Of a DNA stretch of 64,000 nt, positions 1-64,000 are shown piece after piece (position 1 is the first letter of the stretch; each line of letters begins with the position of its first letter). This DNA comes from an unidentified bacterial endosymbiont (GTDB taxonomy: Bacteria > Pseudomonadota > Gammaproteobacteria > Enterobacterales > Enterobacteriaceae). Made by a program: the position numbers and the translations under genes. A model generated the notes under the pieces. It saw only the letters and a list, made by a program, of their open reading frames with translations, made no database searches and was not told where the DNA came from. The DNA is taken from NCBI RefSeq assembly GCF_918797525.1, contig NZ_OU963893.1, positions 3,472,001 through 3,536,000 of the forward strand, given 5' to 3'.

Positions 1-1591
1 GGCCCGTGCCGCCTCTATCCCGGTACTGAGTGGTTTAACCGTCTCCTCTCTCGTGCCCTTTATCGGTAAAGCGGCGATCCTGGATGGCGTCTGCAGCGTG
101 CTGGTGCTGGAACCCGACATCGCCGTTAACCACTACTACAGCGTGGCACAACGCCTTGCGGACAAGCGCCATCAGCAGCAAATCCAGGCGGCGGCGCTAC
201 CGGCGCTCACCCGGGATAATGTGTCAGTGGATATCGCGGCCAATATCGGCAGCGCGCTGGAAGCGCCCGGCGCATTCGCCAATGGCGCACAGGGTGTTGG
301 TCTGTTTCGGACCGAAATGCTCTATATGGACAGGGACACCGCGCCGGACGAACAGGAACAATTTGAGGCCTATCAACAGGTGCTGCTCTCCGCCCAGGGT
401 AAGCCCGTCATCTTCCGAACCATGGATATTGGCGGTGATAAGCAGATCCCCTACCTCTCTATTGCGCCGGAAGAGAACCCGTTTCTCGGTTATCGTGCGG
501 TGCGTATTTATCCTGAGTTTGTCCACCTGTTCCGCACCCAGCTTCGCGCCATTTTACGCGCAGGAGCCAGCGGCAACGCGCTATTGATGATCCCGATGGT
601 GCACAGTCTCGATCAAATACTGTGGGTCAAACAAGAGCTGCAACAGGTACGCGAGGAGCTGACCGCAGAAGGGTTACGCCATACCACAACTCTGCCCCTG
701 GGCATTATGGTGGAGGTGCCCTCCGTCTGCTTTATCATCGACCACTTCTGTGAGGAGGTCGATTTTTTCAGCATCGGATCCAACGACATGACCCAGTATC
801 TTTACGCGGTCGATCGCAACAACCCGCGGGTATCTCCGCTGTACAATCCTGTTACACCGTCGTTTTTACGCATGCTGCGCCAGATTACCACCGCCGCCCA
901 TCACCATGGAAAATGGGTCGGCATCTGCGGCGAACTGGGCGGGGAACGTCGCTATCTTCCTCTGCTTTTAGGCCTCGGGATAGACGAATTAAGCATGAGC
1001 GGACCACGCATCCCGGGCGTCAAAGCGCAGGTGCGTCATCTTGAGAGCGGCGCCTGTCAGGCTCTGGCGGCGCAAGCCTGCGAGTGCCGCAGCGCGAACG
1101 AAATAGAAACGCTGCTTGCCGGCTTCACCCCCGAAGAGCCACCGCGCCCGCTGCTGGCGCTGGAAACCATCGTATTTTACGAACCGCTCACCTCAAAAGA
1201 ACAGGTGCTCCAGTATCTGTGCGGTAATCTGGCTATTCTGGGGCGTACCGAGACCCCGCTGGAGCTGGAAGAAGATATCTGGCAGCGGGAAGAGATTGTC
1301 ACCACCGCCGTAGGGTTTGGGGTGGCTATTCCGCATGCTAAATCACAGTGGATACGTCACTCCAGCATCAGCATAGCCCGTCTACCCAAGCCCATCGACT
1401 GGGAATCGGATATGGGCGACGTCGGGCTGGTGATTATGTTGACGCTCGGGGCAGAGGAGGGAAATAACCACGTCAAAGTGTTCTCTCAGCTAGCACGCAA
1501 GCTGGTGAACAAGGTGTTCAGGGAAGCGCTGTTCGCAGCCGATTCCCCGCAGGCTCTGCTTGACCTGCTGAATGCCGAAATCACCTTCTGA
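1..1591 (+). CDS. fryA: FryA-type multiphosphoryl transfer protein, C-terminal part (EI + fructose-type EIIA)
   Basis: The frame is open from base 2, so the gene begins outside the window and this is its 3' part. It keeps the PEP-binding half of PTS enzyme I (GVGLFRTEML near base 300, the IGSNDMTQY segment near 780, and GICGELGG with the enzyme I cysteine at 926-928). A fructose/mannitol-type EIIA domain follows, with its phosphoryl-accepting histidine in GVAIPHAKS at 1334-1336. The family order is HPr-EI-EIIA, so HPr and the EI N-terminal half lie upstream. The protein relays phosphate from PEP to a sugar permease not seen here. The gene converges on an AraC-type regulator, as fryA and ypdC do in E. 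coli; that arrangement, not the sequence, separates FryA from the paralogue FrwA. Confidence 0.85.
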   Translation, partial: ARAASIPVLSGLTVSSLVPFIGKAAILDGVCSVLVLEPDIAVNHYYSVAQRLADKRHQQQIQAAALPALTRDNVSVDIAANIGSALEAPGAFANGAQGVGLFRTEMLYMDRDTAPDEQEQFEAYQQVLLSAQGKPVIFRTMDIGGDKQIPYLSIAPEENPFLGYRAVRIYPEFVHLFRTQLRAILRAGASGNALLMIPMVHSLDQILWVKQELQQVREELTAEGLRHTTTLPLGIMVEVPSVCFIIDHFCEEVDFFSIGSNDMTQYLYAVDRNNPRVSPLYNPVTPSFLRMLRQITTAAHHHGKWVGICGELGGERRYLPLLLGLGIDELSMSGPRIPGVKAQVRHLESGACQALAAQACECRSANEIETLLAGFTPEEPPRPLLALETIVFYEPLTSKEQVLQYLCGNLAILGRTETPLELEEDIWQREEIVTTAVGFGVAIPHAKSQWIRHSSISIARLPKPIDWESDMGDVGLVIMLTLGAEEGNNHVKVFSQLARKLVNKVFREALFAADSPQALLDLLNAEITF

Positions 1592-1594
1592 CCG

Positions 1595-2440
1595 CTACAA
1601 AAAACGCGCGCGATATTCCCCCGGCGTCAGACCAAACTGGCGTCGGAACAGCCTGGAGAAATAGTCGCTATCAGGATAACCGCAGCGCCTCGCGACCTCG
1701 GCGACTGGCAGGTGATATTTTTGCAGGATAGTGCGTGCCTTACCCATTCGCACCCAACGGACGTAATCCACAAAACTCAGGGTTCCCTGCTGTGAAAACA
1801 GGCGTGACAGATGATTCGGGGAGAGGGTAAATAGCGCGGCGACGCTTTCGCGTGAAAGGGGTTGCGCATAGTTCTCCTGCACCCAGTGACAAATGCTTCG
1901 GTAGAGAAAATCCTTTCGCGAAATCCCCGGCTGAGGAGGGGAAGAGGCAACCTTACGGCACCAGCGCAGCAGGCTAAGAACCAGCGGCTGAATAATGTCC
2001 TGATCCTGCGCTGACGCGCTGAGATGCGTTAGCGCCATCAGCATCGCGGTACACTCCCCTCTTTCAGGATGAGGAATGTCGACCTTCTTTGCTGGCAGAC
2101 CATGACCGGGGGCCTGGAACGCCAGCCCCAGCCAGGAGGGCGCAAAGACAACACTCAGCAACATTACCGGCGGTTCGAATATCGGCATAGTAGCCGCCTG
2201 GGCGGGCAAAAACAGCATCTCTCCCTGACGGATCGCCTTTTGCGCCGCAATAAGCCGGTTGCCATACACGCCGCGTAGCACCACATCTAGCCGCGGCTGT
2301 TCAAGACACAGGCTCCCGGCAGGTGGCTCAGCGAGCGTGTGAGCAAACCAGACGCGGCCCAGTTGCTGCGGGTTCAGCACCAACCCGCTGAGAAGGTCAG
2401 CAAAAAACTGCTGGTCGGCGGGAAGCCAGGCGTCGGGCAT
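1595..2440 (-). CDS. AraC-family transcriptional regulator (YpdC-like)
   Basis: This is a 281-residue protein with an N-terminal cupin-like sensor region (about residues 20-120) and a C-terminal AraC helix-turn-helix pair. The HTH part shows LSPNHLSRLFSQQ near residue 205 and the family signature ARRCGYPDSDYFSRLFRRQFG near residues 245-265. The ATG is preceded by a strong AAGGGGGG ribosome site, although the start lies 67 bases inside the upstream flavin reductase gene on the same strand. It converges on fryA with only 3 bases between, the E. coli ypdC/fryA layout, so it may regulate that PTS. The effector is unknown. YijO, the regulator beside the paralogous frwA, is an alternative identity. 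Confidence 0.8.
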   Translation of the reverse strand: MPDAWLPADQQFFADLLSGLVLNPQQLGRVWFAHTLAEPPAGSLCLEQPRLDVVLRGVYGNRLIAAQKAIRQGEMLFLPAQAATMPIFEPPVMLLSVVFAPSWLGLAFQAPGHGLPAKKVDIPHPERGECTAMLMALTHLSASAQDQDIIQPLVLSLLRWCRKVASSPPQPGISRKDFLYRSICHWVQENYAQPLSRESVAALFTLSPNHLSRLFSQQGTLSFVDYVRWVRMGKARTILQKYHLPVAEVARRCGYPDSDYFSRLFRRQFGLTPGEYRARFL

Positions 2441-3063
2441 ATTACCCCCCTTCGCGCGTCCGGGCGCACCAGGTCAAACCGATGCGTATCGCTGATGGCA
2501 TAATAGGCCGTTGGGCCACCGGCGCGCAGGATCGGCTGAGCCTTCGCGGTCTGGTATATCCCCTCTTCCAGCAGCGTTTCGGCAATGTGGATGCCGACCA
2601 CTTCCCCCAGCACCAGCCAGCTATCTACGGGCGTGCCGTCAGCGCCCGTCAGTTGGATGCACTGGGAGAGTCGGCATTCGAAGTTCACCGGGCTTTCTGC
2701 CACGCGCGGCGCGTTGATCAGTTGACTGGCAACGGGAGTTAATCCGGCAAAGGAAAATTCATCTTCGCCGTGGGGGAGCGTGACGGAGGTTTCATTCATT
2801 GCTTCAGCCAGGTCGCGCGTCGCGAGGTTCCAGACAAACTCGCCGGTTTCAGTAATGTTACGCACGCTGTCCTTCCAGCCGTTGCTGGAAAACCCCACGA
2901 TCGGCGGACGGTAGTTAAAACAGTTAAAGAAGCTGTACGGCGCCAGATTCATCTGGCCGTCTTTGTCACACGAGGAGATCCAGCCAATCGGACGTGGTCC
3001 AATAATCGCGTTCAGCGGGTCATGCGGCAGGCCATGCCCCAGAGCAGGTTGGTAGAAATACAT
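2374..3063 (-). CDS. Flavin reductase-like FMN-binding split-barrel protein
   Basis: 229 residues. The central part is typical of the flavin reductase-like split-barrel family (DIM6/NTAB group). Visible features are the IGPRPIGWISSCDKDG strand region near residue 25, LAPYSFFNCFNYRPP near 45 and a following GFSSNGWKDS segment. Members bind FMN and reduce it with NAD(P)H or use it for oxidoreduction; the substrate here cannot be predicted. The last 20 or so residues overlap the AraC gene downstream and read as low-complexity Pro/Ser, so the natural C-terminus may have been altered by read-through. The overlap suggests co-transcription with the AraC gene. The upstream ribosome site (GAGAGAA) is modest. 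Confidence 0.75.
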   Translation of the reverse strand: MYFYQPALGHGLPHDPLNAIIGPRPIGWISSCDKDGQMNLAPYSFFNCFNYRPPIVGFSSNGWKDSVRNITETGEFVWNLATRDLAEAMNETSVTLPHGEDEFSFAGLTPVASQLINAPRVAESPVNFECRLSQCIQLTGADGTPVDSWLVLGEVVGIHIAETLLEEGIYQTAKAQPILRAGGPTAYYAISDTHRFDLVRPDARRGVICPTPGFPPTSSFLLTFSAGWC

Positions 3064-3225
3064 AAGATTCTCTCATTGCCCGGTGTTAAGGACACTCAGC
3101 GTAACGCAATCCGCCAAAAATGAAGACTGAATAAATTTCAGCTCAGCATCCGGCAGGCGCTTTTTTCGCCAAAAATCCCTATGACAGATGAATGTGATGT
3201 TCATCACTTCAAACCGGGTCGCGCA

Positions 3226-3312
3226 ATGAGTATCATCAGGAGAGTTAAACCCTCGCTGCCAGACGGCGAGGGTTTTCTTTTGGATTGGTTTCTGCGTTAC
3301 GCGCAGCATTAA
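3226..3312 (+). promoter_or_regulatory. rnk leader: attenuator-like hairpin inside a short reading frame
   Basis: Upstream of rnk the + strand has CCCTCGC (3250-3256) pairing with GCGAGGG (3266-3272), followed at once by TTTTCTTTT. This is an intrinsic terminator placed between the promoter region and rnk. A conserved attenuator-like rnk leader has been described bioinformatically in gamma-proteobacteria, from memory. A 28-codon open frame (ATG 3226 to TAA 3310-3312) runs through the hairpin, has only a weak ribosome site and ends 16 bases before rnk. The hairpin is seen directly; the leader peptide is speculative. Confidence 0.6.
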
Positions 3313-3328
3313 CGACATGGAGTAATAA

Positions 3329-3739
3329 ATGTCCAGACCCACAATTATCATTAATGAACTTGACGCAGAACGTATTGACCGTCTTCTGGAAAAAGCAGAA
3401 TTTGCCTCTCTGCCGGTTGCCGACGCGCTGAATGAGGAACTCGACCGGGCGCAAATGTGTACGCCAGAATCCATGCCGCATGATGTGGTCACCATGAACA
3501 GCCAGGTGAGGTTCCGTAACCTGACCACCGGCGAAGAGCTAACCCGCACGCTGGTCTACCCGGCACAAATGAGCGATAGCAGCACACAGCTTTCGGTTCT
3601 GGCACCCGTTGGGGCCGCGCTGCTGGGCTTACGCACCGGGGATACCATCCACTGGGAATTACCGGGCGGCGCGTCAACGCATCTGAAAGTACTCGCGCTG
3701 TTGTACCAGCCGGAAGCCGCAGGCGAGTACCTGCGTTAA
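3329..3739 (+). CDS. rnk: Regulator of nucleoside diphosphate kinase Rnk
   Basis: 136 residues beginning [17 protein letters not shown], near-identical to E. coli Rnk in length and sequence as recalled. Rnk is a GreA/GreB-like protein: an N-terminal short coiled-coil region (residues 1-45) and a C-terminal FKBP-like domain (about 50-130, with the [14 protein letters not shown] segment typical of Gre factors). It binds RNA polymerase and influences nucleoside diphosphate kinase levels. It lacks the long acidic-tipped coiled coil of GreA. It converges with ybdR, as in E. coli, and the attenuator-like hairpin upstream suggests control in its leader. Confidence 0.95.
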
Positions 3740-3760
3740 CCTCTTCCCTTTATGTTGCAC

Positions 3761-3785
3761 AGAGGATGCGCCCGCATCCTCTTTA
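3761..3785 (+). terminator. Intrinsic terminator after rnk
   Basis: AGAGGATGC (3761-3769) pairs perfectly with GCATCCTCT (3774-3782) around a 4-base loop, with a short T-rich tail on the + strand. It lies 21 bases after the rnk stop codon. Confidence 0.75.
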
Positions 3786-3810
3786 TACAAATAGACCCTA
3801 ACGCCCTGTA

Positions 3811-5049
3811 TTACACCACCCCACCCGGAAATGCATTTACCAGGCCTTTCACTTTCTGTTCTGCTGCTTCAGGCGTGTCTGCACCGGGTACCAGAATCAC
3901 CTTCCGGCACTCCTCTTCACGTTTTTCGAAAATCTTATAGGCGCGCTCCGCATCCGCGAGAGGCAGATAGTGGGTCACGATCTCCTCTGGCGTCAGCAAC
4001 CCTTTTTCGATCAACGGTAACAGCTCACCCAGCCAGGCGTGGACATGAGTCTGACCCATCTTAAAGCTGATTCCCTTATCAAAGGCATCGCCAAACAGGA
4101 AGCCATGAATAAACCCGGCATAGACCCCCGGCACGCTCACCACGCCGCCGCGTCGCACGGCCGCGATGCACTGACGCAGGGCCTTACCGCTGCTGCCTTC
4201 AATCTTAAGGTTGCTGAGTATGGTTTCAGTGGTACTGCCTTTGGCCTCAAACCCTACCGCATCAATAACAGCATCGACACCGCGCTGCCCCGCCGTCTGC
4301 TCAATGATTTTTTCCGCAGCGTCGTTATCATCATCAAAATTGATGGGAATGGCGCTGTAACGGTCCCGGGCAAACTGCAGCCGGTAGGGATGGTGATCGA
4401 CAACAAAAATTTGTTCCGCCCCTAACAGCCGTGCGCAGGCGATAGTCAGCAGGCCGACAGGGCCGGCGCCGAAGACGGCCACGCTCGATCCTTTTTCGAT
4501 TTGCGCGTTTTTGGCCGCCTGCCAGGCGGTAGGCAAGATATCGGAAAGGAACAGCGCCTTATCATCGGAAAGCAACTGGGGCACTTTGAACGGCCCGACG
4601 TTACCTTTCGGCACGCGGACATACTCTGCTTGCCCACCCGGCACCCCGCCGTAAAGATGGCTGTAACCAAACAGCGCTGCTGGCGCAGGAATTTGCTTTT
4701 TATTCAGCGCTGCACCCTGTCCGGCGTTGGTTTTCTCGCAGGCCGCGTACTGTTGCAGACGGCAAAAGAAGCAGTCGCCACAGGCAATGACAAACGGGAT
4801 CACCACCCGATCGCCCTTCTGCAAATTCTTTACATCACGCCCGCTCTCCACCACTTCGCCCATAAATTCATGACCAAAAATATCGCCGTGCTCAACCTTC
4901 GGGATCTTCCCACGATATAGATGCAGATCGGAGCCGCAAATAGCCGTAGCCGTGACGCGCAAAATAATATCGTCAGGTTGTTCAATGACAGGATCGGGAA
5001 CATTATCAATACGAACATGGTGCGGACCGTGGTACGTGAGTGCTTTCAT
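3811..5049 (-). CDS. ybdR: Zinc-dependent medium-chain dehydrogenase YbdR
   Basis: 412 residues, the same length as E. coli YbdR. The GroES-like N-terminal domain holds the catalytic zinc motif [10 protein letters not shown] (about residues 59-68) and a structural-zinc cysteine cluster ([15 protein letters not shown], about 92-106). The Rossmann domain has GAGPVGLL near residue 195 for NAD(P) binding. It resembles glutathione-independent formaldehyde dehydrogenase-like proteins, but the substrate is not established. The ATG follows a good GGAGG site. The gene sits between rnk and uspG exactly as in E. coli. Confidence 0.93.
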
Positions 5050-5229
5050 GCGACCTCCGAAAGGATGTGGGTAAGCTCCTAAAAGGGTAGCGTCCTCTGA
5101 GGATTAGCCCGTGAATATGGCCGTTTTGAGAATTATCCTGGTGAGACAAAAAGTGCAGGCGAGGCTACAGAAACCAGTAATACTTTGTGTTTGAATAGAT
5201 TATGCGTTTATCAACAAGGAGAAGCGGGA

Positions 5230-5658
5230 ATGTATCAGACAATCATTATGCCGGTTGATGTTTTCGAAATGGAACTGAGTGACAAAGCGGTACGTCACGC
5301 TGAGTTTCTGGCGCAGCAGGAGGGAATTATTCATCTTTTACACGTCCTGCCCGGCTCTGCCAGCCTGAGTCTTCACCGCTTTGCCGCCGACGTGCGCCGC
5401 TTCGAAGAGCATCTCCAGAACGAAGCCGAAACGCGCCTGCAAACCATGGCCGGGCACTTTAGCATCGACCCGGCGCGCATTAAAACCCACGTCCGTTTTG
5501 GCAGCGTGCGCGATGCCGTCAATGAACTGGCGAGCGAACTGAACGCCGACGTGGTGGTCATTGGTTCACGTAATCCTTCTATCAGCACCCACCTGTTAGG
5601 GTCGAACGCCTCCAGCGTGATCCGCCATACCCACATTCCGGTGATGGTGGTGCGATAA
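5230..5658 (+). CDS. uspG: Universal stress protein UspG
   Basis: 142 residues beginning [20 protein letters not shown]. The ATG at 5230 is chosen because it gives the E. coli UspG length and follows AAGGAG at about 5216-5221; an upstream in-frame start at 5185 would add 15 unsupported residues. The Usp fold ends with the ATP-binding signature [33 protein letters not shown] (G-2x-G-9x-G(S/T) type). UspG has been linked to stress survival and protein adenylylation in E. coli. It is divergent from ybdR and convergent with ahpF. Confidence 0.95.
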
Positions 5659-5687
5659 AAAAAAGAGGCCACCTTTCGGCGGCCTCT
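5657..5687 (-). terminator. Intrinsic terminator after ahpF
   Basis: AGAGGCC (5664-5670) and GGCCTCT (5681-5687) form a stem. On the - strand it is followed by eight T residues, directly after ahpF. The + strand side has no T run, so it serves ahpF mainly, though the hairpin also sits just behind uspG. Confidence 0.85.
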
Positions 5688-5719
5688 CGCTATTGCAGGT
5701 GTCGTCTTATTTTCTTTTT

Positions 5720-7285
5720 TTATGCCGTTTTGGTGCGAATCAAATAGTCAAACGCGCTGAGTGACGCTTTCGCACCTTCGCCAGTGGCGATGATGATCTG
5801 TTTGTACGGCACGGTGGTGCAGTCGCCCGCCGCAAATACGCCCTTGACGCTGGTTTCGCATTTCGCATCAATGATGATTTCGCCCATACGGTTGCGCTCA
5901 ATCGCGCCTTCAAGCCATGTGGTGTTTGGCAACAGACCAATCTGCACAAAGATCCCGGATAGCGCTACGCTGTGAACATCGCCGCTTACGCGGTCGCGAT
6001 ATTCGATGCCGATCACTTTGCTGCCATCGCCCTTCACTTCCGTGGTCTGCGCATTCAACACGATGTCGACGTTTTTCAGGCTGCGGACTTTATCCTGCAG
6101 CACCTGATCCGCTTTCATCTCTGGCGCGAACTCCAGCAGGGTGACGTGTTCAACGATACCCGCCAGGTCGATAGCCGCTTCCACGCCGGAGTTACCGCCG
6201 CCGATTACCGCCACGCGCTTACCTTTAAACAGCGGGCCATCGCAGTGCGGGCAGTAGGTTACACCTTTGGTGCGATACTGATCTTCACCCGGCACGTTCA
6301 TGTTGCGCCATTTTGCGCCGGTAGCAATGATAATACTGCGAGCTTTCAGCACCGCGCCGGAGGCCGTTTCTACCTGGTGTAACCCGCCTTCAACCGCTGC
6401 CGGAACCAGCCTGCTGGCGCTCTGACTGTCAATCACGTCCACGTCGTAATCATCGACGTGTGCCTTGAGCGCGCCCGCCAGTTTCTGGCCTTCGGTCTTC
6501 GGCACCGAGATGTAGTTTTCGATGTCTACAGTATCCAGCACCTGGCCGCCAAAGCGCTCGCCCATCAGACCGGTGCGAATGCCTTTACGTGCCGAATAAA
6601 CCGCCGCCGCCGCGCCTGCCGGGCCGGAACCGACAATCAATACATCATAAGCATCACGTTTGTTCAGCGCTTCCGCCGCGCGTTTTTCTGCGCCTGTATC
6701 CACTTTAGCCACGATTTCCGTCAGGGTCATACGGCCCTGGCCAAATGCATTACCGTTCAGGTAGACCGCCGGAACGCCCATCACGTTGCGATCGGTAATT
6801 TCTTGCCCGAAGGTGCCGCCATCAATCGCTGTGTGTTTGATACGCGGGTTTAGCACCGACATCAGATTCAGCGCTTGTACCACATCCGGGCAGTTATGGC
6901 AGGAAAGCGAGTAGTACGTTTCAAATTCAAAATCGCCGTCGATATCGCGGATCTGCTCCAGCAGCGTCTGCGCCTCTTTTGACGGATGGCCACCGGTCCA
7001 CAGCAGCGCCAGCACCAGTGAGGTAAATTCGTGCCCCAGCGGAGAACCGGCAAAGCGCGGGCCCTGGTCAGAGCCTGGATTAGCGATCAGGAAAGAAGGC
7101 TTACGCACTGCCAGAGCGTTATCTTCTTTGAAGGTCACTTTAGGTGACAGTTCGGCGATCTCTGCCAGCAGCGCTTTGATTTCTGCCGATTTAGCGCTGT
7201 CGTCCAGCGTTGCAATCAGCTCAACAGGTTTAGTCAGTTTCTCAAGGTACGCCCTGAGCTGGGTTTTCATGTTAGTGTCGAGCAT
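5720..7285 (-). CDS. ahpF: Alkyl hydroperoxide reductase subunit F
   Basis: 521 residues from the ATG at 7285, which follows GAGGGA and matches E. coli AhpF; the open frame runs 24 codons further upstream without support. This cytoplasmic flavoprotein passes electrons from NADH to AhpC. The N-terminal thioredoxin-like half carries the redox pair SCHNCPD (Cys129/Cys132). The C-terminal thioredoxin-reductase-like half carries the FAD motif [10 protein letters not shown] (about 218), the CPHCDG disulfide (about 345-348) and the pyridine-nucleotide motif GGGNSG (about 360). Downstream of ahpC in the same direction, with a partial-terminator-like hairpin between them, it should be co-transcribed at a lower level. 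Confidence 0.97.
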
Positions 7286-7372
7286 TATTCTTCCCTCTCT
7301 AAAAACGTCATCATGCAAGCTGCCTGCTACAGGCGGCCAGAATGCAACTTGCATCATGGTGCTGAAATGAAA

Positions 7373-7390
7373 TGGGCGCGGGTGCGCCCA
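7373..7390 (-). terminator. Intercistronic hairpin between ahpC and ahpF
   Basis: TGGGCGC (7373-7379) and GCGCCCA (7384-7390) form a stem with a 4-base loop. On the - strand it is followed by ATTTCATTTC, a weak terminator tail. This fits partial termination or RNA stabilisation that yields more AhpC than AhpF; that role is inferred. Confidence 0.5.
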
Positions 7391-7412
7391 TTGATTACCG
7401 GATGGGCAAAAC

Positions 7413-7976
7413 TTAGATCTTACCGACCAGGTCCAGAGATGGCGCCAGGGTCGCTTCGCCTTCTTTCCATTTCGCCGGGCACACTTCGCCTGGGTGAGAA
7501 GCGACGTACTGTGCCGCTTTCACTTTGCGCAGCAGGTCAGATGCATCACGGCCGATACCTTCAGCGGTAACTTCGATAGCCTGGATAATGCCCTGCGGGT
7601 CAACAACGAAGGTGGCACGATCGGCCAGGCCTTCATCTTCACGCATGTTGTCGAAGTTACGGGTCAGGGCGCCAGTCGGGTCGCCGATCATCGCATATTT
7701 GATTTTGGCGATGGTTTCAGAGCTGCCGTGCCACGCTTTGTGGGTGAAATGGGTGTCAGTAGAGACAGAGTAAACGTCTACGCCCAGTTTCTGCAATTCG
7801 TCGTAATGATCCGCCACGTCGCCCAGTTCGGTCGGGCAAACGAAGGTAAAATCAGCCGGATAGAAGAAGAACACGCTCCAGCGGCCTTCAGTATCTTTCT
7901 CGGTAACTTCGATGAATTCACCGTTTTTGAACGCCTGGTTTTTGAAAGGTTTAATTTTGGTGTTAATCAAAGACAT
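7413..7976 (-). CDS. ahpC: Alkyl hydroperoxide reductase subunit C (2-Cys peroxiredoxin)
   Basis: 187 residues. The peroxidatic cysteine is in FVCPTE (Cys47 counting Met; 46 in the mature numbering) and the resolving cysteine in GEVCPAKW (Cys166). AhpC reduces hydrogen peroxide, organic peroxides and peroxynitrite and is recycled by AhpF. The start follows CACGGAGGAAG, a strong ribosome site. The upstream sequence resembles the OxyR-controlled E. coli ahpC promoter. Confidence 0.98.
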
Positions 7977-8090
7977 CTGTACTTCCTCCGTGTTTTCGTT
8001 GAGAAGTAAGGTAACCCACTTTTACTGCAAGGGCTAATGCGTTTGCATTATCAAATCAATCAGCCATACCTTACAACCCATACAAGACAA
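7977..8090 (-). promoter_or_regulatory. ahpC promoter region, probable OxyR control
   Basis: On the - strand, GTTGTAAGGTATGG, GATTTGATAATGCAAACGC (near 8036-8056) and GGTTACCTTAC correspond in order to blocks I recall from the OxyR-dependent E. coli ahpC promoter. The similarity is seen; OxyR binding is inferred from it. Confidence 0.45.
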
Positions 8091-8614
8091 CCATGTGAAC
8101 TAAATGAATGAAAAGCCCGAATGTAAAAAGGCCGCCCTAATGGGCGGCCCTGATACCTGAACTTCCCACAGGAACTTTCAGTGCCAGCTCTCACTGACGT
8201 TGCGTTGCGCTCTACCAACCTTTTTATCAAGGCCGTAACAGCGTCTTGATTACACCACCCGTGGCGGCACAGGGCAATGCGCAGAACAGGCATTCGTATC
8301 TATGGCTGTGATAGGTTTCATCAAAGAAGACTGTTGTATTGAGTGGTAACGTCTGCCGTTTATTAAATAAAAAAATGTGATAATTAAATAGCAATGCATA
8401 AACGTAACTTTTTTTATTCATATCTATTATTACTCTAAACGATAAAAATACCTTAACTCTGCTTGAAGCGCTATTTCATTAATCTCCTGCCGTGATATAT
8501 TAAGTCCGCATTCAATTTAATTTAAGCGGGTAAAGCGAATGTCTGGCAAATGGTTAGCTTCGTTCTATAGTTATCAGTAATGTGCTAACCCACACGGCTT
8601 ACTCAGGATAAAAC
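8091..8614. other. Gap without a gene (dsbG position)
   Basis: E. coli carries dsbG between ahpC and ybdO; nothing resembling DsbG is left here. The left half contains a strong orphan terminator facing the - strand. The right half is AT-rich and presumably holds the ybdO promoter. The small open frames (for example 8060-8293 on the - strand) have no recognisable content. Confidence 0.6.
8125..8149 (-). terminator. Orphan intrinsic terminator
   Basis: GGCCGCCC (8130-8137) pairs perfectly with GGGCGGCC (8142-8149) around a 4-base loop. On the - strand it is followed by TTTTT (8125-8129). No protein gene lies upstream on that strand before ybdO, which reads the other way, so the transcript it ends is unidentified. 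Confidence 0.75.
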
Positions 8615-9514
8615 ATGGCAAACCTCTACGACCTTAAAAAATTTGATTTAAATCTTCTGGTGATTTTCGAGTGTATCTTTCAGCACCTGAGCATTAGCAA
8701 GGCAGCAGAAACGCTTTACATAACGCCATCAGCGGTCAGCCAATCACTGCAGCGCCTGCGAAACCAGCTTAACGACCCCCTGTTTATTCGTTCAGGCAAA
8801 GGGATCACGCCAACGACCGTAGGGACCAATCTCCATATTCACCTGGAACAAAACCTGAACCACCTCGAACAAACCATCAATATCATGCACGGTTCCTTGC
8901 TGAAGAAGAATTTTGTCATCTATTGTCCACAAATATTGACACCCCATACTTTTATCGCCCCGATGTCATTGTTAATGCAGGAGCATAATTACGAAATTGA
9001 GTTACATGATGTCCTTATCACGCCAGACTCTGCCGAGGATCTACTCGCCTACCGTAAGGCCGATCTGGTCTTCTCACTGGCCGCGGTGAACAACCGCTCG
9101 GTTGTCTGCGTTCCCTTCGTACAACACCCTGTCATTCTGGTGTGTCGTCAGGATCACCCCCGAATTAAAGAAAGTGCCACACTTGAGGACCTGCGTACCG
9201 AGAAATTCACGCGCTATCTTAGTGAGGAACCCGGAATCAAAGCGTATCAACAGAACGCTGAAGCCTGTCTGGCAGACAGAAACATTGGTTTTAGCAGCGA
9301 CTCTCTCATCTCGATAACCACCATGATCGCCTCAACTGATTTGCTGGGTGCCATACCCGTGGCGCTATACGAGCAATATCGCGACGTCATGAGACTCAAA
9401 AAGATCGCCACACCCTTCACGCTTCCCACAATAAATATTTTTATGCTTTATAATCGTTCCGCGTTGACGAGCGCTATATTCGCGAAATTTATAGAACAAA
9501 TTACACAAAAGTAA
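8615..9514 (+). CDS. ybdO: LysR-family transcriptional regulator YbdO
   Basis: 299 residues. The N-terminal winged helix-turn-helix (residues 8-65, with ISKAAETLYITPSAVSQSLQRLR) is almost identical to E. coli YbdO as recalled. The C-terminal effector-binding half (about 90-299) is more divergent. It sits upstream of ybdN in the same direction, as in E. coli, and probably controls neighbouring genes. E. coli YbdO has been called CitR and linked to citrate control, which I recall with limited certainty. Base composition is somewhat AT-richer than the ahp genes. Confidence 0.92.
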   Translation: MANLYDLKKFDLNLLVIFECIFQHLSISKAAETLYITPSAVSQSLQRLRNQLNDPLFIRSGKGITPTTVGTNLHIHLEQNLNHLEQTINIMHGSLLKKNFVIYCPQILTPHTFIAPMSLLMQEHNYEIELHDVLITPDSAEDLLAYRKADLVFSLAAVNNRSVVCVPFVQHPVILVCRQDHPRIKESATLEDLRTEKFTRYLSEEPGIKAYQQNAEACLADRNIGFSSDSLISITTMIASTDLLGAIPVALYEQYRDVMRLKKIATPFTLPTINIFMLYNRSALTSAIFAKFIEQITQK

Positions 9515-9682
9515 TACTGGCTGGCTGCCTGTCGCAGCCGGTTATGCTATCAAACATTTCCTAAACAAATAGATTATAAAAAAATACAATTTATTCGTTC
9601 CCTCGCCTTTAGTTTGACTACTATTATCCTCTTTTCTTATTGACACAACGATTTGGTATCTATTTCCAGGAGGAGCTTGCTA

Positions 9683-10906
9683 TTGTCAATTTATAAGCAC
9701 CCAATAAATAAAGATGTCCTCGAAGCAGCCACAGAGCGTATCTCGTGGACGCTTGAGAATTTTCCACAGGTTTGCGTTTCTTTTTCCGGCGGCAAAGATT
9801 CCACCGTCATGCTCCACTTAACGGCTCAGGTGGCGAGGCGAAAAGGGAAAAAAATACACTTGCTTTTTATCGACTGGGAAGCACAGTTCACCTGTACTAT
9901 TCAACATGTCAATAAAATGATCGTGCAATACGGCGATATTATTGAGAAGTGCTGGTGGGTTGCCCTACCGCTCACCACGCAAAATTCACTGTCACAATTC
10001 CAGCCGGAATGGCAGTGCTGGGAGCCGGGTCAAAACTGGGTCCGCCAGCCGCCGGAAGATGCGATCACGGAACCCGTCTATTTTGATTTTTACCAGCCAG
10101 GGATGACGTTCGAAGCCTTTGTCCGTGCATTCTCTGACTGGTTTGCCCAAAAACGTCCGGCGGCAATGATGGTAGGGATCCGCGCCGATGAATCTTACAA
10201 CCGCTTTTTGACTATTGCCAACGCGCGAAAACAGCGTTTTGCCGATGACAAACCCTGGACGACCGTCGCTCCGGGCGGGCATGCCTGGTACATCTACCCG
10301 CTTTACGACTGGAAAACCGCCGATATCTGGACATGGTTTGCGAAAACGGGTGGTCGTTATAATCCCCTTTACGAGCTGATGTTTCAGGCCGGCGTACCGC
10401 TGCGTTATATGCGCATCTGTGAACCCTTTGGCCCGGAACAGCGCCAGGGGCTGTGGCTCTACCACGTTATTGAACCCGAACGCTGGGCTGCGATGTGTGA
10501 ACGGGTAAGCGGCGTACGCAGCGGCGGTATCTACGCCGGGCATGACAATCATTTTTATGGGCATCGCAAAATTCTGAAACCTGATCACCTCTGCTGGCGC
10601 GAGTACGCCATGCTACTTCTCGACAGCATGCCGCACGCAACAGCAGAACATTACCGCAATAAAATCGCCATCTACCTGCACTGGTATCAGAAAAAAGGTA
10701 TGCCTGATATTCCCGACCTCCAGCAAAGCGATACAGGCGCGAAAGATATTCCGTCATGGCGACGGATCTGTAAAGTGTTACTTAATAACGATTACTGGTG
10801 TCGTGCACTCTCATTCAGTCCCAACAAACCCATGCATTACCAGCTATACAATGAACGAATAAAAGCAAAACGCCAGCAATGGGGGATCTTATGCAACAAC
10901 GATTAA
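9683..10906 (+). CDS. ybdN: PP-loop (PAPS reductase-like) protein YbdN
   Basis: 407 residues from a TTG at 9683, chosen because an excellent CAGGAGGAG site lies just upstream and the product then begins like E. coli YbdN ((M)SIYK). The ATP-pyrophosphatase P-loop VSFSGGKDSTVMLHL is near residue 35. Conserved downstream blocks include GIRADESYNRF (about 170) and CEPFGPEQRQGLW (about 250). The family adenylates substrates as in sulfurtransfer or tRNA/DNA modification, but the YbdN substrate is unknown. The last 16 bases overlap ybdM, so the two are translationally coupled. Confidence 0.92.
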   Translation: MSIYKHPINKDVLEAATERISWTLENFPQVCVSFSGGKDSTVMLHLTAQVARRKGKKIHLLFIDWEAQFTCTIQHVNKMIVQYGDIIEKCWWVALPLTTQNSLSQFQPEWQCWEPGQNWVRQPPEDAITEPVYFDFYQPGMTFEAFVRAFSDWFAQKRPAAMMVGIRADESYNRFLTIANARKQRFADDKPWTTVAPGGHAWYIYPLYDWKTADIWTWFAKTGGRYNPLYELMFQAGVPLRYMRICEPFGPEQRQGLWLYHVIEPERWAAMCERVSGVRSGGIYAGHDNHFYGHRKILKPDHLCWREYAMLLLDSMPHATAEHYRNKIAIYLHWYQKKGMPDIPDLQQSDTGAKDIPSWRRICKVLLNNDYWCRALSFSPNKPMHYQLYNERIKAKRQQWGILCNND

Positions 10907-11517
10907 TCAAAGAGATGGCAAGCTATCTTCAGTCACTTCCTGAAGAACAAAAAATTGAAGCTATTAACGCCTTTCGCCAGGCGATCCACGAAAATAGCCC
11001 TTTTCACAATCAGCCCATCGACTGTGTACTGTGGATAAAACACGATGAGATTAGTGCCAATGATTACAACCCCAACAATGTCGCGCCGCCGGAAAAACGC
11101 TTGCTCACTCAATCACTGGAACTGGACGGATTCACGCAGCCGATCGTCGTGACGGAAAGTACCCCCTCACACTACGAAATTGTAGATGGTTTTCACCGTC
11201 ACGATATCGTTGCCAGTCGGGCGGCGTTAACCCGTCAGCTCAAAGGCTATATGCCGGTCACCTGCTTACGTAAAGAACGACAGAAAAAGCATGACCGGAT
11301 GGCGGCAACCATTCGCCACAATCGCGCACGTGGCCGTCACCAGATTAACGCCATGTCAGATCTGGTGCGTGAGCTTTTTCAGCTTGGCTGGGATGACACA
11401 AAAATTGGCAAGGAGCTTGGCATGGACGGTGACGAAGTGCTACGCCTTAAGCAGATCAACGGCCTGCTGGAGCTCTTTGCAGACCGCCGCTATTCCCAAG
11501 CCTGGACGGTGAAATAA
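10891..11517 (+). CDS. ybdM: ParB/sulfiredoxin-fold protein YbdM
   Basis: 208 residues. ATG 10891 is preferred over ATG 10879 because GGGGGA lies just before it and the product then matches E. coli YbdM (about 209 residues). The ParB-like core is visible in residues 45-120: NDYNPNNVAPPEKRLL, then GFTQPIVV, then YEIVDGFHRHDI, the box characteristic of ParB-like nucleases and kinases. A C-terminal helix-turn-helix-like segment (KIGKELGMDGDEVLRLKQ) follows. Pairing of a ParB-like protein with a PP-loop protein recurs in other bacteria, so YbdM probably acts with YbdN; the activity is not known. Confidence 0.9.
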   Translation: MQQRLIKEMASYLQSLPEEQKIEAINAFRQAIHENSPFHNQPIDCVLWIKHDEISANDYNPNNVAPPEKRLLTQSLELDGFTQPIVVTESTPSHYEIVDGFHRHDIVASRAALTRQLKGYMPVTCLRKERQKKHDRMAATIRHNRARGRHQINAMSDLVRELFQLGWDDTKIGKELGMDGDEVLRLKQINGLLELFADRRYSQAWTVK

Positions 11518-12678
11518 TCAGAGTTTGTTTAAGCGCTCCGCCGCTGCCAGCAGCGTTGACGCCTGTTTTGCAAAGCACAGACGAATCAGCTTATGCGGGA
11601 AAGGATCGGCGCAGAATACTGACAGCGGAATAGCCGCTACGCCCGCCTCTTTGGTCAGCCACTGGCAGAAACTCACGTCGTCCAGGCTGGAAATTGCGCT
11701 GTAGTCGGCCAGCAGGAAGTAAGTCCCTTCGCAGGGCAATATTTCCAGACGGCTTTGGCTTAAGGCATTCACAAACAGGTCCCGTCGGGAGCGGTAGAAA
11801 TCGGGCAACTGGCGATAGTGTTCCGGTTGAGCGCGCAGCATATCCGCCAGCGCCAGTTGGGCAGGGGTATTCACGGAAAAGGTCAGATACTGGTGAACTT
11901 TACGCACCTCAGCCCCGATCGCAGCGGGCGCCACGCAGTACCCCACCTTCCAGCCGGTCATGTGGTAGGTTTTACCGAATGATGAGACGGCGATGGCGCG
12001 CTCACGAAGCCGCGGATGCGCCAGCACGCTGGCGTGTCCTTCCCCGGCAAAGCAGATATGTTCATACACTTCGTCGCTAAGAACATAGATTTCATGCTCA
12101 GCGATGGCCTGCCACAGGGCGGTAAAATCGCTCTTCTGCCACACCGTCGCCGTCGGATTGTGCGGCGTATTGAGGATCACCAGCCGGGTTTTATCGCTCA
12201 GTAAGGCCGCAAACGCCTGCCAGTCAGGACGAAAGTGCGGCGGCTGCAGCGCCACGCGTTTTACCACGCCGCCGGAGAGTGTTATCGCGGGCGCGTAGCT
12301 GTCATAGCCTGGTTCAAAGCAGATCACCTCATCCCCGGTGCGCACAAGGGCCGCGATCGCAGCGTACAGCGCTTCGGTAGCACCTGCGGTTACCGTGACC
12401 TCGCTGTTGGCATCCGGTTGATAACCATAAAGTTCAGCCGTTTTATCGGCTATGGCTTCACGCAAGCTTTGCGCCCCGGTCATGGGAGCATACTGATTCG
12501 CCCCCTGCGCAACATGGTACGCCAGACGCTCCTGTAAATAGCCTGGACCGTCAAAATCCGGGAAGCCTTGCGACAGATTAATGGCATTGTGCTCCTGCGC
12601 CAGGGCGCTCATCCGGGAAAAAATAGTAGTACCGAGATTGGGGAGTTTACTGTCTGGAATCAATGGGTTGTTACTCAT
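11518..12678 (-). CDS. ybdL: Methionine aminotransferase YbdL
   Basis: 386 residues, a fold-type I PLP aminotransferase. The PLP lysine is Lys236 in SSFGKTYHMTGWKVGY, and NTPHNPT (170-176) and SDEVYEH (201-207) are the usual cofactor-contact blocks. E. coli YbdL prefers methionine and transaminates its keto acid KMTB. Here it is divergent from mtnB, whose pathway ends by producing KMTB, so YbdL probably supplies the last step of methionine salvage. MetJ-type boxes lie in the shared upstream region. Its stop codon directly abuts that of ybdM. Confidence 0.95.
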   Translation of the reverse strand: MSNNPLIPDSKLPNLGTTIFSRMSALAQEHNAINLSQGFPDFDGPGYLQERLAYHVAQGANQYAPMTGAQSLREAIADKTAELYGYQPDANSEVTVTAGATEALYAAIAALVRTGDEVICFEPGYDSYAPAITLSGGVVKRVALQPPHFRPDWQAFAALLSDKTRLVILNTPHNPTATVWQKSDFTALWQAIAEHEIYVLSDEVYEHICFAGEGHASVLAHPRLRERAIAVSSFGKTYHMTGWKVGYCVAPAAIGAEVRKVHQYLTFSVNTPAQLALADMLRAQPEHYRQLPDFYRSRRDLFVNALSQSRLEILPCEGTYFLLADYSAISSLDDVSFCQWLTKEAGVAAIPLSVFCADPFPHKLIRLCFAKQASTLLAAAERLNKL

Positions 12679-12745
12679 TGCGTTAGGCCTGCTTGTAATA
12701 CTTATGTTGCTGCCACTATAACACGATGTTAATCTTTGGCAATCA

Positions 12746-12761
12746 AGACGCTTAGACGTCT
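12746..12761. promoter_or_regulatory. MetJ operator (tandem met boxes) between ybdL and mtnB
   Basis: Two adjacent octamers, AGACGCTT (12746-12753) and AGACGTCT (12754-12761), match the met-box consensus AGACGTCT at 6 of 8 and 8 of 8 positions. A weak third unit may follow. The site can serve both divergent genes, ybdL and mtnB. Confidence 0.8.
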
Positions 12762-12800
12762 AAACAATATGACTATTCCTGGCCGGGAGGGTAAAAGGAA

Positions 12801-13415
12801 ATGACCGACAACCTGCAACTCACGCAACTGGTCGAGGCCTGCCGCTGGATAGGTGCCAAAGGTTGGGCGCCAGCCACCGGTGGCAATATGTCGGTGCGTC
12901 ATGATGAGCGCCTTTGCTGGCTCAGCGAATCCGGCAAAGACAAAGGCAGCCTGACCACGCGCGATTTTATGCAGGTAGAGATCGACACCAGTCGCGCCCC
13001 GTCAGAACGCAAACCGTCGGCCGAAACCGCGCTGCACACCCTTATTTATCGCCTTTACCCTCAGGCCAGCGCCGTATTGCACGTCCATACCGTCAACGCC
13101 ACGGTATTGTCACGGCTGGTCAAAGGCCCGGAACTGAGAATAAGCGGCTTTGAGATGCAAAAATCCCTTAGCGGGCAGACGACTCATCTGGACACCCTGA
13201 CCATCCCGGTATTTGATAACGACCAGGATATCGACGCCCTCGCCTCACGTATCGCCTGTTACGCGCAAGAACGTCCGCTTAATTATGGTTTTCTTCTACG
13301 CGGCCATGGCTTAACCTGCTGGGGACGCGATGTGGCAGAAGCCCGCCGTCATCTTGAAGGGTTGGAATTCCTTTTTGAATGCGAAATGCGTTTACGACAA
13401 CGGGAGAAAATATGA
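12801..13415 (+). CDS. mtnB: Methylthioribulose-1-phosphate dehydratase
   Basis: 204 residues, class II aldolase fold. Zinc-binding histidines are visible in VLHVHT (His94 and His96) and RGHG (His169), and the phosphate-binding region is GNMSVR near residue 28. It dehydrates 5-methylthioribulose-1-phosphate to the diketo intermediate in the methionine salvage pathway, in the cytoplasm. First gene of mtnBCD; the start follows AAAGGAA, and its stop overlaps the mtnC start (ATGA). MetJ boxes lie 40 bases upstream. Confidence 0.95.
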
Positions 13416-14101
13416 TTCGCGCAATTGTGACGGATATTGAAGGGACCACCAGCGATATCTGTTTTGTCCATGATGTTTTGTTCCCCTATGCGCGTGAGCG
13501 GCTGGCGACCTTTGTGACCGCGCAGCAATACGCCGAGCCGGTCAAATCGATTCTGGATAACCTGCGCGATGAAACAGGCTCTGCGCACGCCAGCGTTAGC
13601 GAGCTTATCAATATTCTGCTCGTCTTTATAGATGAAGACCGTAAATCGACCGCGCTGAAGGCGCTGCAGGGCATCATCTGGCAGGACGGCTACGTCAATG
13701 GCGACTTTACCGGCCACCTTTACCCGGACGTACTGCCCGCGCTGGAAAAATGGAAGGCACAAGGCATTGATCTCTATGTTTATTCCTCTGGCTCCGTTGC
13801 GGCGCAGAAATTGTTATTTGGCTACAGCGACGAAGGTGATATTACTCATCTGTTCAGCGGCTATTTTGACACGCATATCGGCGCCAAGCGCGAGGTGCAG
13901 TCTTACCAGAACATAGCGACGCAAACGGGCATCCCCCCGTCGCTGATCCTGTTCCTGTCGGATATTCATCAGGAGCTGGACGCTGCTGAACAGGCAGGTT
14001 TTCGTACCCTGCAGCTGATTCGCGGCGATGATGACGGCGCAAGCCATCACCATCAGGTCCATCAGTTTGACGAGATTAATCCGGAGCAGATCCCTTCATG
14101 A
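13412..14101 (+). CDS. mtnC: Enolase-phosphatase E1 (acireductone synthase)
   Basis: 229 residues from ATG 13412, which overlaps the mtnB stop as ATGA. It is a HAD-family enzyme: motif I is [11 protein letters not shown] (residues 4-14), motif II is VYSSGS near 120 and motif III/IV is [12 protein letters not shown] near 185. It enolises the diketone phosphate and removes phosphate to give acireductone. An in-frame Met 11 codons upstream lies inside mtnB and lacks a ribosome site. Its stop overlaps the mtnD start, so the three genes are tightly coupled. Confidence 0.95.
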
Positions 14102-14640
14102 GCGCATTAACTGTTTTTTCTGTTAAAGACCCGAGCCAGCATCAGTGGCACACTACCGACGCGGCAGAGATCACACAACGCCTCAGCGCCAAAGGCGTAC
14201 GCTTTGAACGCTGGGCGGCCGACCGCGATATGGGCCGGGATCCTGCCCCCGAGGCGGTGATCGACGCCTATCAACATGCGATCGACAAACTGGTGGCTGA
14301 GAAAGGCTACCAGAGTTGGGACGTGATCGGCCTGCGCGCCGATAACCCGCAAAAAGAGACACTGCGCGCGAAATTCCTCAACGAGCATACCCACGGCGAA
14401 GACGAAGTGCGCTTCTTTGTCGAAGGCGCAGGGCTATTCTGTCTGCACATTGGCAATGAGGTGTATCAGGTATTGTGCGAGAAAAACGATCTGATCTCAG
14501 TGCCAGCGGGCACCCCGCACTGGTTTGATATAGGCTCCGAGCCGAATTTTACCGCCATTCGCATTTTCGATAATCCGCAAGGATGGGTCGCACAGTTTAC
14601 CGGCGACGCGATAGCGGATGCCTATCCGCGACTGGCATAG
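14098..14640 (+). CDS. mtnD: Acireductone dioxygenase
   Basis: 180 residues, cupin fold. The metal ligands are visible: His97 and His99 with Glu103 in [14 protein letters not shown], and His141 in GTPHWFD. With iron it converts acireductone to KMTB (the methionine keto acid) and formate; with nickel it gives an off-pathway product. KMTB would be transaminated by YbdL at the head of this divergent locus. Last gene of mtnBCD; the insertion-like region with phage debris begins just after it. Confidence 0.96.
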
Positions 14641-15260
14641 CAAACATCATTTTAGGTGAGCAGCGTTTTTTAAATTGAATGTCTTTCAGACTCTCCAGGT
14701 TTTGGTCAGGAAACCACTGGCGTCAATAATATCTTCAAGGCCAACGGTTTTAACCCGCAATGTCTGATTCGAAATATCCCGATGCGTCTCACTGCCGTAA
14801 GCCAAATTATTTAATAACGGATAGTTTGCATCCGCGTCGACAATCGGCAACAGCAATTTCATGGCTTCAGTATACAGTTGGCCATTGAGGTCAAATCCCT
14901 TTTGAGCAGCCACATACACTGTTTCAAAAAAAATGAGTGATAACCGTTGCGGATCATAAAGCAGCATTTGCGGGCTGGTATTGGTTATAACCGCACAATT
15001 TGTCGTCTTTGATGACCCAGGAGTCAGCGTAATTGCTCACGCGTCAATTGCCTGTAGCGCGGCTAAATTTTCAGGACTATTTACGGTCAATTATGGATTA
15101 CCTAAAACGAAAAAATTTGCGGGTTTTGGACAGTCCAGAATTGATTATAACGTCAACATATAAGCTCGTAATGCGTGTCTTTCTCAACGCAAATTTATAT
15201 GCCTTGCTAAAAACAAAGTCACAGATTAGCATTCGACCTTTGATTTTATGTGGGTAAATT
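14641..15260. other. Intergenic stretch at the left edge of the insertion between mtnD and mtnA
   Basis: About 620 bases, AT-richer than the flanks, with no convincing complete gene. It contains the fragmentary - strand frame at 14686-14967 and short unrecognised frames. No terminator is obvious behind mtnD. Confidence 0.5.
14686..14967 (-). CDS. Unrecognised small or truncated protein
   Basis: 93 residues from the internal ATG. The frame stays open about 29 codons further upstream without another Met start, which suggests a decayed gene rather than a complete one. Its sequence (LLYDPQRLSLIFFETVYVAAQKGFD and so on) has protein-like composition with no motif I recognise. No clear ribosome site precedes the ATG. 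It lies in the AT-richer insertion beside phage debris. It could be real, a pseudogene tail or chance. Confidence 0.3.
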   Translation of the reverse strand: MLLYDPQRLSLIFFETVYVAAQKGFDLNGQLYTEAMKLLLPIVDADANYPLLNNLAYGSETHRDISNQTLRVKTVGLEDIIDASGFLTKTWRV

Positions 15261-16004
15261 ATGCGTATTTTTATAATCAATCTCGTAAATGAAACTGAGC
15301 GCTTGTCGGCCGTAACTTCCCAGTGTGCAAATTATAATCTTTCCTATGAGGTGATATCGGCCATCAATGGCCGAAAAACCCCGCAAAATCTTTTGAGCGT
15401 TATAGTCGAATCCCACGAAAATAGCGCGTTAACGCAGGGCGAGATTGGTTGCGCGTTAAGCCATTTAAGCGTGTATGCCACTATGGACGCCGAAAACATC
15501 CCTCAGGCCCTGATACTGGAGGATGACGCTGTTTTGTCGTCTTCTATCAAGGATTACCTTGCTGGCGCAAAGGAAATATTAAGCACGAAGACCCCAGAAA
15601 TGGTGCTCTTGACTGGGAACTGTTCATATAACCGATCCCTCAAGAAGACTGACAGCCTTAACCGTCAATTTCACAGGGTGATATGTGGAAGCGGCGGCCA
15701 CGGCTATGTAATCAACCTTGCAGCTGCCAGAAGGCTCTTACATGCGAATAGGCCGGTCAGACTTGAGGCGGACAGATGGACAGTATTCAGGGACCTGGTA
15801 GGTCTAAAAATATGGTGTAGCGATTTACCCGTGATCAAAAGCTGTTGCACCGCGCCTGGCACTTCTACAATCGGCTCCGAGCGAGAACGTGTTGCAAAGG
15901 CCAGAGGGCGGGCAATAAACAGACTGAAAAAAAAGGTTTCCTTTTACCAATTAAAAAGAATTAAAAACATGCTCTTAAGTAAGTTTGACGCGGCGTCGTT
16001 CTAA
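15261..16004 (+). CDS. Glycosyltransferase family 25 (LOS/LPS-type) protein
   Basis: 247 residues. The N-terminus MRIFIINLVNETERL and the blocks LTQGEIGCALSHLSVY (about 58-73) and ALILEDDAVL (about 83-92, with the EDD metal-binding acidic triplet) are the hallmarks of family-25 transferases such as the neisserial and Haemophilus LOS galactosyltransferases. These transfer a sugar from a nucleotide donor to a glycan at the cytoplasmic face. The acceptor here is unknown; a change to LPS outer core is a reasonable guess. It is isolated between mtnD and phage debris and AT-rich, which points to acquisition as cargo. The ribosome site is weak. Confidence 0.85.
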   Translation: MRIFIINLVNETERLSAVTSQCANYNLSYEVISAINGRKTPQNLLSVIVESHENSALTQGEIGCALSHLSVYATMDAENIPQALILEDDAVLSSSIKDYLAGAKEILSTKTPEMVLLTGNCSYNRSLKKTDSLNRQFHRVICGSGGHGYVINLAAARRLLHANRPVRLEADRWTVFRDLVGLKIWCSDLPVIKSCCTAPGTSTIGSERERVAKARGRAINRLKKKVSFYQLKRIKNMLLSKFDAASF

Positions 16005-16019
16005 GTAAAAATATGACCG

Positions 16020-16550
16020 TTAAGCCGTTCTTCGCCAGACCGCTACAAGACAGGATTTATTAACAACGCTTAGTGCAGATCCACTACCCACGCTTCCTGT
16101 TGCCACTGATAACGTGTGGATATAAACCGGTATGGCGACAGTATGGCTATGTGAGCCAATCGCCACGGTGTGGGTGTGCGCTCCTGCGAATGACGACGTC
16201 TTTGTACCATCGTCAAAGGAACTACTGGTTTTAGTGCCGTAGCCGTTCAGCGCCGCCAGTTGGCTGATAAGATTCGTGAACATGCCCTCCATCTGACGCG
16301 CGTTGGTGGAGGATTTACCGTCCGCAAGGCTGGTCAGTATACTGCCTAACATGGCCTTTGATACGGTCCTCCCCTGCGTGTAGTAGGCGATACGGGCCGG
16401 GAGACCATAAATTTCCAGAAAACGCCACGAGGTCGCGCAGCGTGAAGTTCTTAAACAGGTACGGCCAGGCCAGAACGCGGAATAGCCCCGAGGACGTGCT
16501 GAAGCCAGAGCGGGCGTTATGGCGGATGGACAAGTCAGCCGAACGGCCAC
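16020..16550 (-). pseudogene. Mu-like prophage remnant: portal (gp29-type) fragment fused to tail-fibre C-terminus
   Basis: Read on the - strand, one frame (about 16456-16420) gives LAWPYLFKNFTLRDLVAF. A second frame continues with LEIYGLPARI (16389-16418). Together they match the conserved Mu gp29 portal segment (IWPFIFKNYSVRDFAEF then LEIYGLPMRV) across a frameshift. After an internal deletion comes SKAMLGSILTSLADGKSS, then a histidine-rich tail-fibre stretch AHTHTVAIGSHSHTVAI (near 16150-16185) and a terminal SVVNKSCLVAVWRRTA like phage tail-fibre ends. The pieces are from different phage genes, so this is rearranged debris, not a working gene. Confidence 0.75.
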
Positions 16551-16783
16551 AATTCAGCGCCGTTTATACCGTCCTGATAAATGCCATCATCATTCAGCTT
16601 GTCATGGTATGCACGTTGCACTTTGATAAAGTACGATTCACCTTGCTCTTTCAGACACTTAAATTGAGCTTTCCGTACCATCAGTTCCGAATTCAGCTGT
16701 TCAAGCGAACGCTCAACTTCAAGACGCTCCTCTCCTGAGTCATAAACTCCACCTTCGGCACTATCTGCTTGTCGAGCGGGCAT
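16535..16783 (-). CDS. Small charged protein of unknown function, possibly phage-derived
   Basis: 82 residues. The middle (RLEVERSLEQLNSELMVRKAQF and on) is highly charged and likely helical or coiled-coil. It overlaps the Mu-like portal remnant by 16 bases in another frame. I do not recognise the family. Codon pattern and location suggest part of the same decayed prophage; it may not be expressed. Confidence 0.3.
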   Translation of the reverse strand: MPARQADSAEGGVYDSGEERLEVERSLEQLNSELMVRKAQFKCLKEQGESYFIKVQRAYHDKLNDDGIYQDGINGAELWPFG

Positions 16784-17141
16784 TCAGCCGTTGCCGAATA
16801 TTCATTACCCGTTTATTCAGGGCGGTGATATTGCATGTCGCGACTGTTGAGCGCTTTGATTTACCTGCAGCAGGAGGGCATCCCAAATCCAAATCGCGCG
16901 AACCGATTAAAACCAATGCCATTATCTACACCGCCCCTCCCGCACAATAAGAGTAAAGGCTGATTCACACCCATTTCATCTCTGAAACAAACTAAGCTAA
17001 ACACCTTATCAACATTTCCATGCTAAATGTTAATAATACCCCCGACATTAAGACTGGCGTTTATTTTCCTTTACAGCAATCCATATCGTCATCCTGCGAA
17101 TATGGATAGTAAATTTCACTTATTACAACACTGAGCTATCA
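16784..17141. other. Intergenic stretch upstream of the Ail/Lom gene
   Basis: About 360 bases. The left part contains a 42-codon + strand frame from ATG 16834 that I cannot identify. The right part is AT-rich and presumably holds the promoter of the outer-membrane protein gene. Confidence 0.4.
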
Positions 17142-17702
17142 ATGATGAAAAAAAGTATTGCCGCAGCATTATTATGTAGTGGACTATTTGTAAGCACGGG
17201 TGCGCTTGCTGACAACCATACTGTGTCGATGGGATATGCACAAAGCAATATTAAGGATTTTAAAAACCTTCGAGGCGTAAATGCCCAATACCGTTATGAA
17301 TGGGACTCTCCTGTTAGCATTATTGGCTCACTTAGCTATATGGATAGTAATAATGAAACTTTTTACAGTGATATTAACGGACTTTCTGTTAAAGGCGACC
17401 TCGATGTCAAATATCATTCCATTCTTGCTGGTCCAGCATACCGTATTAATGACTACTTAAGCCTTTACGGTTTGGTGGGAACGGCTTACACCAAAGCGAA
17501 TGTCGAGTTGACTCTGTCTGGCGTTACTGGATCAAAGAGTGAATCTGACTCCTCTACTAACTTCGCCTATGCTGCCGGGCTAGCGATTAATCCGACAGAT
17601 AATCTGTCCGTTAATGTAGGTTATGAAGGCAGTCGATCGCGATTGTACGATGATAAGATATCCTTCAACGGGTTTAATATTGGGGTTGGCTACCGTTTCT
17701 AA
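17142..17702 (+). CDS. Ail/Lom (OmpX-like) outer-membrane beta-barrel protein
   Basis: 186 residues. A signal peptide of about 23 residues (MMKKSIAAALLCSGLFVSTGALA) precedes a mature barrel with alternating strands and the terminal GFNIGVGYRF motif ending in Phe. The GYAQSNIK opening, the HSILAGPAYRINDYLSLYGLVGTAYTK block and the YAAGLAINPTDNLSVNVGYEGS block are typical of the Ail/Lom/PagC/Rck family. Members mediate adhesion or serum resistance (Ail, Rck) or are lysogenic-conversion proteins of lambdoid phage (Lom). It lies next to phage debris, so a Lom-type phage origin is plausible. Whether it confers resistance cannot be read from sequence. Confidence 0.88.
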   Translation: MMKKSIAAALLCSGLFVSTGALADNHTVSMGYAQSNIKDFKNLRGVNAQYRYEWDSPVSIIGSLSYMDSNNETFYSDINGLSVKGDLDVKYHSILAGPAYRINDYLSLYGLVGTAYTKANVELTLSGVTGSKSESDSSTNFAYAAGLAINPTDNLSVNVGYEGSRSRLYDDKISFNGFNIGVGYRF

Positions 17703-17787
17703 ATTTTAGTACAGCAATTCTAAAGCACCCGTGCTGAATAGATAAAAATTCACGAGGCGTGTAGCGACCTTCGTAAGCTGCTTTGTT

Positions 17788-17832
17788 GATGGTCAGGTAT
17801 CTGAATTAATGCCTGGAACATTCCTGACCATC
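17788..17832. repeat. Inverted repeat, copy 1
   Basis: GATGGTCAGG (17788-17797) and CCTGACCATC (17823-17832) are perfect inverted copies separated by 25 bases. The same arms with the same 25-base spacing recur at 63905-63948. Confidence 0.7.
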
Positions 17833-17872
17833 ATCATTGCTGATCGGTACGCAGTGTTGGTGTGAGGGAGAA

Positions 17873-18901
17873 TCAAACCGCACGCACCATAAACACGCCT
17901 TTTTCAACCTCTTCTGGCAGCACCACGCCCGTATCCAGCACCCAGCCGGTAATCAGCGCCGCAGGCGTAACGTCGAAGGCCGGGTTATAGACCTGCGCGT
18001 CTTCGGGTGCCCACTGCACCGCGCCAAAACTACCCGCCACGCCCGTCACTTCGCTTGCTGCGCGCTGCTCAATGGGGATCGCCTCCCCGCTCGGGCAGGC
18101 CGGATCCAGCGTGGTATACGGCGCGGCAACGTAGAACGGAATACCGTGGAATTTCGCCAGCACCGCCAGAGAATAAGTACCAATTTTGTTGGCCACATCG
18201 CCATTGGCCGCAATACGATCGGCACCCACCCACACGGCGTCTACCTGCCCTTTCGCCATCAGGCTGGCGGCCATGGAATCGGTGATCAGCTGATAGGGCA
18301 CGCCAAGCTCGCCAAGTTCCCATGCGGTTAATCTGCCACCCTGCAACAGCGGACGCGTCTCATCCACCCACACGTTGCTCACCTTCCCCTGCTGGTGCGC
18401 GCACGAAATGACCCCAAGCGCCGTGCCGACGCCCGCCGTAGCCAGCCCGCCGGTATTACAATGGGTCAACAGGCGGCTGCCGGGTTTCACCAGCGTGCTG
18501 CCCGCTTGCGCGATGGCGTCACAAAGCCGTTTGTCTTCTTCAATCAGACGTAATGCTTCGGCCGTAAGCGCCGGAACAAAGTCCTCCTGCCCCAGCACAC
18601 GCTTCATGCGATCAAGGTTGTTCATCAGGTTCACCGCGGTCGGACGAGATGCCCGCAAGGTATCCAGCGCCACGGCCAGCGCATCGCGGCTGGCTCCATT
18701 TTCGGCCAGCAGCGCCAGCAGCAGGCTTGCAGAGAGGCCAATCAGCGGTGCGCCGCGTACGCGTAAAGCGTGAATGTGCCCAACGAGCGCCTCGGTAGTG
18801 GAGGCGTCCAGCCAGCGTTTCTCCTGCGCAAGCGCCTGCTGGTCGAGAATGAAGAGCTGATTACCCGCCATCCGCAGGCTGGTCGTCTGGAATGTCTGCA
18901 T
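17873..18901 (-). CDS. mtnA: S-methyl-5-thioribose-1-phosphate isomerase
   Basis: 342 residues of the eIF2B-like isomerase family. Visible blocks are [10 protein letters not shown] (about 50), [22 protein letters not shown] (about 145-165, with the catalytic-region cysteine) and [21 protein letters not shown] (about 227-247, with the conserved Asp). It isomerises methylthioribose-1-phosphate to the ribulose form used by MtnB. It is divergent from mtnK, with three met boxes in between, and is separated from mtnBCD by the insertion. Confidence 0.97.
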
Positions 18902-18953
18902 GTCGTTAATTCCTGGTTGCGTTGCTGTAGCACATTGTGTCAGGATGCAATTC

Positions 18954-18977
18954 AGATGTATAGACGTCTACATGTCT
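18954..18977. promoter_or_regulatory. MetJ operator (three met boxes) between mtnA and mtnK
   Basis: Three contiguous octamers are present: AGATGTAT at 18954, AGACGTCT at 18962 and ACATGTCT at 18970. They match the consensus AGACGTCT at 5, 8 and 6 positions. Tandem octamers are how MetJ dimers bind cooperatively. The site can repress both mtnA and mtnK. Confidence 0.85.
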
Positions 18978-19005
18978 TTATAACAAAACCCGTGAGGAAC
19001 AACCC

Positions 19006-20205
19006 ATGTCGCGCTACCGTACCTTTACCGCCCAGGACGCCGTGGAGTATGCGAGGCAGTTTGGCGGCCTTGATAATCCATCATCGCTGGTAGAGGCGCA
19101 GGAAGTGGGCGACGGAAACCTCAATCTGGTGTTCAAAATTTTCGATAGCGCAGGCGTGAGCCGTATCATCGTCAAGCAGGCGCTGCCTTACGTGCGCTGC
19201 GTGGGTGAGTCCTGGCCCCTGACGCTGGATCGCGCCCGTCTGGAAGCACAAACGCTAATTGAGCACTATAAGCACAGCCCGCAACATACCGTTAAAATCA
19301 CTCACTTCGACCCGGCGCTGGCGGTGATGGTGATGGAAGACCTCTCCAGCCATAGCATCTGGCGCAGCGAACTGATCACTAACCGCTATTATCCACAGGC
19401 TGTGCATCAGTTGGGCGAGTATCTTGCGCACACGCTGTTCCATACCAGTGATTTTTACCTGCACCCGCACGAGAAAAAAGCGCAGGTAGCAAATTTCATC
19501 AACCCGGAGATGTGTGAGATCACCGAAGACCTGTTCTTTAACGATCCCTACCAGATCCACGAGCGAAACAACTACCCTGACGAACTGGAGAACGATGTAG
19601 CCGCCCTGCGTGACGATGCCCCACTGAAGATTGCCGTGGCGTCCCTCAAGCACCGCTTTTTCTCACAGGCTGAAGCCCTATTGCACGGAGACATTCACAG
19701 CGGCTCCCTTTTCGTGGCCGCCAGCAGCCTGAAGGCCATTGACGCCGAATTCGGTTATTTCGGCCCGATTGGCTTTGACGTGGGGACTGCGATAGGCAAC
19801 CTGCTGCTGAACTTCTGCGGCCTGCCGGGACATCTCGGCATTCGCGATGCCGCCGCCGCCCGCGAACAGCGCCTGACCGACATTCAGGAACTGTGGAATA
19901 CTTTCGCAGAACGTTTTCAGACGCTGGCAAACGAAAAAACGCGCGACGCCGCACTCAGCACGCCGGGCTATGCCTCTGCGTTCCTGAAAAAAGTGTGGCA
20001 GGATGCCATCGGTTTCTGCGGTACCGAGCTGATTCGTCGCAGCGTAGGGCTGTCGCACGTGGCGGATATCGATACCATTCATGACGACGCCATGCGCCAC
20101 GAATGCTTGCGCCACGCGATAACGCTTGGGAAGGCGCTCATCGTGATTGCCGGGCGTATCGACAGCCCCGAAGAGCTGGTGGCGCGGGTGCGGCAGTACA
20201 GTTGA
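19006..20205 (+). CDS. mtnK: S-methyl-5-thioribose kinase
   Basis: 399 residues, APH/choline-kinase fold. The catalytic loop is [13 protein letters not shown] (about 224-236) and the metal-binding segment is [16 protein letters not shown] (about 245-260). It phosphorylates methylthioribose on the 1-hydroxyl with ATP, feeding MtnA. The ATG follows GAGGAAC. The first step of the pathway (MTA nucleosidase) is not in the window. Confidence 0.96.
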
Positions 20206-20225
20206 GTGCGGACATCAAAATACGC

Positions 20226-20330
20226 TCACCCCACCGACAGCCCGCCGTTATAATCCGTGCTGTAGATAACCCCTGCGCATCGACAAACACATCGCTCGAC
20301 TGAATAACCTGCGGGCGACTGGGACGCGTA
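20226..20330 (-). pseudogene. Frameshifted C-terminal remnant of an LVIVD-repeat-like protein
   Basis: On the - strand RPQVIQSSDVFVDAQG in one frame continues as VIYSTDYNGGLSVG-stop in another. The combined string resembles the conserved end of LVIVD/beta-propeller-type secreted proteins (DVFVD-x-G-x-IY-x-TDYNGGL). No start or N-terminal part remains. The identification rests on a short motif and could be wrong. Confidence 0.4.
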
Positions 20331-20644
20331 TACCTCATCCTGTTCGGCGCAGTCACCACCAGCACCCCGCCACTTCTGGCCTGCCCGGGCAGATGGTGCC
20401 TTACTCTGCCGACCAGCCTGCGCGGGTTGGACATCATTATCAACAATCACAATAAACTGGACACGGGATTGCCCACACGCTGCGCCCGGTGGCGTCAATT
20501 CACGCTCTGGCGGTTGCGTTAAGCCCCGAGGTGCGCCGCGTTTGAAAAGGTCGAGACCTTCAACCAATAGCGCACCCGTGAAAAGCTGGCGGCAATCTAC
20601 GGCTGTAAACAGGAGCAGATCAGCCTCTATTTACCAAAAGAGGG
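20331..20644. other. Degenerate sequence between mtnK and ybdD
   Basis: About 310 bases containing protein-like pieces interrupted by stops on the + strand, such as LTLPTSLRGLDIIINN near 20400 and [22 protein letters not shown] up to 20645. They look like the tail of a decayed gene I cannot name. E. coli has hcxA (ybdH) at this position, which is not intact here. Confidence 0.35.
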
Positions 20645-20842
20645 TTAACAGCATTTCGGCCCACCCTTACTGCCGTAACGGGCGTCCTGCCGATCGCGGA
20701 AAAATGCTTCATAGGTCATTGGCGTTTGGTCAGGGTGATTGACGCGCATATGCTCGACGTAGTTATCGTAATCCGGCACGCCGATCATCATTTTAGCGGC
20801 CTGGCCTAAATATTTACCTGCTTTGGAAAGGGTGTCGAACAT
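20645..20842 (-). CDS. ybdD: YbdD/YjiX-family small protein
   Basis: 65 residues beginning [21 protein letters not shown], with the family core [31 protein letters not shown] and a basic GSKGGPKCC end. These small cytosolic proteins always travel with CstA/BtsT-type transporters, and ybdD follows cstA here as in E. coli. Function unproven; it may assist the transporter. Confidence 0.93.
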
Positions 20843-20861
20843 ATCTGTTTCTCAGTTATTG

Positions 20862-20916
20862 CCCCTCACCCTCCCCCTTCCGCCATAGGGGAGAGGGTCG
20901 GAGTGCGGGGGGGAAT
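20862..20916. repeat. REP-like GC-rich inverted repeat between cstA and ybdD
   Basis: CCCTCACCCTCCCCC... and ...GGGGAGAGGG form an imperfect dyad. Related CCCTC/GAGGG elements occur at several other gene ends in this window (25588, 31764, 35955, 43833). Confidence 0.6.
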
Positions 20917-20924
20917 TGACTATG

Positions 20925-23030
20925 TTAATGCGCCCCTTTCGCCTGGCTCACTATCGCGTCCAGGTTCTCAGGCATCGGCTCATACGGTGTCTCTTTCGCC
21001 GTCGGCCTGTCTTCTTTCAACGCCGCCAGCGCGGTCTTGAGAGAATACAACGCCAGCACCACGACCACCACCATAAAGAAGAGGGTCAGCCCGGCATCCA
21101 GACGGTTATTAAACACCAGTTGCGACAGCTGTGCTTGCGTATACTGCGCTGGAATAGTTCCGCTGTCGATCATCGCCTGGAATTTATTAGCAATAGCCAG
21201 GAAGCCCACTTTATTGTCCGGGCTAAAGGCTTTCTGCCAGCCTGCGGTCAGTGTACACACCAGCAGCCACGCCGTTGGCAGTAACGCGACCCACGCATAA
21301 CGCTGGCGCTTCATTTTGAATAGCACCACGGCGCACAGCATCAGGGCCATTCCCGCCAGCATCTGGTTGGCGATACCGAACAGCGGCCACAGGGTATTAA
21401 TACCGCCCAGCGGATCGACCACCCCCTGATGCAGAAAATAGCCCCATGCCAGCACGCACAGCGCGGTGGCCAGCAGGTTAGCCGGGAGCGAATCGGTACG
21501 TTTCAGGTTCGGGGAGATAACCCCCAGCAGATCCTGTAGCATAAAGCGCGCCGCTCGCGTTCCCGCGTCTACCGCCGTCAGGATAAACAGCGCTTCAAAC
21601 AGAATGGCGAAGTGATACCAGAACGACACATCCATCAGCCCGCCCAGCGCGCCGTGCAGAATGTAGGCCATCCCCACCGCCAGCGTCGGCGCACCGCCAG
21701 CGCGGGAGATGATCGACTGCTCGCCCACCTCACTGGCGATGTGGATCAAGGTCTCGGGGGTGATTGCAAAGCCCCAACCGCTCACCACCTGCGCGGCGGA
21801 GGCCACCACGTCGACGGTTCCGGCAGGAGCCAGTACCGCCATCGGGCTGTTCATTGCGAAGTAGACGCCCGGGTCGATAATACAGGCCGCCACCAGCGCC
21901 ATAATCGCCACGAAGGACTCCATCAACATGCCACCGTAACCAATCAGGCAGGCCTGATTTTCATTGGTCAGCATCTTCGGCGTAGTTCCAGAGGCAATCA
22001 GCGCGTGGAAGCCAGACACAGCTCCACAGGCGATGGTAATAAACAGGAACGGGAACATGTTGCCGGTCCAGACCGGGCCGGTTCCGTCAATAAATTTCGT
22101 CAACGCTGGCATGGTCAGGGTCGGGCGCATAATCAATATGCCGATTGCCAGACCGACGATGGTGCCTATTTTCAGGAAGGTTGAGAGGTAATCACGCGGG
22201 GCCAGCAGCAGCCACACCGGCAGCACCGCGGCCACAAAACCGTAGCCCACCAGCATCCAGGTTAGCTGTACGCCGGTGAAATCGAAAAACGGCGCCCAGG
22301 TAGGGCTTTCTGCCACCCAGCCGCCGGAGATAATCGCGAACACCAGCAATACCAGACCCATTACCGACACTTCGCCAATGCGCCCGGGGCGCAAATAGCG
22401 AATATAAATCCCCATAAACAGCGCTAGCGGAATGGTGAAGGCGACGGTATAGGTTCCCCACGGGCTGTGGGTCAAGGCTTTCACGACGATCATCGCCAGT
22501 ACCGCAAGGATAATGACCATGATCATAAAGGTCGCCACCAGAGCGATGACCCCGGCGGTAGCGCCCATCTCCTCTTTCACCAGCTCGCCCAGCGAGCGGC
22601 CGTCGCGGCGGGTGGAAACAAACAGCACCATAAAGTCCTGTACGGCGCCGGCCAGCACCACGCCTGCGAGGATCCAGATCATCCCCGGCAGGTAGCCCAT
22701 CTGCGCCGCCAGCACCGGTCCCACCAGGGGACCTGCTCCGGCGATTGCCGCAAAGTGGTGCCCAAAAAGGACTTTTTTGTCAGTAGGAACATAGTCCAGG
22801 CCGTCATTATGCCGAACGGCAGGCGTCATCCGCGTGGCGTCCACCCCCAGCACGTTTTTAGCGATATAGCGGCCATAAAAACGATACGCGATCAAATACA
22901 CGCAGACGGAGGCAACGACAATCCATAGCGCATTAATCTGCTCCCCCCGGTTAAGGGCGATATAGCCCAGGGCAAAGGCACCCACAACGGAGAGCACTGC
23001 CCATATTAGGTATTTCCCTGAGTTATTCAT
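20925..23030 (-). CDS. cstA: CstA pyruvate/peptide transporter
   Basis: 701 residues, the same length as E. coli CstA, with about 18 hydrophobic segments through the length. Conserved blocks are HFAAIAGAGPLVGPVLAAQMGYLPG (about 92-116) and SGFHALIASGTTPKMLTNE (about 337-355). CstA is an inner-membrane carbon-starvation-induced carrier, first described for peptides and later for pyruvate. It is divergent from the YjiH-like gene and followed by ybdD. Confidence 0.96.
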   Translation of the reverse strand: MNNSGKYLIWAVLSVVGAFALGYIALNRGEQINALWIVVASVCVYLIAYRFYGRYIAKNVLGVDATRMTPAVRHNDGLDYVPTDKKVLFGHHFAAIAGAGPLVGPVLAAQMGYLPGMIWILAGVVLAGAVQDFMVLFVSTRRDGRSLGELVKEEMGATAGVIALVATFMIMVIILAVLAMIVVKALTHSPWGTYTVAFTIPLALFMGIYIRYLRPGRIGEVSVMGLVLLVFAIISGGWVAESPTWAPFFDFTGVQLTWMLVGYGFVAAVLPVWLLLAPRDYLSTFLKIGTIVGLAIGILIMRPTLTMPALTKFIDGTGPVWTGNMFPFLFITIACGAVSGFHALIASGTTPKMLTNENQACLIGYGGMLMESFVAIMALVAACIIDPGVYFAMNSPMAVLAPAGTVDVVASAAQVVSGWGFAITPETLIHIASEVGEQSIISRAGGAPTLAVGMAYILHGALGGLMDVSFWYHFAILFEALFILTAVDAGTRAARFMLQDLLGVISPNLKRTDSLPANLLATALCVLAWGYFLHQGVVDPLGGINTLWPLFGIANQMLAGMALMLCAVVLFKMKRQRYAWVALLPTAWLLVCTLTAGWQKAFSPDNKVGFLAIANKFQAMIDSGTIPAQYTQAQLSQLVFNNRLDAGLTLFFMVVVVVLALYSLKTALAALKEDRPTAKETPYEPMPENLDAIVSQAKGAH

Positions 23031-23298
23031 AAATGGTGCCCGTGGTAGTGAAACAGTGAGATGTTACATTTTGTTTCTAGAACAACGGCAAAAATTTAAC
23101 AACTTTGAAACGCAATAGTGTGTGGTCAAACCAGACATTTACACCACATTGTTAAGTCGATCACTTTTGCGCTGTCAGCGATCACATATTTGCTTTTTTT
23201 ATCCTCGCACCGCCTTATGAAATGATGTGTATCATCTTTTTTGCACAACGCCCCGCCAGAATGAACCTGCGCACTGACGCGTTTACAAGGAAAACGAT

Positions 23299-23994
23299 AT
23301 GAACAGTTCAGTACCTCAGGAACAGAAAGTTGGACCCGGCGCGTACTTTGCGCTGGCTTTCGCTGCCGTTTTCTTCTCCGGCCTGTTAGGCGGCAAGGAG
23401 TGGTATGGCGTTTTTGATTTCACCACCCTCAACGGGGCCTTTGGCAAGGTGGTCAGCAGGGCCAGCCTGGACGATGGCACCCTGACCACCGCCACCAGTG
23501 CCTTTCGCGGCACCGGCGGCAGCGGCGCGATGGACGGCTTTCTGTTTGCGCTGGGGCTTATTCCGGCGGTAATGTTTGCCCTGGGGATGATCAACGTGCT
23601 GGAACACTACGGTGCGTTACGTGCCGCGCGCACGTTGTTAACCCCACTCCTGCGCCCCTTGTTGGGTATCCCCGGCACCGCCGGGCTGGCGCTGATTGGC
23701 AGCCTGCAAAGTACCGACGTTGGCGCCTCCCTCACCCGCAATCTGGCGGATGAAGGACAAATCAGTGAAAAAGAGAAAGACGTTTTTGCCATGTTCCAGT
23801 TCTCCGCCGGGGCGATGATCACTAACTTTTTCTCCTCCGGCGCGATCCTGTTTACGCTGATTGCTGTCGATGGTACGGCGGCGGTTCCCACCTCCATCGG
23901 TGCCTGTGTTGCCGTGATGTTCATTATGAAAATTGTCGGCGCGAATCTGTTGCGCCTGATCCTGACGTTCACTGGTAAAGGAGACGCCGTATGA
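23299..23994 (+). CDS. YjiH-like inner-membrane protein (nucleoside recognition/Gate domain)
   Basis: 231 residues with about six hydrophobic segments. It resembles E. coli YjiH (227 residues) and the spore-maturation/Gate domain family: GLIPAVMFALGMINVLEHYGALRAARTLL (about 90-118) and SLQSTDVGASLTRNLADEG (about 135-153). Start follows AAGGAAAACG. It overlaps the next gene as ATGA, and the two form a pair like yjiH-yjiG. In E. coli that pair sits beside isoaspartyl dipeptidase; here it sits beside an M20 peptidase, which suggests uptake of small peptides. That role is inferred. Confidence 0.82.
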   Translation: MNSSVPQEQKVGPGAYFALAFAAVFFSGLLGGKEWYGVFDFTTLNGAFGKVVSRASLDDGTLTTATSAFRGTGGSGAMDGFLFALGLIPAVMFALGMINVLEHYGALRAARTLLTPLLRPLLGIPGTAGLALIGSLQSTDVGASLTRNLADEGQISEKEKDVFAMFQFSAGAMITNFFSSGAILFTLIAVDGTAAVPTSIGACVAVMFIMKIVGANLLRLILTFTGKGDAV

Positions 23995-24455
23995 GTGCCC
24001 CGCAATCTAATCCCGTTATCACGGATGTCTTCGTCGAAGGCGCGCGCAAGGGCTGGAGCATTGCCACCAGCAGCACCCTGCCCAACGTGGTGATGGCCTT
24101 TATCATCATCAAGGCCCTGGAAATCACGGGTGCGCTGAAAGGGTTGGGCATGATTTTCGCCCCGCTGATGGGGCTGTTTGGCCTGCCGGGTGAAGCGGCG
24201 GCGGTGCTGATTGGCGGCTGGATGTCAATGGGCGGCGGGATTGGCGTCGCTATTGGCCTGTTTGATAAAGGCATTCTCAGCGGGGAACACCTGGCGATCC
24301 TCGCCCCGGCCATCTACCTGATGGGCTCACAGGTACAGTATCTCGGACGCATTTTGGGCGTTATCGGTACCCGTGCCAAACGTATTCCGCTGATGATCGC
24401 CCTTTCGGTCGTCAACGCTTTCTTAGCCATGCTGCTGATGCGCATTATTCTCTGA
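23991..24455 (+). CDS. YjiG-like inner-membrane protein
   Basis: 154 residues with four or five membrane segments, close to E. coli YjiG (153). The block FVEGARKGWSIATSSTLPNVVMAF (residues 12-35), the GLPGEAAAVLIGGWMSMGGGIG segment (about 61-82) and the AIYLMGSQVQYLGR segment (about 103-116) are conserved family features. ATGA overlap with the YjiH-like gene indicates a two-subunit carrier. The peptidase gene begins 13 bases after its stop. Confidence 0.82.
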   Translation: MSAPQSNPVITDVFVEGARKGWSIATSSTLPNVVMAFIIIKALEITGALKGLGMIFAPLMGLFGLPGEAAAVLIGGWMSMGGGIGVAIGLFDKGILSGEHLAILAPAIYLMGSQVQYLGRILGVIGTRAKRIPLMIALSVVNAFLAMLLMRIIL

Positions 24456-24468
24456 ACAGGACACCCTC

Positions 24469-25581
24469 ATGAATCTGGACCATTACATTGAAGAACTGAA
24501 AACGCTGGTCAACGTAGACTGCGGTACACAGACCCTTGCCGGCGTGGCGACCGTAGGCGGGATAATACAACAGCTCTGGCAGCGTGAAGGCTGGCACGCC
24601 GAACAGGTGGATCTGGGCTGCCAGGTTGGCCCGGGGGTCTTTGTCAGCAATAAGCCCCAGGCCGCGCAATTTGACGTGCTGCTGGTCGGCCATCTCGATA
24701 CCGTGTTTGCCCCCGGAACCGTCGCCGAACGCCCGTTGAGTGAAGACGACACCCGACTTTACGGCCCAGGGGTATCGGATATGAAGAGTGGCTTACTGAA
24801 TATTCTGTGGGCGATGCGCGAGCTGGATAGCGCCGATAAAGAAAGGCTGGCCATTGCCGTGGCGATGAATCCGGACGAAGAGACCGGCTCGGTCCATTCC
24901 CATCAATGGATTGGCGAGCTGGCAAAACGTTCTCGCTGCGTGCTGGTATGTGAAGCCGCCCGTGCCGACGGGTCGCTGGTAAAAGCCCGCAAGGGCATGG
25001 CGGGCTATCACCTCACCTTCAACGGCGTGGCGGCACATGCAGGTAACGACCCGGAAAAAGGTCGCTCGGCCATTATCGCGCTGGCAAACAGCGTGACGGC
25101 CATTACGGCACTGACCGACGTTGAGCGCGGTACCACGCTCAACGTCGGGGTGATCCATGGCGGCAGTGCGGCCAACGTAGTGGCGGATAAAGCCCTTGCT
25201 GAACTTGACGTCCGCTTCTGGGAAAACGATGAGTACGATCGGGTAAACCAGGCGCTGGAAGCCTTGTGCGAAAAAGGTTTTTTAGACGGGGTAACCACCA
25301 CCCTGACGCGGGTAAATCACAAACCGGCAATGGCGACCAGTGAAGAGACGCAAGCACTGATGCAGCAGGTGGAAGCCGCCGGAAAAGCTGAAGGTATCCC
25401 CATCACCTGGCAGGCGGTTGGTGGCGGTAGTGATGCCAATCACACTGCCGCGCTGGGCATCCCGACGCTCGATGGCTTTGGGCCTATTGGCGCGGGTTTC
25501 CACAGCCCTGCCGAGTGGCTGGACAAGGCATCGATTGCGCCGCGAATTCGGTTGTTGAAGCGGATTGTTTCAATGCTCTGA
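24469..25581 (+). CDS. M20-family metallopeptidase (carboxypeptidase G2-like)
   Basis: 370 residues. The zinc site is visible: His in VGHLDTVFAPGT (about 75), the bridging Asp in GPGVSDMKSG (about 104), the catalytic Glu pair in NPDEETGS (about 137-138), a Glu in LVCEAAR (about 160) and the last His in GAGFHSPAEW (about 345). The order and lengths fit glutamate carboxypeptidase-like enzymes that trim C-terminal residues from peptides or folate-like compounds. No signal peptide, so it is cytoplasmic. As third gene of the yjiH/yjiG-like operon it likely hydrolyses the imported substrate. Confidence 0.85.
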   Translation: MNLDHYIEELKTLVNVDCGTQTLAGVATVGGIIQQLWQREGWHAEQVDLGCQVGPGVFVSNKPQAAQFDVLLVGHLDTVFAPGTVAERPLSEDDTRLYGPGVSDMKSGLLNILWAMRELDSADKERLAIAVAMNPDEETGSVHSHQWIGELAKRSRCVLVCEAARADGSLVKARKGMAGYHLTFNGVAAHAGNDPEKGRSAIIALANSVTAITALTDVERGTTLNVGVIHGGSAANVVADKALAELDVRFWENDEYDRVNQALEALCEKGFLDGVTTTLTRVNHKPAMATSEETQALMQQVEAAGKAEGIPITWQAVGGGSDANHTAALGIPTLDGFGPIGAGFHSPAEWLDKASIAPRIRLLKRIVSML

Positions 25582-25587
25582 ACGTGT

Positions 25588-25626
25588 TTCCCCTCACCCC
25601 TGTACGATCCGGGGATAGGGTGAACT
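25588..25626. repeat. REP-like GC-rich dyad behind the M20 peptidase gene
   Basis: TCCCCTCACCCCTG ... CGGGGATAGGGTGAAC forms an imperfect inverted repeat of the same type as those at 20862 and 43833. Confidence 0.4.
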
Positions 25627-25646
25627 TTTCTTAACATGTTTTACCC

Positions 25647-25681
25647 CTGGTGATCGACTTTTTCCTCAGGTCGATCACCAG
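25647..25681. repeat. Inverted repeat hairpin (convergent gene ends)
   Basis: TGGTGATCGAC and GTCGATCACCA form a perfect 11-base stem around a loop containing TTTTT. It lies between the converging peptidase gene and ent operon and may stop transcripts from either side. Confidence 0.5.
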
Positions 25682-25749
25682 CACGCTACCACCACACCCT
25701 GATATTCCCTTATCTGCTCTGCGCTATTCCAATCTCAAAAGGGAGGATT

Positions 25750-25778
25750 AGGGTTGTGGGGGGAATCCCCCCACAACC

Positions 25779-25780
<2 letters not shown>
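25750..25780 (-). terminator. Long perfect hairpin at the 3' end of the entCEBAH operon
   Basis: Arm 25750-25763 (AGGGTTGTGGGGGG) pairs over all 14 bases with 25767-25780 around a 3-base loop. It covers the last base pairs of the entH stop codon. On the - strand TTTT comes only 9 bases after the stem, so it may act as a terminator or as an RNA 3'-end stabiliser. Confidence 0.55.
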
Positions 25781-26192
<412 letters not shown>

Positions 26193-26951
26193 CTAAGCCC
26201 CCAGCGTAGAGCCGCCGTCCACTACGATATCCTGCAGGGTGATATGGCTGGCAGCATCGGAAGCAAGAAACAGCACGGTACTGGCAATCTCCTGCGGACG
26301 GGCGATTTTACCCAGCGGTATTCCGAGCTTAAACTGCTCGCCAAAACCGCGAATACGCCGCTGTTCAGCATCATCACTGTTCCACAGGGTGCGCTGCATA
26401 TCGGTATCGGTGGAACCCGGTGACACCAGGTTACAGCGCACGCCGCTGCCCGCCAGCTCCAGGCCAACGGTCAGGGCCAGGCTTTTCAGCGCCGCCTTCG
26501 ATGCGCCATAGGCGCTCATGCCGATACGCGGCGTGTGCGCGGCGTCAGATGCCACGGTGACAATCGCCCCGCCCTGTTGACGACGGAACTGGCCCATCGT
26601 CTGCTGGAACAGGTTAAACGCCCCGCCAACGTTGACCGCAAACGTCTGTTGCCAGTCCTCAGGCGAGAGTTCATCCGTTGGGCCCATACGCAAAATACCC
26701 GCGGCGTTCACCAGCACGTCCAGACGATCAACGTGGCTCAGCAAACGAGCGCAAACCTCACGAACCTGCGCGGCATCCGCCACGTTCAGCGTTTCGGTGG
26801 CAAACGGGTAATCGCTCTGCGGGAACGCCAGATCGAACCCGGTCACCTGCGCACCGGCTTGCACAAACGCCAGCGCGCTGGCATAGCCTATCCCCTTGCC
26901 CGCGCCCGTTACCCAGACGGTTTTACCGCTGAAATCGAATCCCGCCATCAT
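26193..26951 (-). CDS. entA: 2,3-dihydro-2,3-dihydroxybenzoate dehydrogenase
   Basis: About 252 residues, short-chain dehydrogenase. The NAD motif is TGAGKGIG near residue 14, the NAG block is NAAGILRMG near 87 and the catalytic Tyr/Lys are in SAYGASKAALKSLAL near 150-160. It oxidises the dihydrodiol to 2,3-dihydroxybenzoate. Two consecutive ATG codons (26951 and 26948) overlap the entB stop and follow GAGGTG; the first is taken. The open frame further upstream (to 26978) lies inside entB. Confidence 0.96.
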   Translation of the reverse strand: MMAGFDFSGKTVWVTGAGKGIGYASALAFVQAGAQVTGFDLAFPQSDYPFATETLNVADAAQVREVCARLLSHVDRLDVLVNAAGILRMGPTDELSPEDWQQTFAVNVGGAFNLFQQTMGQFRRQQGGAIVTVASDAAHTPRIGMSAYGASKAALKSLALTVGLELAGSGVRCNLVSPGSTDTDMQRTLWNSDDAEQRRIRGFGEQFKLGIPLGKIARPQEIASTVLFLASDAASHITLQDIVVDGGSTLGA

Positions 26952-27802
26952 TTCACCTCGCGGGAAAGCAGCGCCCACCAGGCGTCGAGGGTCGGTTTTT
27001 TAGCCAGCATCACGAAATCGATATCGCCGTGCACTTTGCGCCAGCGCGCAGCCAGCGCCATCATGCGCACGGAGTCCAGACCGTAGTCGATCAGGTTCTC
27101 GTCATCCATCGGCTCGTCGGATTCATCCAGCAGCGGCAGCACCAGTTCACGCAGCGCCGCTTTGGATGCCGGAACGGACGGCAGCAGTTCGTCGGCCATC
27201 ACCACGCGCCCGCAACGTCCCGCCACGTAGTTGAGCGACATAAGGTGCTCGTCACGGGTGAAATCCGCCAGCGCGTCGGCGATAAAGAACGGTTTAATAT
27301 CGCGCATAAACGCGTCGGTCGCGGTGGTCATACAGCCGATGTGCGCGTAAACGCCGACGATCAGTAGCTGGTTGCGACCGGTCTCTTTCAGCATCTGCTC
27401 CAGCGGCGAGCGGTGGAATGCGCTGTAGCGCCACTTCACCAACACGGTATCGGTGTCGTCCGGCGCCAGCTCTGCCACAATACGCTGCAGCTCAGGAGAG
27501 CGGGTCAGGCCCGGTCCCCACATGTCGTTTAACAGGGCACGGTCTTCATCGCTCTGCTCTTTCGGCTGCGCGGTGTAGTAAACCGGGATGTTATGCTCTT
27601 TGCAGTAAGCGCGCAGCCTGGCGATATTCGCCACCACCTGCTGCATCATCGCGCTATTTTCACCCCAGAAATTGAGGAAATACTCCTGCATGTCGTGGAT
27701 CAACAGCGCCGCGCGTTCGGGTTCGAAGGCCCAGTTCACTTTGTTGGTCGGCAAGTCTGCGGCAACGGGCAGTGCGTAAGCGGTTAATTTTGGAATGGCC
27801 AT
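26948..27802 (-). CDS. entB: Isochorismatase / aryl carrier protein EntB
   Basis: 284 residues. The N-terminal isochorismatase domain (about 1-205) carries the LLIHDMQEYFLNFW block with its catalytic Asp and the GVYAHIGCMTTATDAFM block. The C-terminal carrier domain (about 210-284) has the phosphopantetheine serine in YGLDSVRMM (Ser244). It makes the dihydrodiol precursor of DHB and then carries DHB to EntF. The carrier needs EntD for activation, which is also in this locus. Confidence 0.97.
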   Translation of the reverse strand: MAIPKLTAYALPVAADLPTNKVNWAFEPERAALLIHDMQEYFLNFWGENSAMMQQVVANIARLRAYCKEHNIPVYYTAQPKEQSDEDRALLNDMWGPGLTRSPELQRIVAELAPDDTDTVLVKWRYSAFHRSPLEQMLKETGRNQLLIVGVYAHIGCMTTATDAFMRDIKPFFIADALADFTRDEHLMSLNYVAGRCGRVVMADELLPSVPASKAALRELVLPLLDESDEPMDDENLIDYGLDSVRMMALAARWRKVHGDIDFVMLAKKPTLDAWWALLSREVK

Positions 27803-27812
27803 ACTCTTATCC

Positions 27813-29423
27813 TCAGCCCTGGGCGCGTTCAGCCAGCCACAGGCGCAACTGTTTCTTATCGACTTTGCCGACGGGCGTTAACGGGAGCGCATCAACGCTC
27901 TCCACGCGGTCCGGCAGTTTGAATTCTGCAACGCCCTGCTCGCGCAGGAAGCGACGCACTTCCACCGCGCGCAGCGGCTGTTTCACCACCAGGTACGCGC
28001 AGCTCTTTTCGCCCAGCAGGCTGTCCTCCATGCTCACCAGCGCGGCGTGGATCACCGACTCATGGCGCAGCAGCAGGTTTTCAATCTCTTCCGCCGCGAT
28101 CTTCTCGCCACCGCGGTTGATCTGATCTTTCTCACGCCCCTGCACGGTGATATAGCCCTGCTCATCAATGGCGATAAGATCGCCGGAACAATAAAAACCG
28201 TTGGCATCAAAGGCGCTGGCGTTGTGTTCCGGGCTGTTGAAATAGCCGCGGAAGGTATAGGGCCCGCGCGTCATCAAACGCCCGACTTCGCCGCGCGGCA
28301 GCGGATTACCCTTTTCATCTGCCACCCATACTTCGTCATCCGCGCACATCGGGCGGCCCTGAGTGTTGATGATGCGTGCTGGCGTATCGTCGAGGGCGGT
28401 GTAGTTCACCAGCCCTTCCGCCATGCCAAATACCTGCTGTAGCTGGCAGCCAATCTCAGCCGGAATGCGTGCAGCGAGCGTGGCGGACAGGCGTGCGCCC
28501 CCCACCTGCAGCAGCGTCAGCGAGGTAAGCTGGCCATTGCCCGCGCCTTCGGCAATCGCCTGCAGCCACAGGCTGACCGCCGGAGGCACCAGTGAGGTGA
28601 CGTTAATCTGATGCTTTTCAATCAGCGGAAAGCAGAGCGTGGCGCTCGGATCGTTCGCCAGCACCACACAGCCCCCTGCGGTGAAAATACCCAGCGAACC
28701 CGGCGAACTCATAGCGTAGTTGTGCGCCGCTGGCAGCGCGTTCAGGTAACGGGTTTCAGCGGTAATACCGCAAATCTCGTTGCTGCGACGGATACTGTAG
28801 TCATAATCATTGTGCGTACGCGGGATCAGCTTTGGCGTGCCGGTACTGCCGCCGGAGAGCTGGAAAAAGGCCACTTCGTCAGCGGGCGTCGGGTTCGGGA
28901 TGAGGTTATCCGCCGGGCGGGCAATCGCCGCGTCCAGGGCATACTGATCTTTATCGCCGCGCAGCAGTACAACGCGCACCGAGCGATGTTCGTCCACGAA
29001 GGTCTTGAGGAAATCATCGCCCGCGAATAGCGTATGGTCGCGATCGGCAATCAGCAGCGCGGGTTTAATCTGCAAGGCGTAAGCGTTCAACTCGCTGCGT
29101 TGATGGCTGAACAACGCGTTAACTGGCGCAACGCCAATGTGCAGTAGCGCGAAGAAGGTGATGTAGAATTCCGCCACGTTGCCGAGCTGCACCAGCGCCG
29201 TCTCGCCGTGCTGTAGCCCCTGCGCCTGGAGCGATGATGCCAGGTTGACCACCGCCTGATTAAACGCGCGGTAGGTGATGTGCCGTTCACCGTCGATAAT
29301 CGCCACGGCATCGCTGTGCGCGCGATCGGTCAGGATGTGGGTTAACGGCAGATCCTGCCAGTAGCCTTTTTCACGGTAACGCCGGGCAAAATCCTCGGGC
29401 CAACGGGTAAAGGGAAGGGTCAT
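27813..29423 (-). CDS. entE: 2,3-dihydroxybenzoate-AMP ligase
   Basis: 536 residues, adenylate-forming ligase. Core motifs are [19 protein letters not shown] (about 188-206, ATP phosphate loop and aryl-acid pocket), [11 protein letters not shown] (about 330) and the C-terminal [18 protein letters not shown] (about 427-444), with the catalytic Lys in [10 protein letters not shown] near 519. It adenylates DHB and loads it on EntB. Lies 10 bases after entC and 10 before entB in one operon. Confidence 0.97.
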
Positions 29424-29432
29424 AAGTAGTCC

Positions 29433-30608
<1,176 letters not shown>

Positions 30609-30636
30609 ATCATCCTCCTGAAATGATAAAGGCAGT

Positions 30637-30655
30637 AATAATGATTATCATTTAT
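30637..30655. promoter_or_regulatory. Fur box at the entC promoter
   Basis: The 19-mer AATAATGATTATCATTTAT matches the Fur consensus at about 14 of 19 positions and has a clear ATGATTATCAT palindromic core. It lies about 30 bases upstream of the entC start. Confidence 0.8.
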
Positions 30656-30752
30656 ATTTTTCGACGGCTAACCTAATCCCACTGCGCTCCGGTGTCAACC
30701 ACAGAGCGAACAACTTGTGCGACTAAAACTTGCATCCCGTCAGCGCAATCAT

Positions 30753-30771
30753 GAAAATGAGAAGCATTAAC
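30753..30771. promoter_or_regulatory. Fur box at the fepB promoter
   Basis: GAAAATGAGAAGCATTAAC matches the Fur consensus at 15 of 19 positions. It lies 26 bases before the fepB start, so the divergent entC-fepB region has two operators. Confidence 0.75.
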
Positions 30772-30796
30772 TTCAACAAAAACAGGATGCCGCGTT

Positions 30797-31756
30797 GTGA
30801 AACTCCCTGCCATTTGCCGTAATGCCCTTCTTTTATCAGGACTTTTTGTTTTAGGACTTACCTCAGCCTGGGCCGCAGACTGGCCGCGTCAGGTGACCGA
30901 CAACCACGGTGTGCACACCCTTGAAAGCAAACCGACGCGTATTGTCTCCACCAGCGTGACCTTAACCGGCTCCCTGCTGGCGATTGACGCCCCGGTTATT
31001 GCCAGCGGGGCAACAACGCCAAACAACCGCGTGGCGGATGCACAGGGCTTTTTACGTCAGTGGGGCGACGTCGCGAAAAAGCGTAAGCTGGCGCGACTCT
31101 ACATTGGTGAGCCAAGCGCCGAAGCGGTTGCCGCTCAGATGCCGGATCTGATTTTGATCAGCGCCACCGGGGGCGATTCCGCGCTGGCGCTTTACGATCA
31201 GCTTTCCACCATCGCGCCGACGCTGGTGATCAATTACGACGATAAAAGCTGGCAGGCGTTGCTGACGCAGTTGGGAACGATTACCGGCCAGGAAAAACAG
31301 GCCAGCGAGAGGATCGCGGAATTTGATAAACAGCTCGCGCAGGTGAAACAGCAGATGACGCTGCCGCCGCAGCCGGTGAATGCCATCGTCTACACCGCCG
31401 CCGCGCATACGGCGAACCTGTGGACCGCAGAATCCGCGCAGGGCAAGCTGCTGCACCAGCTCGGTTTCACGCTGGCAGAACTGCCGGCCGGACTGCACAC
31501 CTCAAAAAGCCAGGGCAAACGCCACGACATTATCCAGTTGGGTGGGGAAAATCTGGCGACGGGGCTTACCGGCGAAGGGTTGATAGTGTTTGCTGGCGAC
31601 CAGAAAGATGTGGATGCGATTTACGCTAACCCGTTGCTGGCGCATTTGCCGTCAGTGAAAAACAAACGCGTCTGGGCGCTGGGAACCGAGACGTTCCGTC
31701 TGGATTATTACAGCGCAATGCTGATACTGGACAGACTGAATGCGTTGTTTAGATAG
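30797..31756 (+). CDS. fepB: Ferric enterobactin-binding periplasmic protein
   Basis: 319 residues from a GTG start, with AGGA upstream. A 26-residue signal peptide ends at SAWA before ADWPRQ. The class III binding-protein fold is seen in [17 protein letters not shown] (about 48-64) and [11 protein letters not shown] (about 118). FepB takes ferric enterobactin from FepA to the FepDG permease. Converges with entS. Confidence 0.96.
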
Positions 31757-31763
31757 GCATTTT

Positions 31764-31793
31764 CCCGCTCTCTCCCCGTTGGGAGAGGGCGGG
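31764..31793. repeat. Hairpin between the convergent fepB and entS genes
   Basis: CCCGCTCTCTCCCC and GGGAGAGGGCGGG form an imperfect stem around a short loop. It belongs to the CCCTC/GAGGG dyads found at other gene ends here. No T run follows on either strand. Confidence 0.5.
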
Positions 31794-31802
31794 ATAAGAG
31801 CA

Positions 31803-33050
31803 TCAGGCCGCACCGTCGTGCAACACAACCTCCTGCCTGAAGCGACGCAGTTCCGCCAATACCACCAGCAATATCACGCCAGCGATGGCTAATACAAAGC
31901 CGCTGCTGCTTGCCGAGGCCACCGGCGTCATTATCGCGCCCAGGCCACCGAGGATCGCCGCGCCAATCGCATCACCCGTCACGTTTTGCGCCGTCCACAG
32001 GCCATTAATACGCCCGAGCATGCCTTCCGGCGTCTGGGTCTGAATCAGGGTGTACTGCAGCAATGAACTGGTGGCGCTCAGCCAGCCGAAAATCACCAGG
32101 CACATCACCCCCAGCGCCCACACCGGCATCAGGCTAAACATCCCAATAGCGATAAACGAGACCAGCGTTGCCAGCAGCATAATCAGCCCCGGACGGGCAC
32201 TTTGCGCCAGATTACCGCTGGTCAGCGCCCCACACGCCGCACCGAGCGGAATGGCGGCATACAGCACGCCAATCTCCGAGGCGCTCATCTGCCACTCCCC
32301 CGCCAGAGCGGGATAAAGCACGCGCACGGCGCTCGCCATCGTCAGCAGCGCGCCGATTAAGGCAATGCCGCCGATCAGCGGGTTGCTGAACAGAAAACGG
32401 ATAGCCGCCATCAACGATTTCAGCGGATGCTCGCGCGGCTGCGGCGGCGGCGGTAGCCGCGGCAGGCGCAATAACGTCAGCGTGGTGATAAAGGTTCCCG
32501 CCGCCGCCAGCCCGTAGTTCCAGGCCACATTGCCGGTTGCCAGCAGTACCCCCCCGACCATCGGCGATAAGACCGAACCCAGACGCACGGTAAGCATAGT
32601 TATGGCGCCGGCCTGCAACAGATTTTCACGCCCGACCAGTGCAGGCGTTGCCGCCAGCAGCGCCGTCACCCCTAAGGAGGCAAAGAAACCATCCCATAAT
32701 CCCAGTACGTAAATCGCCATTAATGACGGTTCCGGCAACATGGCGTTCAGACACAGCCCAATAAACCCTACGCCGCAGGTGCCGCGTGCCAGCAGGATCA
32801 GCGTTTTACGTTCGTAGCGGTCCGCCAGCACGCCGCCCACCATCAGACCGATAAACATCGCCCCACCAGTTAAGGTTACCGCCAATCCCACCAGCCAGCT
32901 GGAGTGGGTCATCGTCTGGATCTGCACCGGCACGGCGACGCCAAGCAGGCCAAGGGACAAAATGGAGATGAAGCGGGCGATAAAAACGGCGCGAAACGCC
33001 GGGTGCGTCTTGAGCAGGCTGAGGTTGAGCAGCCAGGATTTTTGGGTCAT
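31803..33050 (-). CDS. entS: Enterobactin exporter EntS (MFS)
   Basis: 415 residues from ATG 33050 ([14 protein letters not shown]), the E. coli start; the open frame extends 16 codons further without support. It has twelve membrane segments and the MFS motif [11 protein letters not shown] after helix 2 (about 68-78). EntS exports enterobactin from the cytoplasm across the inner membrane. It is divergent from fepD, sharing a Fur box region. Confidence 0.95.
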
Positions 33051-33126
33051 TACAAGGCCTTGTCCGGTTTCTTTTATACCAATTCCATGGCGGCACATGC
33101 TAACATAGCCAAATAAGATAGATAAC

Positions 33127-33145
33127 GATAATTACTATCATTATC
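33127..33145. promoter_or_regulatory. Fur box between entS and fepD
   Basis: GATAATTACTATCATTATC matches the Fur consensus at 16 of 19 positions, and a GATAAC half-repeat precedes it at 33121. It is the best Fur match in the window and can serve both divergent genes. Confidence 0.85.
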
Positions 33146-33162
33146 AAATCATGGATGTTGCT

Positions 33163-34167
33163 ATGTCGTTTTCCTCTTCTGCAGTGCGCGCCATTACCGT
33201 GCCCGTTTTATTGCTCGTGTTGATCCTTGCGATTGCGCTCAGCCTGCTGGTTGGCGCGAAACCGCTGCCCGCTTCCGTGATTGTCGATGCATTCTCCGGC
33301 ACCTGTCAGAGCGCTGACTGCATCATTGTGCTGGATGCCCGTCTACCCCGCACCCTTGCCGGGCTACTGGCCGGTGGCGCGCTCGGCCTTGCCGGTGCCC
33401 TGATGCAAACCCTCACCCGTAACCCACTCGCCGACCCTGGTATTCTCGGCGTTAACGCCGGAGCCAGTTTCGCCATTGTACTGGGTGCGGCAATGTTCGG
33501 TTTTACCTCTCCTTCTGAACAGTTGGTGATGGCCTTTTGCGGGGCGCTGACAGCCTCGCTGGTAGTGGCGTTTACCGGCAGCCAGGGCGGCGGTCAGTTG
33601 AGTCCGGTACGCTTAACGCTGGCGGGCGTGGCGCTGGCGGCCGTGCTGGAGGGGTTATCCAACGGCATCGCCCTGCTTAATCCTGATGTTTATGACCAAC
33701 TACGCTTCTGGCAGGCCGGTTCACTGGATATCCGCACCCTCGAAACGCTTAATGTCGTCGCGATCCCGGTGGTTATCGCCGCCGCCGTGGCGCTGTTTTT
33801 AAGCCGGTCGCTGAACAGCCTGAGCCTGGGAAGCGACACCGCTACCGCGCTTGGTAACCGTGTGGCACGTACGCAGTTAACCGGGCTGCTTATCATCACC
33901 GTGCTGTGCGGCAGTGCGACGGCGGTGGTCGGCCCGATAGCCTTTATAGGCTTAATGATGCCGCATATGTCACGCTGGCTGGTCGGGGCAGATCATCGCT
34001 GGTCGCTGCCCGTTACGCTACTGGCAACGCCTGCCCTGCTGCTGTTTGCCGATGTTCTGGGCCGTTTACTGGTGCCGGGTGAACTGCGTGTCTCGGTGGT
34101 GAGTGCCTTTATCGGCGCGCCGGTGCTGATCTTCCTGGTACGCCGTAAACGCGGAGGTGGCGCATGA
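33163..34167 (+). CDS. fepD: Ferric enterobactin permease subunit FepD
   Basis: 334 residues from ATG 33163, which equals the E. coli length; an ATG four codons earlier (33151) is possible. About nine or ten membrane helices. Conserved BtuC/FecCD blocks are RLPRTLAGLLAGGALGLAGALMQTLTRNPLADPGILGVNAGA (about 59-100) and GPIAFIGLMMPHMSRWLVG (about 265-283), the latter forming the coupling loop for the ATPase. Forms the inner-membrane channel with FepG. Confidence 0.95.
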   Translation: MSFSSSAVRAITVPVLLLVLILAIALSLLVGAKPLPASVIVDAFSGTCQSADCIIVLDARLPRTLAGLLAGGALGLAGALMQTLTRNPLADPGILGVNAGASFAIVLGAAMFGFTSPSEQLVMAFCGALTASLVVAFTGSQGGGQLSPVRLTLAGVALAAVLEGLSNGIALLNPDVYDQLRFWQAGSLDIRTLETLNVVAIPVVIAAAVALFLSRSLNSLSLGSDTATALGNRVARTQLTGLLIITVLCGSATAVVGPIAFIGLMMPHMSRWLVGADHRWSLPVTLLATPALLLFADVLGRLLVPGELRVSVVSAFIGAPVLIFLVRRKRGGGA

Positions 34168-35156
34168 TGACCCCGTCCCGTCGTTTAGTCACCTGCGTCT
34201 CCCTGCTGGCTATCGCTATAGTGATGCTGGCGGTCTGGAGCCTCTGCAGCGGCGCGGTGACGCTCGATTTTACCCAGGTCCTCAATGCGCTTATCGGCCG
34301 CTCGCCGCGCGCTATCACCCTGGTCGTCACCGAATGGCGATTGCCGCGGGTGGCGATGGCTATTCTGGTGGGGGCAGCGCTCGGCGTGAGTGGCGCACTA
34401 TTCCAGTCGCTGATGCGCAATCCGCTCGGCAGCCCGGACGTAATGGGCCTGAACACCGGAGCCTGGACCGGCGTGCTGGTGGCGATGGTGCTGTTTGGTC
34501 AGCACCAGACAGCGATGACCTTTACGGCGATGGCGGGGGGCATTTTGGCGTCGCTGGTTATCTGGGCGCTGGCCTGGCGCAACGGTATCGACACCTTCAG
34601 ATTGATTATCATCGGTATTGGTATACGCGCGATGCTGATGGCCTTTAACACCTGGCTGCTGCTGCAGGCCTCGCTGGAGACCGCGCTCTCCGCCGGGCTG
34701 TGGTATGCCGGTTCCCTCAACGGCCTGACATGGAGCAAAGTCTGGCCCGCCGCGCCGCTGATTTTACTGATGTTTATTGGCGCCCTGCTGCTGGTGCGAC
34801 GTATGCGCCTGCTGGAGATGGGCGATGACAGCGCCTGCGCGCTGGGTGTGAGCGTGGAGCGCTCGCGCCTGATGCTGATGCTGGTGGCGGTGTTGCTTAC
34901 CGCCGCGTCTACGGCCATTGCCGGTCCGATCTCGTTTATCGCCCTGGTCGCTCCTCATATTGCGCGGCGTCTTAGCGGCACCGCGCGATGGGGTCTGACC
35001 CAGGCGGCGCTGTGCGGGGCGCTCTTACTGCTGGCCGCCGATCTCTGCGCCCAGCGGCTCTTCATGCCTTATCAACTGCCTGTAGGCGTGGTGACCGTCA
35101 GTCTTGGCGGGATTTACCTCATCGTCTTGCTCGTTCAGGAGTCACGCAAGAAATGA
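34164..35156 (+). CDS. fepG: Ferric enterobactin permease subunit FepG
   Basis: 330 residues, same fold as FepD: RLPRVAMAILVGAALGVSGALFQSLMRNPLGSPDVMGLNTGA (about 57-98) and GPISFIALVAPHIARRLSG (about 254-272). Its start overlaps the fepD stop and its stop overlaps the fepC start, both as ATGA, so the three subunits are coupled. Confidence 0.95.
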   Translation: MMTPSRRLVTCVSLLAIAIVMLAVWSLCSGAVTLDFTQVLNALIGRSPRAITLVVTEWRLPRVAMAILVGAALGVSGALFQSLMRNPLGSPDVMGLNTGAWTGVLVAMVLFGQHQTAMTFTAMAGGILASLVIWALAWRNGIDTFRLIIIGIGIRAMLMAFNTWLLLQASLETALSAGLWYAGSLNGLTWSKVWPAAPLILLMFIGALLLVRRMRLLEMGDDSACALGVSVERSRLMLMLVAVLLTAASTAIAGPISFIALVAPHIARRLSGTARWGLTQAALCGALLLLAADLCAQRLFMPYQLPVGVVTVSLGGIYLIVLLVQESRKK

Positions 35157-35953
35157 CAGACTTAGCAGCCCGCTTGCGCGGCGAAAATCTCACCCTTGGG
35201 TATGGCAAAAAAATCATTGCCCGCGATCTGACCGTCGCCATTCCAGACGGCCACTTTACGGCGATTATCGGCCCGAACGGCTGCGGTAAATCAACGCTGT
35301 TGCGCACACTCAGCCGCCTGATGACGCCAGCCGAGGGCAGCGTGTTTCTTGACGGCGAGCAGATCCAGCGCTTTGCCAGCAAAGAGGTCGCGCGGCGCAT
35401 CGGGCTGCTGGCGCAAAACGCCACCACGCCGGGCGATATCACGGTACAGGAGCTGGTTGCGCGTGGGCGCTACCCGCACCAGCCGCTGTTTACCCGCTGG
35501 CGAAAAGAGGACGACGAGGCGGTAAACAGAGCGATGCAGGCCACGGGCATGACCGAACTTGCCCGGCAAAGCGTGGACACCCTCTCCGGCGGGCAGCGCC
35601 AGCGGGCGTGGATCGCCATGGTGCTGGCGCAGGAAACCGCCATTATGCTGCTGGACGAACCGACAACCTGGCTTGATATTAGCCATCAGATTGATCTGCT
35701 GGAACTTCTCAGCGAGCTAAATCGCACCCAGGGCTATACCCTCGCGGCGGTGCTGCATGATCTAAACCAGGCATGCCGCTACGCCACGCATTTAATTGCG
35801 CTGCGTGAGGGTGAGATTGTGGCGCAGGGCGCGCCGAAAGAGATTGTAACGCCCGCGTTGATCGAGCGGATCTACGGCATGCGCTGCATGATTATTGACG
35901 ATCCGGTAGCGGGAACACCGCTGGTGGTGCCGTTGGGAAAACGTACGCTCTGA
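35153..35953 (+). CDS. fepC: Ferric enterobactin ABC transporter ATPase FepC
   Basis: 266 residues from ATG 35153, overlapping the fepG stop; the open frame upstream lies inside fepG. Walker A is GPNGCGKST (about 38-46), signature LSGGQRQR (about 141-148), Walker B IMLLDEPTTWLD (about 161-172) and the switch His in AAVLHDLNQA (about 196). It drives import through FepDG. E. coli has fepE next; here fepC converges directly on entF. Confidence 0.96.
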   Translation: MTDLAARLRGENLTLGYGKKIIARDLTVAIPDGHFTAIIGPNGCGKSTLLRTLSRLMTPAEGSVFLDGEQIQRFASKEVARRIGLLAQNATTPGDITVQELVARGRYPHQPLFTRWRKEDDEAVNRAMQATGMTELARQSVDTLSGGQRQRAWIAMVLAQETAIMLLDEPTTWLDISHQIDLLELLSELNRTQGYTLAAVLHDLNQACRYATHLIALREGEIVAQGAPKEIVTPALIERIYGMRCMIIDDPVAGTPLVVPLGKRTL

Positions 35954-35954
35954 T

Positions 35955-36025
35955 GCCCTCACCCCGGCCCTCTTCCACAGGGAGAGGGAGCAAACCATCC
36001 CTCGCCCCTTTGGGGAGAGGGACTA
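35955..36025. repeat. REP-like dyads between convergent fepC and entF
   Basis: Two CCCTC/GAGGG dyads, the second being CCTCGCCCC-TTT-GGGGAGAGG, fill the 78-base gap. They resemble repeats at 20862, 31764 and 43833. They occupy the place of E. coli fepE. Confidence 0.6.
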
Positions 36026-36031
36026 TTGACG

Positions 36032-39000
36032 TTACCCCAATATCTCCTTCAACACCGACCCAATCTTCTCAAACGCCTGCGGTGAAATGATATCCACGTG
36101 AGCGCAATCCTGGCTGTACACCTCAAGCTCGCCGACCCATGGCGCCCAGGCGAGCAGCGGATCCTGGGTACGCGTACGTTCGGCGACAAACAGCGTCGCT
36201 TTACCGTCAAAACGTGAACTGTGCGCCGTGGTCAGCAGCCGCACCGCATCGGCATAATTGCCTTCAATGACGTTGAACAGTTCGCCTGGCCCCTGCCCTT
36301 GCTGTGCGGCGATAAACGCCTGACGTTCACGTTCGATCTCTGCCAGCACCTCAGGATCAAGGCCGTTGGCCTCTTTCTCAGCCCAGTTCTGCGTTTCTGG
36401 CGGCCAGGTATCCAGCAGGCCGAGGAAAGCGACCGCTTCACCCTGCTCGCGCAGACGCGCGGCAATCCCCTGCGCCAGCGTGCCGCCAAGCGAATATCCG
36501 AGAAGATAATATGGCCCGTGCGGCTGCTGTTCGCGCAGCGTGGACAGGTGATGTTCGATAACCCCGTCCAGATCGGCGCATTGCTGCATCGGCCCGTCTG
36601 GTCGCGGTGACTGTATTCCGGCGATCGCCCAGCGCGGGCTGAGGTAGCGTGTCAGGACGCTAAACTGCCAGGCAAATCCGGAGGCCGGATGGAAGCAGAA
36701 CAGCGTCGGGCCATAACTTTCACGTAGCGGCAGTAACGTTTCATACCCCAGACGCAGCGCCTGTTCGTCGCTCAGTTGCGAATCCAGCAGCGCGCTAAGC
36801 TTACTGACCGTCGAGGCGATCATAATCTGTCCCGGCGTCACCTTGCGGGAAAAGGTTCGCCCCAACTGCGCGGCCAGGCGCATTGCCAGCAGCGAATGTC
36901 CCCCGAGGGCGAAGAAATCGGCCTCAATATCCTTCACCTCACAGCCCAGCAAGGCGGAAAACGCCTGTGCTACGGCCAGCTCAGTTGCCGTTTGTGCTGC
37001 GCGCCCGGTGGTTTGGCTGCTCATTTCCGGTAGCGGCAGCGCCTTGCGGTCAAGCTTGCCGTTGGCAGAGAGCGGTAGCGCGTTGATTTGCAACAGCACC
37101 ACTGGCACCATATGCAGCGGCAGTTGCGCTTTGAGCGCTTCCAGCAGCGCGTCGCGATCCAGCGGTAAGCCAGATCCAGAGACAATATACCCCACCAGCT
37201 GACGCGCATCTCCCCCCGTGGCGGCCGCCTGGTTGAACACGCAGGCATGCGCCACCGCCTGCACGACATCGGGCAGAGAAAGCATCGCGCGATCGATTTC
37301 GCCAGGCTCAATGCGCTGTCCGCGAATTTTAAGCTGATCGTCGCTACGGCCTAAATATTCCACCGCGCCGTTATCCAGCCAGCGGGCCACGTCACCGGTG
37401 CGGTACATCCGTTCGCCTGGGGCAAACGGGTCGGCGATAAAGCGGCTGGCAGTAAGATCGGGACGTCCCAGATACCCCTGCGCTAGCTGGATGCCGGTGA
37501 GATACAGATCGCCCGCCACCCCAAACGGCACCGGACGCATCATCGCATCCAGAATACGCAATCCGGTATTCCATACCGGGAAACCAATCGGCACGCTGTT
37601 CCCTTCAACCGCCGCCAGTTCAGGGCCAAATGCCGGATACCCGCTCACGTCGACCGCCGCTTCCGTTGGGCCGTAGAGATTATGCAGCGGCACATGAGTA
37701 ATCTGTTCCCATTCACGGCATAGCTCAGTCGGCAGCGCCTCGCCGCTACAGAAAACCTGCTTCAGGGTTGTGCAACAGTCGGCGTTTTCCGCCGTCAGCG
37801 ACGCCACAAACGCGGCCAGCATCGAGGGCACAAAGTGGGTTGTGGTCACGCCATAATGCGCGAAGAAACTCTGCATTGCCTGCGGATCGCGGTGCGCGTC
37901 CGGTTCAGCCATCACCAGCTTCGCCCCGGCGATAAACGGCCACCAGAACTCCCACACCGACACGTCAAAACTGCACGGCGTTTTCTGCGCCACCACATCA
38001 TTCGCGTCCAGCGGGTAGTGGTCCTGCATCCACATCAGGCGATTGACGATGGCGGTATGGCCTACCATCACCCCTTTCGGACGGCCGGTGGAACCCGAGG
38101 TAAAGATGATGTAGGCCGTCTGTGCCGGTTTCGCGAGATTCAGCGGTTCTGTGCCCGCAGCCGGTAATAGTGTGTTGTAACTAAACGTGGCAACCGGCAG
38201 ATCGCTAAAGCGTGGAAGCTGCTCGTCGGTAGTGATGAGCAACGATGGCTGTGCGTCTTCCAGCATCATTCGCAGGCGATCGTCCGGATAACCGGTATCC
38301 AGCGGTAGCCACGCAGCGCCCGCTTCCACAATGCCGTGCAGCGCCAGGGTCAGGAACACCGAGCGTGGAAGTGCCACCGCCACGCTGTCGCCCGGCTTCA
38401 CGCCGCGCTCGCGCAACAGGGTTGCCAGGGCGACAACCTGCTCGCGCATCTGACAATAGCTCAGTTCGTTATGCGCATCCGCCAGCGCGGGGGCATCCGG
38501 CGTTTTGCTCGCCTGTTCAACGACAAGTTGCGCCAGCGTGGCTGCGGGTAACATCACACCGGTGTCATTGATGCACGCAAGCTGCTGATACTCCTGCTCC
38601 GAGACGGTGTCCACATCGCCGCAGCGCAGATCCGGGTCTGCGGCAAACTGCACCAGCATCGCATTCAGACGCGCCACGTGACGCCTCAGCGTGGCTTCAT
38701 CGTAACGCTGTTTACTGGCAAGGATTTCAATGCTCAGCCCGCCCTGCTCGTCCGGGAACAGCGCCAGCTCCAGATCGTTAACCGGCCCGGTTGCCAGCGT
38801 ATGGGTAATAGCCTGCACGCCGTCAATATCCAGTTGATAATCGAAGACTTTAACGTTCAGTACCGAGCCAAACAGCGCCTCATCCCCCGCCGCTCGCCCG
38901 CTGTCGCGGACAATTTGCTCGGCGTCGTAGCGCTGGTGACGGCGCATTTTTTTTAACTGTTCGGCGAGGCGCAGCGCCAGTTCCGCCAGCCGTTCCTGCG

Positions 39001-39889
39001 GCGCGATATTGACCGCCAGCGGCAGCACGTTAAGCACCGGGCCGGTTGCCGTAAGGGCAGCCGACCCCATGCGACGCATAAAGATAAACCCGGCAGCGTA
39101 GTCCAGCCGTCCGGTCAGTCGCCCCAGCCACAGTGCCACCAGCGCAAGCGCCAGATCGGTACGCGCTACCTGCCCTGCAGCCCGTGCAAGCTGGCTAAAG
39201 GCACGGCTATCTGCAAAGACTTTCAGGCGTAAAATATCGGTTGTGGTCGCACGCCCGGGCAGCGGCGCGGATGACAGCGAGACCGGAGAAGGAAGCTGCT
39301 TACGCTGCCCGGCCCAGAAAGCACCGTCGCGCTGCCAGGCTTCGCTGGCGCGATAGCGCTGGTACTCTTCCACTACTTCCGCAAAGGGGGTAAACGGTGA
39401 GTCAGGCGTCGGTTCGTCCTTTTTCCACGCGCGGTAAATAGCGGCAATCTGGCGGGTAATGGCCGGGAAACTGAAGCCATCTACCACCAGGTGGTGATAA
39501 CGCTGATACCAGTACCAGTGATGCTCTCCCACCTGAATAAGCTGGTGGAACGCCAGCGGCTGACCGCTGTCGACGCGCAGGTTCTGATTAAGGTCGGCCT
39601 CCATCAGCGCCACGGCGGCGTCATGGGAGTCAACGTGAACGATGGCCGGCTGCGGCAGGGTCATGGCGTCATCCACCCACTGCCACACCTCGCCGTCATC
39701 TTCAATGAAGCGCGTGCGCAGGGTGTCGGCCTGCAACATGCCTGCGGCAATCGCTTTTGCCAGCAGGGGCGCATCAAGCTCGCCTTTCAGCTCAGTGTAG
39801 TGCGCCACGCTCCAGGCGTTTGGCAACGTTGTAAGCTGTTCTGCCATCCAGATACCTGGCTGGGCGGCCACAAGGGGAAGACGATTCAT
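36032..39889 (-). CDS. entF: Enterobactin synthase component F (NRPS)
   Basis: 1285 residues with domain order condensation-adenylation-carrier-thioesterase. The condensation motif is HHLVVDG (132-138). The serine-activating adenylation domain runs about 470-870 with TSGSTGRPKGVMVGH near 600. The carrier serine is Ser999 in LGGHSLLAMRL. The thioesterase triad fits Ser1133 (LLGYSLGG), Asp1160 and His1264. EntF joins DHB-Ser units and cyclises three of them to enterobactin. Third gene after fes and ybdZ; it overlaps ybdZ as ATGA. Slightly shorter than E. coli EntF (1293). Confidence 0.97.
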   Translation of the reverse strand: MNRLPLVAAQPGIWMAEQLTTLPNAWSVAHYTELKGELDAPLLAKAIAAGMLQADTLRTRFIEDDGEVWQWVDDAMTLPQPAIVHVDSHDAAVALMEADLNQNLRVDSGQPLAFHQLIQVGEHHWYWYQRYHHLVVDGFSFPAITRQIAAIYRAWKKDEPTPDSPFTPFAEVVEEYQRYRASEAWQRDGAFWAGQRKQLPSPVSLSSAPLPGRATTTDILRLKVFADSRAFSQLARAAGQVARTDLALALVALWLGRLTGRLDYAAGFIFMRRMGSAALTATGPVLNVLPLAVNIAPQERLAELALRLAEQLKKMRRHQRYDAEQIVRDSGRAAGDEALFGSVLNVKVFDYQLDIDGVQAITHTLATGPVNDLELALFPDEQGGLSIEILASKQRYDEATLRRHVARLNAMLVQFAADPDLRCGDVDTVSEQEYQQLACINDTGVMLPAATLAQLVVEQASKTPDAPALADAHNELSYCQMREQVVALATLLRERGVKPGDSVAVALPRSVFLTLALHGIVEAGAAWLPLDTGYPDDRLRMMLEDAQPSLLITTDEQLPRFSDLPVATFSYNTLLPAAGTEPLNLAKPAQTAYIIFTSGSTGRPKGVMVGHTAIVNRLMWMQDHYPLDANDVVAQKTPCSFDVSVWEFWWPFIAGAKLVMAEPDAHRDPQAMQSFFAHYGVTTTHFVPSMLAAFVASLTAENADCCTTLKQVFCSGEALPTELCREWEQITHVPLHNLYGPTEAAVDVSGYPAFGPELAAVEGNSVPIGFPVWNTGLRILDAMMRPVPFGVAGDLYLTGIQLAQGYLGRPDLTASRFIADPFAPGERMYRTGDVARWLDNGAVEYLGRSDDQLKIRGQRIEPGEIDRAMLSLPDVVQAVAHACVFNQAAATGGDARQLVGYIVSGSGLPLDRDALLEALKAQLPLHMVPVVLLQINALPLSANGKLDRKALPLPEMSSQTTGRAAQTATELAVAQAFSALLGCEVKDIEADFFALGGHSLLAMRLAAQLGRTFSRKVTPGQIMIASTVSKLSALLDSQLSDEQALRLGYETLLPLRESYGPTLFCFHPASGFAWQFSVLTRYLSPRWAIAGIQSPRPDGPMQQCADLDGVIEHHLSTLREQQPHGPYYLLGYSLGGTLAQGIAARLREQGEAVAFLGLLDTWPPETQNWAEKEANGLDPEVLAEIERERQAFIAAQQGQGPGELFNVIEGNYADAVRLLTTAHSSRFDGKATLFVAERTRTQDPLLAWAPWVGELEVYSQDCAHVDIISPQAFEKIGSVLKEILG

Positions 39890-40098
39890 GCGTGCTCCCC
39901 TGCAAAATGAGACGGGATTAACGTTTGCCAGCGCTCAGCCAGCCACTGCTGACATGCTTCGTGAGACTGTGGTTCGCAGACGACATGCCAGCCCGCAGGC
40001 AGTGCGCATTGCTGCGGCCACAGGCTGTACTGCGCCTGGTCATTACGCAAAATAGCGAACTGTCCTTGCGGATCATCGAAAGGGTTACTGAATTCCAT
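39886..40098 (-). CDS. ybdZ: MbtH-like protein YbdZ
   Basis: 70 residues: MEFSNPFDDPQGQFAIL then SLWPQQCALPAGWHVV, the MbtH family signature with its conserved tryptophans. These proteins bind NRPS adenylation domains and are needed for full EntF activity. It lies between fes and entF and its stop overlaps the entF start. Confidence 0.95.
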   Translation of the reverse strand: MEFSNPFDDPQGQFAILRNDQAQYSLWPQQCALPAGWHVVCEPQSHEACQQWLAERWQTLIPSHFAGEHA

Positions 40099-40111
40099 AC
40101 AAACTCCGTTA

Positions 40112-41311
40112 TTAAATAAACGGCTGCCAGAGGGTCATTAACCCCTGCGTCAGCCCACCGCGCCAGCACAGCGCGTCGTGTCCGCCGTCAACCTGACGCC
40201 AGATAACCGGTTGCTGTATGTGGTGTAGTTCGGCGTAAATCGCCTGATTCGCGCGCATAATAAGCGGTTCGTTGCGCCCGGCCTCAAGAACGATGCGCAG
40301 CCCGCGTGCGGTTTTTTCACCCGCTTTAAGTTGTTCAGTGAGCAGGCCGTCCTGGTGTGCGCCACGGTGCGGCCACCAGAAAGAGCCGGACTGACTGAGC
40401 ACGCAGCCAAAGCGCTGCGGCCAGTTGAGGCCGGCGTAAAGCGAGGAAAGCCCGCCGAAGCTCTGCCCTGCTACCAGCGTACGGTCGGCACGCTCGCTGA
40501 AGGACGCGGTGGTTCTCACCAGAGGAAGAAGTTCTTTCTGTACCGCCAGCCAGAAATCGGGGTTACACGGCAGCTCGCGGCTGCGGTGCGCGGTATCAAT
40601 CACGTCAATCAACACGTAAACCGCCGACGGCAGTTTACCGTCGAGGGTCAGTGACGTTAGCGCAGGCCAGACGGGCATACTTTCAGCCCAGAACTGCCCG
40701 TCGAGCAGCACCGCCAGCGGGCGCTCGGGGCTGTCATCGCCTGCGGTAAAAATCCAGACGCGGCGTCGATTGTGCAGCCGCTCGCTTTTCCATTCGATGC
40801 AGACAGGCTTTTTGTATGGCGTATCGGGATGGTCCCAGCCAGGCTGCACCGGTGCCTCTGGCATTTCCAGCGCCGAGACGGCATGCCCGCGCCCGCCTCG
40901 CCAGCTCTGCGGGTTGAGCGGATCGGCCACCGCGCGCGGCAATAATGCGCGCCAGCCTTCGCGTAACGCCATGCGGTCAGGCTGTTCGCCTTCGAATACC
41001 GCATCGGTAAAATCATGCTCCTGCGCAGAGGGGATAAAACAGTAACTGCCGCGCCACCCGGGGCTGAACTTGCCCTGCCACTGCCAGACGTCGGTATCGG
41101 GGATGCGTTCAAGAGATTGCGGACGGCTATTTCGGTGATGATCGGTCACGCCGGTGATATAGAGCCAGACGCGCTTTACGCTCGACGTTACCTGCGTGCC
41201 TGCCGGATCGCGCCACCAGAACGTGACGCGATAATTATCCTGTTCACGTACCCATTCAGGGCCGTTTTTGGACTGCCACCAGGCTTCACTTCCCGTTGTT
41301 AACGCCGCCAC
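40112..41311 (-). CDS. fes: Enterobactin/ferric enterobactin esterase Fes
   Basis: 399 residues from a GTG preceded by GAGG, giving the E. coli N-terminus type (GSEAWWQSK). The N-terminal domain (about 1-150) is the enterochelin-esterase beta domain; the C-terminal alpha/beta-hydrolase has the nucleophile in VAGQSFGGLSSLYAG (about 279-293) and the catalytic His in DGGHDALCWRGG (about 380-391). It cleaves the trilactone in the cytoplasm to release iron. Divergent from fepA with a shared Fur operator. Confidence 0.95.
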   Translation of the reverse strand: MAALTTGSEAWWQSKNGPEWVREQDNYRVTFWWRDPAGTQVTSSVKRVWLYITGVTDHHRNSRPQSLERIPDTDVWQWQGKFSPGWRGSYCFIPSAQEHDFTDAVFEGEQPDRMALREGWRALLPRAVADPLNPQSWRGGRGHAVSALEMPEAPVQPGWDHPDTPYKKPVCIEWKSERLHNRRRVWIFTAGDDSPERPLAVLLDGQFWAESMPVWPALTSLTLDGKLPSAVYVLIDVIDTAHRSRELPCNPDFWLAVQKELLPLVRTTASFSERADRTLVAGQSFGGLSSLYAGLNWPQRFGCVLSQSGSFWWPHRGAHQDGLLTEQLKAGEKTARGLRIVLEAGRNEPLIMRANQAIYAELHHIQQPVIWRQVDGGHDALCWRGGLTQGLMTLWQPFI

Positions 41312-41360
41312 CCTTATAACCTCATGTTTAGCGTGTCTTTTTTGTTACAAGACAAAATTT

Positions 41361-41398
41361 ATTGATAATATTATTGATAACTATTTGCATTTGCAATA
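41361..41398. promoter_or_regulatory. Fur operator between fes and fepA
   Basis: Overlapping GATAAT-type half sites (ATTGATAATATTATTGATAA, then CTATTTGCATTTGC) give two partial Fur matches of about 11-12 of 19. The string closely resembles the E. coli fes-fepA operator as recalled. Confidence 0.7.
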
Positions 41399-41564
41399 GC
41401 GTAGTGCCCGCGCTGTGGGAAGCGCGCTCATAAAACAACCATGCCACGCATTGTGTGCGCTCGAGGACAGGGCTGCTTACGCAATATGCGGATGACAACA
41501 TGCCGCCTCCTCCCCCTTTCGGGAACGGAGACCCGGGGATGCGGCGCGAAAAGCAGGACGTACA

Positions 41565-43814
41565 ATGAATAAAAAGATTCACTCCCTGGCCTTGCTGGTC
41601 AACGTAGGGATTTACGGCGTCGCGCTGCCCGCCCTGGCAGACGACGACAACGCCGCCGCGCAGCACGAAGAGACGATGGTGATCACCGCCGCGAAGCAGA
41701 ACCTGCAGGCACCGGGTGTATCGACCATCACGGCCGATGAGATCCGTAAAAACCCGCCCGCTCGCGACGTTGCCGAAATTATCCGAACCATGCCGGGCGT
41801 TAACCTGACGGGTAACTCTACCAGCGGCCAGCGCGGTAACAATCGTCAGATCGATATCCGCGGCATGGGCCCGGAAAACACCCTGATCCTGATCGACGGC
41901 AAACCGGTCACCAGCCGTAATTCCATCCGTCTGGGCTGGCGCGGCGAGCGTGATACCCGTGGCGACACCGGCTGGGTACCGCCTGAGATGATTGAACGTA
42001 TCGACGTGATCCGTGGCCCGGCCGCTGCGCGTTACGGTAACGGCGCGGCAGGCGGCGTGGTGAATATCATCACCAAAAATTTCGACAACCAGTGGCATGG
42101 TTCCTGGAACACCTATCTGAATGCGCCGGAACATAAAGACGAGGGTTCCACCAAACGCACCAACTTCAGCCTGAGCGGGCCGCTGGGCGGCGATTTCAGC
42201 TTCCGCATGTTTGGTAACCTCGACAAAACCCAGGCCGATGCGTGGGACATCAACCAGGGCCATCAGTCTGAGCGCACCGGCGCTTACGCCGACACGCTGC
42301 CAGCAGGTCGTGAAGGGGTTGAAAACAAAGACATTAACGGCGTAGTGCGCTGGGACTTTGCGCCAATGCAGTCCCTGCAGTTTGAAGCGGGCTACAGCCG
42401 CCAGAACAACCTCTATGCGGGCGACACGCAGAACACTAACAACGACAACAGCAGCAACGGCCTGGTGAAGAAAAACTACGGTAAAGAGACCAACCGTATT
42501 TATCGTCAAAACTTCGCCGTGACCTGGAACGGCGGCTGGGATAACGGCATGACCACCAGCAACTGGGCGCAGTACGAACATACCCGCAACTCCCGTCTGG
42601 GCGAAGGGCTGGCGGGCGGTACGGAAGGGCTGTTCAACAGCAATAAATTCACCGACACCGACCTGGCCGACGTGATGCTGCACAGTGAAATTAGCCTGCC
42701 AATCGATTTTCTCGTCAACCAGAACCTGACGCTAGGGACCGAGTGGAACCAGCAGCGTATGAAGGATTCAACCTCCAATACGCAGGCGCAGCAAGGCGGC
42801 ACTATTCCTGGCATGAGCGACGATCGCAGCCCGTACTCTTCGGCGGAGATCTTCTCGTTGTTTGCCGAGAACAACATGGAGCTGACCGACAGTACCATGC
42901 TGACGCCAGCCCTGCGTTTCGACCATCACACCATCGTTGGCAACAACTGGAGCCCGTCGCTGAACCTGTCGCAGGGTCTGGGGGATGAATTCACGCTGAA
43001 GATGGGTATCGCACGCGCCTATAAAGCACCGAGCCTGTATCAGACAAACCCGAACTACCTGCTTTACAGCAAAGGCCAGGGCTGCTACGCCAGTTCCGAC
43101 GGCGTGGGCTGTTACATGATGGGTAACGACGATCTGAAAGCCGAAACCAGCATTAATAAAGAGATTGGACTGGAGTGGAAACACGCCGGCTGGCAGGCGG
43201 GCGTAACCTGGTTCCGTAACGACTACCGCGATAAGATTGAAGCGGGCTACGCGCCGATTAGCCAGACCTCCACCAGCAACGTTACCACCGATATTTACCA
43301 GTGGGAAAACGTGCCGAAAGCGGTGGTAGAAGGTCTTGAAGGTTCCCTGAACGTGCCGGTCAGCGACACCATCAACTGGACCAACAACATCACTTACATG
43401 CTGCAAAGTAAGAACAAAGAGACCGGTGACCGTCTGTCGATTATCCCGGAGTACACGCTGAACTCGACCCTGAGCTGGCAGGTACGCCAGGATGTTTCCC
43501 TGCAGTCTACCTTCACCTGGTACGGCAAGCAGCAGCCGAAAAAATATAACTACAAAGGTCAGCCGGTGACCGGCTCTGAGAAAGACGAGGTTAGCCCGTA
43601 CAGCATCGTTGGCCTGAGTGCGACCTGGGATGTAACCAAAAACGTCAGTCTGACCGGCGGGGTGGACAACGTCTTCGACAAACGCCAGTGGCGGGCAGGG
43701 AATGCCCAGACGACGGGTAATACCACCACAGGCGCCTATATGTACGGCGCTGGGGCATACACGTATAATGAGCCGGGCCGTACCTGGTTTATGAGCGTGA
43801 ATACGCATTTTTGA
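41565..43814 (+). CDS. fepA: TonB-dependent ferric enterobactin receptor FepA
   Basis: 749 residues. A signal peptide ends near ALPALA (about 25), followed by the TonB box in EETMVITAA, a plug domain with GQRGNNRQIDIRGMGPENTLILIDGKP (about 86-112) and RIDVIRGPAAARYGNGAAGG (about 145-164), then a 22-strand barrel ending in FMSVNTHF with terminal Phe. It imports ferric enterobactin across the outer membrane with TonB energy. The ATG lies about 165 bases after the Fur operator. Large antisense frames in this gene are codon-phase artefacts. Confidence 0.97.
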   Translation: MNKKIHSLALLVNVGIYGVALPALADDDNAAAQHEETMVITAAKQNLQAPGVSTITADEIRKNPPARDVAEIIRTMPGVNLTGNSTSGQRGNNRQIDIRGMGPENTLILIDGKPVTSRNSIRLGWRGERDTRGDTGWVPPEMIERIDVIRGPAAARYGNGAAGGVVNIITKNFDNQWHGSWNTYLNAPEHKDEGSTKRTNFSLSGPLGGDFSFRMFGNLDKTQADAWDINQGHQSERTGAYADTLPAGREGVENKDINGVVRWDFAPMQSLQFEAGYSRQNNLYAGDTQNTNNDNSSNGLVKKNYGKETNRIYRQNFAVTWNGGWDNGMTTSNWAQYEHTRNSRLGEGLAGGTEGLFNSNKFTDTDLADVMLHSEISLPIDFLVNQNLTLGTEWNQQRMKDSTSNTQAQQGGTIPGMSDDRSPYSSAEIFSLFAENNMELTDSTMLTPALRFDHHTIVGNNWSPSLNLSQGLGDEFTLKMGIARAYKAPSLYQTNPNYLLYSKGQGCYASSDGVGCYMMGNDDLKAETSINKEIGLEWKHAGWQAGVTWFRNDYRDKIEAGYAPISQTSTSNVTTDIYQWENVPKAVVEGLEGSLNVPVSDTINWTNNITYMLQSKNKETGDRLSIIPEYTLNSTLSWQVRQDVSLQSTFTWYGKQQPKKYNYKGQPVTGSEKDEVSPYSIVGLSATWDVTKNVSLTGGVDNVFDKRQWRAGNAQTTGNTTTGAYMYGAGAYTYNEPGRTWFMSVNTHF

Positions 43815-43832
43815 GGCACTGAAGTCAATCAT

Positions 43833-43870
43833 CCCCTCTCCCCTCCGGGTGAGAGGGGAAGGGTGAGGGG
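43833..43870. repeat. REP-like hairpin between fepA and entD
   Basis: CCCCTCTCCCC and GGGTGAGAGGGG form a stem, followed by a second GGGTGAGGGG. It sits in the short gap before entD and may shape fepA-entD mRNA levels. Confidence 0.6.
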
Positions 43871-43876
43871 AAAACC

Positions 43877-44518
43877 ATGCACACCACCCACAGCACATTT
43901 TCTCTCGCTGGCCACACCGTCCATCGCATCATCTTCGACCCCACGACCTTCACCGACGCCGATCTCCTCTGGCTTCCCCATTACCCACAGTTGGCTCGCG
44001 CCGGCCGCAAGCGTAAAGCGGAGCACCTTGCCGGGCGCATCGCCGCCGCATATGCCCTGAATGAACCTACGGTTCCCGGCATTGGCCCGAGCGGCGAGCC
44101 TCTCTGGCCTCAGGGCATATCAGGCAGCATTACCCACAGCGGCACGCAGGCCATGGCGGTTGTCACTCGTGAAAAACACGCGCTTATCGGCATCGATTGC
44201 GAAACCTGCCTCTCCGACAGTGAAGCCAGAGAAGTCAAAGAGGGCATTATTGATGCGCAGGAAGCGCGCGTGCTGTCACGCCAGGGCTGCCCATTCGCCC
44301 TCGCCCTGACGCTGGCCTTCAGCGCCAAAGAGAGCCTGTTTAAGGCCCTCTTCCCGCAGGTAAACACATTTATGGGATTTGACAGCGCACGTATCATCAT
44401 GCTCAAAGAGGAGACCCTGACGCTGGCGCTGAGCCGCCCGCTGGCAGGGTTTGACGAGCACACGCTCTTCACGCTTCACTGGAAACGCGACACTGAACGG
44501 GTGATCACATTGCTGTAA
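43877..44518 (+). CDS. entD: Enterobactin phosphopantetheinyl transferase
   Basis: 213 residues. The Sfp/EntD motifs are present: GSITHSGTQAMAVV (about 91-104), IGIDCE (Asp/Glu metal site, about 114-119) and FSAKESLFKALFP (about 151-163). It adds the pantetheine arm to EntB and EntF. It follows fepA as in E. coli but its end overlaps sitD by 14 bases on the opposite strand. Confidence 0.95.
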   Translation: MHTTHSTFSLAGHTVHRIIFDPTTFTDADLLWLPHYPQLARAGRKRKAEHLAGRIAAAYALNEPTVPGIGPSGEPLWPQGISGSITHSGTQAMAVVTREKHALIGIDCETCLSDSEAREVKEGIIDAQEARVLSRQGCPFALALTLAFSAKESLFKALFPQVNTFMGFDSARIIMLKEETLTLALSRPLAGFDEHTLFTLHWKRDTERVITLL

Positions 44519-45344
44519 TGTTCTCCCGTCGCCGGGCCTTTACGCTGGTCGTCACGAAGGTAACGATGAAAACCAGCGCGAACAGCACCACAATGGTCGG
44601 TGCGGGCGCGCTGTCGAGATAAAACGACAGATAGACGCCACTGACGCAGACCAGCATCGAGACCGCCACCGCCGCCAGCAGCGCCATGTGGAAACGTCGG
44701 GTCAACAGCACGGCGATCGCGCCGGGTGCAATCAGCAGCGAGATCGAGAGAATAATCCCCACCGCTTTCAGCGTGGCGACGATGGTGAGCGAAACCATGC
44801 ACAGCAGCCCGTAATGAAGCCAGCGGGTGCGTAAACCGCTCGCCTGCGCCTGCTGGTAGTCGAAGCAGAACAGCAGAAAATCACGCCATTTCACGGCAAT
44901 CACCAGCGTAATCAGCCCCGCAACCAGACCGCTTTGCACGATATCCATGCCGTTTATGCCCAGCATATCACCAAACAAAATATGGTCGAGATGGACTTCA
45001 GGCTTGACGGCAATGTAGAGGATCAGCCCGGCGGCGAACATGCCGGAAAAGACGATCCCCATCACGGTATCCTGCTTGATGCGGCTGTTGTCCTTCAGAT
45101 AGCCGCTGGCGACCGCGCAAAATACCCCGGCGACAAAGGCCCCCAACGCCAGCGGCAGCCCCATCATCCAGGCCAGCACGATACCGGGAAACACCGCATG
45201 GCTCATGGCATCGCCCATCAGCGCCCAGCCTTTGAGCACCAGAAACACAGAGAGCAGCGCGCAAGGCACGGCCACCAGGAGGGAAATCAGCAGCGCGTTG
45301 TTCATAAACGCAAACTGGAAAGGTTCAAGAAGCAGCGTCATCAT
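44505..45344 (-). CDS. sitD: Mn/Fe ABC transporter permease SitD
   Basis: 279 residues, about eight or nine hydrophobic segments, ABC-3 permease family (PF00950 type). Blocks such as GDAMSHAVFPGIVLAWMMGLPLALGAF (about 31-57) and MVSLTIVATLKAVGIILSISLLIAPGA are characteristic. Fourth gene of sitABCD; its start overlaps the sitC stop. SitC and SitD form the inner-membrane channel for Mn(II) and Fe(II). Confidence 0.94.
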   Translation of the reverse strand: MMTLLLEPFQFAFMNNALLISLLVAVPCALLSVFLVLKGWALMGDAMSHAVFPGIVLAWMMGLPLALGAFVAGVFCAVASGYLKDNSRIKQDTVMGIVFSGMFAAGLILYIAVKPEVHLDHILFGDMLGINGMDIVQSGLVAGLITLVIAVKWRDFLLFCFDYQQAQASGLRTRWLHYGLLCMVSLTIVATLKAVGIILSISLLIAPGAIAVLLTRRFHMALLAAVAVSMLVCVSGVYLSFYLDSAPAPTIVVLFALVFIVTFVTTSVKARRRENITAM

Positions 45345-46198
45345 TCAGGCATCTCCTGTGCGTGACGCGCCCGACGACGGCTGGCCAACAGGCCGTGCTT
45401 CGGCGCAAAGACAAACGCCAGCAGGAACAGCAGCGTCTGGGCGACCACGATAATGCCGCCGGTTGCGCCGTCAAGATAATAGCTCGCCCACGCGCCGAGG
45501 AAGCTGGTGATACTGCCAATCGCCACCGCAATCATCAGCAGGCGCGGGAAGCGGTCGGTGAGCAGCCACGCGGTCGCGCCGGGCGTCACCACCAGACAGA
45601 TCACCAGAAATGCGCCGACGGTCTGTAGCGCCGCCACCGTGGAGACCGACAGCAGCGTGAAGAACAGTATTTTCAGACGCCCGGGGCGCAGACCGATGGC
45701 GCGGGCATGGTTCTCATCGAAAAAGGTCACCATCAGATCTTTCCATTTGAACAGCAGCACGATGATTGACACCACGCCGATAATCGTCAACTGGAGGATA
45801 TCTTCCGGCGCAATAGCCAGAATATTGCCGAGCACGATGGTCTGGATATTTACCGAGGTTGGATTGAGCGACACCATAAATAGCCCGAGGCCGAAAAAGG
45901 AGGAGAAAATCAGCCCGATAATGGCGTCTTCCTTCAGGCGACTGCGCTGGTTGAGAAACAGCATGCTGCCCGCCGCCAGCCCGCCCGATAAGAACGCCCC
46001 CAGCGAGAACGGCAGCCCGAGCATGTAGGCCCCCGCCACGCCCGGCACGATAGAGTGCGAGAGCGCATCGCCAATCAGCGACCAGCCTTTAAGCATCAGG
46101 TAGCACGACAGAAACGCGCACAGGCCGCCCACCATCGCCGAGACCCACATCGCGTTGCGCATGTATTCATAGCTGAAGGGTTCGAGAAGCGCGTTCAT
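45341..46198 (-). CDS. sitC: Mn/Fe ABC transporter permease SitC
   Basis: 285 residues, same family as SitD: GDALSHSIVPGVAGAYMLGLPFSLGAFLSGG (about 43-73) and LLSVSTVAALQTVGAFLVICLVVTPGA (about 186-212). Its ATG overlaps the sitB stop by one base (TAATG). Confidence 0.94.
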   Translation of the reverse strand: MNALLEPFSYEYMRNAMWVSAMVGGLCAFLSCYLMLKGWSLIGDALSHSIVPGVAGAYMLGLPFSLGAFLSGGLAAGSMLFLNQRSRLKEDAIIGLIFSSFFGLGLFMVSLNPTSVNIQTIVLGNILAIAPEDILQLTIIGVVSIIVLLFKWKDLMVTFFDENHARAIGLRPGRLKILFFTLLSVSTVAALQTVGAFLVICLVVTPGATAWLLTDRFPRLLMIAVAIGSITSFLGAWASYYLDGATGGIIVVAQTLLFLLAFVFAPKHGLLASRRRARHAQEMPE

Positions 46199-47001
46199 TA
46201 TGCCTCCCTGCGGTGGGTGACGAAGGGCCGCTCGTCGTCAGTAATAATGCGCTCTTCAGAGCCACTGAGCACCACGTGGCGCAGTACACCGCTGAAGGCG
46301 CGCTCCAGGTTCTCGGCGGTAAAAGTGGTGTCCGTTGGGCCGCTCGCCAGCACGGTGCCTTTGACCATTACCGTGTAATCGCAAAACGCCGTTACCGAGC
46401 CTAAGTTGTGGGTTGACACCAGCATGGTTTTACCCTCGTCGCGCAGTTCCCCCAGCAGGCTGATGATCCTGGCTTCGGTTTTTACGTCCACGCCGGTAAA
46501 CGGCTCGTCAAGCAGGATCACCTCACCCTGCTGGGCAATCGCCCGCGCCAGGAAGATGCGTTTCTTCTGCCCGCCTGAAAGCTCGCCAATCTGACGATGG
46601 CGCAGCTCAAGCATATCTACACGCTTGAGCGCGTCGGTGACGATCCGGCGATCGTTCTCTTTGGGCCGACGCAGAAACCCCATGTGCCCGTAGCGCCCCA
46701 TCATTACCACGTCCTCAACCAGCACCGGAAACGACCAGTCGACCTCTTCCGACTGCGGCACGTAGGCGACCAGATTCTGACGCAGCGCGCGCACGGGGGG
46801 CATGCCGAGGATCGTGATGTTGCCACTCGCCGCCCGCACAAAGCCCATCACCGCCTTAAACAGGGTGGACTTACCGGAACCGTTTACGCCCACCAGCGCA
46901 GCAATGGATCCTCCAGGCACGCTGAACGAGGCATTGCGTAGCGCCGTGTGGCCGTTGCGATAGGTTACCGTGACGTCGGTGACGACAATCCCCTTTTGCA
47001 T
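46198..47001 (-). CDS. sitB: Mn/Fe ABC transporter ATPase SitB
   Basis: 267 residues. Walker [10 protein letters not shown] (38-46), signature LSGGQKKR (about 139-146), Walker [13 protein letters not shown] (about 159-170), switch His in LVSTHNLG (about 193). It starts 3 bases after the sitA stop. Confidence 0.95.
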
Positions 47002-47004
47002 GTG

Positions 47005-47916
47005 CTACTCCTTCATGCCGTCGCGAATGCCCTGCACCAGGGTGCGCGTGGTGACGTTAAGCAGGTCGATATAGGTCGGCACCGGGCCGTTTTCCGCGCT
47101 CAGGGAATCTACATACAGCACGCCGCCGTAGTGTGTACCTGTTTCGCGCGCCACCTGACGAGCCGGTTTATCAGAGACGGTGCTTTCACTGAATACGGCC
47201 GGGATTTGATGTTTTTTCACCAGGTCGATGACCTTACGCACCTGCTGGGGCGTGCCCTGCTGATCGGCGTTGATCGGCCACAGATAGAGTTCCTTCATCC
47301 CCAAGTCCCGCGCCAGATAGGAGAACGCGCCTTCGCTTGTCACTATCCAGCGCTTATCTTCAGGGATCTCCGCGACCTGCATGCGCAGTGGTTCGAGTGT
47401 TGCGGTAATTTTCTGCTTGTAGACTTCGGCGTTGCGCTGGTAGGTCTGCGCATTGGCCGGGTCATACTTCACCAGCGCATCGCGAATGTTATCGACGTAA
47501 ATGAGGGCGTTGTCCGGGGACATCCACGCATGCGGATTGGGTTTGCCGTTATAGGGTCCTTCGGTGATCCCCATTGGGGTAATGCCTTTGGTGACAATCA
47601 CTTCCGGCACGCCGTTCAGATGCTGATAAAAGCGCTTAAACCATAGCTCCAGATTCATGCCGTTCGCCAGAATCAGCTGCGCCTTCTGCGCGCGTTTAAT
47701 ATCGCCCGGCGTTGGCTGGTACTCGTGAATTTCTGCATCCGGTTTGGTAATGGAGGTGACTTCTGCGGCATCGCCCGCCACGTTTTTTGCCATATCAGCG
47801 ATCACGGTAAAGGTGGTGATAACCTGAAATTTTTCATCCGCCTGCACGCCCGTTGTGGTAACGGCCATAAACAGCGCGCCGAGCAACAAACGCTTCAATC
47901 CTTGTAGTGGGTGCAT
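47005..47916 (-). CDS. sitA: Mn/Fe-binding periplasmic protein SitA
   Basis: 303 residues, cluster A-I metal-binding protein. A 26-residue signal peptide ends at GVQA before DEKF. Metal ligands appear in DAEIHEYQPTPGD (His near 64), NPHAWMSPDNALIY (His near 130), SEGAFSYLARDLG (Glu near 196) and the Asp in VLYVDSLSAENGP (about 271). SitA delivers Mn(II), and Fe(II) less tightly, to SitBCD. The upstream region carries MntR-like and Fur-like sites. Confidence 0.95.
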   Translation of the reverse strand: MHPLQGLKRLLLGALFMAVTTTGVQADEKFQVITTFTVIADMAKNVAGDAAEVTSITKPDAEIHEYQPTPGDIKRAQKAQLILANGMNLELWFKRFYQHLNGVPEVIVTKGITPMGITEGPYNGKPNPHAWMSPDNALIYVDNIRDALVKYDPANAQTYQRNAEVYKQKITATLEPLRMQVAEIPEDKRWIVTSEGAFSYLARDLGMKELYLWPINADQQGTPQQVRKVIDLVKKHQIPAVFSESTVSDKPARQVARETGTHYGGVLYVDSLSAENGPVPTYIDLLNVTTRTLVQGIRDGMKE

Positions 47917-47951
47917 CGCAGAACTCTCCTGAGGTGATTAAATTCAAAAAA

Positions 47952-47984
47952 ATAGCCCGGGCTATAAGGTATAGCACGGGCTAT
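47952..47984. promoter_or_regulatory. Two MntR-like dyads upstream of sitA
   Basis: ATAGCCCGGGCTAT (47952-47965) and ATAGCACGGGCTAT (47971-47984) are near-identical dyads 19 bases apart. The ATAGC-N4-GCTAT form matches the enterobacterial MntR box recalled from mntH and Salmonella sitA. Two copies in one promoter are unusual. Confidence 0.75.
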
Positions 47985-47992
47985 ATTTAAAT

Positions 47993-48011
47993 GAAAATAA
48001 TTATCATTAAA
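47993..48011. promoter_or_regulatory. Fur box upstream of sitA
   Basis: GAAAATAATTATCATTAAA matches the Fur consensus at about 14 of 19 positions. With the MntR dyads it indicates dual control by manganese and iron. Confidence 0.7.
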
Positions 48012-48037
48012 GTTTTGTCAACGAAGACCCGGTTCGG

Positions 48038-48778
48038 TTATTCAACTTTGCGAGGACCATTTTGCAGCAATACGTTTAACACGGCGTCGGCCTCGGCAGT
48101 TCGACTCCCGGGTTTCGCCAGTTGGGCGGTATTGAGCGCCTGAATGCGGGTTGAATAAGATTCTGTATCTTTCAGGGTAATGAACAATACTCGCTCATAC
48201 TCTTTATCGACGTCTATCGTCAGCCCCATGGGGCAAGTCATCAGCAGTGCGCCGGTAGGACCAGCCTGTACCGCAAAGGTGATATTGTATTGATAGGTGG
48301 TTTTCTTCTCCTGTTTCTTTTCCCAGAAAATCCAGGCATTACCCTCTTCTTTATGAAGATCGGTATAAGCGCTTTCAATCGCTGCCGAGAGTTTGGCAAG
48401 AGGTACGGGGGCAAGGGCAATACCCAGTACGGTCTTGATGGTTTCCACGACTAAATCGACCATCACCGAGGTCTGAGAACTGCTGGTCGTTTTGGTAATG
48501 TCCGTGTAACTAATGACTGATAGTTCGGGATTTTGCTTAACAACGTCAAGAGCGGTGTTGACATCGAAGCGAAGAGAATTATTTTCTGCGGGAACCAGCG
48601 CGTTCTGAAAGATCCCTGCTGTTTTCAACGCCAGGGGTAAAATTTCCGGATCCGTTAAAGAATATATTTCATCGTAATTAGTTTCCTCGGATGTTAAACG
48701 GATCAATAGGTTTCGGGTAACCACCGGACTAATAAGCAACTGTGCCGGGCTATTTAATACTTCTGTTTGTGCAGTCAT
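48038..48778 (-). CDS. Cyt-type cytolysin homologue (delta-endotoxin Cyt family)
   Basis: 246 residues, matching Bacillus thuringiensis Cyt1/Cyt2 (about 250-260) in length and, by remembered alignment, in most of its length. The clearest match is residues 148-168: AWIFWEKK... then TYQYNITFAVQ, against AWIFWHSL... and SYYYNILFSIQ in Cyt1A. TGALLM, then DVDKEYERVLFITLKDTESY (189-208) and IQALNTAQL (212-220) follow, against DVEKQKVLFFTIKDSARY and MKALTLVQAL. No signal peptide, like Cyt proteins. Cyt proteins are membrane-active toxins; cyt-like genes are known in Dickeya. Activity here is unproven. The AT-rich flank suggests acquisition. It has its own promoter region and is not part of sit. Confidence 0.82.
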   Translation of the reverse strand: MTAQTEVLNSPAQLLISPVVTRNLLIRLTSEETNYDEIYSLTDPEILPLALKTAGIFQNALVPAENNSLRFDVNTALDVVKQNPELSVISYTDITKTTSSSQTSVMVDLVVETIKTVLGIALAPVPLAKLSAAIESAYTDLHKEEGNAWIFWEKKQEKKTTYQYNITFAVQAGPTGALLMTCPMGLTIDVDKEYERVLFITLKDTESYSTRIQALNTAQLAKPGSRTAEADAVLNVLLQNGPRKVE

Positions 48779-49210
48779 TTTAAACCTCTGTAATTTAAAA
48801 AAAGTGAAGTGATAAAACGTTTTAAAAACAAAGATAATGGATACCGCATTCCGTATAAAAAATTACACATAGAAATTAGAAATAAATAACAAACCTATCT
48901 ATTTCAATGAGTTAAATTGAAAAATACAAAAAAACGTTAAATATCAATTAACCTCCTCAGACGCCTCACGGATTCACATATTATAATGCAAATTATTTTC
49001 CTGACACTTAAGCAATGTTTAAGAGGGACTAAATAGTATTATCATTTCTTCTGGAATTAAACGTATTTGAATAACCAAAATTAGTCAAACATAAATTTTT
49101 ATTTCACGATGAAAAAATATAATATATACAAAGATGCGTTCGCGCTTTGCCAGTAGGTTAATGATTTTCATGATCTCTCAGGACATTATTTAGCAGCCTA
49201 ATGGAGTATA
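48779..49210. other. AT-rich gap upstream of the Cyt-like gene
   Basis: About 430 bases, strongly AT-rich, without an open frame of note. It must hold the promoter of the Cyt-like gene (reading leftwards). I see no specific operator. Confidence 0.6.
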
Positions 49211-49211
49211 T

Positions 49212-49246
49212 AAAAAAACGGCGCCATAGTCGCTATGACGCCGTTT
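49212..49246 (-). terminator. Intrinsic terminator after betT
   Basis: AAACGGCG (49216-49223) and CGCCGTTT (49239-49246) form the outer stem, extended inside by CATAG/CTATG. On the - strand the stem ends in a run of seven T residues. It lies 18 bases after the betT stop. Confidence 0.9.
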
Positions 49247-49263
49247 CTTAACTTAACGCAAAT

Positions 49264-51297
49264 TCAGGCGTCCGGGAACATTACGCTATTACCCGGCGCT
49301 TCCCTGTGCAGGTGGATAAAGTTCAGATGCCGTTCATACTGATCCAGAATGTCCGTAATCACCTGCTCTTTACTGTAATCCATCAAGTCGTTGCCCTGGC
49401 TGCCTTCCAGCAGGAAGGTCTCCAGCCGATAGTAGGTTGATTTCCCGCTTCGTGCCCGGTAGGTAAACCCAGGCACCGAATACTGCTGCGGCCAGATCTG
49501 ATAGACAAAGTTCTGCTCGTCGCCCATGTGCACCAGCAGATCCAGATGCCCCAGGTTATCCCCTTCGTCCGGCGGCAGGCTTTTTAGCTCAACGTGGGCC
49601 CCCCGCAGCTTCAGCTCCTGCGCGACCTCTTCCATTGCCGGGTAGCAAACCGTCTCCATCATCTGTTTGGTGTACCGCGTCCCCGGGTAGTTCATCAGGC
49701 GCGAGAGCCGTTTCTTCCAGCTCAGGCGGTCCTGCGTGCCCAATGGCCTCGGCGCGGTGTCGCGGTTGGCGCTTTCGCGGCGAAAATCTTCCACCTTGAG
49801 CGATTTATACAGCCCGGCCATCACAAAGAAGATCACGAAACTGAACGGCAGGCCCATGATCACCGTGGTGTTCTGCAATGCCGAAATGCCGTTGGTCATC
49901 AGCATACCGAGCGTCAGCAGGCCGATGGCGATGGACCAGAAGATGCGCAGCCAGTTCGGTGCATCACTGTTGATATCTTTCAGCTTCGAGGTGAAATTCC
50001 CCAGCACCAGCGCGCCGGAATCCGCCGAGGTGACGTAAAATAGCAGGCCGGTAATGGTCGCCACAGAGGCGCTAAAGGTGAACGCCGGATACTGCGCAAG
50101 CAGGCTGTAGAAACCGCGCTCCGGGTGGGCCATCGCTTCCTGCGCGAAGGTCGCATTGCCGTGGATGATCTCGTGCAGCGCGCTGTTGCCGAAAATCGAC
50201 AGCCACAGCAGGGTAAAGGTGAACGGGATAATCAGGGTGCCCATCACGAACTGACGGATGGTGCGCCCACGCGAAATACGCGCCAGGAACAGGCCGACAA
50301 ACGGCGACCACGCCACCCACCACGCCCAGAAGAATAGCGTCCAGTTGTTCATCCACTCGACCGGGCGGTCGAAGGCGAAGCTGTTGAGCGTCATGCCCAT
50401 AAAGCGGTTAACGTAATCGCCCACGTTCAGCACTAAGGCATTGAGCAGGAATGAGGTGTCGCCCATAAACAGCACGAACAGGATCAGTCCCAGCGCCAGC
50501 GCCACGTTCAGCTCTGAGAGCACGCGGATGCCCTTATCCACGCCGGAGGTCACCGAAATGGTGGCGATTATCACCGACAGCGCAATCAGCGCCGCTTTCG
50601 CCGCCATCGAATCCGGGATATCAAACAGCACGCTCAATCCATAGTTGAGCTGCACCACGCCAATACCCAGCGTCGTGGCGATACCGAAGATGGTGCCAAT
50701 CACCGCCGCGATATCCACGCTGTGGCCGATTGGCCCGTTTATTTTTTTCCCAAAAATAGGATACAGCGCGGAGCGGATGGTGAGGGGCAAATTATAACGA
50801 TAGCTGAAGTATCCCAGCGCCATCCCCATCAGGGCGTACATTGACCAGCCGGTTAAGCCATAGTGGAACAGCGTCCAGACCATCGCCTGTCGCGCGGCCT
50901 CCATCGTCTGCCCTGCCCCTTCCGGCGGCTGCATATATTGCGTGACCGGTTCCGCCACCGAGAAGAACATCAGGTCAATACCAATGCCGGCTGCAAACAG
51001 CATCGCGGCCCAGCTTAGCAGGCTAAACTCGGGTTTTGACTGTTCTGGCCCGAGCTTAACCGAGCCGAAACGCGAGCAGGCTATGCAGACGACGAAGACA
51101 ATATACAGCGTCGCCGCCAGCAAATAGTACCAGCCGAAGGTCTTTGACACCCCGTTCAGGGTGCGCCCAATCCACTCGGCAGAAAAATCGCGAAAGAAGA
51201 TCGTCATCAGGGAAAACAACAAAATCAGTCCGGCGGATGTGAAGAAAACCACCGGATTGATTTTGTCCTTTTCTCTGTTTTGCGAAAGATCTGTCAT
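49264..51297 (-). CDS. betT: High-affinity choline transporter BetT (BCCT family)
   Basis: 677 residues, identical in length to E. coli BetT. Twelve membrane helices occupy about residues 15-505; the BCCT signature with tryptophans is NNWTLFFWAWWVAWSPFVGLFLARISRGRTIR (about 320-351). A long cytoplasmic C-terminal domain (about 505-677) senses osmotic stress in this family. It imports choline with protons for conversion to glycine betaine. Divergent from betIBA. Confidence 0.97.
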   Translation of the reverse strand: MTDLSQNREKDKINPVVFFTSAGLILLFSLMTIFFRDFSAEWIGRTLNGVSKTFGWYYLLAATLYIVFVVCIACSRFGSVKLGPEQSKPEFSLLSWAAMLFAAGIGIDLMFFSVAEPVTQYMQPPEGAGQTMEAARQAMVWTLFHYGLTGWSMYALMGMALGYFSYRYNLPLTIRSALYPIFGKKINGPIGHSVDIAAVIGTIFGIATTLGIGVVQLNYGLSVLFDIPDSMAAKAALIALSVIIATISVTSGVDKGIRVLSELNVALALGLILFVLFMGDTSFLLNALVLNVGDYVNRFMGMTLNSFAFDRPVEWMNNWTLFFWAWWVAWSPFVGLFLARISRGRTIRQFVMGTLIIPFTFTLLWLSIFGNSALHEIIHGNATFAQEAMAHPERGFYSLLAQYPAFTFSASVATITGLLFYVTSADSGALVLGNFTSKLKDINSDAPNWLRIFWSIAIGLLTLGMLMTNGISALQNTTVIMGLPFSFVIFFVMAGLYKSLKVEDFRRESANRDTAPRPLGTQDRLSWKKRLSRLMNYPGTRYTKQMMETVCYPAMEEVAQELKLRGAHVELKSLPPDEGDNLGHLDLLVHMGDEQNFVYQIWPQQYSVPGFTYRARSGKSTYYRLETFLLEGSQGNDLMDYSKEQVITDILDQYERHLNFIHLHREAPGNSVMFPDA

Positions 51298-51362
51298 CCA
51301 GTATCCCCACTGTTTTTGTAACTATTAAAAATCAAATCGGCAACAATTAAGACACATTTTAT

Positions 51363-51376
51363 ATTGAACGTCCAAT
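51363..51376. promoter_or_regulatory. BetI operator between betT and betI
   Basis: ATTGAACGTCCAAT is an imperfect palindrome (ATTG-N-ACGT-N-CAAT) in the divergent betT-betI region, like the choline-responsive BetI site described in E. coli. Confidence 0.7.
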
Positions 51377-51425
51377 CAAAAACCGCTTTAATATATAACC
51401 AACACTGATGAATGGAGTGGCAATA

Positions 51426-52013
51426 ATGCCCAAAGTGGGAATGCAGCCAATCCGGCGCAGGCAGCTTATTAACGCCACGCTGGAAGCCATAAATGAGGTG
51501 GGGATGCACGACGCCACCATCGCGCAGATCGCCCGACGGGCGGGCGTGTCCACCGGGATCATCAGCCACTACTTCAAAGACAAAAATGGTCTGCTGGAAG
51601 CCACCATGCGCGACATCACCGGCCAATTGCGCGACGCGGTGCTAAGCCGTTTACGCGCGCGACAGGGCGGCAGCGCGGAGCAGCGCCTGCAGGCGATTGT
51701 CGGCGGCAATTTCGATGAAACCCAGATCAGCAGCGCGGCAATGAAAGCCTGGCTAGCCTTCTGGGCCAGCAGCATGCATCAGCCGATGCTCTACCGTCTG
51801 CAGCAAGTGAGCAGCCGCCGCCTGCTGTCGAACCTCGTGAGCGAGTTTCGCCGCGAGCTGCCCCGCGAGCAGGCCCAGGAGGCGGGCTACGGCCTGGCGG
51901 CGCTGATCGACGGCCTGTGGCTGCGCGCGGCGCTGAGCGGCAAACCGCTGGATAAGACGCTTGCCCGGTCGCTCACCAGCCACTTTATCAGCCAGCATTT
52001 ACCGACCGAATAA
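51426..52013 (+). CDS. betI: Choline-responsive repressor BetI (TetR family)
   Basis: 195 residues from ATG 51426 ([14 protein letters not shown]), the E. coli start with GGAGTGG upstream; the frame opens six codons earlier at 51408. The TetR helix-turn-helix is [27 protein letters not shown] (about 31-57). BetI represses the bet genes and is relieved by choline. First gene of betIBA. Confidence 0.96.
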
Positions 52014-52026
52014 CCGAGGAGAAATT

Positions 52027-53499
52027 ATGTCCCGAATGGCAGAACAACAGCTTTATATTAATGGTGGTTATACATCCGCCACCAGCGGTCGTACCTTCGA
52101 GACCATCAACCCGGCTAACGGTGAGGTTCTGGCGACCGTGCAGGCCGCCGGGCGCGAGGACGTGGACCGCGCCGTAGAGAGCGCCCGGCAGGGGCAAAAA
52201 ATCTGGGCGGCCATGACCGCCATGGAACGCTCGCGCATTCTGCGCCGGGCGGTGGATATCCTGCGCGAGCGTAACGACGAGCTGGCGAAGCTTGAAACCC
52301 TCGACACCGGCAAAGCGTTTTCAGAAACCAGCGCCGTCGATATCGTCACCGGCGCGGACGTGCTGGAGTATTACGCCGGGCTGATCCCGGCCCTCGAAGG
52401 AAGCCAGATCCCTTTGCGCGATACGTCATTCGTTTATACCCGCCGTGAACCGCTGGGCGTGGTGGCCGGTATTGGCGCATGGAACTACCCAATTCAGATA
52501 GCCCTGTGGAAATCCGCCCCGGCGCTGGCGGCGGGCAATGCGATGATCTTCAAGCCGAGCGAAGTGACGCCGCTCACCGCCCTGAAGCTTGCCGAGATCT
52601 ATACCGAAGCGGGCCTGCCGGACGGCGTGTTTAACGTCCTGCCGGGCGTGGGCGCCGAGACCGGACAGTATCTGACCGAACATCCGGGCATCAGTAAAGT
52701 CTCTTTCACCGGCGGCGTCGCCAGCGGCAAAAAAGTGATGGCTAACTCGGCGGCATCGTCCCTGAAAGAGGTGACGATGGAGCTGGGCGGCAAATCTCCG
52801 CTGATTATTTTTGACGATGCGGACCTGGATAGCGCAGCCGATATCGCCATGATGGCGAACTTCTTTAGCTCCGGTCAGGTCTGCACCAACGGCACCCGCG
52901 TGTTCGTGCCCGCGAAATTCAAAGCGGCGTTTGAGCAGAAGATCGTCGAACGCGTCGGGCGTATCCGCGCGGGCGATCTGTTCGCACCAGGCACCAACTT
53001 CGGCCCGCTGGTGAGCTTCCCGCACCGTGACAACGTGCTGCGCTACATAGCCAAAGGCAAAGAGGAAGGCGCGCGGGTGCTGTGCGGCGGCGACGTACTG
53101 AAAGGCGAAGCCTTTGATAACGGCGCATGGGTGGCTCCCACCGTATTCACCGACTGCAGCGACGAGATGACCATCGTACGGGAAGAGATCTTCGGCCCGG
53201 TGATGTCCATCCTCACTTATGCAAGCGATGAAGAAGTCATCCGTCGCGCTAACCATACCGACTATGGTCTGGCGGCTGGCATTGTCACCACCGATCTGAA
53301 CCGCGCCCACCGCGCCATTCATCAGCTCGAAGCGGGCATCTGCTGGATCAACACCTGGGGCGAATCCCCGGCGGAGATGCCGGTGGGCGGCTATAAACAC
53401 TCGGGTATTGGCCGCGAGAACGGGGTGATGACGCTGCAAAGCTACACCCAGGTGAAGTCCATCCAGGTTGAGATGGCTAAATTCCAGTCCATATTCTGA
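52027..53499 (+). CDS. betB: Betaine aldehyde dehydrogenase
   Basis: 490 residues from ATG 52027 after GAGGAGAAATT, equal to E. coli BetB. Catalytic Glu is in [12 protein letters not shown] (about 252) and the nucleophilic Cys in [15 protein letters not shown] (about 286). GAWNYPIQ (near 150) and FTGGVASG (near 230) bind NAD(P). It oxidises betaine aldehyde to glycine betaine. A long antisense frame is an artefact. Confidence 0.97.
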
Positions 53500-53512
53500 C
53501 CGGGAGGTTTAT

Positions 53513-55177
53513 TTGCAATTTGACTACATCATTATTGGTGCCGGCTCTGCCGGCAACGTTCTGGCGACAAGACTGACCGAAGATCCCCACACCACCGTGC
53601 TGCTGCTTGAAGCGGGCGGCCCGGATTACCGGATGGATTTTCGCACCCAGATGCCTGCCGCACTGGCGTACCCGCTGCAGGGTAAGCGTTATAACTGGGC
53701 GTATGAAACCGAGCCAGAGCCGCACATGAACAACCGCCGCATGGAGTGCGGGCGCGGCAAAGGGCTGGGCGGCTCGTCGCTGATCAACGGTATGTGCTAC
53801 GTGCGCGGCAACGCGATGGATCTGGACAACTGGGCAAAAGAGGCCGGTCTGGAGCACTGGAGCTATCTCAATTGCCTGCCCTACTACCGTAAGGCTGAGA
53901 CGCGTGACGTGGGGCCAAACGATTATCACGGCGGCGACGGTCCGGTGAGCGTGACCACCTCCAGACCGGGCGTCAACCCGCTGTTTGACGCGATGGTCGA
54001 GGCTGGCGTGCAGGCAGGCTATCCGCGCACTGACGATCTCAACGGCTATCAGCAGGAAGGGTTTGGCCCAATGGACAGGACGGTCACTCCGCAGGGCCGA
54101 CGCGCCAGCACCGCGCGCGGCTATCTGGACCAGGCAAAGCCGCGCCCGAACCTGACTATCTGCACCCACGCTATGACCGATCGCATCCTCTTCAACGGCA
54201 AGCGTGCGGTGGGCGTCGAGTGGCTGGAAGGCGAAAGCACGATCCCGTCAAACGCGACGGCGAATAAAGAAGTACTGCTGTGCGCAGGGGCGATCGCCTC
54301 TCCGCAGATCCTCCAGCGTTCCGGCGTAGGCAGCGCAGACCTGCTTGAGGAGTTTGCTATCCCGCTGGTGCATAACCTGCCTGGCGTCGGTGAAAACCTG
54401 CAGGATCATCTGGAGATGTATCTTCAATATGAATGTAAAGAGCCGATCTCCCTCTACCCTGCCTTGCAGTGGTGGAACCAGCCGAAAATTGGCGCAGAGT
54501 GGCTGTTTAGCGGCACGGGCGTAGGCGCGAGCAACCACTTTGAGGCGGGCGGGTTTATCCGCAGCCGCGAAGAGTTTGCATGGCCGAACATTCAGTACCA
54601 CTTCCTGCCGGTGGCGATAAACTACAATGGCTCGAACGCAGTGAAAGAGCACGGCTTCCAGTGCCACGTTGGCTCCATGCGCTCGCCGAGCCGCGGACAC
54701 GTACGCATCACGTCGCGTGACCCGCATCAACATCCGGCGATCCTGTTCAACTATATGTCACACGAGCAAGACTGGCAGGAGTTCCGCGACGCCATCCGCA
54801 TCACCCGCGAAATAATGCATCAACCCGCGCTGGATAAATACCGCGGGCGCGAAATCAGCCCGGGTAGTGAGTGCCAGACCGACGAGCAATTAGACGAGTT
54901 TGTGCGTAACCACGCTGAAACCGCCTTCCACCCGTGCGGTACATGCAAGATGGGCTATGACGAAAGGGCGGTAGTCGACGGCGAAGGCCGGGTACATGGG
55001 CTGGAAGGATTGCGCGTGGTAGATGCGTCGATTATGCCGCAGATAATCACCGGCAACCTGAACGCGACCACCATCATGATTGGCGAGAAAATTGCCGACG
55101 CCATACGCGGGCGCGGGCCGCTGGCGAAAAGTACGGCGGCGTATTATGTGGCGAATGGGGCGCCGTTGAGGCGCTAA
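53513..55177 (+). CDS. betA: Choline dehydrogenase
   Basis: 554 residues from TTG 53513, chosen because GGGAGG lies just upstream and (M)[15 protein letters not shown] matches E. coli BetA. It is a GMC oxidoreductase: FAD motif IIIGAGSAG (about 6-14), GMC signature 1 [20 protein letters not shown] (about 80-99), signature 2 [15 protein letters not shown] (about 258-272) and the catalytic His in HPCGTCKMG (about 472). It oxidises choline to betaine aldehyde, membrane-associated. Last gene of the operon. Confidence 0.97.
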
Positions 55178-55229
55178 GGGGCCCCCGCTTACGTTCGAAC
55201 GCTGGCTTAGACTTTATTTTCACAGCCAC

Positions 55230-55256
55230 AATTCCCCGGGGATATGCCGGGGAATT
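55230..55256 (+). terminator. Hairpin after betA
   Basis: AATTCCCCGG (55230-55239) and CCGGGGAATT (55247-55256) form a perfect 10-base stem with a 7-base loop about 50 bases after betA. The T tail on the + strand is weak. Confidence 0.55.
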
Positions 55257-55714
55257 ATTCCAGTCAGAACCCGTTGTCATGATTACATTGCTACATTTGC
55301 GGAAAGATTTGCTAGTGAATTAACCGTGCACACGCCATCCTGATACACTTCGTCTCCTCACTTATGAAATAACCTGTTTTTTATCTAAACATAATATTTT
55401 ATTTATGCGTCATATTTTACTGGCCGCTACACTTGCGTCCTGATGCTGAGAAAAGAATATTACCACTTCGAAGATGGCAATTTTTATAAGGTGTTTAACT
55501 GATTTAAGATGCTAATCAAGCGGCTCTGGGACGTGGCTATGCCGGGTTATTATTTGGTGGCATAACGTTTCATAGCCCGGTCCATTTAAATGATCGAAAT
55601 CAAATTCCAGTAAATTATGCGCGTTGCTACTGGCATTATTATGAATGTGCGCTAGTAATGTAATGTGGCAGTTGATATGCCACCTGTTATTACCAATAAA
55701 TCCACGAGGATACT
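55257..55714. other. AT-rich leader region of the lasso peptide cluster
   Basis: About 460 bases with no gene. Composition shifts from GC-rich betA to AT-rich here, marking the left boundary of the acquired cluster. A small hairpin GTGGCA/TGCCAC (55665-55683) lies 30 bases before the precursor start. I see no unambiguous promoter. Confidence 0.5.
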
Positions 55715-55876
55715 ATGGAAGAAACTAAGGTAATTACCTGTAACGACACATCTGATAAATACGAGGCAATAGATTTCGAGCTTGTAGAGTGCGAGTCTGT
55801 TGAGGCGACTACCAGCATAATGGGATTGCCTCGCGGTCCTCTTATGGAAGCTGTGTTCTATGTGTACAGGTGCTGA
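55715..55876 (+). CDS. Lasso peptide precursor (53 residues)
   Basis: Starts ATG after ACGAGGA, ends TGA at 55874-55876. The leader (residues 1-36) is acidic and includes KYEAIDFELVECESVEATTS then IM. The predicted core, residues 37-53, is GLPRGPLMEAVFYVYRC: Gly1 can form the isopeptide with Glu9 (residue 45), a nine-residue ring with an eight-residue tail. Proof of context comes from the three following genes, which are the protease, cyclase and exporter of lasso peptides. Oddities: Ile instead of Thr at the usual -2 position, and a single Cys at the core end. The GLPxG opening recalls BI-32169 (GLPWG), known from actinobacteria. The exact cleavage site is inferred. Confidence 0.85.
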   Translation: MEETKVITCNDTSDKYEAIDFELVECESVEATTSIMGLPRGPLMEAVFYVYRC

Positions 55877-55892
55877 ATTTGATTGCATAAAA

Positions 55893-55916
55893 GGGGGGAG
55901 CGATTTTGCTCCTCCC
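55893..55916 (+). promoter_or_regulatory. Stem-loop between lasso precursor and protease genes
   Basis: GGGGGGAGC (55893-55901) pairs with GCTCCTCCC (55908-55916), nine pairs including one G-U, around GATTTT. No T run follows, so it is more likely a stabilising or processing element that raises precursor mRNA over the downstream genes. That role is inferred. Confidence 0.6.
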
Positions 55917-55942
55917 TCCCGGTAAACAAAGAAGGAGGATGC

Positions 55943-56605
55943 GTGAAATACAGAAATTTTATTCCTGGAATCTATCCAGCCCGTGTACGGGGTCAAATTA
56001 TTATAATGAATGTAATAGATAATAATTTTTATATCCTTTCACCCGGGGAATCCCGTTCTCTGTTACAGTGTTACACTGGCGATAATAATGTAACATTTAT
56101 GGGGCGCGGAATACTAACCAACAAATTTAATAATCATGATCAATATAATCTATTTAAAGAAAAAGATACGCTGGGGATTGGCGTAAATTTTTGGTCTCTT
56201 AAGAACATGAATATTTCTTTTAGAAACCAGTTCTGGATTTTGCAGATGATCAAATCACTGTATATATCCCATAAATTGATAAAAAAAGGATTGCCTTATA
56301 CAATCAATTACTTAAATGAGAACTGTATAAAAACAATCAAAAAACTAGATGTCGCTCAGGTAGTACAACATCTGAATGCCGCCACCCTGCTTTACCCTTT
56401 CAAAACAAAATGTCTGGAATGGTCCATAGCATTAACTCACTATATTATTCAGTTTGGTTATCAACCCGTTTTAAAAATAGGCGTTCAAAATAAACCATTT
56501 TACTCACATGCCTGGATTGAACTTGACGGAGAGGTTATTGGAGACATTAGTGATTTAAATGAGAGAATGGTAGTAATATATCAAAGCAAGTTAGGAGCAA
56601 GGTGA
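55943..56605 (+). CDS. Lasso peptide leader protease (McjB-like, RRE + transglutaminase-like)
   Basis: 220 residues from GTG 55943, chosen for the AAGGAGG site four bases upstream; the frame opens 20 codons earlier without support. The N-terminal region (residues 1-90) resembles the leader-binding part of McjB (GQIIIMNVIDNNFYILSPGES against EDLVILDIINDSFSIVPDAGS). The C-terminal papain/transglutaminase-like domain has Cys157 in KCLEWSIAL, His189 in PFYSHAWIEL and Asp201 in EVIGD, aligned with the McjB catalytic triad. It removes the leader to free Gly1. Strongly AT-rich codon use. Confidence 0.9.
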   Translation: MKYRNFIPGIYPARVRGQIIIMNVIDNNFYILSPGESRSLLQCYTGDNNVTFMGRGILTNKFNNHDQYNLFKEKDTLGIGVNFWSLKNMNISFRNQFWILQMIKSLYISHKLIKKGLPYTINYLNENCIKTIKKLDVAQVVQHLNAATLLYPFKTKCLEWSIALTHYIIQFGYQPVLKIGVQNKPFYSHAWIELDGEVIGDISDLNERMVVIYQSKLGAR

Positions 56606-56607
56606 TA

Positions 56608-58239
56608 ATGTTCAAAATAGATATAACCTTTGAAGGAAAAAAACAAACTGATGTTTTTCTGCGTAATGACAACGTCGAGATATCAGGGAAAATAGACCTT
56701 CCTTACGCAGCACACTTAGAAAAAGATCATTTAGTACTTATTGCTGGCAGCATAAAATGTTACAACGGCGAATCTGTTGAACTTAACATGGCAGCAAAAA
56801 TGCTATTAAACAATGAAGTTCAGGAAACGGATTTCTATGGAGATTTTATATGTCTGGCATTTTCTCGGGACTGTGTGGAAATTTATACCGATCCTTTCGG
56901 TCAGTTTCCTGTTTATTATGTAATTAATAACAATGGCAGTATAGTGCTGGCAAGCGGGAAGGACTGTAAAGGTTTATCACGTTCAGATAACAATATAGAC
57001 ATTGATTTTCTCTCCAGTTATATCAACTCAGGTGATTTTATTGAAAACAGAACAGCTATTGCTGGCATGCATATCTTGTCCCCGGGGTTTAAGTATTGTT
57101 TTACATCGACAGGGGGACTTTCCAGGGAATATATCATAAATAAAATCATATCAAAGGCAGAAAATACAAATCCGTATACTATCCTAAAAAAAACACTGGA
57201 GCAAAAAATAACTGCGCATGACAAAATTGTACTTGAATTATCGGGAGGCGTTGAGTCAAGCAGTATTGCTGCTATTCTTGCCTGTCATAAAAATAATAAA
57301 GACATTAAATTCCTTACATACTATGACAAGTACAGTTTATCTTCAAATGAACTCAGCCACGCAAAAAAAGTTGCGAAATACTTCAATGTTAAACTGGATG
57401 TTATTGAACTAAGTGATAAGTTACCGTTTACGCCATTTACAGAGGAAATACCATTTCACCCTTTACCTGGAAGTTATGCCTGTTTTTATAATCAGCAACG
57501 TTACATGGCTGACTCGTATGATGCCAGTACGTTGTTTATAAATGGTCATGGTGGAGACTCAATTTATCTGGCTCCATCCCCCCCGGCACTATTCGCAGAG
57601 ACATTATTCAATTCAGGTGTCAGCAAGGCATTTAAAATCCTTTATAGTATATCACTGCAACACCACTCTTCTCTTTTTGATGAAGCGGTAAAATCGATGA
57701 CTAATGAATACATATTAAAAAACAATCCGCAATTGTGGTATTTTGATAGTATCAAAAACATAAATAGATATACCCGTCCGGCATCAGTTTTCTGGTGGCA
57801 AGCACTTGGTTCAACAATATCTGAGGTTCTTCCTATTCTGAATCATGCATTTTCTGGCAAAACCGTTTACTATCCATTTCTGTCCTCTCCGGTCGTTATC
57901 AACGCTATTCGCACCGGATTCGACAAACTGGTGCATAATGAATTCAACAGATTTCCTTTGCGTAAATCTGTTTACATAAATACGGGGTTTAGAGGGATCT
58001 GGAGAACAGATAAAGGGGACACTACATACAACATGCTTGCGGGCATTAGTAAAAATTACCATTTTATAAGGAATTTTCTACTCAGCGGGCATCTTGCCGA
58101 AAAAAAATTACTAGACCGCAACCTAACTGAAAATATACTAAAAAAATTGAACCTTGGTTTACCTGAGGGATTACCCGTTATCGTTCGCTTATACGCCGCT
58201 GAAACATGTCTGAGGTCGTTAGACAAAGGTGGTTTATGA
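56608..58239 (+). CDS. Lasso cyclase (McjC-like, asparagine synthetase homologue)
   Basis: 543 residues from ATG 56608; a GTG at 56602 overlapping the protease stop is the alternative. The N-terminal half is a glutaminase-like domain that begins MFKIDITFEG and so lacks the catalytic Cys2 of true asparagine synthetases; GDFICLAF and TDPFGQFPVYY (about 78-104) are its remaining blocks. The C-terminal domain has the ATP pyrophosphatase loop LELSGGVESSSIAAIL (SGG at 212-214), where VE replaces the common LD. It should activate Glu9 with ATP and close the ring. Coupled to the genes on both sides. Confidence 0.9.
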   Translation: MFKIDITFEGKKQTDVFLRNDNVEISGKIDLPYAAHLEKDHLVLIAGSIKCYNGESVELNMAAKMLLNNEVQETDFYGDFICLAFSRDCVEIYTDPFGQFPVYYVINNNGSIVLASGKDCKGLSRSDNNIDIDFLSSYINSGDFIENRTAIAGMHILSPGFKYCFTSTGGLSREYIINKIISKAENTNPYTILKKTLEQKITAHDKIVLELSGGVESSSIAAILACHKNNKDIKFLTYYDKYSLSSNELSHAKKVAKYFNVKLDVIELSDKLPFTPFTEEIPFHPLPGSYACFYNQQRYMADSYDASTLFINGHGGDSIYLAPSPPALFAETLFNSGVSKAFKILYSISLQHHSSLFDEAVKSMTNEYILKNNPQLWYFDSIKNINRYTRPASVFWWQALGSTISEVLPILNHAFSGKTVYYPFLSSPVVINAIRTGFDKLVHNEFNRFPLRKSVYINTGFRGIWRTDKGDTTYNMLAGISKNYHFIRNFLLSGHLAEKKLLDRNLTENILKKLNLGLPEGLPVIVRLYAAETCLRSLDKGGL

Positions 58240-59897
58240 CATTATTACAGGATTTTAATTTCTTCCTGAGAAAAATATGTAATATTAATCACGCTTTAAA
58301 AGTAACAATTATTTTTAACGTGCTATGTGCGCTTTTATTTGTTGCTGTCACGCTCTCGGTGCCCTACGCTCTTAAGATGACAGTTGACACATTATCTCAA
58401 GCCGATCGCTTTGAAAATGCGCACGAAATCCTGTGCATTGTTTCACTTTACTGCGTTATCTGGACGGCTAATCAGGTACTGCAATGGGTTCGCACACTGC
58501 TGTGCGCGCCATTAATAGCAAAATGTGATTCAGCATCCCAGATATTACTTTATCTCCATCTGATTAAAATCAGGTACGAGATCATAAAAACGATGGACAT
58601 CGGACTGCTTTATGCAACGCTAACCCGATGCAGGACGGCATTTAGTACGCTTTCATTTTCTTTTTTCTGGATTGTTATTCCCGTCCTTTTCCAGATTACA
58701 ATCGGAAGTCTTTTCATTTTTGTTGTGCTGGGCGCTTTACCGGGGATAATCATTCTTGTCTCGGCTTTCATTCTTCTGTTCAGCTCCCTGCATTTCTCTT
58801 CAAAAACAACCCAGGCTCATCTTCAATCTTTTGAGGCCCAGAATCTTCTCTCCGTTCATTTTAATGAAAAGATCTTATCCATTGTTGAGATTAAAACAAA
58901 TAACGCCTACCACAGAGAAGACAAAACCATTCAGAATGTTGCGAACCAATACAACGAAAAGCTGATCCAGAGCAGTAAAGGGTTTTCATTGATAATGATT
59001 AATCAGTCGGTTGTTTCCGGTATTGTGTTTACCGTCATTCACCTTTTTGCTGCATGGTTTGTTTACAGACAAACCATGAATATCGGTGATTTTATCCTCA
59101 TGTCCGGATATATCGTATCCCTTATCGCACCTTTTGATGCCCTGGCTGCATCGTTTTCTGATCTCAAAAAAAACCATCTGGCGCTGCTGGAGGGTATAAA
59201 TATTCTTAACACTGAACAGGAGGGGGCGAAAACTATTACGCAGAAAAAGAAGTTACCCGTTCTTGAGATAACTGGCTACAGGTCACCCTATTCCTCTGAT
59301 TCGCTCAACGTTACCATCAACTGCGGAGATATTCTGCTCATTACCGGTGAATCGGGTAAAGGGAAGACTACCCTGCTTCATTCCATTATTGGGCTTACTA
59401 TTAATTTCAGTGGATCAATCAGGCTGTACGGATGTGATGTCAGAAAACTTTCTCCGTCATCAATAAGCAGCGTTGTTTCATTTGTCCAGCAGGAGCCTAC
59501 CATTTTTAGCGGAACAGTCAGAGATAATCTTCTCTATGGTTTTGACGGTTCTGTCGATGACGCTCGCCTTCATTCGGTTCTTAATGGATTATGCCTTTCT
59601 GGCCTGAATAATACACATCCTCTTGATTATCATGTTGGACAAAAAGGAAATAAGCTTTCAGGAGGAGAAAAACGACGACTTGCAATAGCAAGAGCTGTTA
59701 TCAGAGACTTACCAGTGATGGTTTTAGATGAACCAACGTCCGGGCTTGATTACGCTACAGAGCAATCCGTCATGTCTTACCTTTCCAGTCTGGGCAAAAC
59801 GATTTTACTCGTTAGCCATAGCCGTTATATCCATAAATATTGCACCAACGTAATCGATATGGATAGTATAAGAGCCCGTGATAAAACCACTGAATGA
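58236..59897 (+). CDS. Lasso peptide ABC exporter/immunity protein (McjD-like)
   Basis: 553 residues from ATG 58236, which overlaps the cyclase stop as ATGA and follows AAAGGTGG. Six membrane helices lie in residues 20-310. The ATPase has Walker A GESGKGKTT (371-379), the Q-loop QQE (418-420), signature LSGGEKRR (474-481), Walker B VMVLDEP (494-500) and His528. This exporter-plus-ATPase half-molecule forms a homodimer like McjD and would export the peptide and protect the producer. It closes the ABCD operon. Confidence 0.9.
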   Translation: MTLLQDFNFFLRKICNINHALKVTIIFNVLCALLFVAVTLSVPYALKMTVDTLSQADRFENAHEILCIVSLYCVIWTANQVLQWVRTLLCAPLIAKCDSASQILLYLHLIKIRYEIIKTMDIGLLYATLTRCRTAFSTLSFSFFWIVIPVLFQITIGSLFIFVVLGALPGIIILVSAFILLFSSLHFSSKTTQAHLQSFEAQNLLSVHFNEKILSIVEIKTNNAYHREDKTIQNVANQYNEKLIQSSKGFSLIMINQSVVSGIVFTVIHLFAAWFVYRQTMNIGDFILMSGYIVSLIAPFDALAASFSDLKKNHLALLEGINILNTEQEGAKTITQKKKLPVLEITGYRSPYSSDSLNVTINCGDILLITGESGKGKTTLLHSIIGLTINFSGSIRLYGCDVRKLSPSSISSVVSFVQQEPTIFSGTVRDNLLYGFDGSVDDARLHSVLNGLCLSGLNNTHPLDYHVGQKGNKLSGGEKRRLAIARAVIRDLPVMVLDEPTSGLDYATEQSVMSYLSSLGKTILLVSHSRYIHKYCTNVIDMDSIRARDKTTE

Positions 59898-59922
59898 CCG
59901 CCGCTTGGGATCAATTAAGCAG

Positions 59923-59952
59923 GATATCCACGACAGCGCGGATATCCTTGAT
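59923..59952 (+). terminator. Hairpin after the lasso operon
   Basis: AGGATATCC and GGATATCCT form a nine-base stem around ACGACAGCGC about 25 bases after the exporter stop. The following TTGATTGTC is a weak T tail, so termination may be partial. Confidence 0.45.
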
Positions 59953-60021
59953 TGTCACCTTCTCCTGTCCTGGTTGTAGACCGCTGTCTGTGCAATTACC
60001 TACTGCCGGAACAATAATGTT

Positions 60022-60573
60022 TCACACATGGGTTCTGACCAGGTAAAGCGCAGTCACAATGTTACGTTTGTCCATATCACTTAGGTTTGGTGCTGTAAGT
60101 TGCGACATCACCAGTTGCACATCCTGGGGTGAAAAAGAGCCAACCATCAGTCTCTGGCTGACGGCCCTGAGTATCTCCAGATCAAGTTGACTGATTTGAG
60201 CTCTGACTCCGGCTAAACTCTCCGGCGAGGGGGAAAAATCCGGCGTGGCAAGCCAGTCAGCAAGATAGCGGTACTGAACCGCTTTTCCTGCATTCATGAG
60301 GCTACACATCAAGGCCCGGCTAGTGCCAGCAGCCAGTCCCTCACCGTCAGCCACCTCTTCAGCAGCGTCAAGCACAATCTGTTCCCGGTCCAGATCCTCC
60401 ACGGCGAGATGGTGAGCCGCCTTGTAGGCTGCCACAGACTGCATTAGCAGCATGCGGGCATTGATAGCCTCTGAGAGGCGGCCGAGTGAAACGGTTGAGA
60501 CTGACATGCTGAAAACCGTGCTACACATAAACATTGACGACAGAAAAATCACCACATACTGCATATCTGGCAC
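60022..60573 (-). CDS. Secreted chorismate mutase (AroQ gamma class)
   Basis: 183 residues. A hydrophobic start (MQYVVIFLSSMFMCSTVFS) is a signal peptide, so the enzyme is periplasmic or exported. The helical AroQ core follows: INARMLLMQSVAAYKAAHHLAVEDLDREQIVLD (residues 37-69) and LMNAGKAVQYRYLADWL (about 92-108), with the Arg/Lys/Gln residues of the active site. The family converts chorismate to prephenate outside the cytoplasm, a role still debated, with links to pathogen-host interaction in other species. It points towards the lasso operon, converging on its end. Confidence 0.85.
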   Translation of the reverse strand: MPDMQYVVIFLSSMFMCSTVFSMSVSTVSLGRLSEAINARMLLMQSVAAYKAAHHLAVEDLDREQIVLDAAEEVADGEGLAAGTSRALMCSLMNAGKAVQYRYLADWLATPDFSPSPESLAGVRAQISQLDLEILRAVSQRLMVGSFSPQDVQLVMSQLTAPNLSDMDKRNIVTALYLVRTHV

Positions 60574-61649
60574 TCCCGTGCTGACATCAACCCTTAAATA
60601 AACGATATAACATCACAATTAACAGATTTTGATTGTCATACCGGGACATATTTTCACCTGGATCCGCTACGGCGGTCTGTCTGGCAAAGGGCTCACTGGT
60701 ATTGCCATAACCGCACCTCTCTGAGGATAATGAAGCACATGGAGGATCAATTCCCATTACCTCACTACCAAAGACAAGATGAAGAGTAATTTAGGTGAAA
60801 AATGATAACATTTGGTGATTATATTGTTTTCTGATTGTAAATGAATTCACATAAAGGGTGAATATCACCTGCAGTCGCCTGGGGTATGTAACGTAAATCT
60901 GCTGCTGATTCCCTGCTGGTTGTGGATTACACAATGATGGACAGCGCATAGACCCATTGAATAAAGAAAACCAACCTGTTGCTTACATAAATTTACATTA
61001 AGTAAAATCTTTCAGCAGTCCAGCCGATAAAAAACCTAAAATGGGATCGGTTTTCTCCCGGGTAAGTCTTCTGGTTGCCCTTGATTTGTGAAAATGAAGT
61101 TTCAGCCAGTTCGCTGCTGGCGCGAACGTTAGCGGAACGAAAATTCACGCTTAGATAAGTGACATTTGGGTGTTGACGAAGTTTGGAGCCTCGCCTACAT
61201 CAGTTGTCATCTCTCAGACCTGGCCAAAGCCATAATATTTCCATTCGAAGATATTAGCTGATAGTGAGAAACTATTGTGTACTTTGGAAACGCATAAATG
61301 ATATTTATTTAGGACATTCTTTTAAATTTCTCATAACGCAACTCAAATAAAACCGATAAGTATCAGGTGAATAAAGGGTGTGCTGAAAGATATTTTCACT
61401 GTAAGATTTCTCAGTTCTGTAAGTATTCAAGCACCTGCATGAACCCTATACTGAAATACATTCGTATGGTACTTATTTTCGATATCAAACCCAAAACAGG
61501 AAATCAAGAAGCGGCGCAGCTCACTAATTGTGTTATTCATTACCTATTAATAGTTTTATGCTACTTTATGAAAGATACGCATTTTTGAATATTATATATA
61601 AACGACATGATAATTGTTAGAAGAAAACGAGTACTCGAAGGAATGACTA
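60574..61649. other. Long gap without a convincing gene
   Basis: About 1.07 kb, mostly AT-rich. A 73-codon + strand frame (61367-61588) has no ribosome site or recognisable motif. The GC-richer patch near 61080-61200 has no motif I can name. The promoters of the chorismate mutase gene (left end) and the next gene (right end) must lie here. Confidence 0.5.
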
Positions 61650-62144
61650 ATGTCCGATGTTAATAATGATTACGCTTTTTCTACCGTCCACTTTTCAGAG
61701 ACTCAAAATTATGGACCTGAGAGCACAGAAGGCAACAGAGAATCAACTCTCCTGACAAAAGCGCTGATTTCCGTACGAAATAGCAGTCATAGACTTAACA
61801 AGGGAAGCACGTTAGCCAAAATGCCAACTTATCTTAACCAGTCATGGCAGTGGTTACGAACACCATCCGACAACCCTGTTTCTGTGGTAAATGGGAGCGG
61901 CAAAGAAGAAACCGAGTTGCAGGAAATACTTATTGAAGGTGAGAAACTTCGCAGACTGGGAGATTTACTACGCGCTCCCAAAACTGAAGAAACCGTTCCC
62001 CATGGCTGGAGAGATAGCATTCTAAAGCGTTTGCTGATCGGGATTAGTTTGATTGGCGCATCTGGATATGCAGAATACAGGTTCTACAATGCAAGTCCCC
62101 CCAGCGGAAGCCAGCAGAATGCACTGCCCGCCACCAACGGGTGA
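61650..62144 (+). CDS. Unknown protein with one C-terminal membrane segment
   Basis: 164 residues. GAAGGA lies nine bases upstream of the ATG. The first 110 residues are polar and Ser/Asn/Glu-rich; a hydrophobic stretch KRLLIGISLIGASGYAEYRFY lies near residues 126-146, then a Pro/Ser/Gln-rich end. I recognise no family. It overlaps the next gene by 56 bases in another frame, implying coupled expression. A membrane tail anchor is possible, with the polar part in the cytoplasm. Confidence 0.65.
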   Translation: MSDVNNDYAFSTVHFSETQNYGPESTEGNRESTLLTKALISVRNSSHRLNKGSTLAKMPTYLNQSWQWLRTPSDNPVSVVNGSGKEETELQEILIEGEKLRRLGDLLRAPKTEETVPHGWRDSILKRLLIGISLIGASGYAEYRFYNASPPSGSQQNALPATNG

Positions 62145-63804
62145 CCATGTTCGCTTAATGCCCATACAACCTAAGAAAATGAACCTGGTCACTTTTGAAA
62201 ATGAGATCCCTGCAAGCAAATTGCTCGTTATCCCCTTACCCAGTACGCATCACAAACATGAAATGCTACACAGTATTGATAATGGTTTGGATAAAATTTC
62301 AGCCCGAACAACGATTGCCAGCCCAGTCGCTTTCCTTAATGCAGAGGACGGTGTCAAGATTGAAAAAATGTATGATTTTTCATGCATTGATAAACGAAAT
62401 AATATGTCCTGGGCAGACATTATTCGCCAGGTGGGAGAAACATTAACGTCTCCCGTTGAGTCTCTGGCCAGAGAATCTCAGATCGTTCATTATCATAATA
62501 GCCTGGGAGAAGGATGTCCTGGACAACCAGATAGCAAGCGTCTTCAGGAGTACGCAGGAAGAGTTGATGCTATTCTTTCGGGAGTTATGCAGCTTATTCC
62601 AGGCGCCAATCCTCTTATGGTTTTACAGCTCATCGTCGGCCCGGCGCTGGAGATTTATGCGGATGAGTTGGACGAAAAACCACTTGACCTGCAAAAAATC
62701 AATAATATCAATCAGCAGGTGTTAATCTGCTCCAGGAAAGAAATTCAGACCTTAAGTGCGAAAGAAAAAATGAGAATATTTCCTGGCGCATCAACAAATG
62801 AAATCATAAAAAAACTTGATACTATTAATGGCGAAGTCGCAGTTAAAATTGGCGAAGAAAAATATGTTCTTCATAACGATTTATATGACTCTCCCTTCAT
62901 TGAAATCGATGGAGTGCAACGCTACATTCACTTTAACAATAAAGATAAAACCTGGGTGTTTAACGCAGAAAATGATATCAGGAGTTCATCTTATTTATCA
63001 TCTATGAAAATAGATACTTACAAGAGTAACTTTTCATACAATGCTGACAACGATTTTATCATTACACCTGACGACGAAATAGTCGATACAAGAAATAAAA
63101 GAAAATATCTTCTTATCAATGGAAAAGAAGTGCATGTTATTGATGGGATTGAAAAAAACTCTTTTTTCCCGGCAAGTAGTATAATTTCAGGCGACGTAAT
63201 AAAAAAAGGGGAAGGAGAATATTACTTTGAGGCTGAATCAGCACCTGTAGACTCGGAAGTTGCTGAAATATTGAATGTTGACGTAAATGAATTTATCAGT
63301 GGTGGTGATAAAACATCAATAAAACCCAATCTTTTATCCCTGGATAACAACAAACATCGTTATGTAAAATATCACAATCTATACCATCCTCTGGAAAATG
63401 GTAGTGAACTATTTATTGAACGCATCGATGGAAGCCTGGCGATAATCACTACAAGGTCAGGGCGTCTGAGTGTGGCTAAAGTAGTTAAGCAAAATCTACC
63501 TGATGCAGAACATCTTACCGGGGACTTATTTATCACCCGTGACCTGAAAATCAAATTAGAGCAGGAGGGCGCTACTTTAAACTACAGTGGTTACAAAAGT
63601 AGTGATGGTATGAAATTCGACGCAGATTCGCTAAAGAATCATTTGCAAATTAATAATAACGTATATAAATCTGTTCATTCAAGTCACTCTCCCTGGATTT
63701 TTGTAGAGAATAAAAAAGACGGATATCCAGATATTCCGGTATTTTTATATGACGATGTCCTTATACAAGGAAAAGAGGGTTTTATGGAAGATACGTCTTC
63801 ATAA
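62089..63804 (+). CDS. Large unidentified protein, partner of the preceding gene
   Basis: 571 residues from ATG 62089 (AGG upstream) or 583 from ATG 62053; I cannot decide. No signal peptide. The region around residues 145-190 (DAILSGVMQLIPGANPLMVLQLIVGPALEIYADEL) is helical and amphipathic. The second half (about 250-571) is rich in short beta-type units with a recurring aromatic pattern, such as KYVLHNDLYDSPFIEIDGVQRYIHF, RKYLLINGKEVHVIDG and HRYVKYHNLYHPLENGSELFIERIDG. I do not recognise it; size, AT-rich codons and overlap with a small membrane-tailed protein are compatible with a secreted effector or toxin, which is only a guess. Confidence 0.7.
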   Translation: MQVPPAEASRMHCPPPTGDHVRLMPIQPKKMNLVTFENEIPASKLLVIPLPSTHHKHEMLHSIDNGLDKISARTTIASPVAFLNAEDGVKIEKMYDFSCIDKRNNMSWADIIRQVGETLTSPVESLARESQIVHYHNSLGEGCPGQPDSKRLQEYAGRVDAILSGVMQLIPGANPLMVLQLIVGPALEIYADELDEKPLDLQKINNINQQVLICSRKEIQTLSAKEKMRIFPGASTNEIIKKLDTINGEVAVKIGEEKYVLHNDLYDSPFIEIDGVQRYIHFNNKDKTWVFNAENDIRSSSYLSSMKIDTYKSNFSYNADNDFIITPDDEIVDTRNKRKYLLINGKEVHVIDGIEKNSFFPASSIISGDVIKKGEGEYYFEAESAPVDSEVAEILNVDVNEFISGGDKTSIKPNLLSLDNNKHRYVKYHNLYHPLENGSELFIERIDGSLAIITTRSGRLSVAKVVKQNLPDAEHLTGDLFITRDLKIKLEQEGATLNYSGYKSSDGMKFDADSLKNHLQINNNVYKSVHSSHSPWIFVENKKDGYPDIPVFLYDDVLIQGKEGFMEDTSS

Positions 63805-63904
63805 TGCTTAATACGCCTGATTTTCTGGCAAAACTAGCATCAGATATCAATATGAATAAATTTGTTCAAACTTAACCGTATTAATGTCCTTACGGGATTA
63901 TTTT

Positions 63905-63948
63905 GATGGTCAGGAAATCAAATCGTCATTTTTAGATTTCCTGACCAT
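63905..63948. repeat. Inverted repeat, copy 2
   Basis: ATGGTCAGGAAATC (63906-63919) and GATTTCCTGACCAT (63935-63948) form a perfect 14-base stem. The outer arms GATGGTCAGG and CCTGACCAT, and the 25-base spacing between them, are the same as at 17788-17832. Confidence 0.75.
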
Positions 63949-64000
63949 GCGCGGATGACATGGTTGCGCCGCAAACTAAGGTCACCCTACCAAAAAAGTG

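Follow-up and report, generated by a model that had tools for sequence, protein, structure and literature searches.

A probable lasso peptide operon with isoleucine at leader position -2 in a variable island of an enterobacterial chromosome

We report a locus that, in all likelihood, represents an intact lasso peptide operon, probably acquired horizontally, in which the proteins B, C and D are proposed to process the precursor A into an antibacterial peptide. Judging from the sequence, its four genes supply the complete machinery needed to produce and secrete a knotted peptide of 17 residues; this product is putative, and probably antibacterial. The cluster belongs to a known kind but shows variant features, among them Ile at leader position -2 with no kinase found. 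All the genes are intact, B, C and D are homologous to lasso proteins, and both the catalytic residues and the core positions are conserved. We found no tested member of this lasso lineage in the literature searched, and the compact operon is probably usable in Escherichia coli.

Layout and genomic setting

As proposed in the first-pass annotation, a four-gene lasso cluster occupies one strand of the bacterial chromosome (Table 1); all its reading frames are open and co-directional, and the domains and gene order fit. Refinement places the start of B at GTG 55943, downstream of AAGGAGG; that of C at ATG 56608, two bases past the B stop, in agreement with relatives starting MFKI; and that of D at ATG 58236 rather than 58206, with a four-base overlap with C (ATGA). 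The gap between A and B folds at -24.3 kcal/mol (z -2.63), and hairpins are also present in all five other A-B gaps folded with shuffles.

Table 1. Features of the lasso cluster and its surroundings (positions in the window, the whole 64,000-nucleotide stretch analysed)
Feature	Position	Strand	Details	Evidence
Variable island holding the cluster	55179..64000		mostly low G+C	comparison with 7 same-genus genomes
Ribosome-binding site of A	55706..55709	+	GAGG	sequence
A, precursor	55715..55876	+	53 aa; leader 36 aa, 55715-55822; core 17 aa, 55823-55873; stop TGA	ORF
RNA hairpin between A and B	55892..55917	+	11 bp stem, no U-run behind	folding
Ribosome-binding site of B	55932..55938	+	AAGGAGG	sequence
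B, cysteine leader peptidase, putatively leader-binding	55943..56605	+	220 aa	NF033537, PF13471, triad alignment, hhalign
B catalytic codons	56411-56413; 56507-56509; 56543-56545	+	Cys157; His189; Asp201	alignment with McjB
C, lasso cyclase, asparagine-synthetase type	56608..58239	+	543 aa	PF00733, Salmonella homologue, hhalign, tree
D, ABC exporter	58236..59897	+	553 aa	PF00005, PF00664

The cluster is A+T-rich and lies inside a variable island, the conserved backbone returning 14 bases past the window end in the comparison with same-genus genomes. A search of 60 further genomes of the same genus did not find the cyclase C. A pattern-based scan of one genome per GTDB species yielded no relatives by C and a single one by B, in Chitinasiproducens palmae, while in a phylum-wide draw B matched 4 of 398 genomes, namely its own and three at 28-33% identity over about 70 residues. 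Separately, part of C was matched in G319 (E 7e-20). A phage or viral origin was considered and rejected: C is unmatched in phage records, and neither C nor B has relatives in viral contigs.

It is improbable, in our assessment, that this intact operon is silent or that its product is an unthreaded branched ring. That reading would accord with a promoter scan that listed no sigma-70-like site on the + strand upstream of A and only 7 such sites in the region against a mean of 15.6 in shuffles, and with the Ile(-2) cluster bsf, described in PMC10368454 as silent and as failing to yield a mature lasso in the hosts that were tried. Against it stand the integrity of the four genes and the third-codon-position bias of the precursor described below.

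Precursor, core and leader cleavage site

No family model in the Pfam and NCBIfam profile searches matched A. Nevertheless, a chance ORF is ruled out, because tblastn against 72,556 plasmid records recovered (E = 3e-11) a correspondingly placed ORF of a Salmonella plasmid, likewise of 53 residues, 33 of them identical; of the 48 nucleotides that differ, 27 are third codon positions (dN 0.20; dS saturated and not computable). The first-pass statement that the precursor is too short for default gene callers proved incorrect: the 53-residue A protein is present in a predicted-protein database, and the Salmonella precursor is annotated as WP_157719622.1.

The core of A, GLPRGPLMEAVFYVYRC, displays Gly1 and Glu9 behind the leader, as in lasso cores. 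The previously suggested Gly1-Glu9 ring, though a prediction from sequence, is supported, since related cores align at the same positions: Gly1, Gly5 and Glu9 are common to 12 aligned cores (partly selected by how the cores were picked), as are Val/Ile14 and Tyr/Trp15, which lie outside the search pattern. A itself was aligned with nine other precursors. For the Burkholderiaceae precursors, a B-like match was obtained in 39 of 398 genomes, and precursors were sought in 14 of these 39: seven have a 17-residue core (six cores, one twice), two a GGxGxYxE-type precursor, and in five no precursor was found by patterns. Both strands were read in nine genomes, whereas two other searches read the + strand only, of unoriented loci. 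The pattern used for the nine genomes, [TIVASC]-x-G-x3-G-x3-E or a less strict version, selects for Gly1, Gly5, Glu9 and the class of residue -2, and leaves length 17, Val14, Tyr15 and the NATxST leader unselected; three chance matches not directly before B were dropped. The plasmid precursors were chosen by eye among ORF lists.

The cleavage site is fixed by the Thr at -2 carried by 9 of the 12 aligned precursors; A and the Salmonella precursor have Ile there. In three Burkholderiaceae genomes, which between them carry two of the cores, the leader ends in STM directly before Gly1; that of A ends in SIM. We regard cleavage one residue later, with a Leu1-Glu8 ring, as highly improbable: its geometry is allowed and Leu-first lassos exist (citrulassin, lagmysin; Table 1 of PMC12427821), but Gly stands at that position in 12 of 12 cores (partly selected), and in nine Thr lies exactly two residues ahead of the Gly1 cut. 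Thr(-2) is quoted in PMC11420955 as present in 94% of lasso leaders. It is not a strict requirement, as there is a natural Ile(-2) precedent, cleaved in vitro by BsfB2, and other lasso precursors engineered to T(-2)I were still accepted with lower turnover (PMC10368454). According to that paper, all Ile/Val(-2) clusters found by its authors come with a kinase or phosphotransferase; unlike in these, no such domain was found among the island genes searched.

The initial impression of a novel-looking core withstood comparison with a catalogue: GLPRGPLMEAVFYVYRC is absent from the 62 cores in Table 1 of PMC12427821, and the best of the 36 compared with it position by position shares four identical positions. 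The full string was likewise not found in the literature searched. Its distinctness from microcin J25, citrocin and klebsidin is also supported. To this we add the core relatives on plasmids and in Burkholderiaceae and the Ile at -2.

Processing proteins, predicted product and target

B scores 68.3 bits against NCBIfam NF033537 lasso_biosyn_B2 (cut-off 33) and 62.1 against PF13471 (cut-off 26), and the triad Cys157/His189/Asp201 named at first pass aligns with McjB Cys150/His182/Asp194, as in Cys-His-Asp leader peptidases. Alignment by hhalign with three J25-type B proteins (99.4%) begins at B residue 11; no PDB sequence matched. The McjB -2 pocket residues F23/M108/L151/S181 correspond to F29/L117/L158/S188 in B, and since these differ little, the sequence leaves the reading of Ile(-2) unexplained. 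Lasso cyclases bear the motifs SGG-x-(D/E)-S and GHGGD; in 12 aligned C rows SGGVES and GHGGD are invariant, as in asparagine-synthetase-like cyclases. C scores 30.8 against PF00733 (cut-off 21), is 65% identical to a Salmonella protein and 29% to a Paraburkholderia protein, aligns with three J25-type C proteins (hhalign, 99.1%), and weakly matches beta-lactam synthetase and asparagine synthetase among PDB sequences. D scores 97.2 against PF00005 and 44.2 against PF00664, and matches generic exporters in the PDB.

We propose that the N-terminal part of B, a candidate RRE domain, would bind the leader of A, and that its protease would cut between Met(-1) and Gly1, with Ile read in place of Thr at -2. 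C would then activate Glu9 with ATP and couple it, around the tail, to the amine of Gly1. The resulting lasso would have 17 residues, a 9-membered ring and the tail AVFYVYRC (calculated mass 1951.980), or would lack Cys17 after trimming (1848.971). D would export the peptide and protect the producer.

That Cys17 is lost from the mature peptide is a tentative but quite conceivable outcome: the only product of albusnodin observed lacks the terminal Cys (PMC9266682), and the 12 cores differ at residue 17 (C 3, F 3, L 2, E 2, R 1, D 1); conversely, the cluster has no trimming enzyme, and host carboxypeptidases would be needed. The single Cys at a free end could instead join two lassos as a disulfide dimer (expected mass 3901.944). 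We know of no precedent for such a dimer, the Salmonella relative lacks Cys at position 17, and we deem it rather improbable.

The mature lasso may act on relatives as a narrow-spectrum antibacterial, and lassos of this host group are often antibiotics of that kind. Enterobacterial lassos besides microcin J25 inhibit transcription. Microcin J25 itself does so (PMC11420955), and the related Chitinasiproducens palmae cluster sits between rpoC and recQ. Yet a J25-like block of RNA polymerase appears unlikely: the cyclase belongs to a lineage distinct from the J25 type, the peptide lacks Tyr9 and a C-terminal Tyr-Gly and has a tail of only eight residues, and no rpoC was seen among the larger ORFs listed at three other Burkholderiaceae loci.

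Relatives and comparison with known lasso systems

The core nearest to GLPRGPLMEAVFYVYRC is GLPGGSIMEGVFFVYKF, encoded on the Salmonella Macclesfield plasmid NZ_CP022118.1 in the same A-B-C order. This relative shares the 53-residue precursor, Ile(-2), the 17-residue Gly1-Glu9 core and the A-B hairpin, with B 65% and C 63% identical; it differs in its core (10 of 17 residues identical), which ends in Phe rather than Cys. The plasmid copy appears damaged, with C as two ORFs and only the start of D seen, next to transposase ORFs. Further along, on the opposite strand, lies an ABC transporter gene. Klebsiella variicola, Enterobacter kobei and E. sichuanensis hold relatives as well. The Burkholderiaceae 17-residue group shares the A-B-C-D order where read (three loci), the core G1-G5-E9-[VI]14-Y15 and the A-B gap hairpin, and differs in having Thr(-2); the Chitinasiproducens palmae B is 31% identical to ours, and a serine carboxypeptidase gene adjoins the cluster at two loci. 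In the cyclase tree this group and the clade of our cluster are joined (100/100), and three clusters of the microcin J25 type lie separately.

Plasmid lassos of E. coli, Salmonella salamae, Pantoea and Rhizobium have the different order A-C-B, with D next in E. coli and Pantoea; in Acinetobacter indicus the order is D-A-C-B. The cores of all these share G1, G5, E9, V14 and Y/W15 with ours; unlike in ours, the tail is long and contains two Cys in four of the five, and their C proteins are 21-24% identical to the C described here. The 33-residue core from E. coli had raised the idea of kinship with pandonodin, which was rejected because the pandonodin sequence is unlike it (Table 1 of PMC12427821). 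The family-wide conserved core pattern points to a target still to be named. Somewhat speculatively, G1-x3-G5-x3-E9-x4-[VI]14-[YW]15 might be one pharmacophore across Enterobacterales, Burkholderiaceae, Acinetobacter and Rhizobium, with a shared non-J25 target, the Enterobacterales branch having switched to Ile(-2) without a kinase; in that reading, its persistence under differing gene orders would imply one conserved target.

With albusnodin of Streptomyces albus the cluster shares a core ending in Tyr-x-Cys and the cyclase model NF033561, the one in NCBIfam to which C comes closest (94.5 bits, below the cut-off of 300); it differs from that family in having Ala10 in place of Lys10, and no acetyltransferase domain was found among the island genes searched. 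Class IV lassos have a tail disulfide and two tail Cys, against one Cys in this core. Microcin J25, klebsidin and citrocin share the fused B, cyclase C, exporter D and enterobacterial hosts; klebsidin and citrocin have a Glu8 ring and Thr(-2). Microcin J25 likewise has a Glu8 ring and Thr(-2) (PMC11420955), against Glu9 and Ile(-2) here, and the cyclase falls outside the McjC branch, placing the cluster apart from the J25 type with its 8-membered ring. The Bsf cluster of Bradymonas sediminis shares the Ile at -2 and differs in its split B1/B2 and its kinase, compared with the fused B and no kinase found here. By naturally pairing an Ile(-2) precursor with a fused B, the cluster makes the leader-recognition rule testable.

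Gene layout and genomic setting

Read from the ORFs and the sequence, four genes run in one direction through positions 55715-59897 of the window, coding for a lasso precursor (A), a leader peptidase (B), a cyclase (C) and an ABC exporter (D). B scores 68.3 with the NCBIfam model lasso_biosyn_B2 (cut-off 33) and also passes Pfam PF13471, its Cys157, His189 and Asp201 being the aligned counterparts of McjB Cys150, His182 and Asp194; C lies above the PF00733 cut-off, and D carries ABC membrane and ATPase domains. Profile comparison with three microcin J25-type proteins each gave 99.4% for B and 99.1% for C. The G+C of A, B, C and D is 0.45, 0.34, 0.37 and 0.41, and that of the upstream bet genes about 0.60.

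Lasso genes and other features of the window
Feature	Coordinates	Strand	Remarks
A, precursor	55715 (start)	+	53 residues; GAGG ahead of start
B, leader peptidase	55943-56605	+	GTG start; AAGGAGG ahead
C, cyclase	56608-58239	+	ORF
D, ABC exporter	58236-59897	+	ATG start within final codons of C
Chorismate mutase type II	60022-60573	-	adjoins lasso cluster in island
Two overlapping ORFs	61650-63804		same island; 164 and 583 aa; zero Pfam matches
Cyt-type Bacillus thuringiensis toxin family match	48041-48778	-	PF01338, 208 bits

The genome is a single contig of 4.76 Mb, in which betA ends at 55178 and the conserved backbone restarts 14 bases beyond the window end. Among the other genomes of the genus, 17 match betA strongly; in the seven of these that were compared, the interval spans 0.9 to 13.4 kb and yields no blastn match to the lasso cluster at E 1e-5. 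It is a variable island. C was found in one of 61 genus genomes, the window's own. Some match occurs in 11 of 392 family genomes, the own genome being best, the second partial and distant (E 7e-20) and the remainder weaker, and the complete E. coli genomes searched gave none. The database relatives of B and C that carry a name belong to Enterobacter kobei, E. sichuanensis, Klebsiella variicola, Salmonella and, remotely, Paraburkholderia, which suggests an Enterobacteriaceae host.

The precursor and its core family

A Salmonella Macclesfield plasmid carries, at the equivalent place, a 53-codon ORF identical to A at 33 of 53 residues, followed by B (65%) and then C (63%); third codon positions hold 27 of the 48 differences. 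The N-terminal extension of B in the database protein P0030 resembles the Salmonella end of A read in a different frame: after a one-base shift the sole residues possible are G, [APST], any of eight, [LMV], E and [GS], as would be expected for core G5 to G10.

Relatives' cores were taken from ORFs adjoining related B and C genes: GLPGGSIMEGVFFVYKF in Salmonella, GIRGGAILEIGAWIYKL in Chitinasiproducens palmae, GTRGGSILEIGAWVYKF, GAAGGSILEINRFVYKL, GKAGGAILESISWVYQF, GAAGGAILEGISWVYME (two genomes) and GTPGGAMLEGISWVYVE in Burkholderiaceae, and GKPGGSIVEGSFSVWKR on an Acinetobacter indicus plasmid. Longer cores start GTGGGSIIEGSYTVYRC (E. coli and S. salamae plasmids), GNGSGSLVEGRRRVYRC (Pantoea) and GQGGGAIVEGSYAVYRD (Rhizobium). 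G1, G5 and E9 recur in all 12 distinct 17-residue stretches, these residues being selection criteria in one of the Burkholderiaceae precursor searches and the plasmid ORFs being chosen by eye. Length, leader likeness, V14 (11 of 12; one Ile) and Y15 (11 of 12; one Trp) lay outside that search pattern. The window core departs from the usual residue at positions 4 (Arg for Gly) and 6 (Pro for Ser/Ala), and has Ala at position 10, where 7 of 12 cores have Gly. The C. palmae cluster lies between rpoC and recQ (L016:1293-12133).

Described as novel-looking in the first-pass annotation, the core was not found, nor were fragments of several relatives' cores, in the literature searched (few subscription journals, no supplements), which likewise yielded no tested member of the family. 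An earlier bioinformatic listing is therefore quite possible.

Leader recognition, maturation and product

The leaders of two Burkholderiaceae cores, from three genomes, end STM|G and the window leader SIM|G, which suggests one cleavage site with a single residue altered. Residue -2, two before the cut, is Thr in nine of 12 precursors, Ile in two (window, Salmonella) and Val in one (Acinetobacter); an excerpt of PMC11420955 puts Thr there in 94% of cases and gives the McjB pocket for it as F23, M108, L151 and S181. By alignment the pocket reads F, L, L, S in the window and V, L, L, S in Salmonella, a comparison that as yet explains nothing about how Ile(-2) would be read. Ile(-2) is not novel in itself, because lasso clusters bearing it appear in an excerpt of PMC10368454. 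The Ile/Val(-2) clusters described in that paper all carry a kinase or phosphotransferase; the island genes searched for domains include neither.

We propose that B would bind the leader and cleave ahead of Gly1, C would close the Gly1-Glu9 ring around the tail, and D would export the peptide. The computed lasso mass is 1951.980, or 1848.971 minus Cys17 and 3901.944 as a disulfide dimer; loss of the terminal Cys is reported for albusnodin in an excerpt of PMC9266682. Peptidase_S10 (serine carboxypeptidase) genes adjoin two Burkholderiaceae clusters (L063:8093-9649, L064:7981-9528) and possibly serve in tail trimming. The only pointers to RNA polymerase as a possible target are the habit of known enterobacterial lasso peptides and one related cluster adjoining rpoC.

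Between A and B, a GC-rich hairpin lacking a U-run was found in all six gaps folded alongside shuffled sequences (z -2.3 to -3.2), its sequence differing among them; of two further Burkholderiaceae stretches, folded without shuffles, one gave a clear hairpin and the other none. Such a hairpin may shield the A transcript or limit read-through.

Cyclase lineage and related clusters

A midpoint-rooted tree of 21 cyclases, with long branches in three rows and unusual letter make-up in ten, unites the 7-row window clade at support 100/100 with a Burkholderiaceae clade of 6 rows, among them an unplaced metagenome protein. The 5 rows of the plasmid A-C-B type branch next, and the 3 J25-type rows are separate.

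An A-C-B-D cluster on E. coli plasmid NZ_CP091758.1 (L017:2502-6613; also L018, L062) has a 33-residue core with two Cys (17 and 32), its precursor being annotated as hypothetical; a search of 5,426 complete E. coli genomes matched its A-C-B stretch in 27, always on plasmids, and in 24 of these over at least 80%. On Pantoea agglomerans plasmids (L021, L058, L059) an efflux adaptor gene comes after the lasso cluster, joined in L021 by an ABC permease gene; the precursor was read in L021 alone, with core GNGSGSLVEGRRRVYRCSSSSGIGFSVC. Klebsiella variicola plasmid NZ_CP063918.1 has a D-type exporter gene without its front beside an IS3 element (L003:8043-9347), and no annotated A, B or C within the 17 kb viewed.

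The best NCBIfam match of the window cyclase is the albusnodin model NF033561 (94.5 bits, below the cut-off of 300), which is also top for the cyclases of one Burkholderiaceae genome (130.5 bits) and of the E. coli plasmid (57.9 bits), both likewise below 300; a J25 McjC has no match to it at E 1e-5. The system is of a type already known, its leader recognition being a variant.
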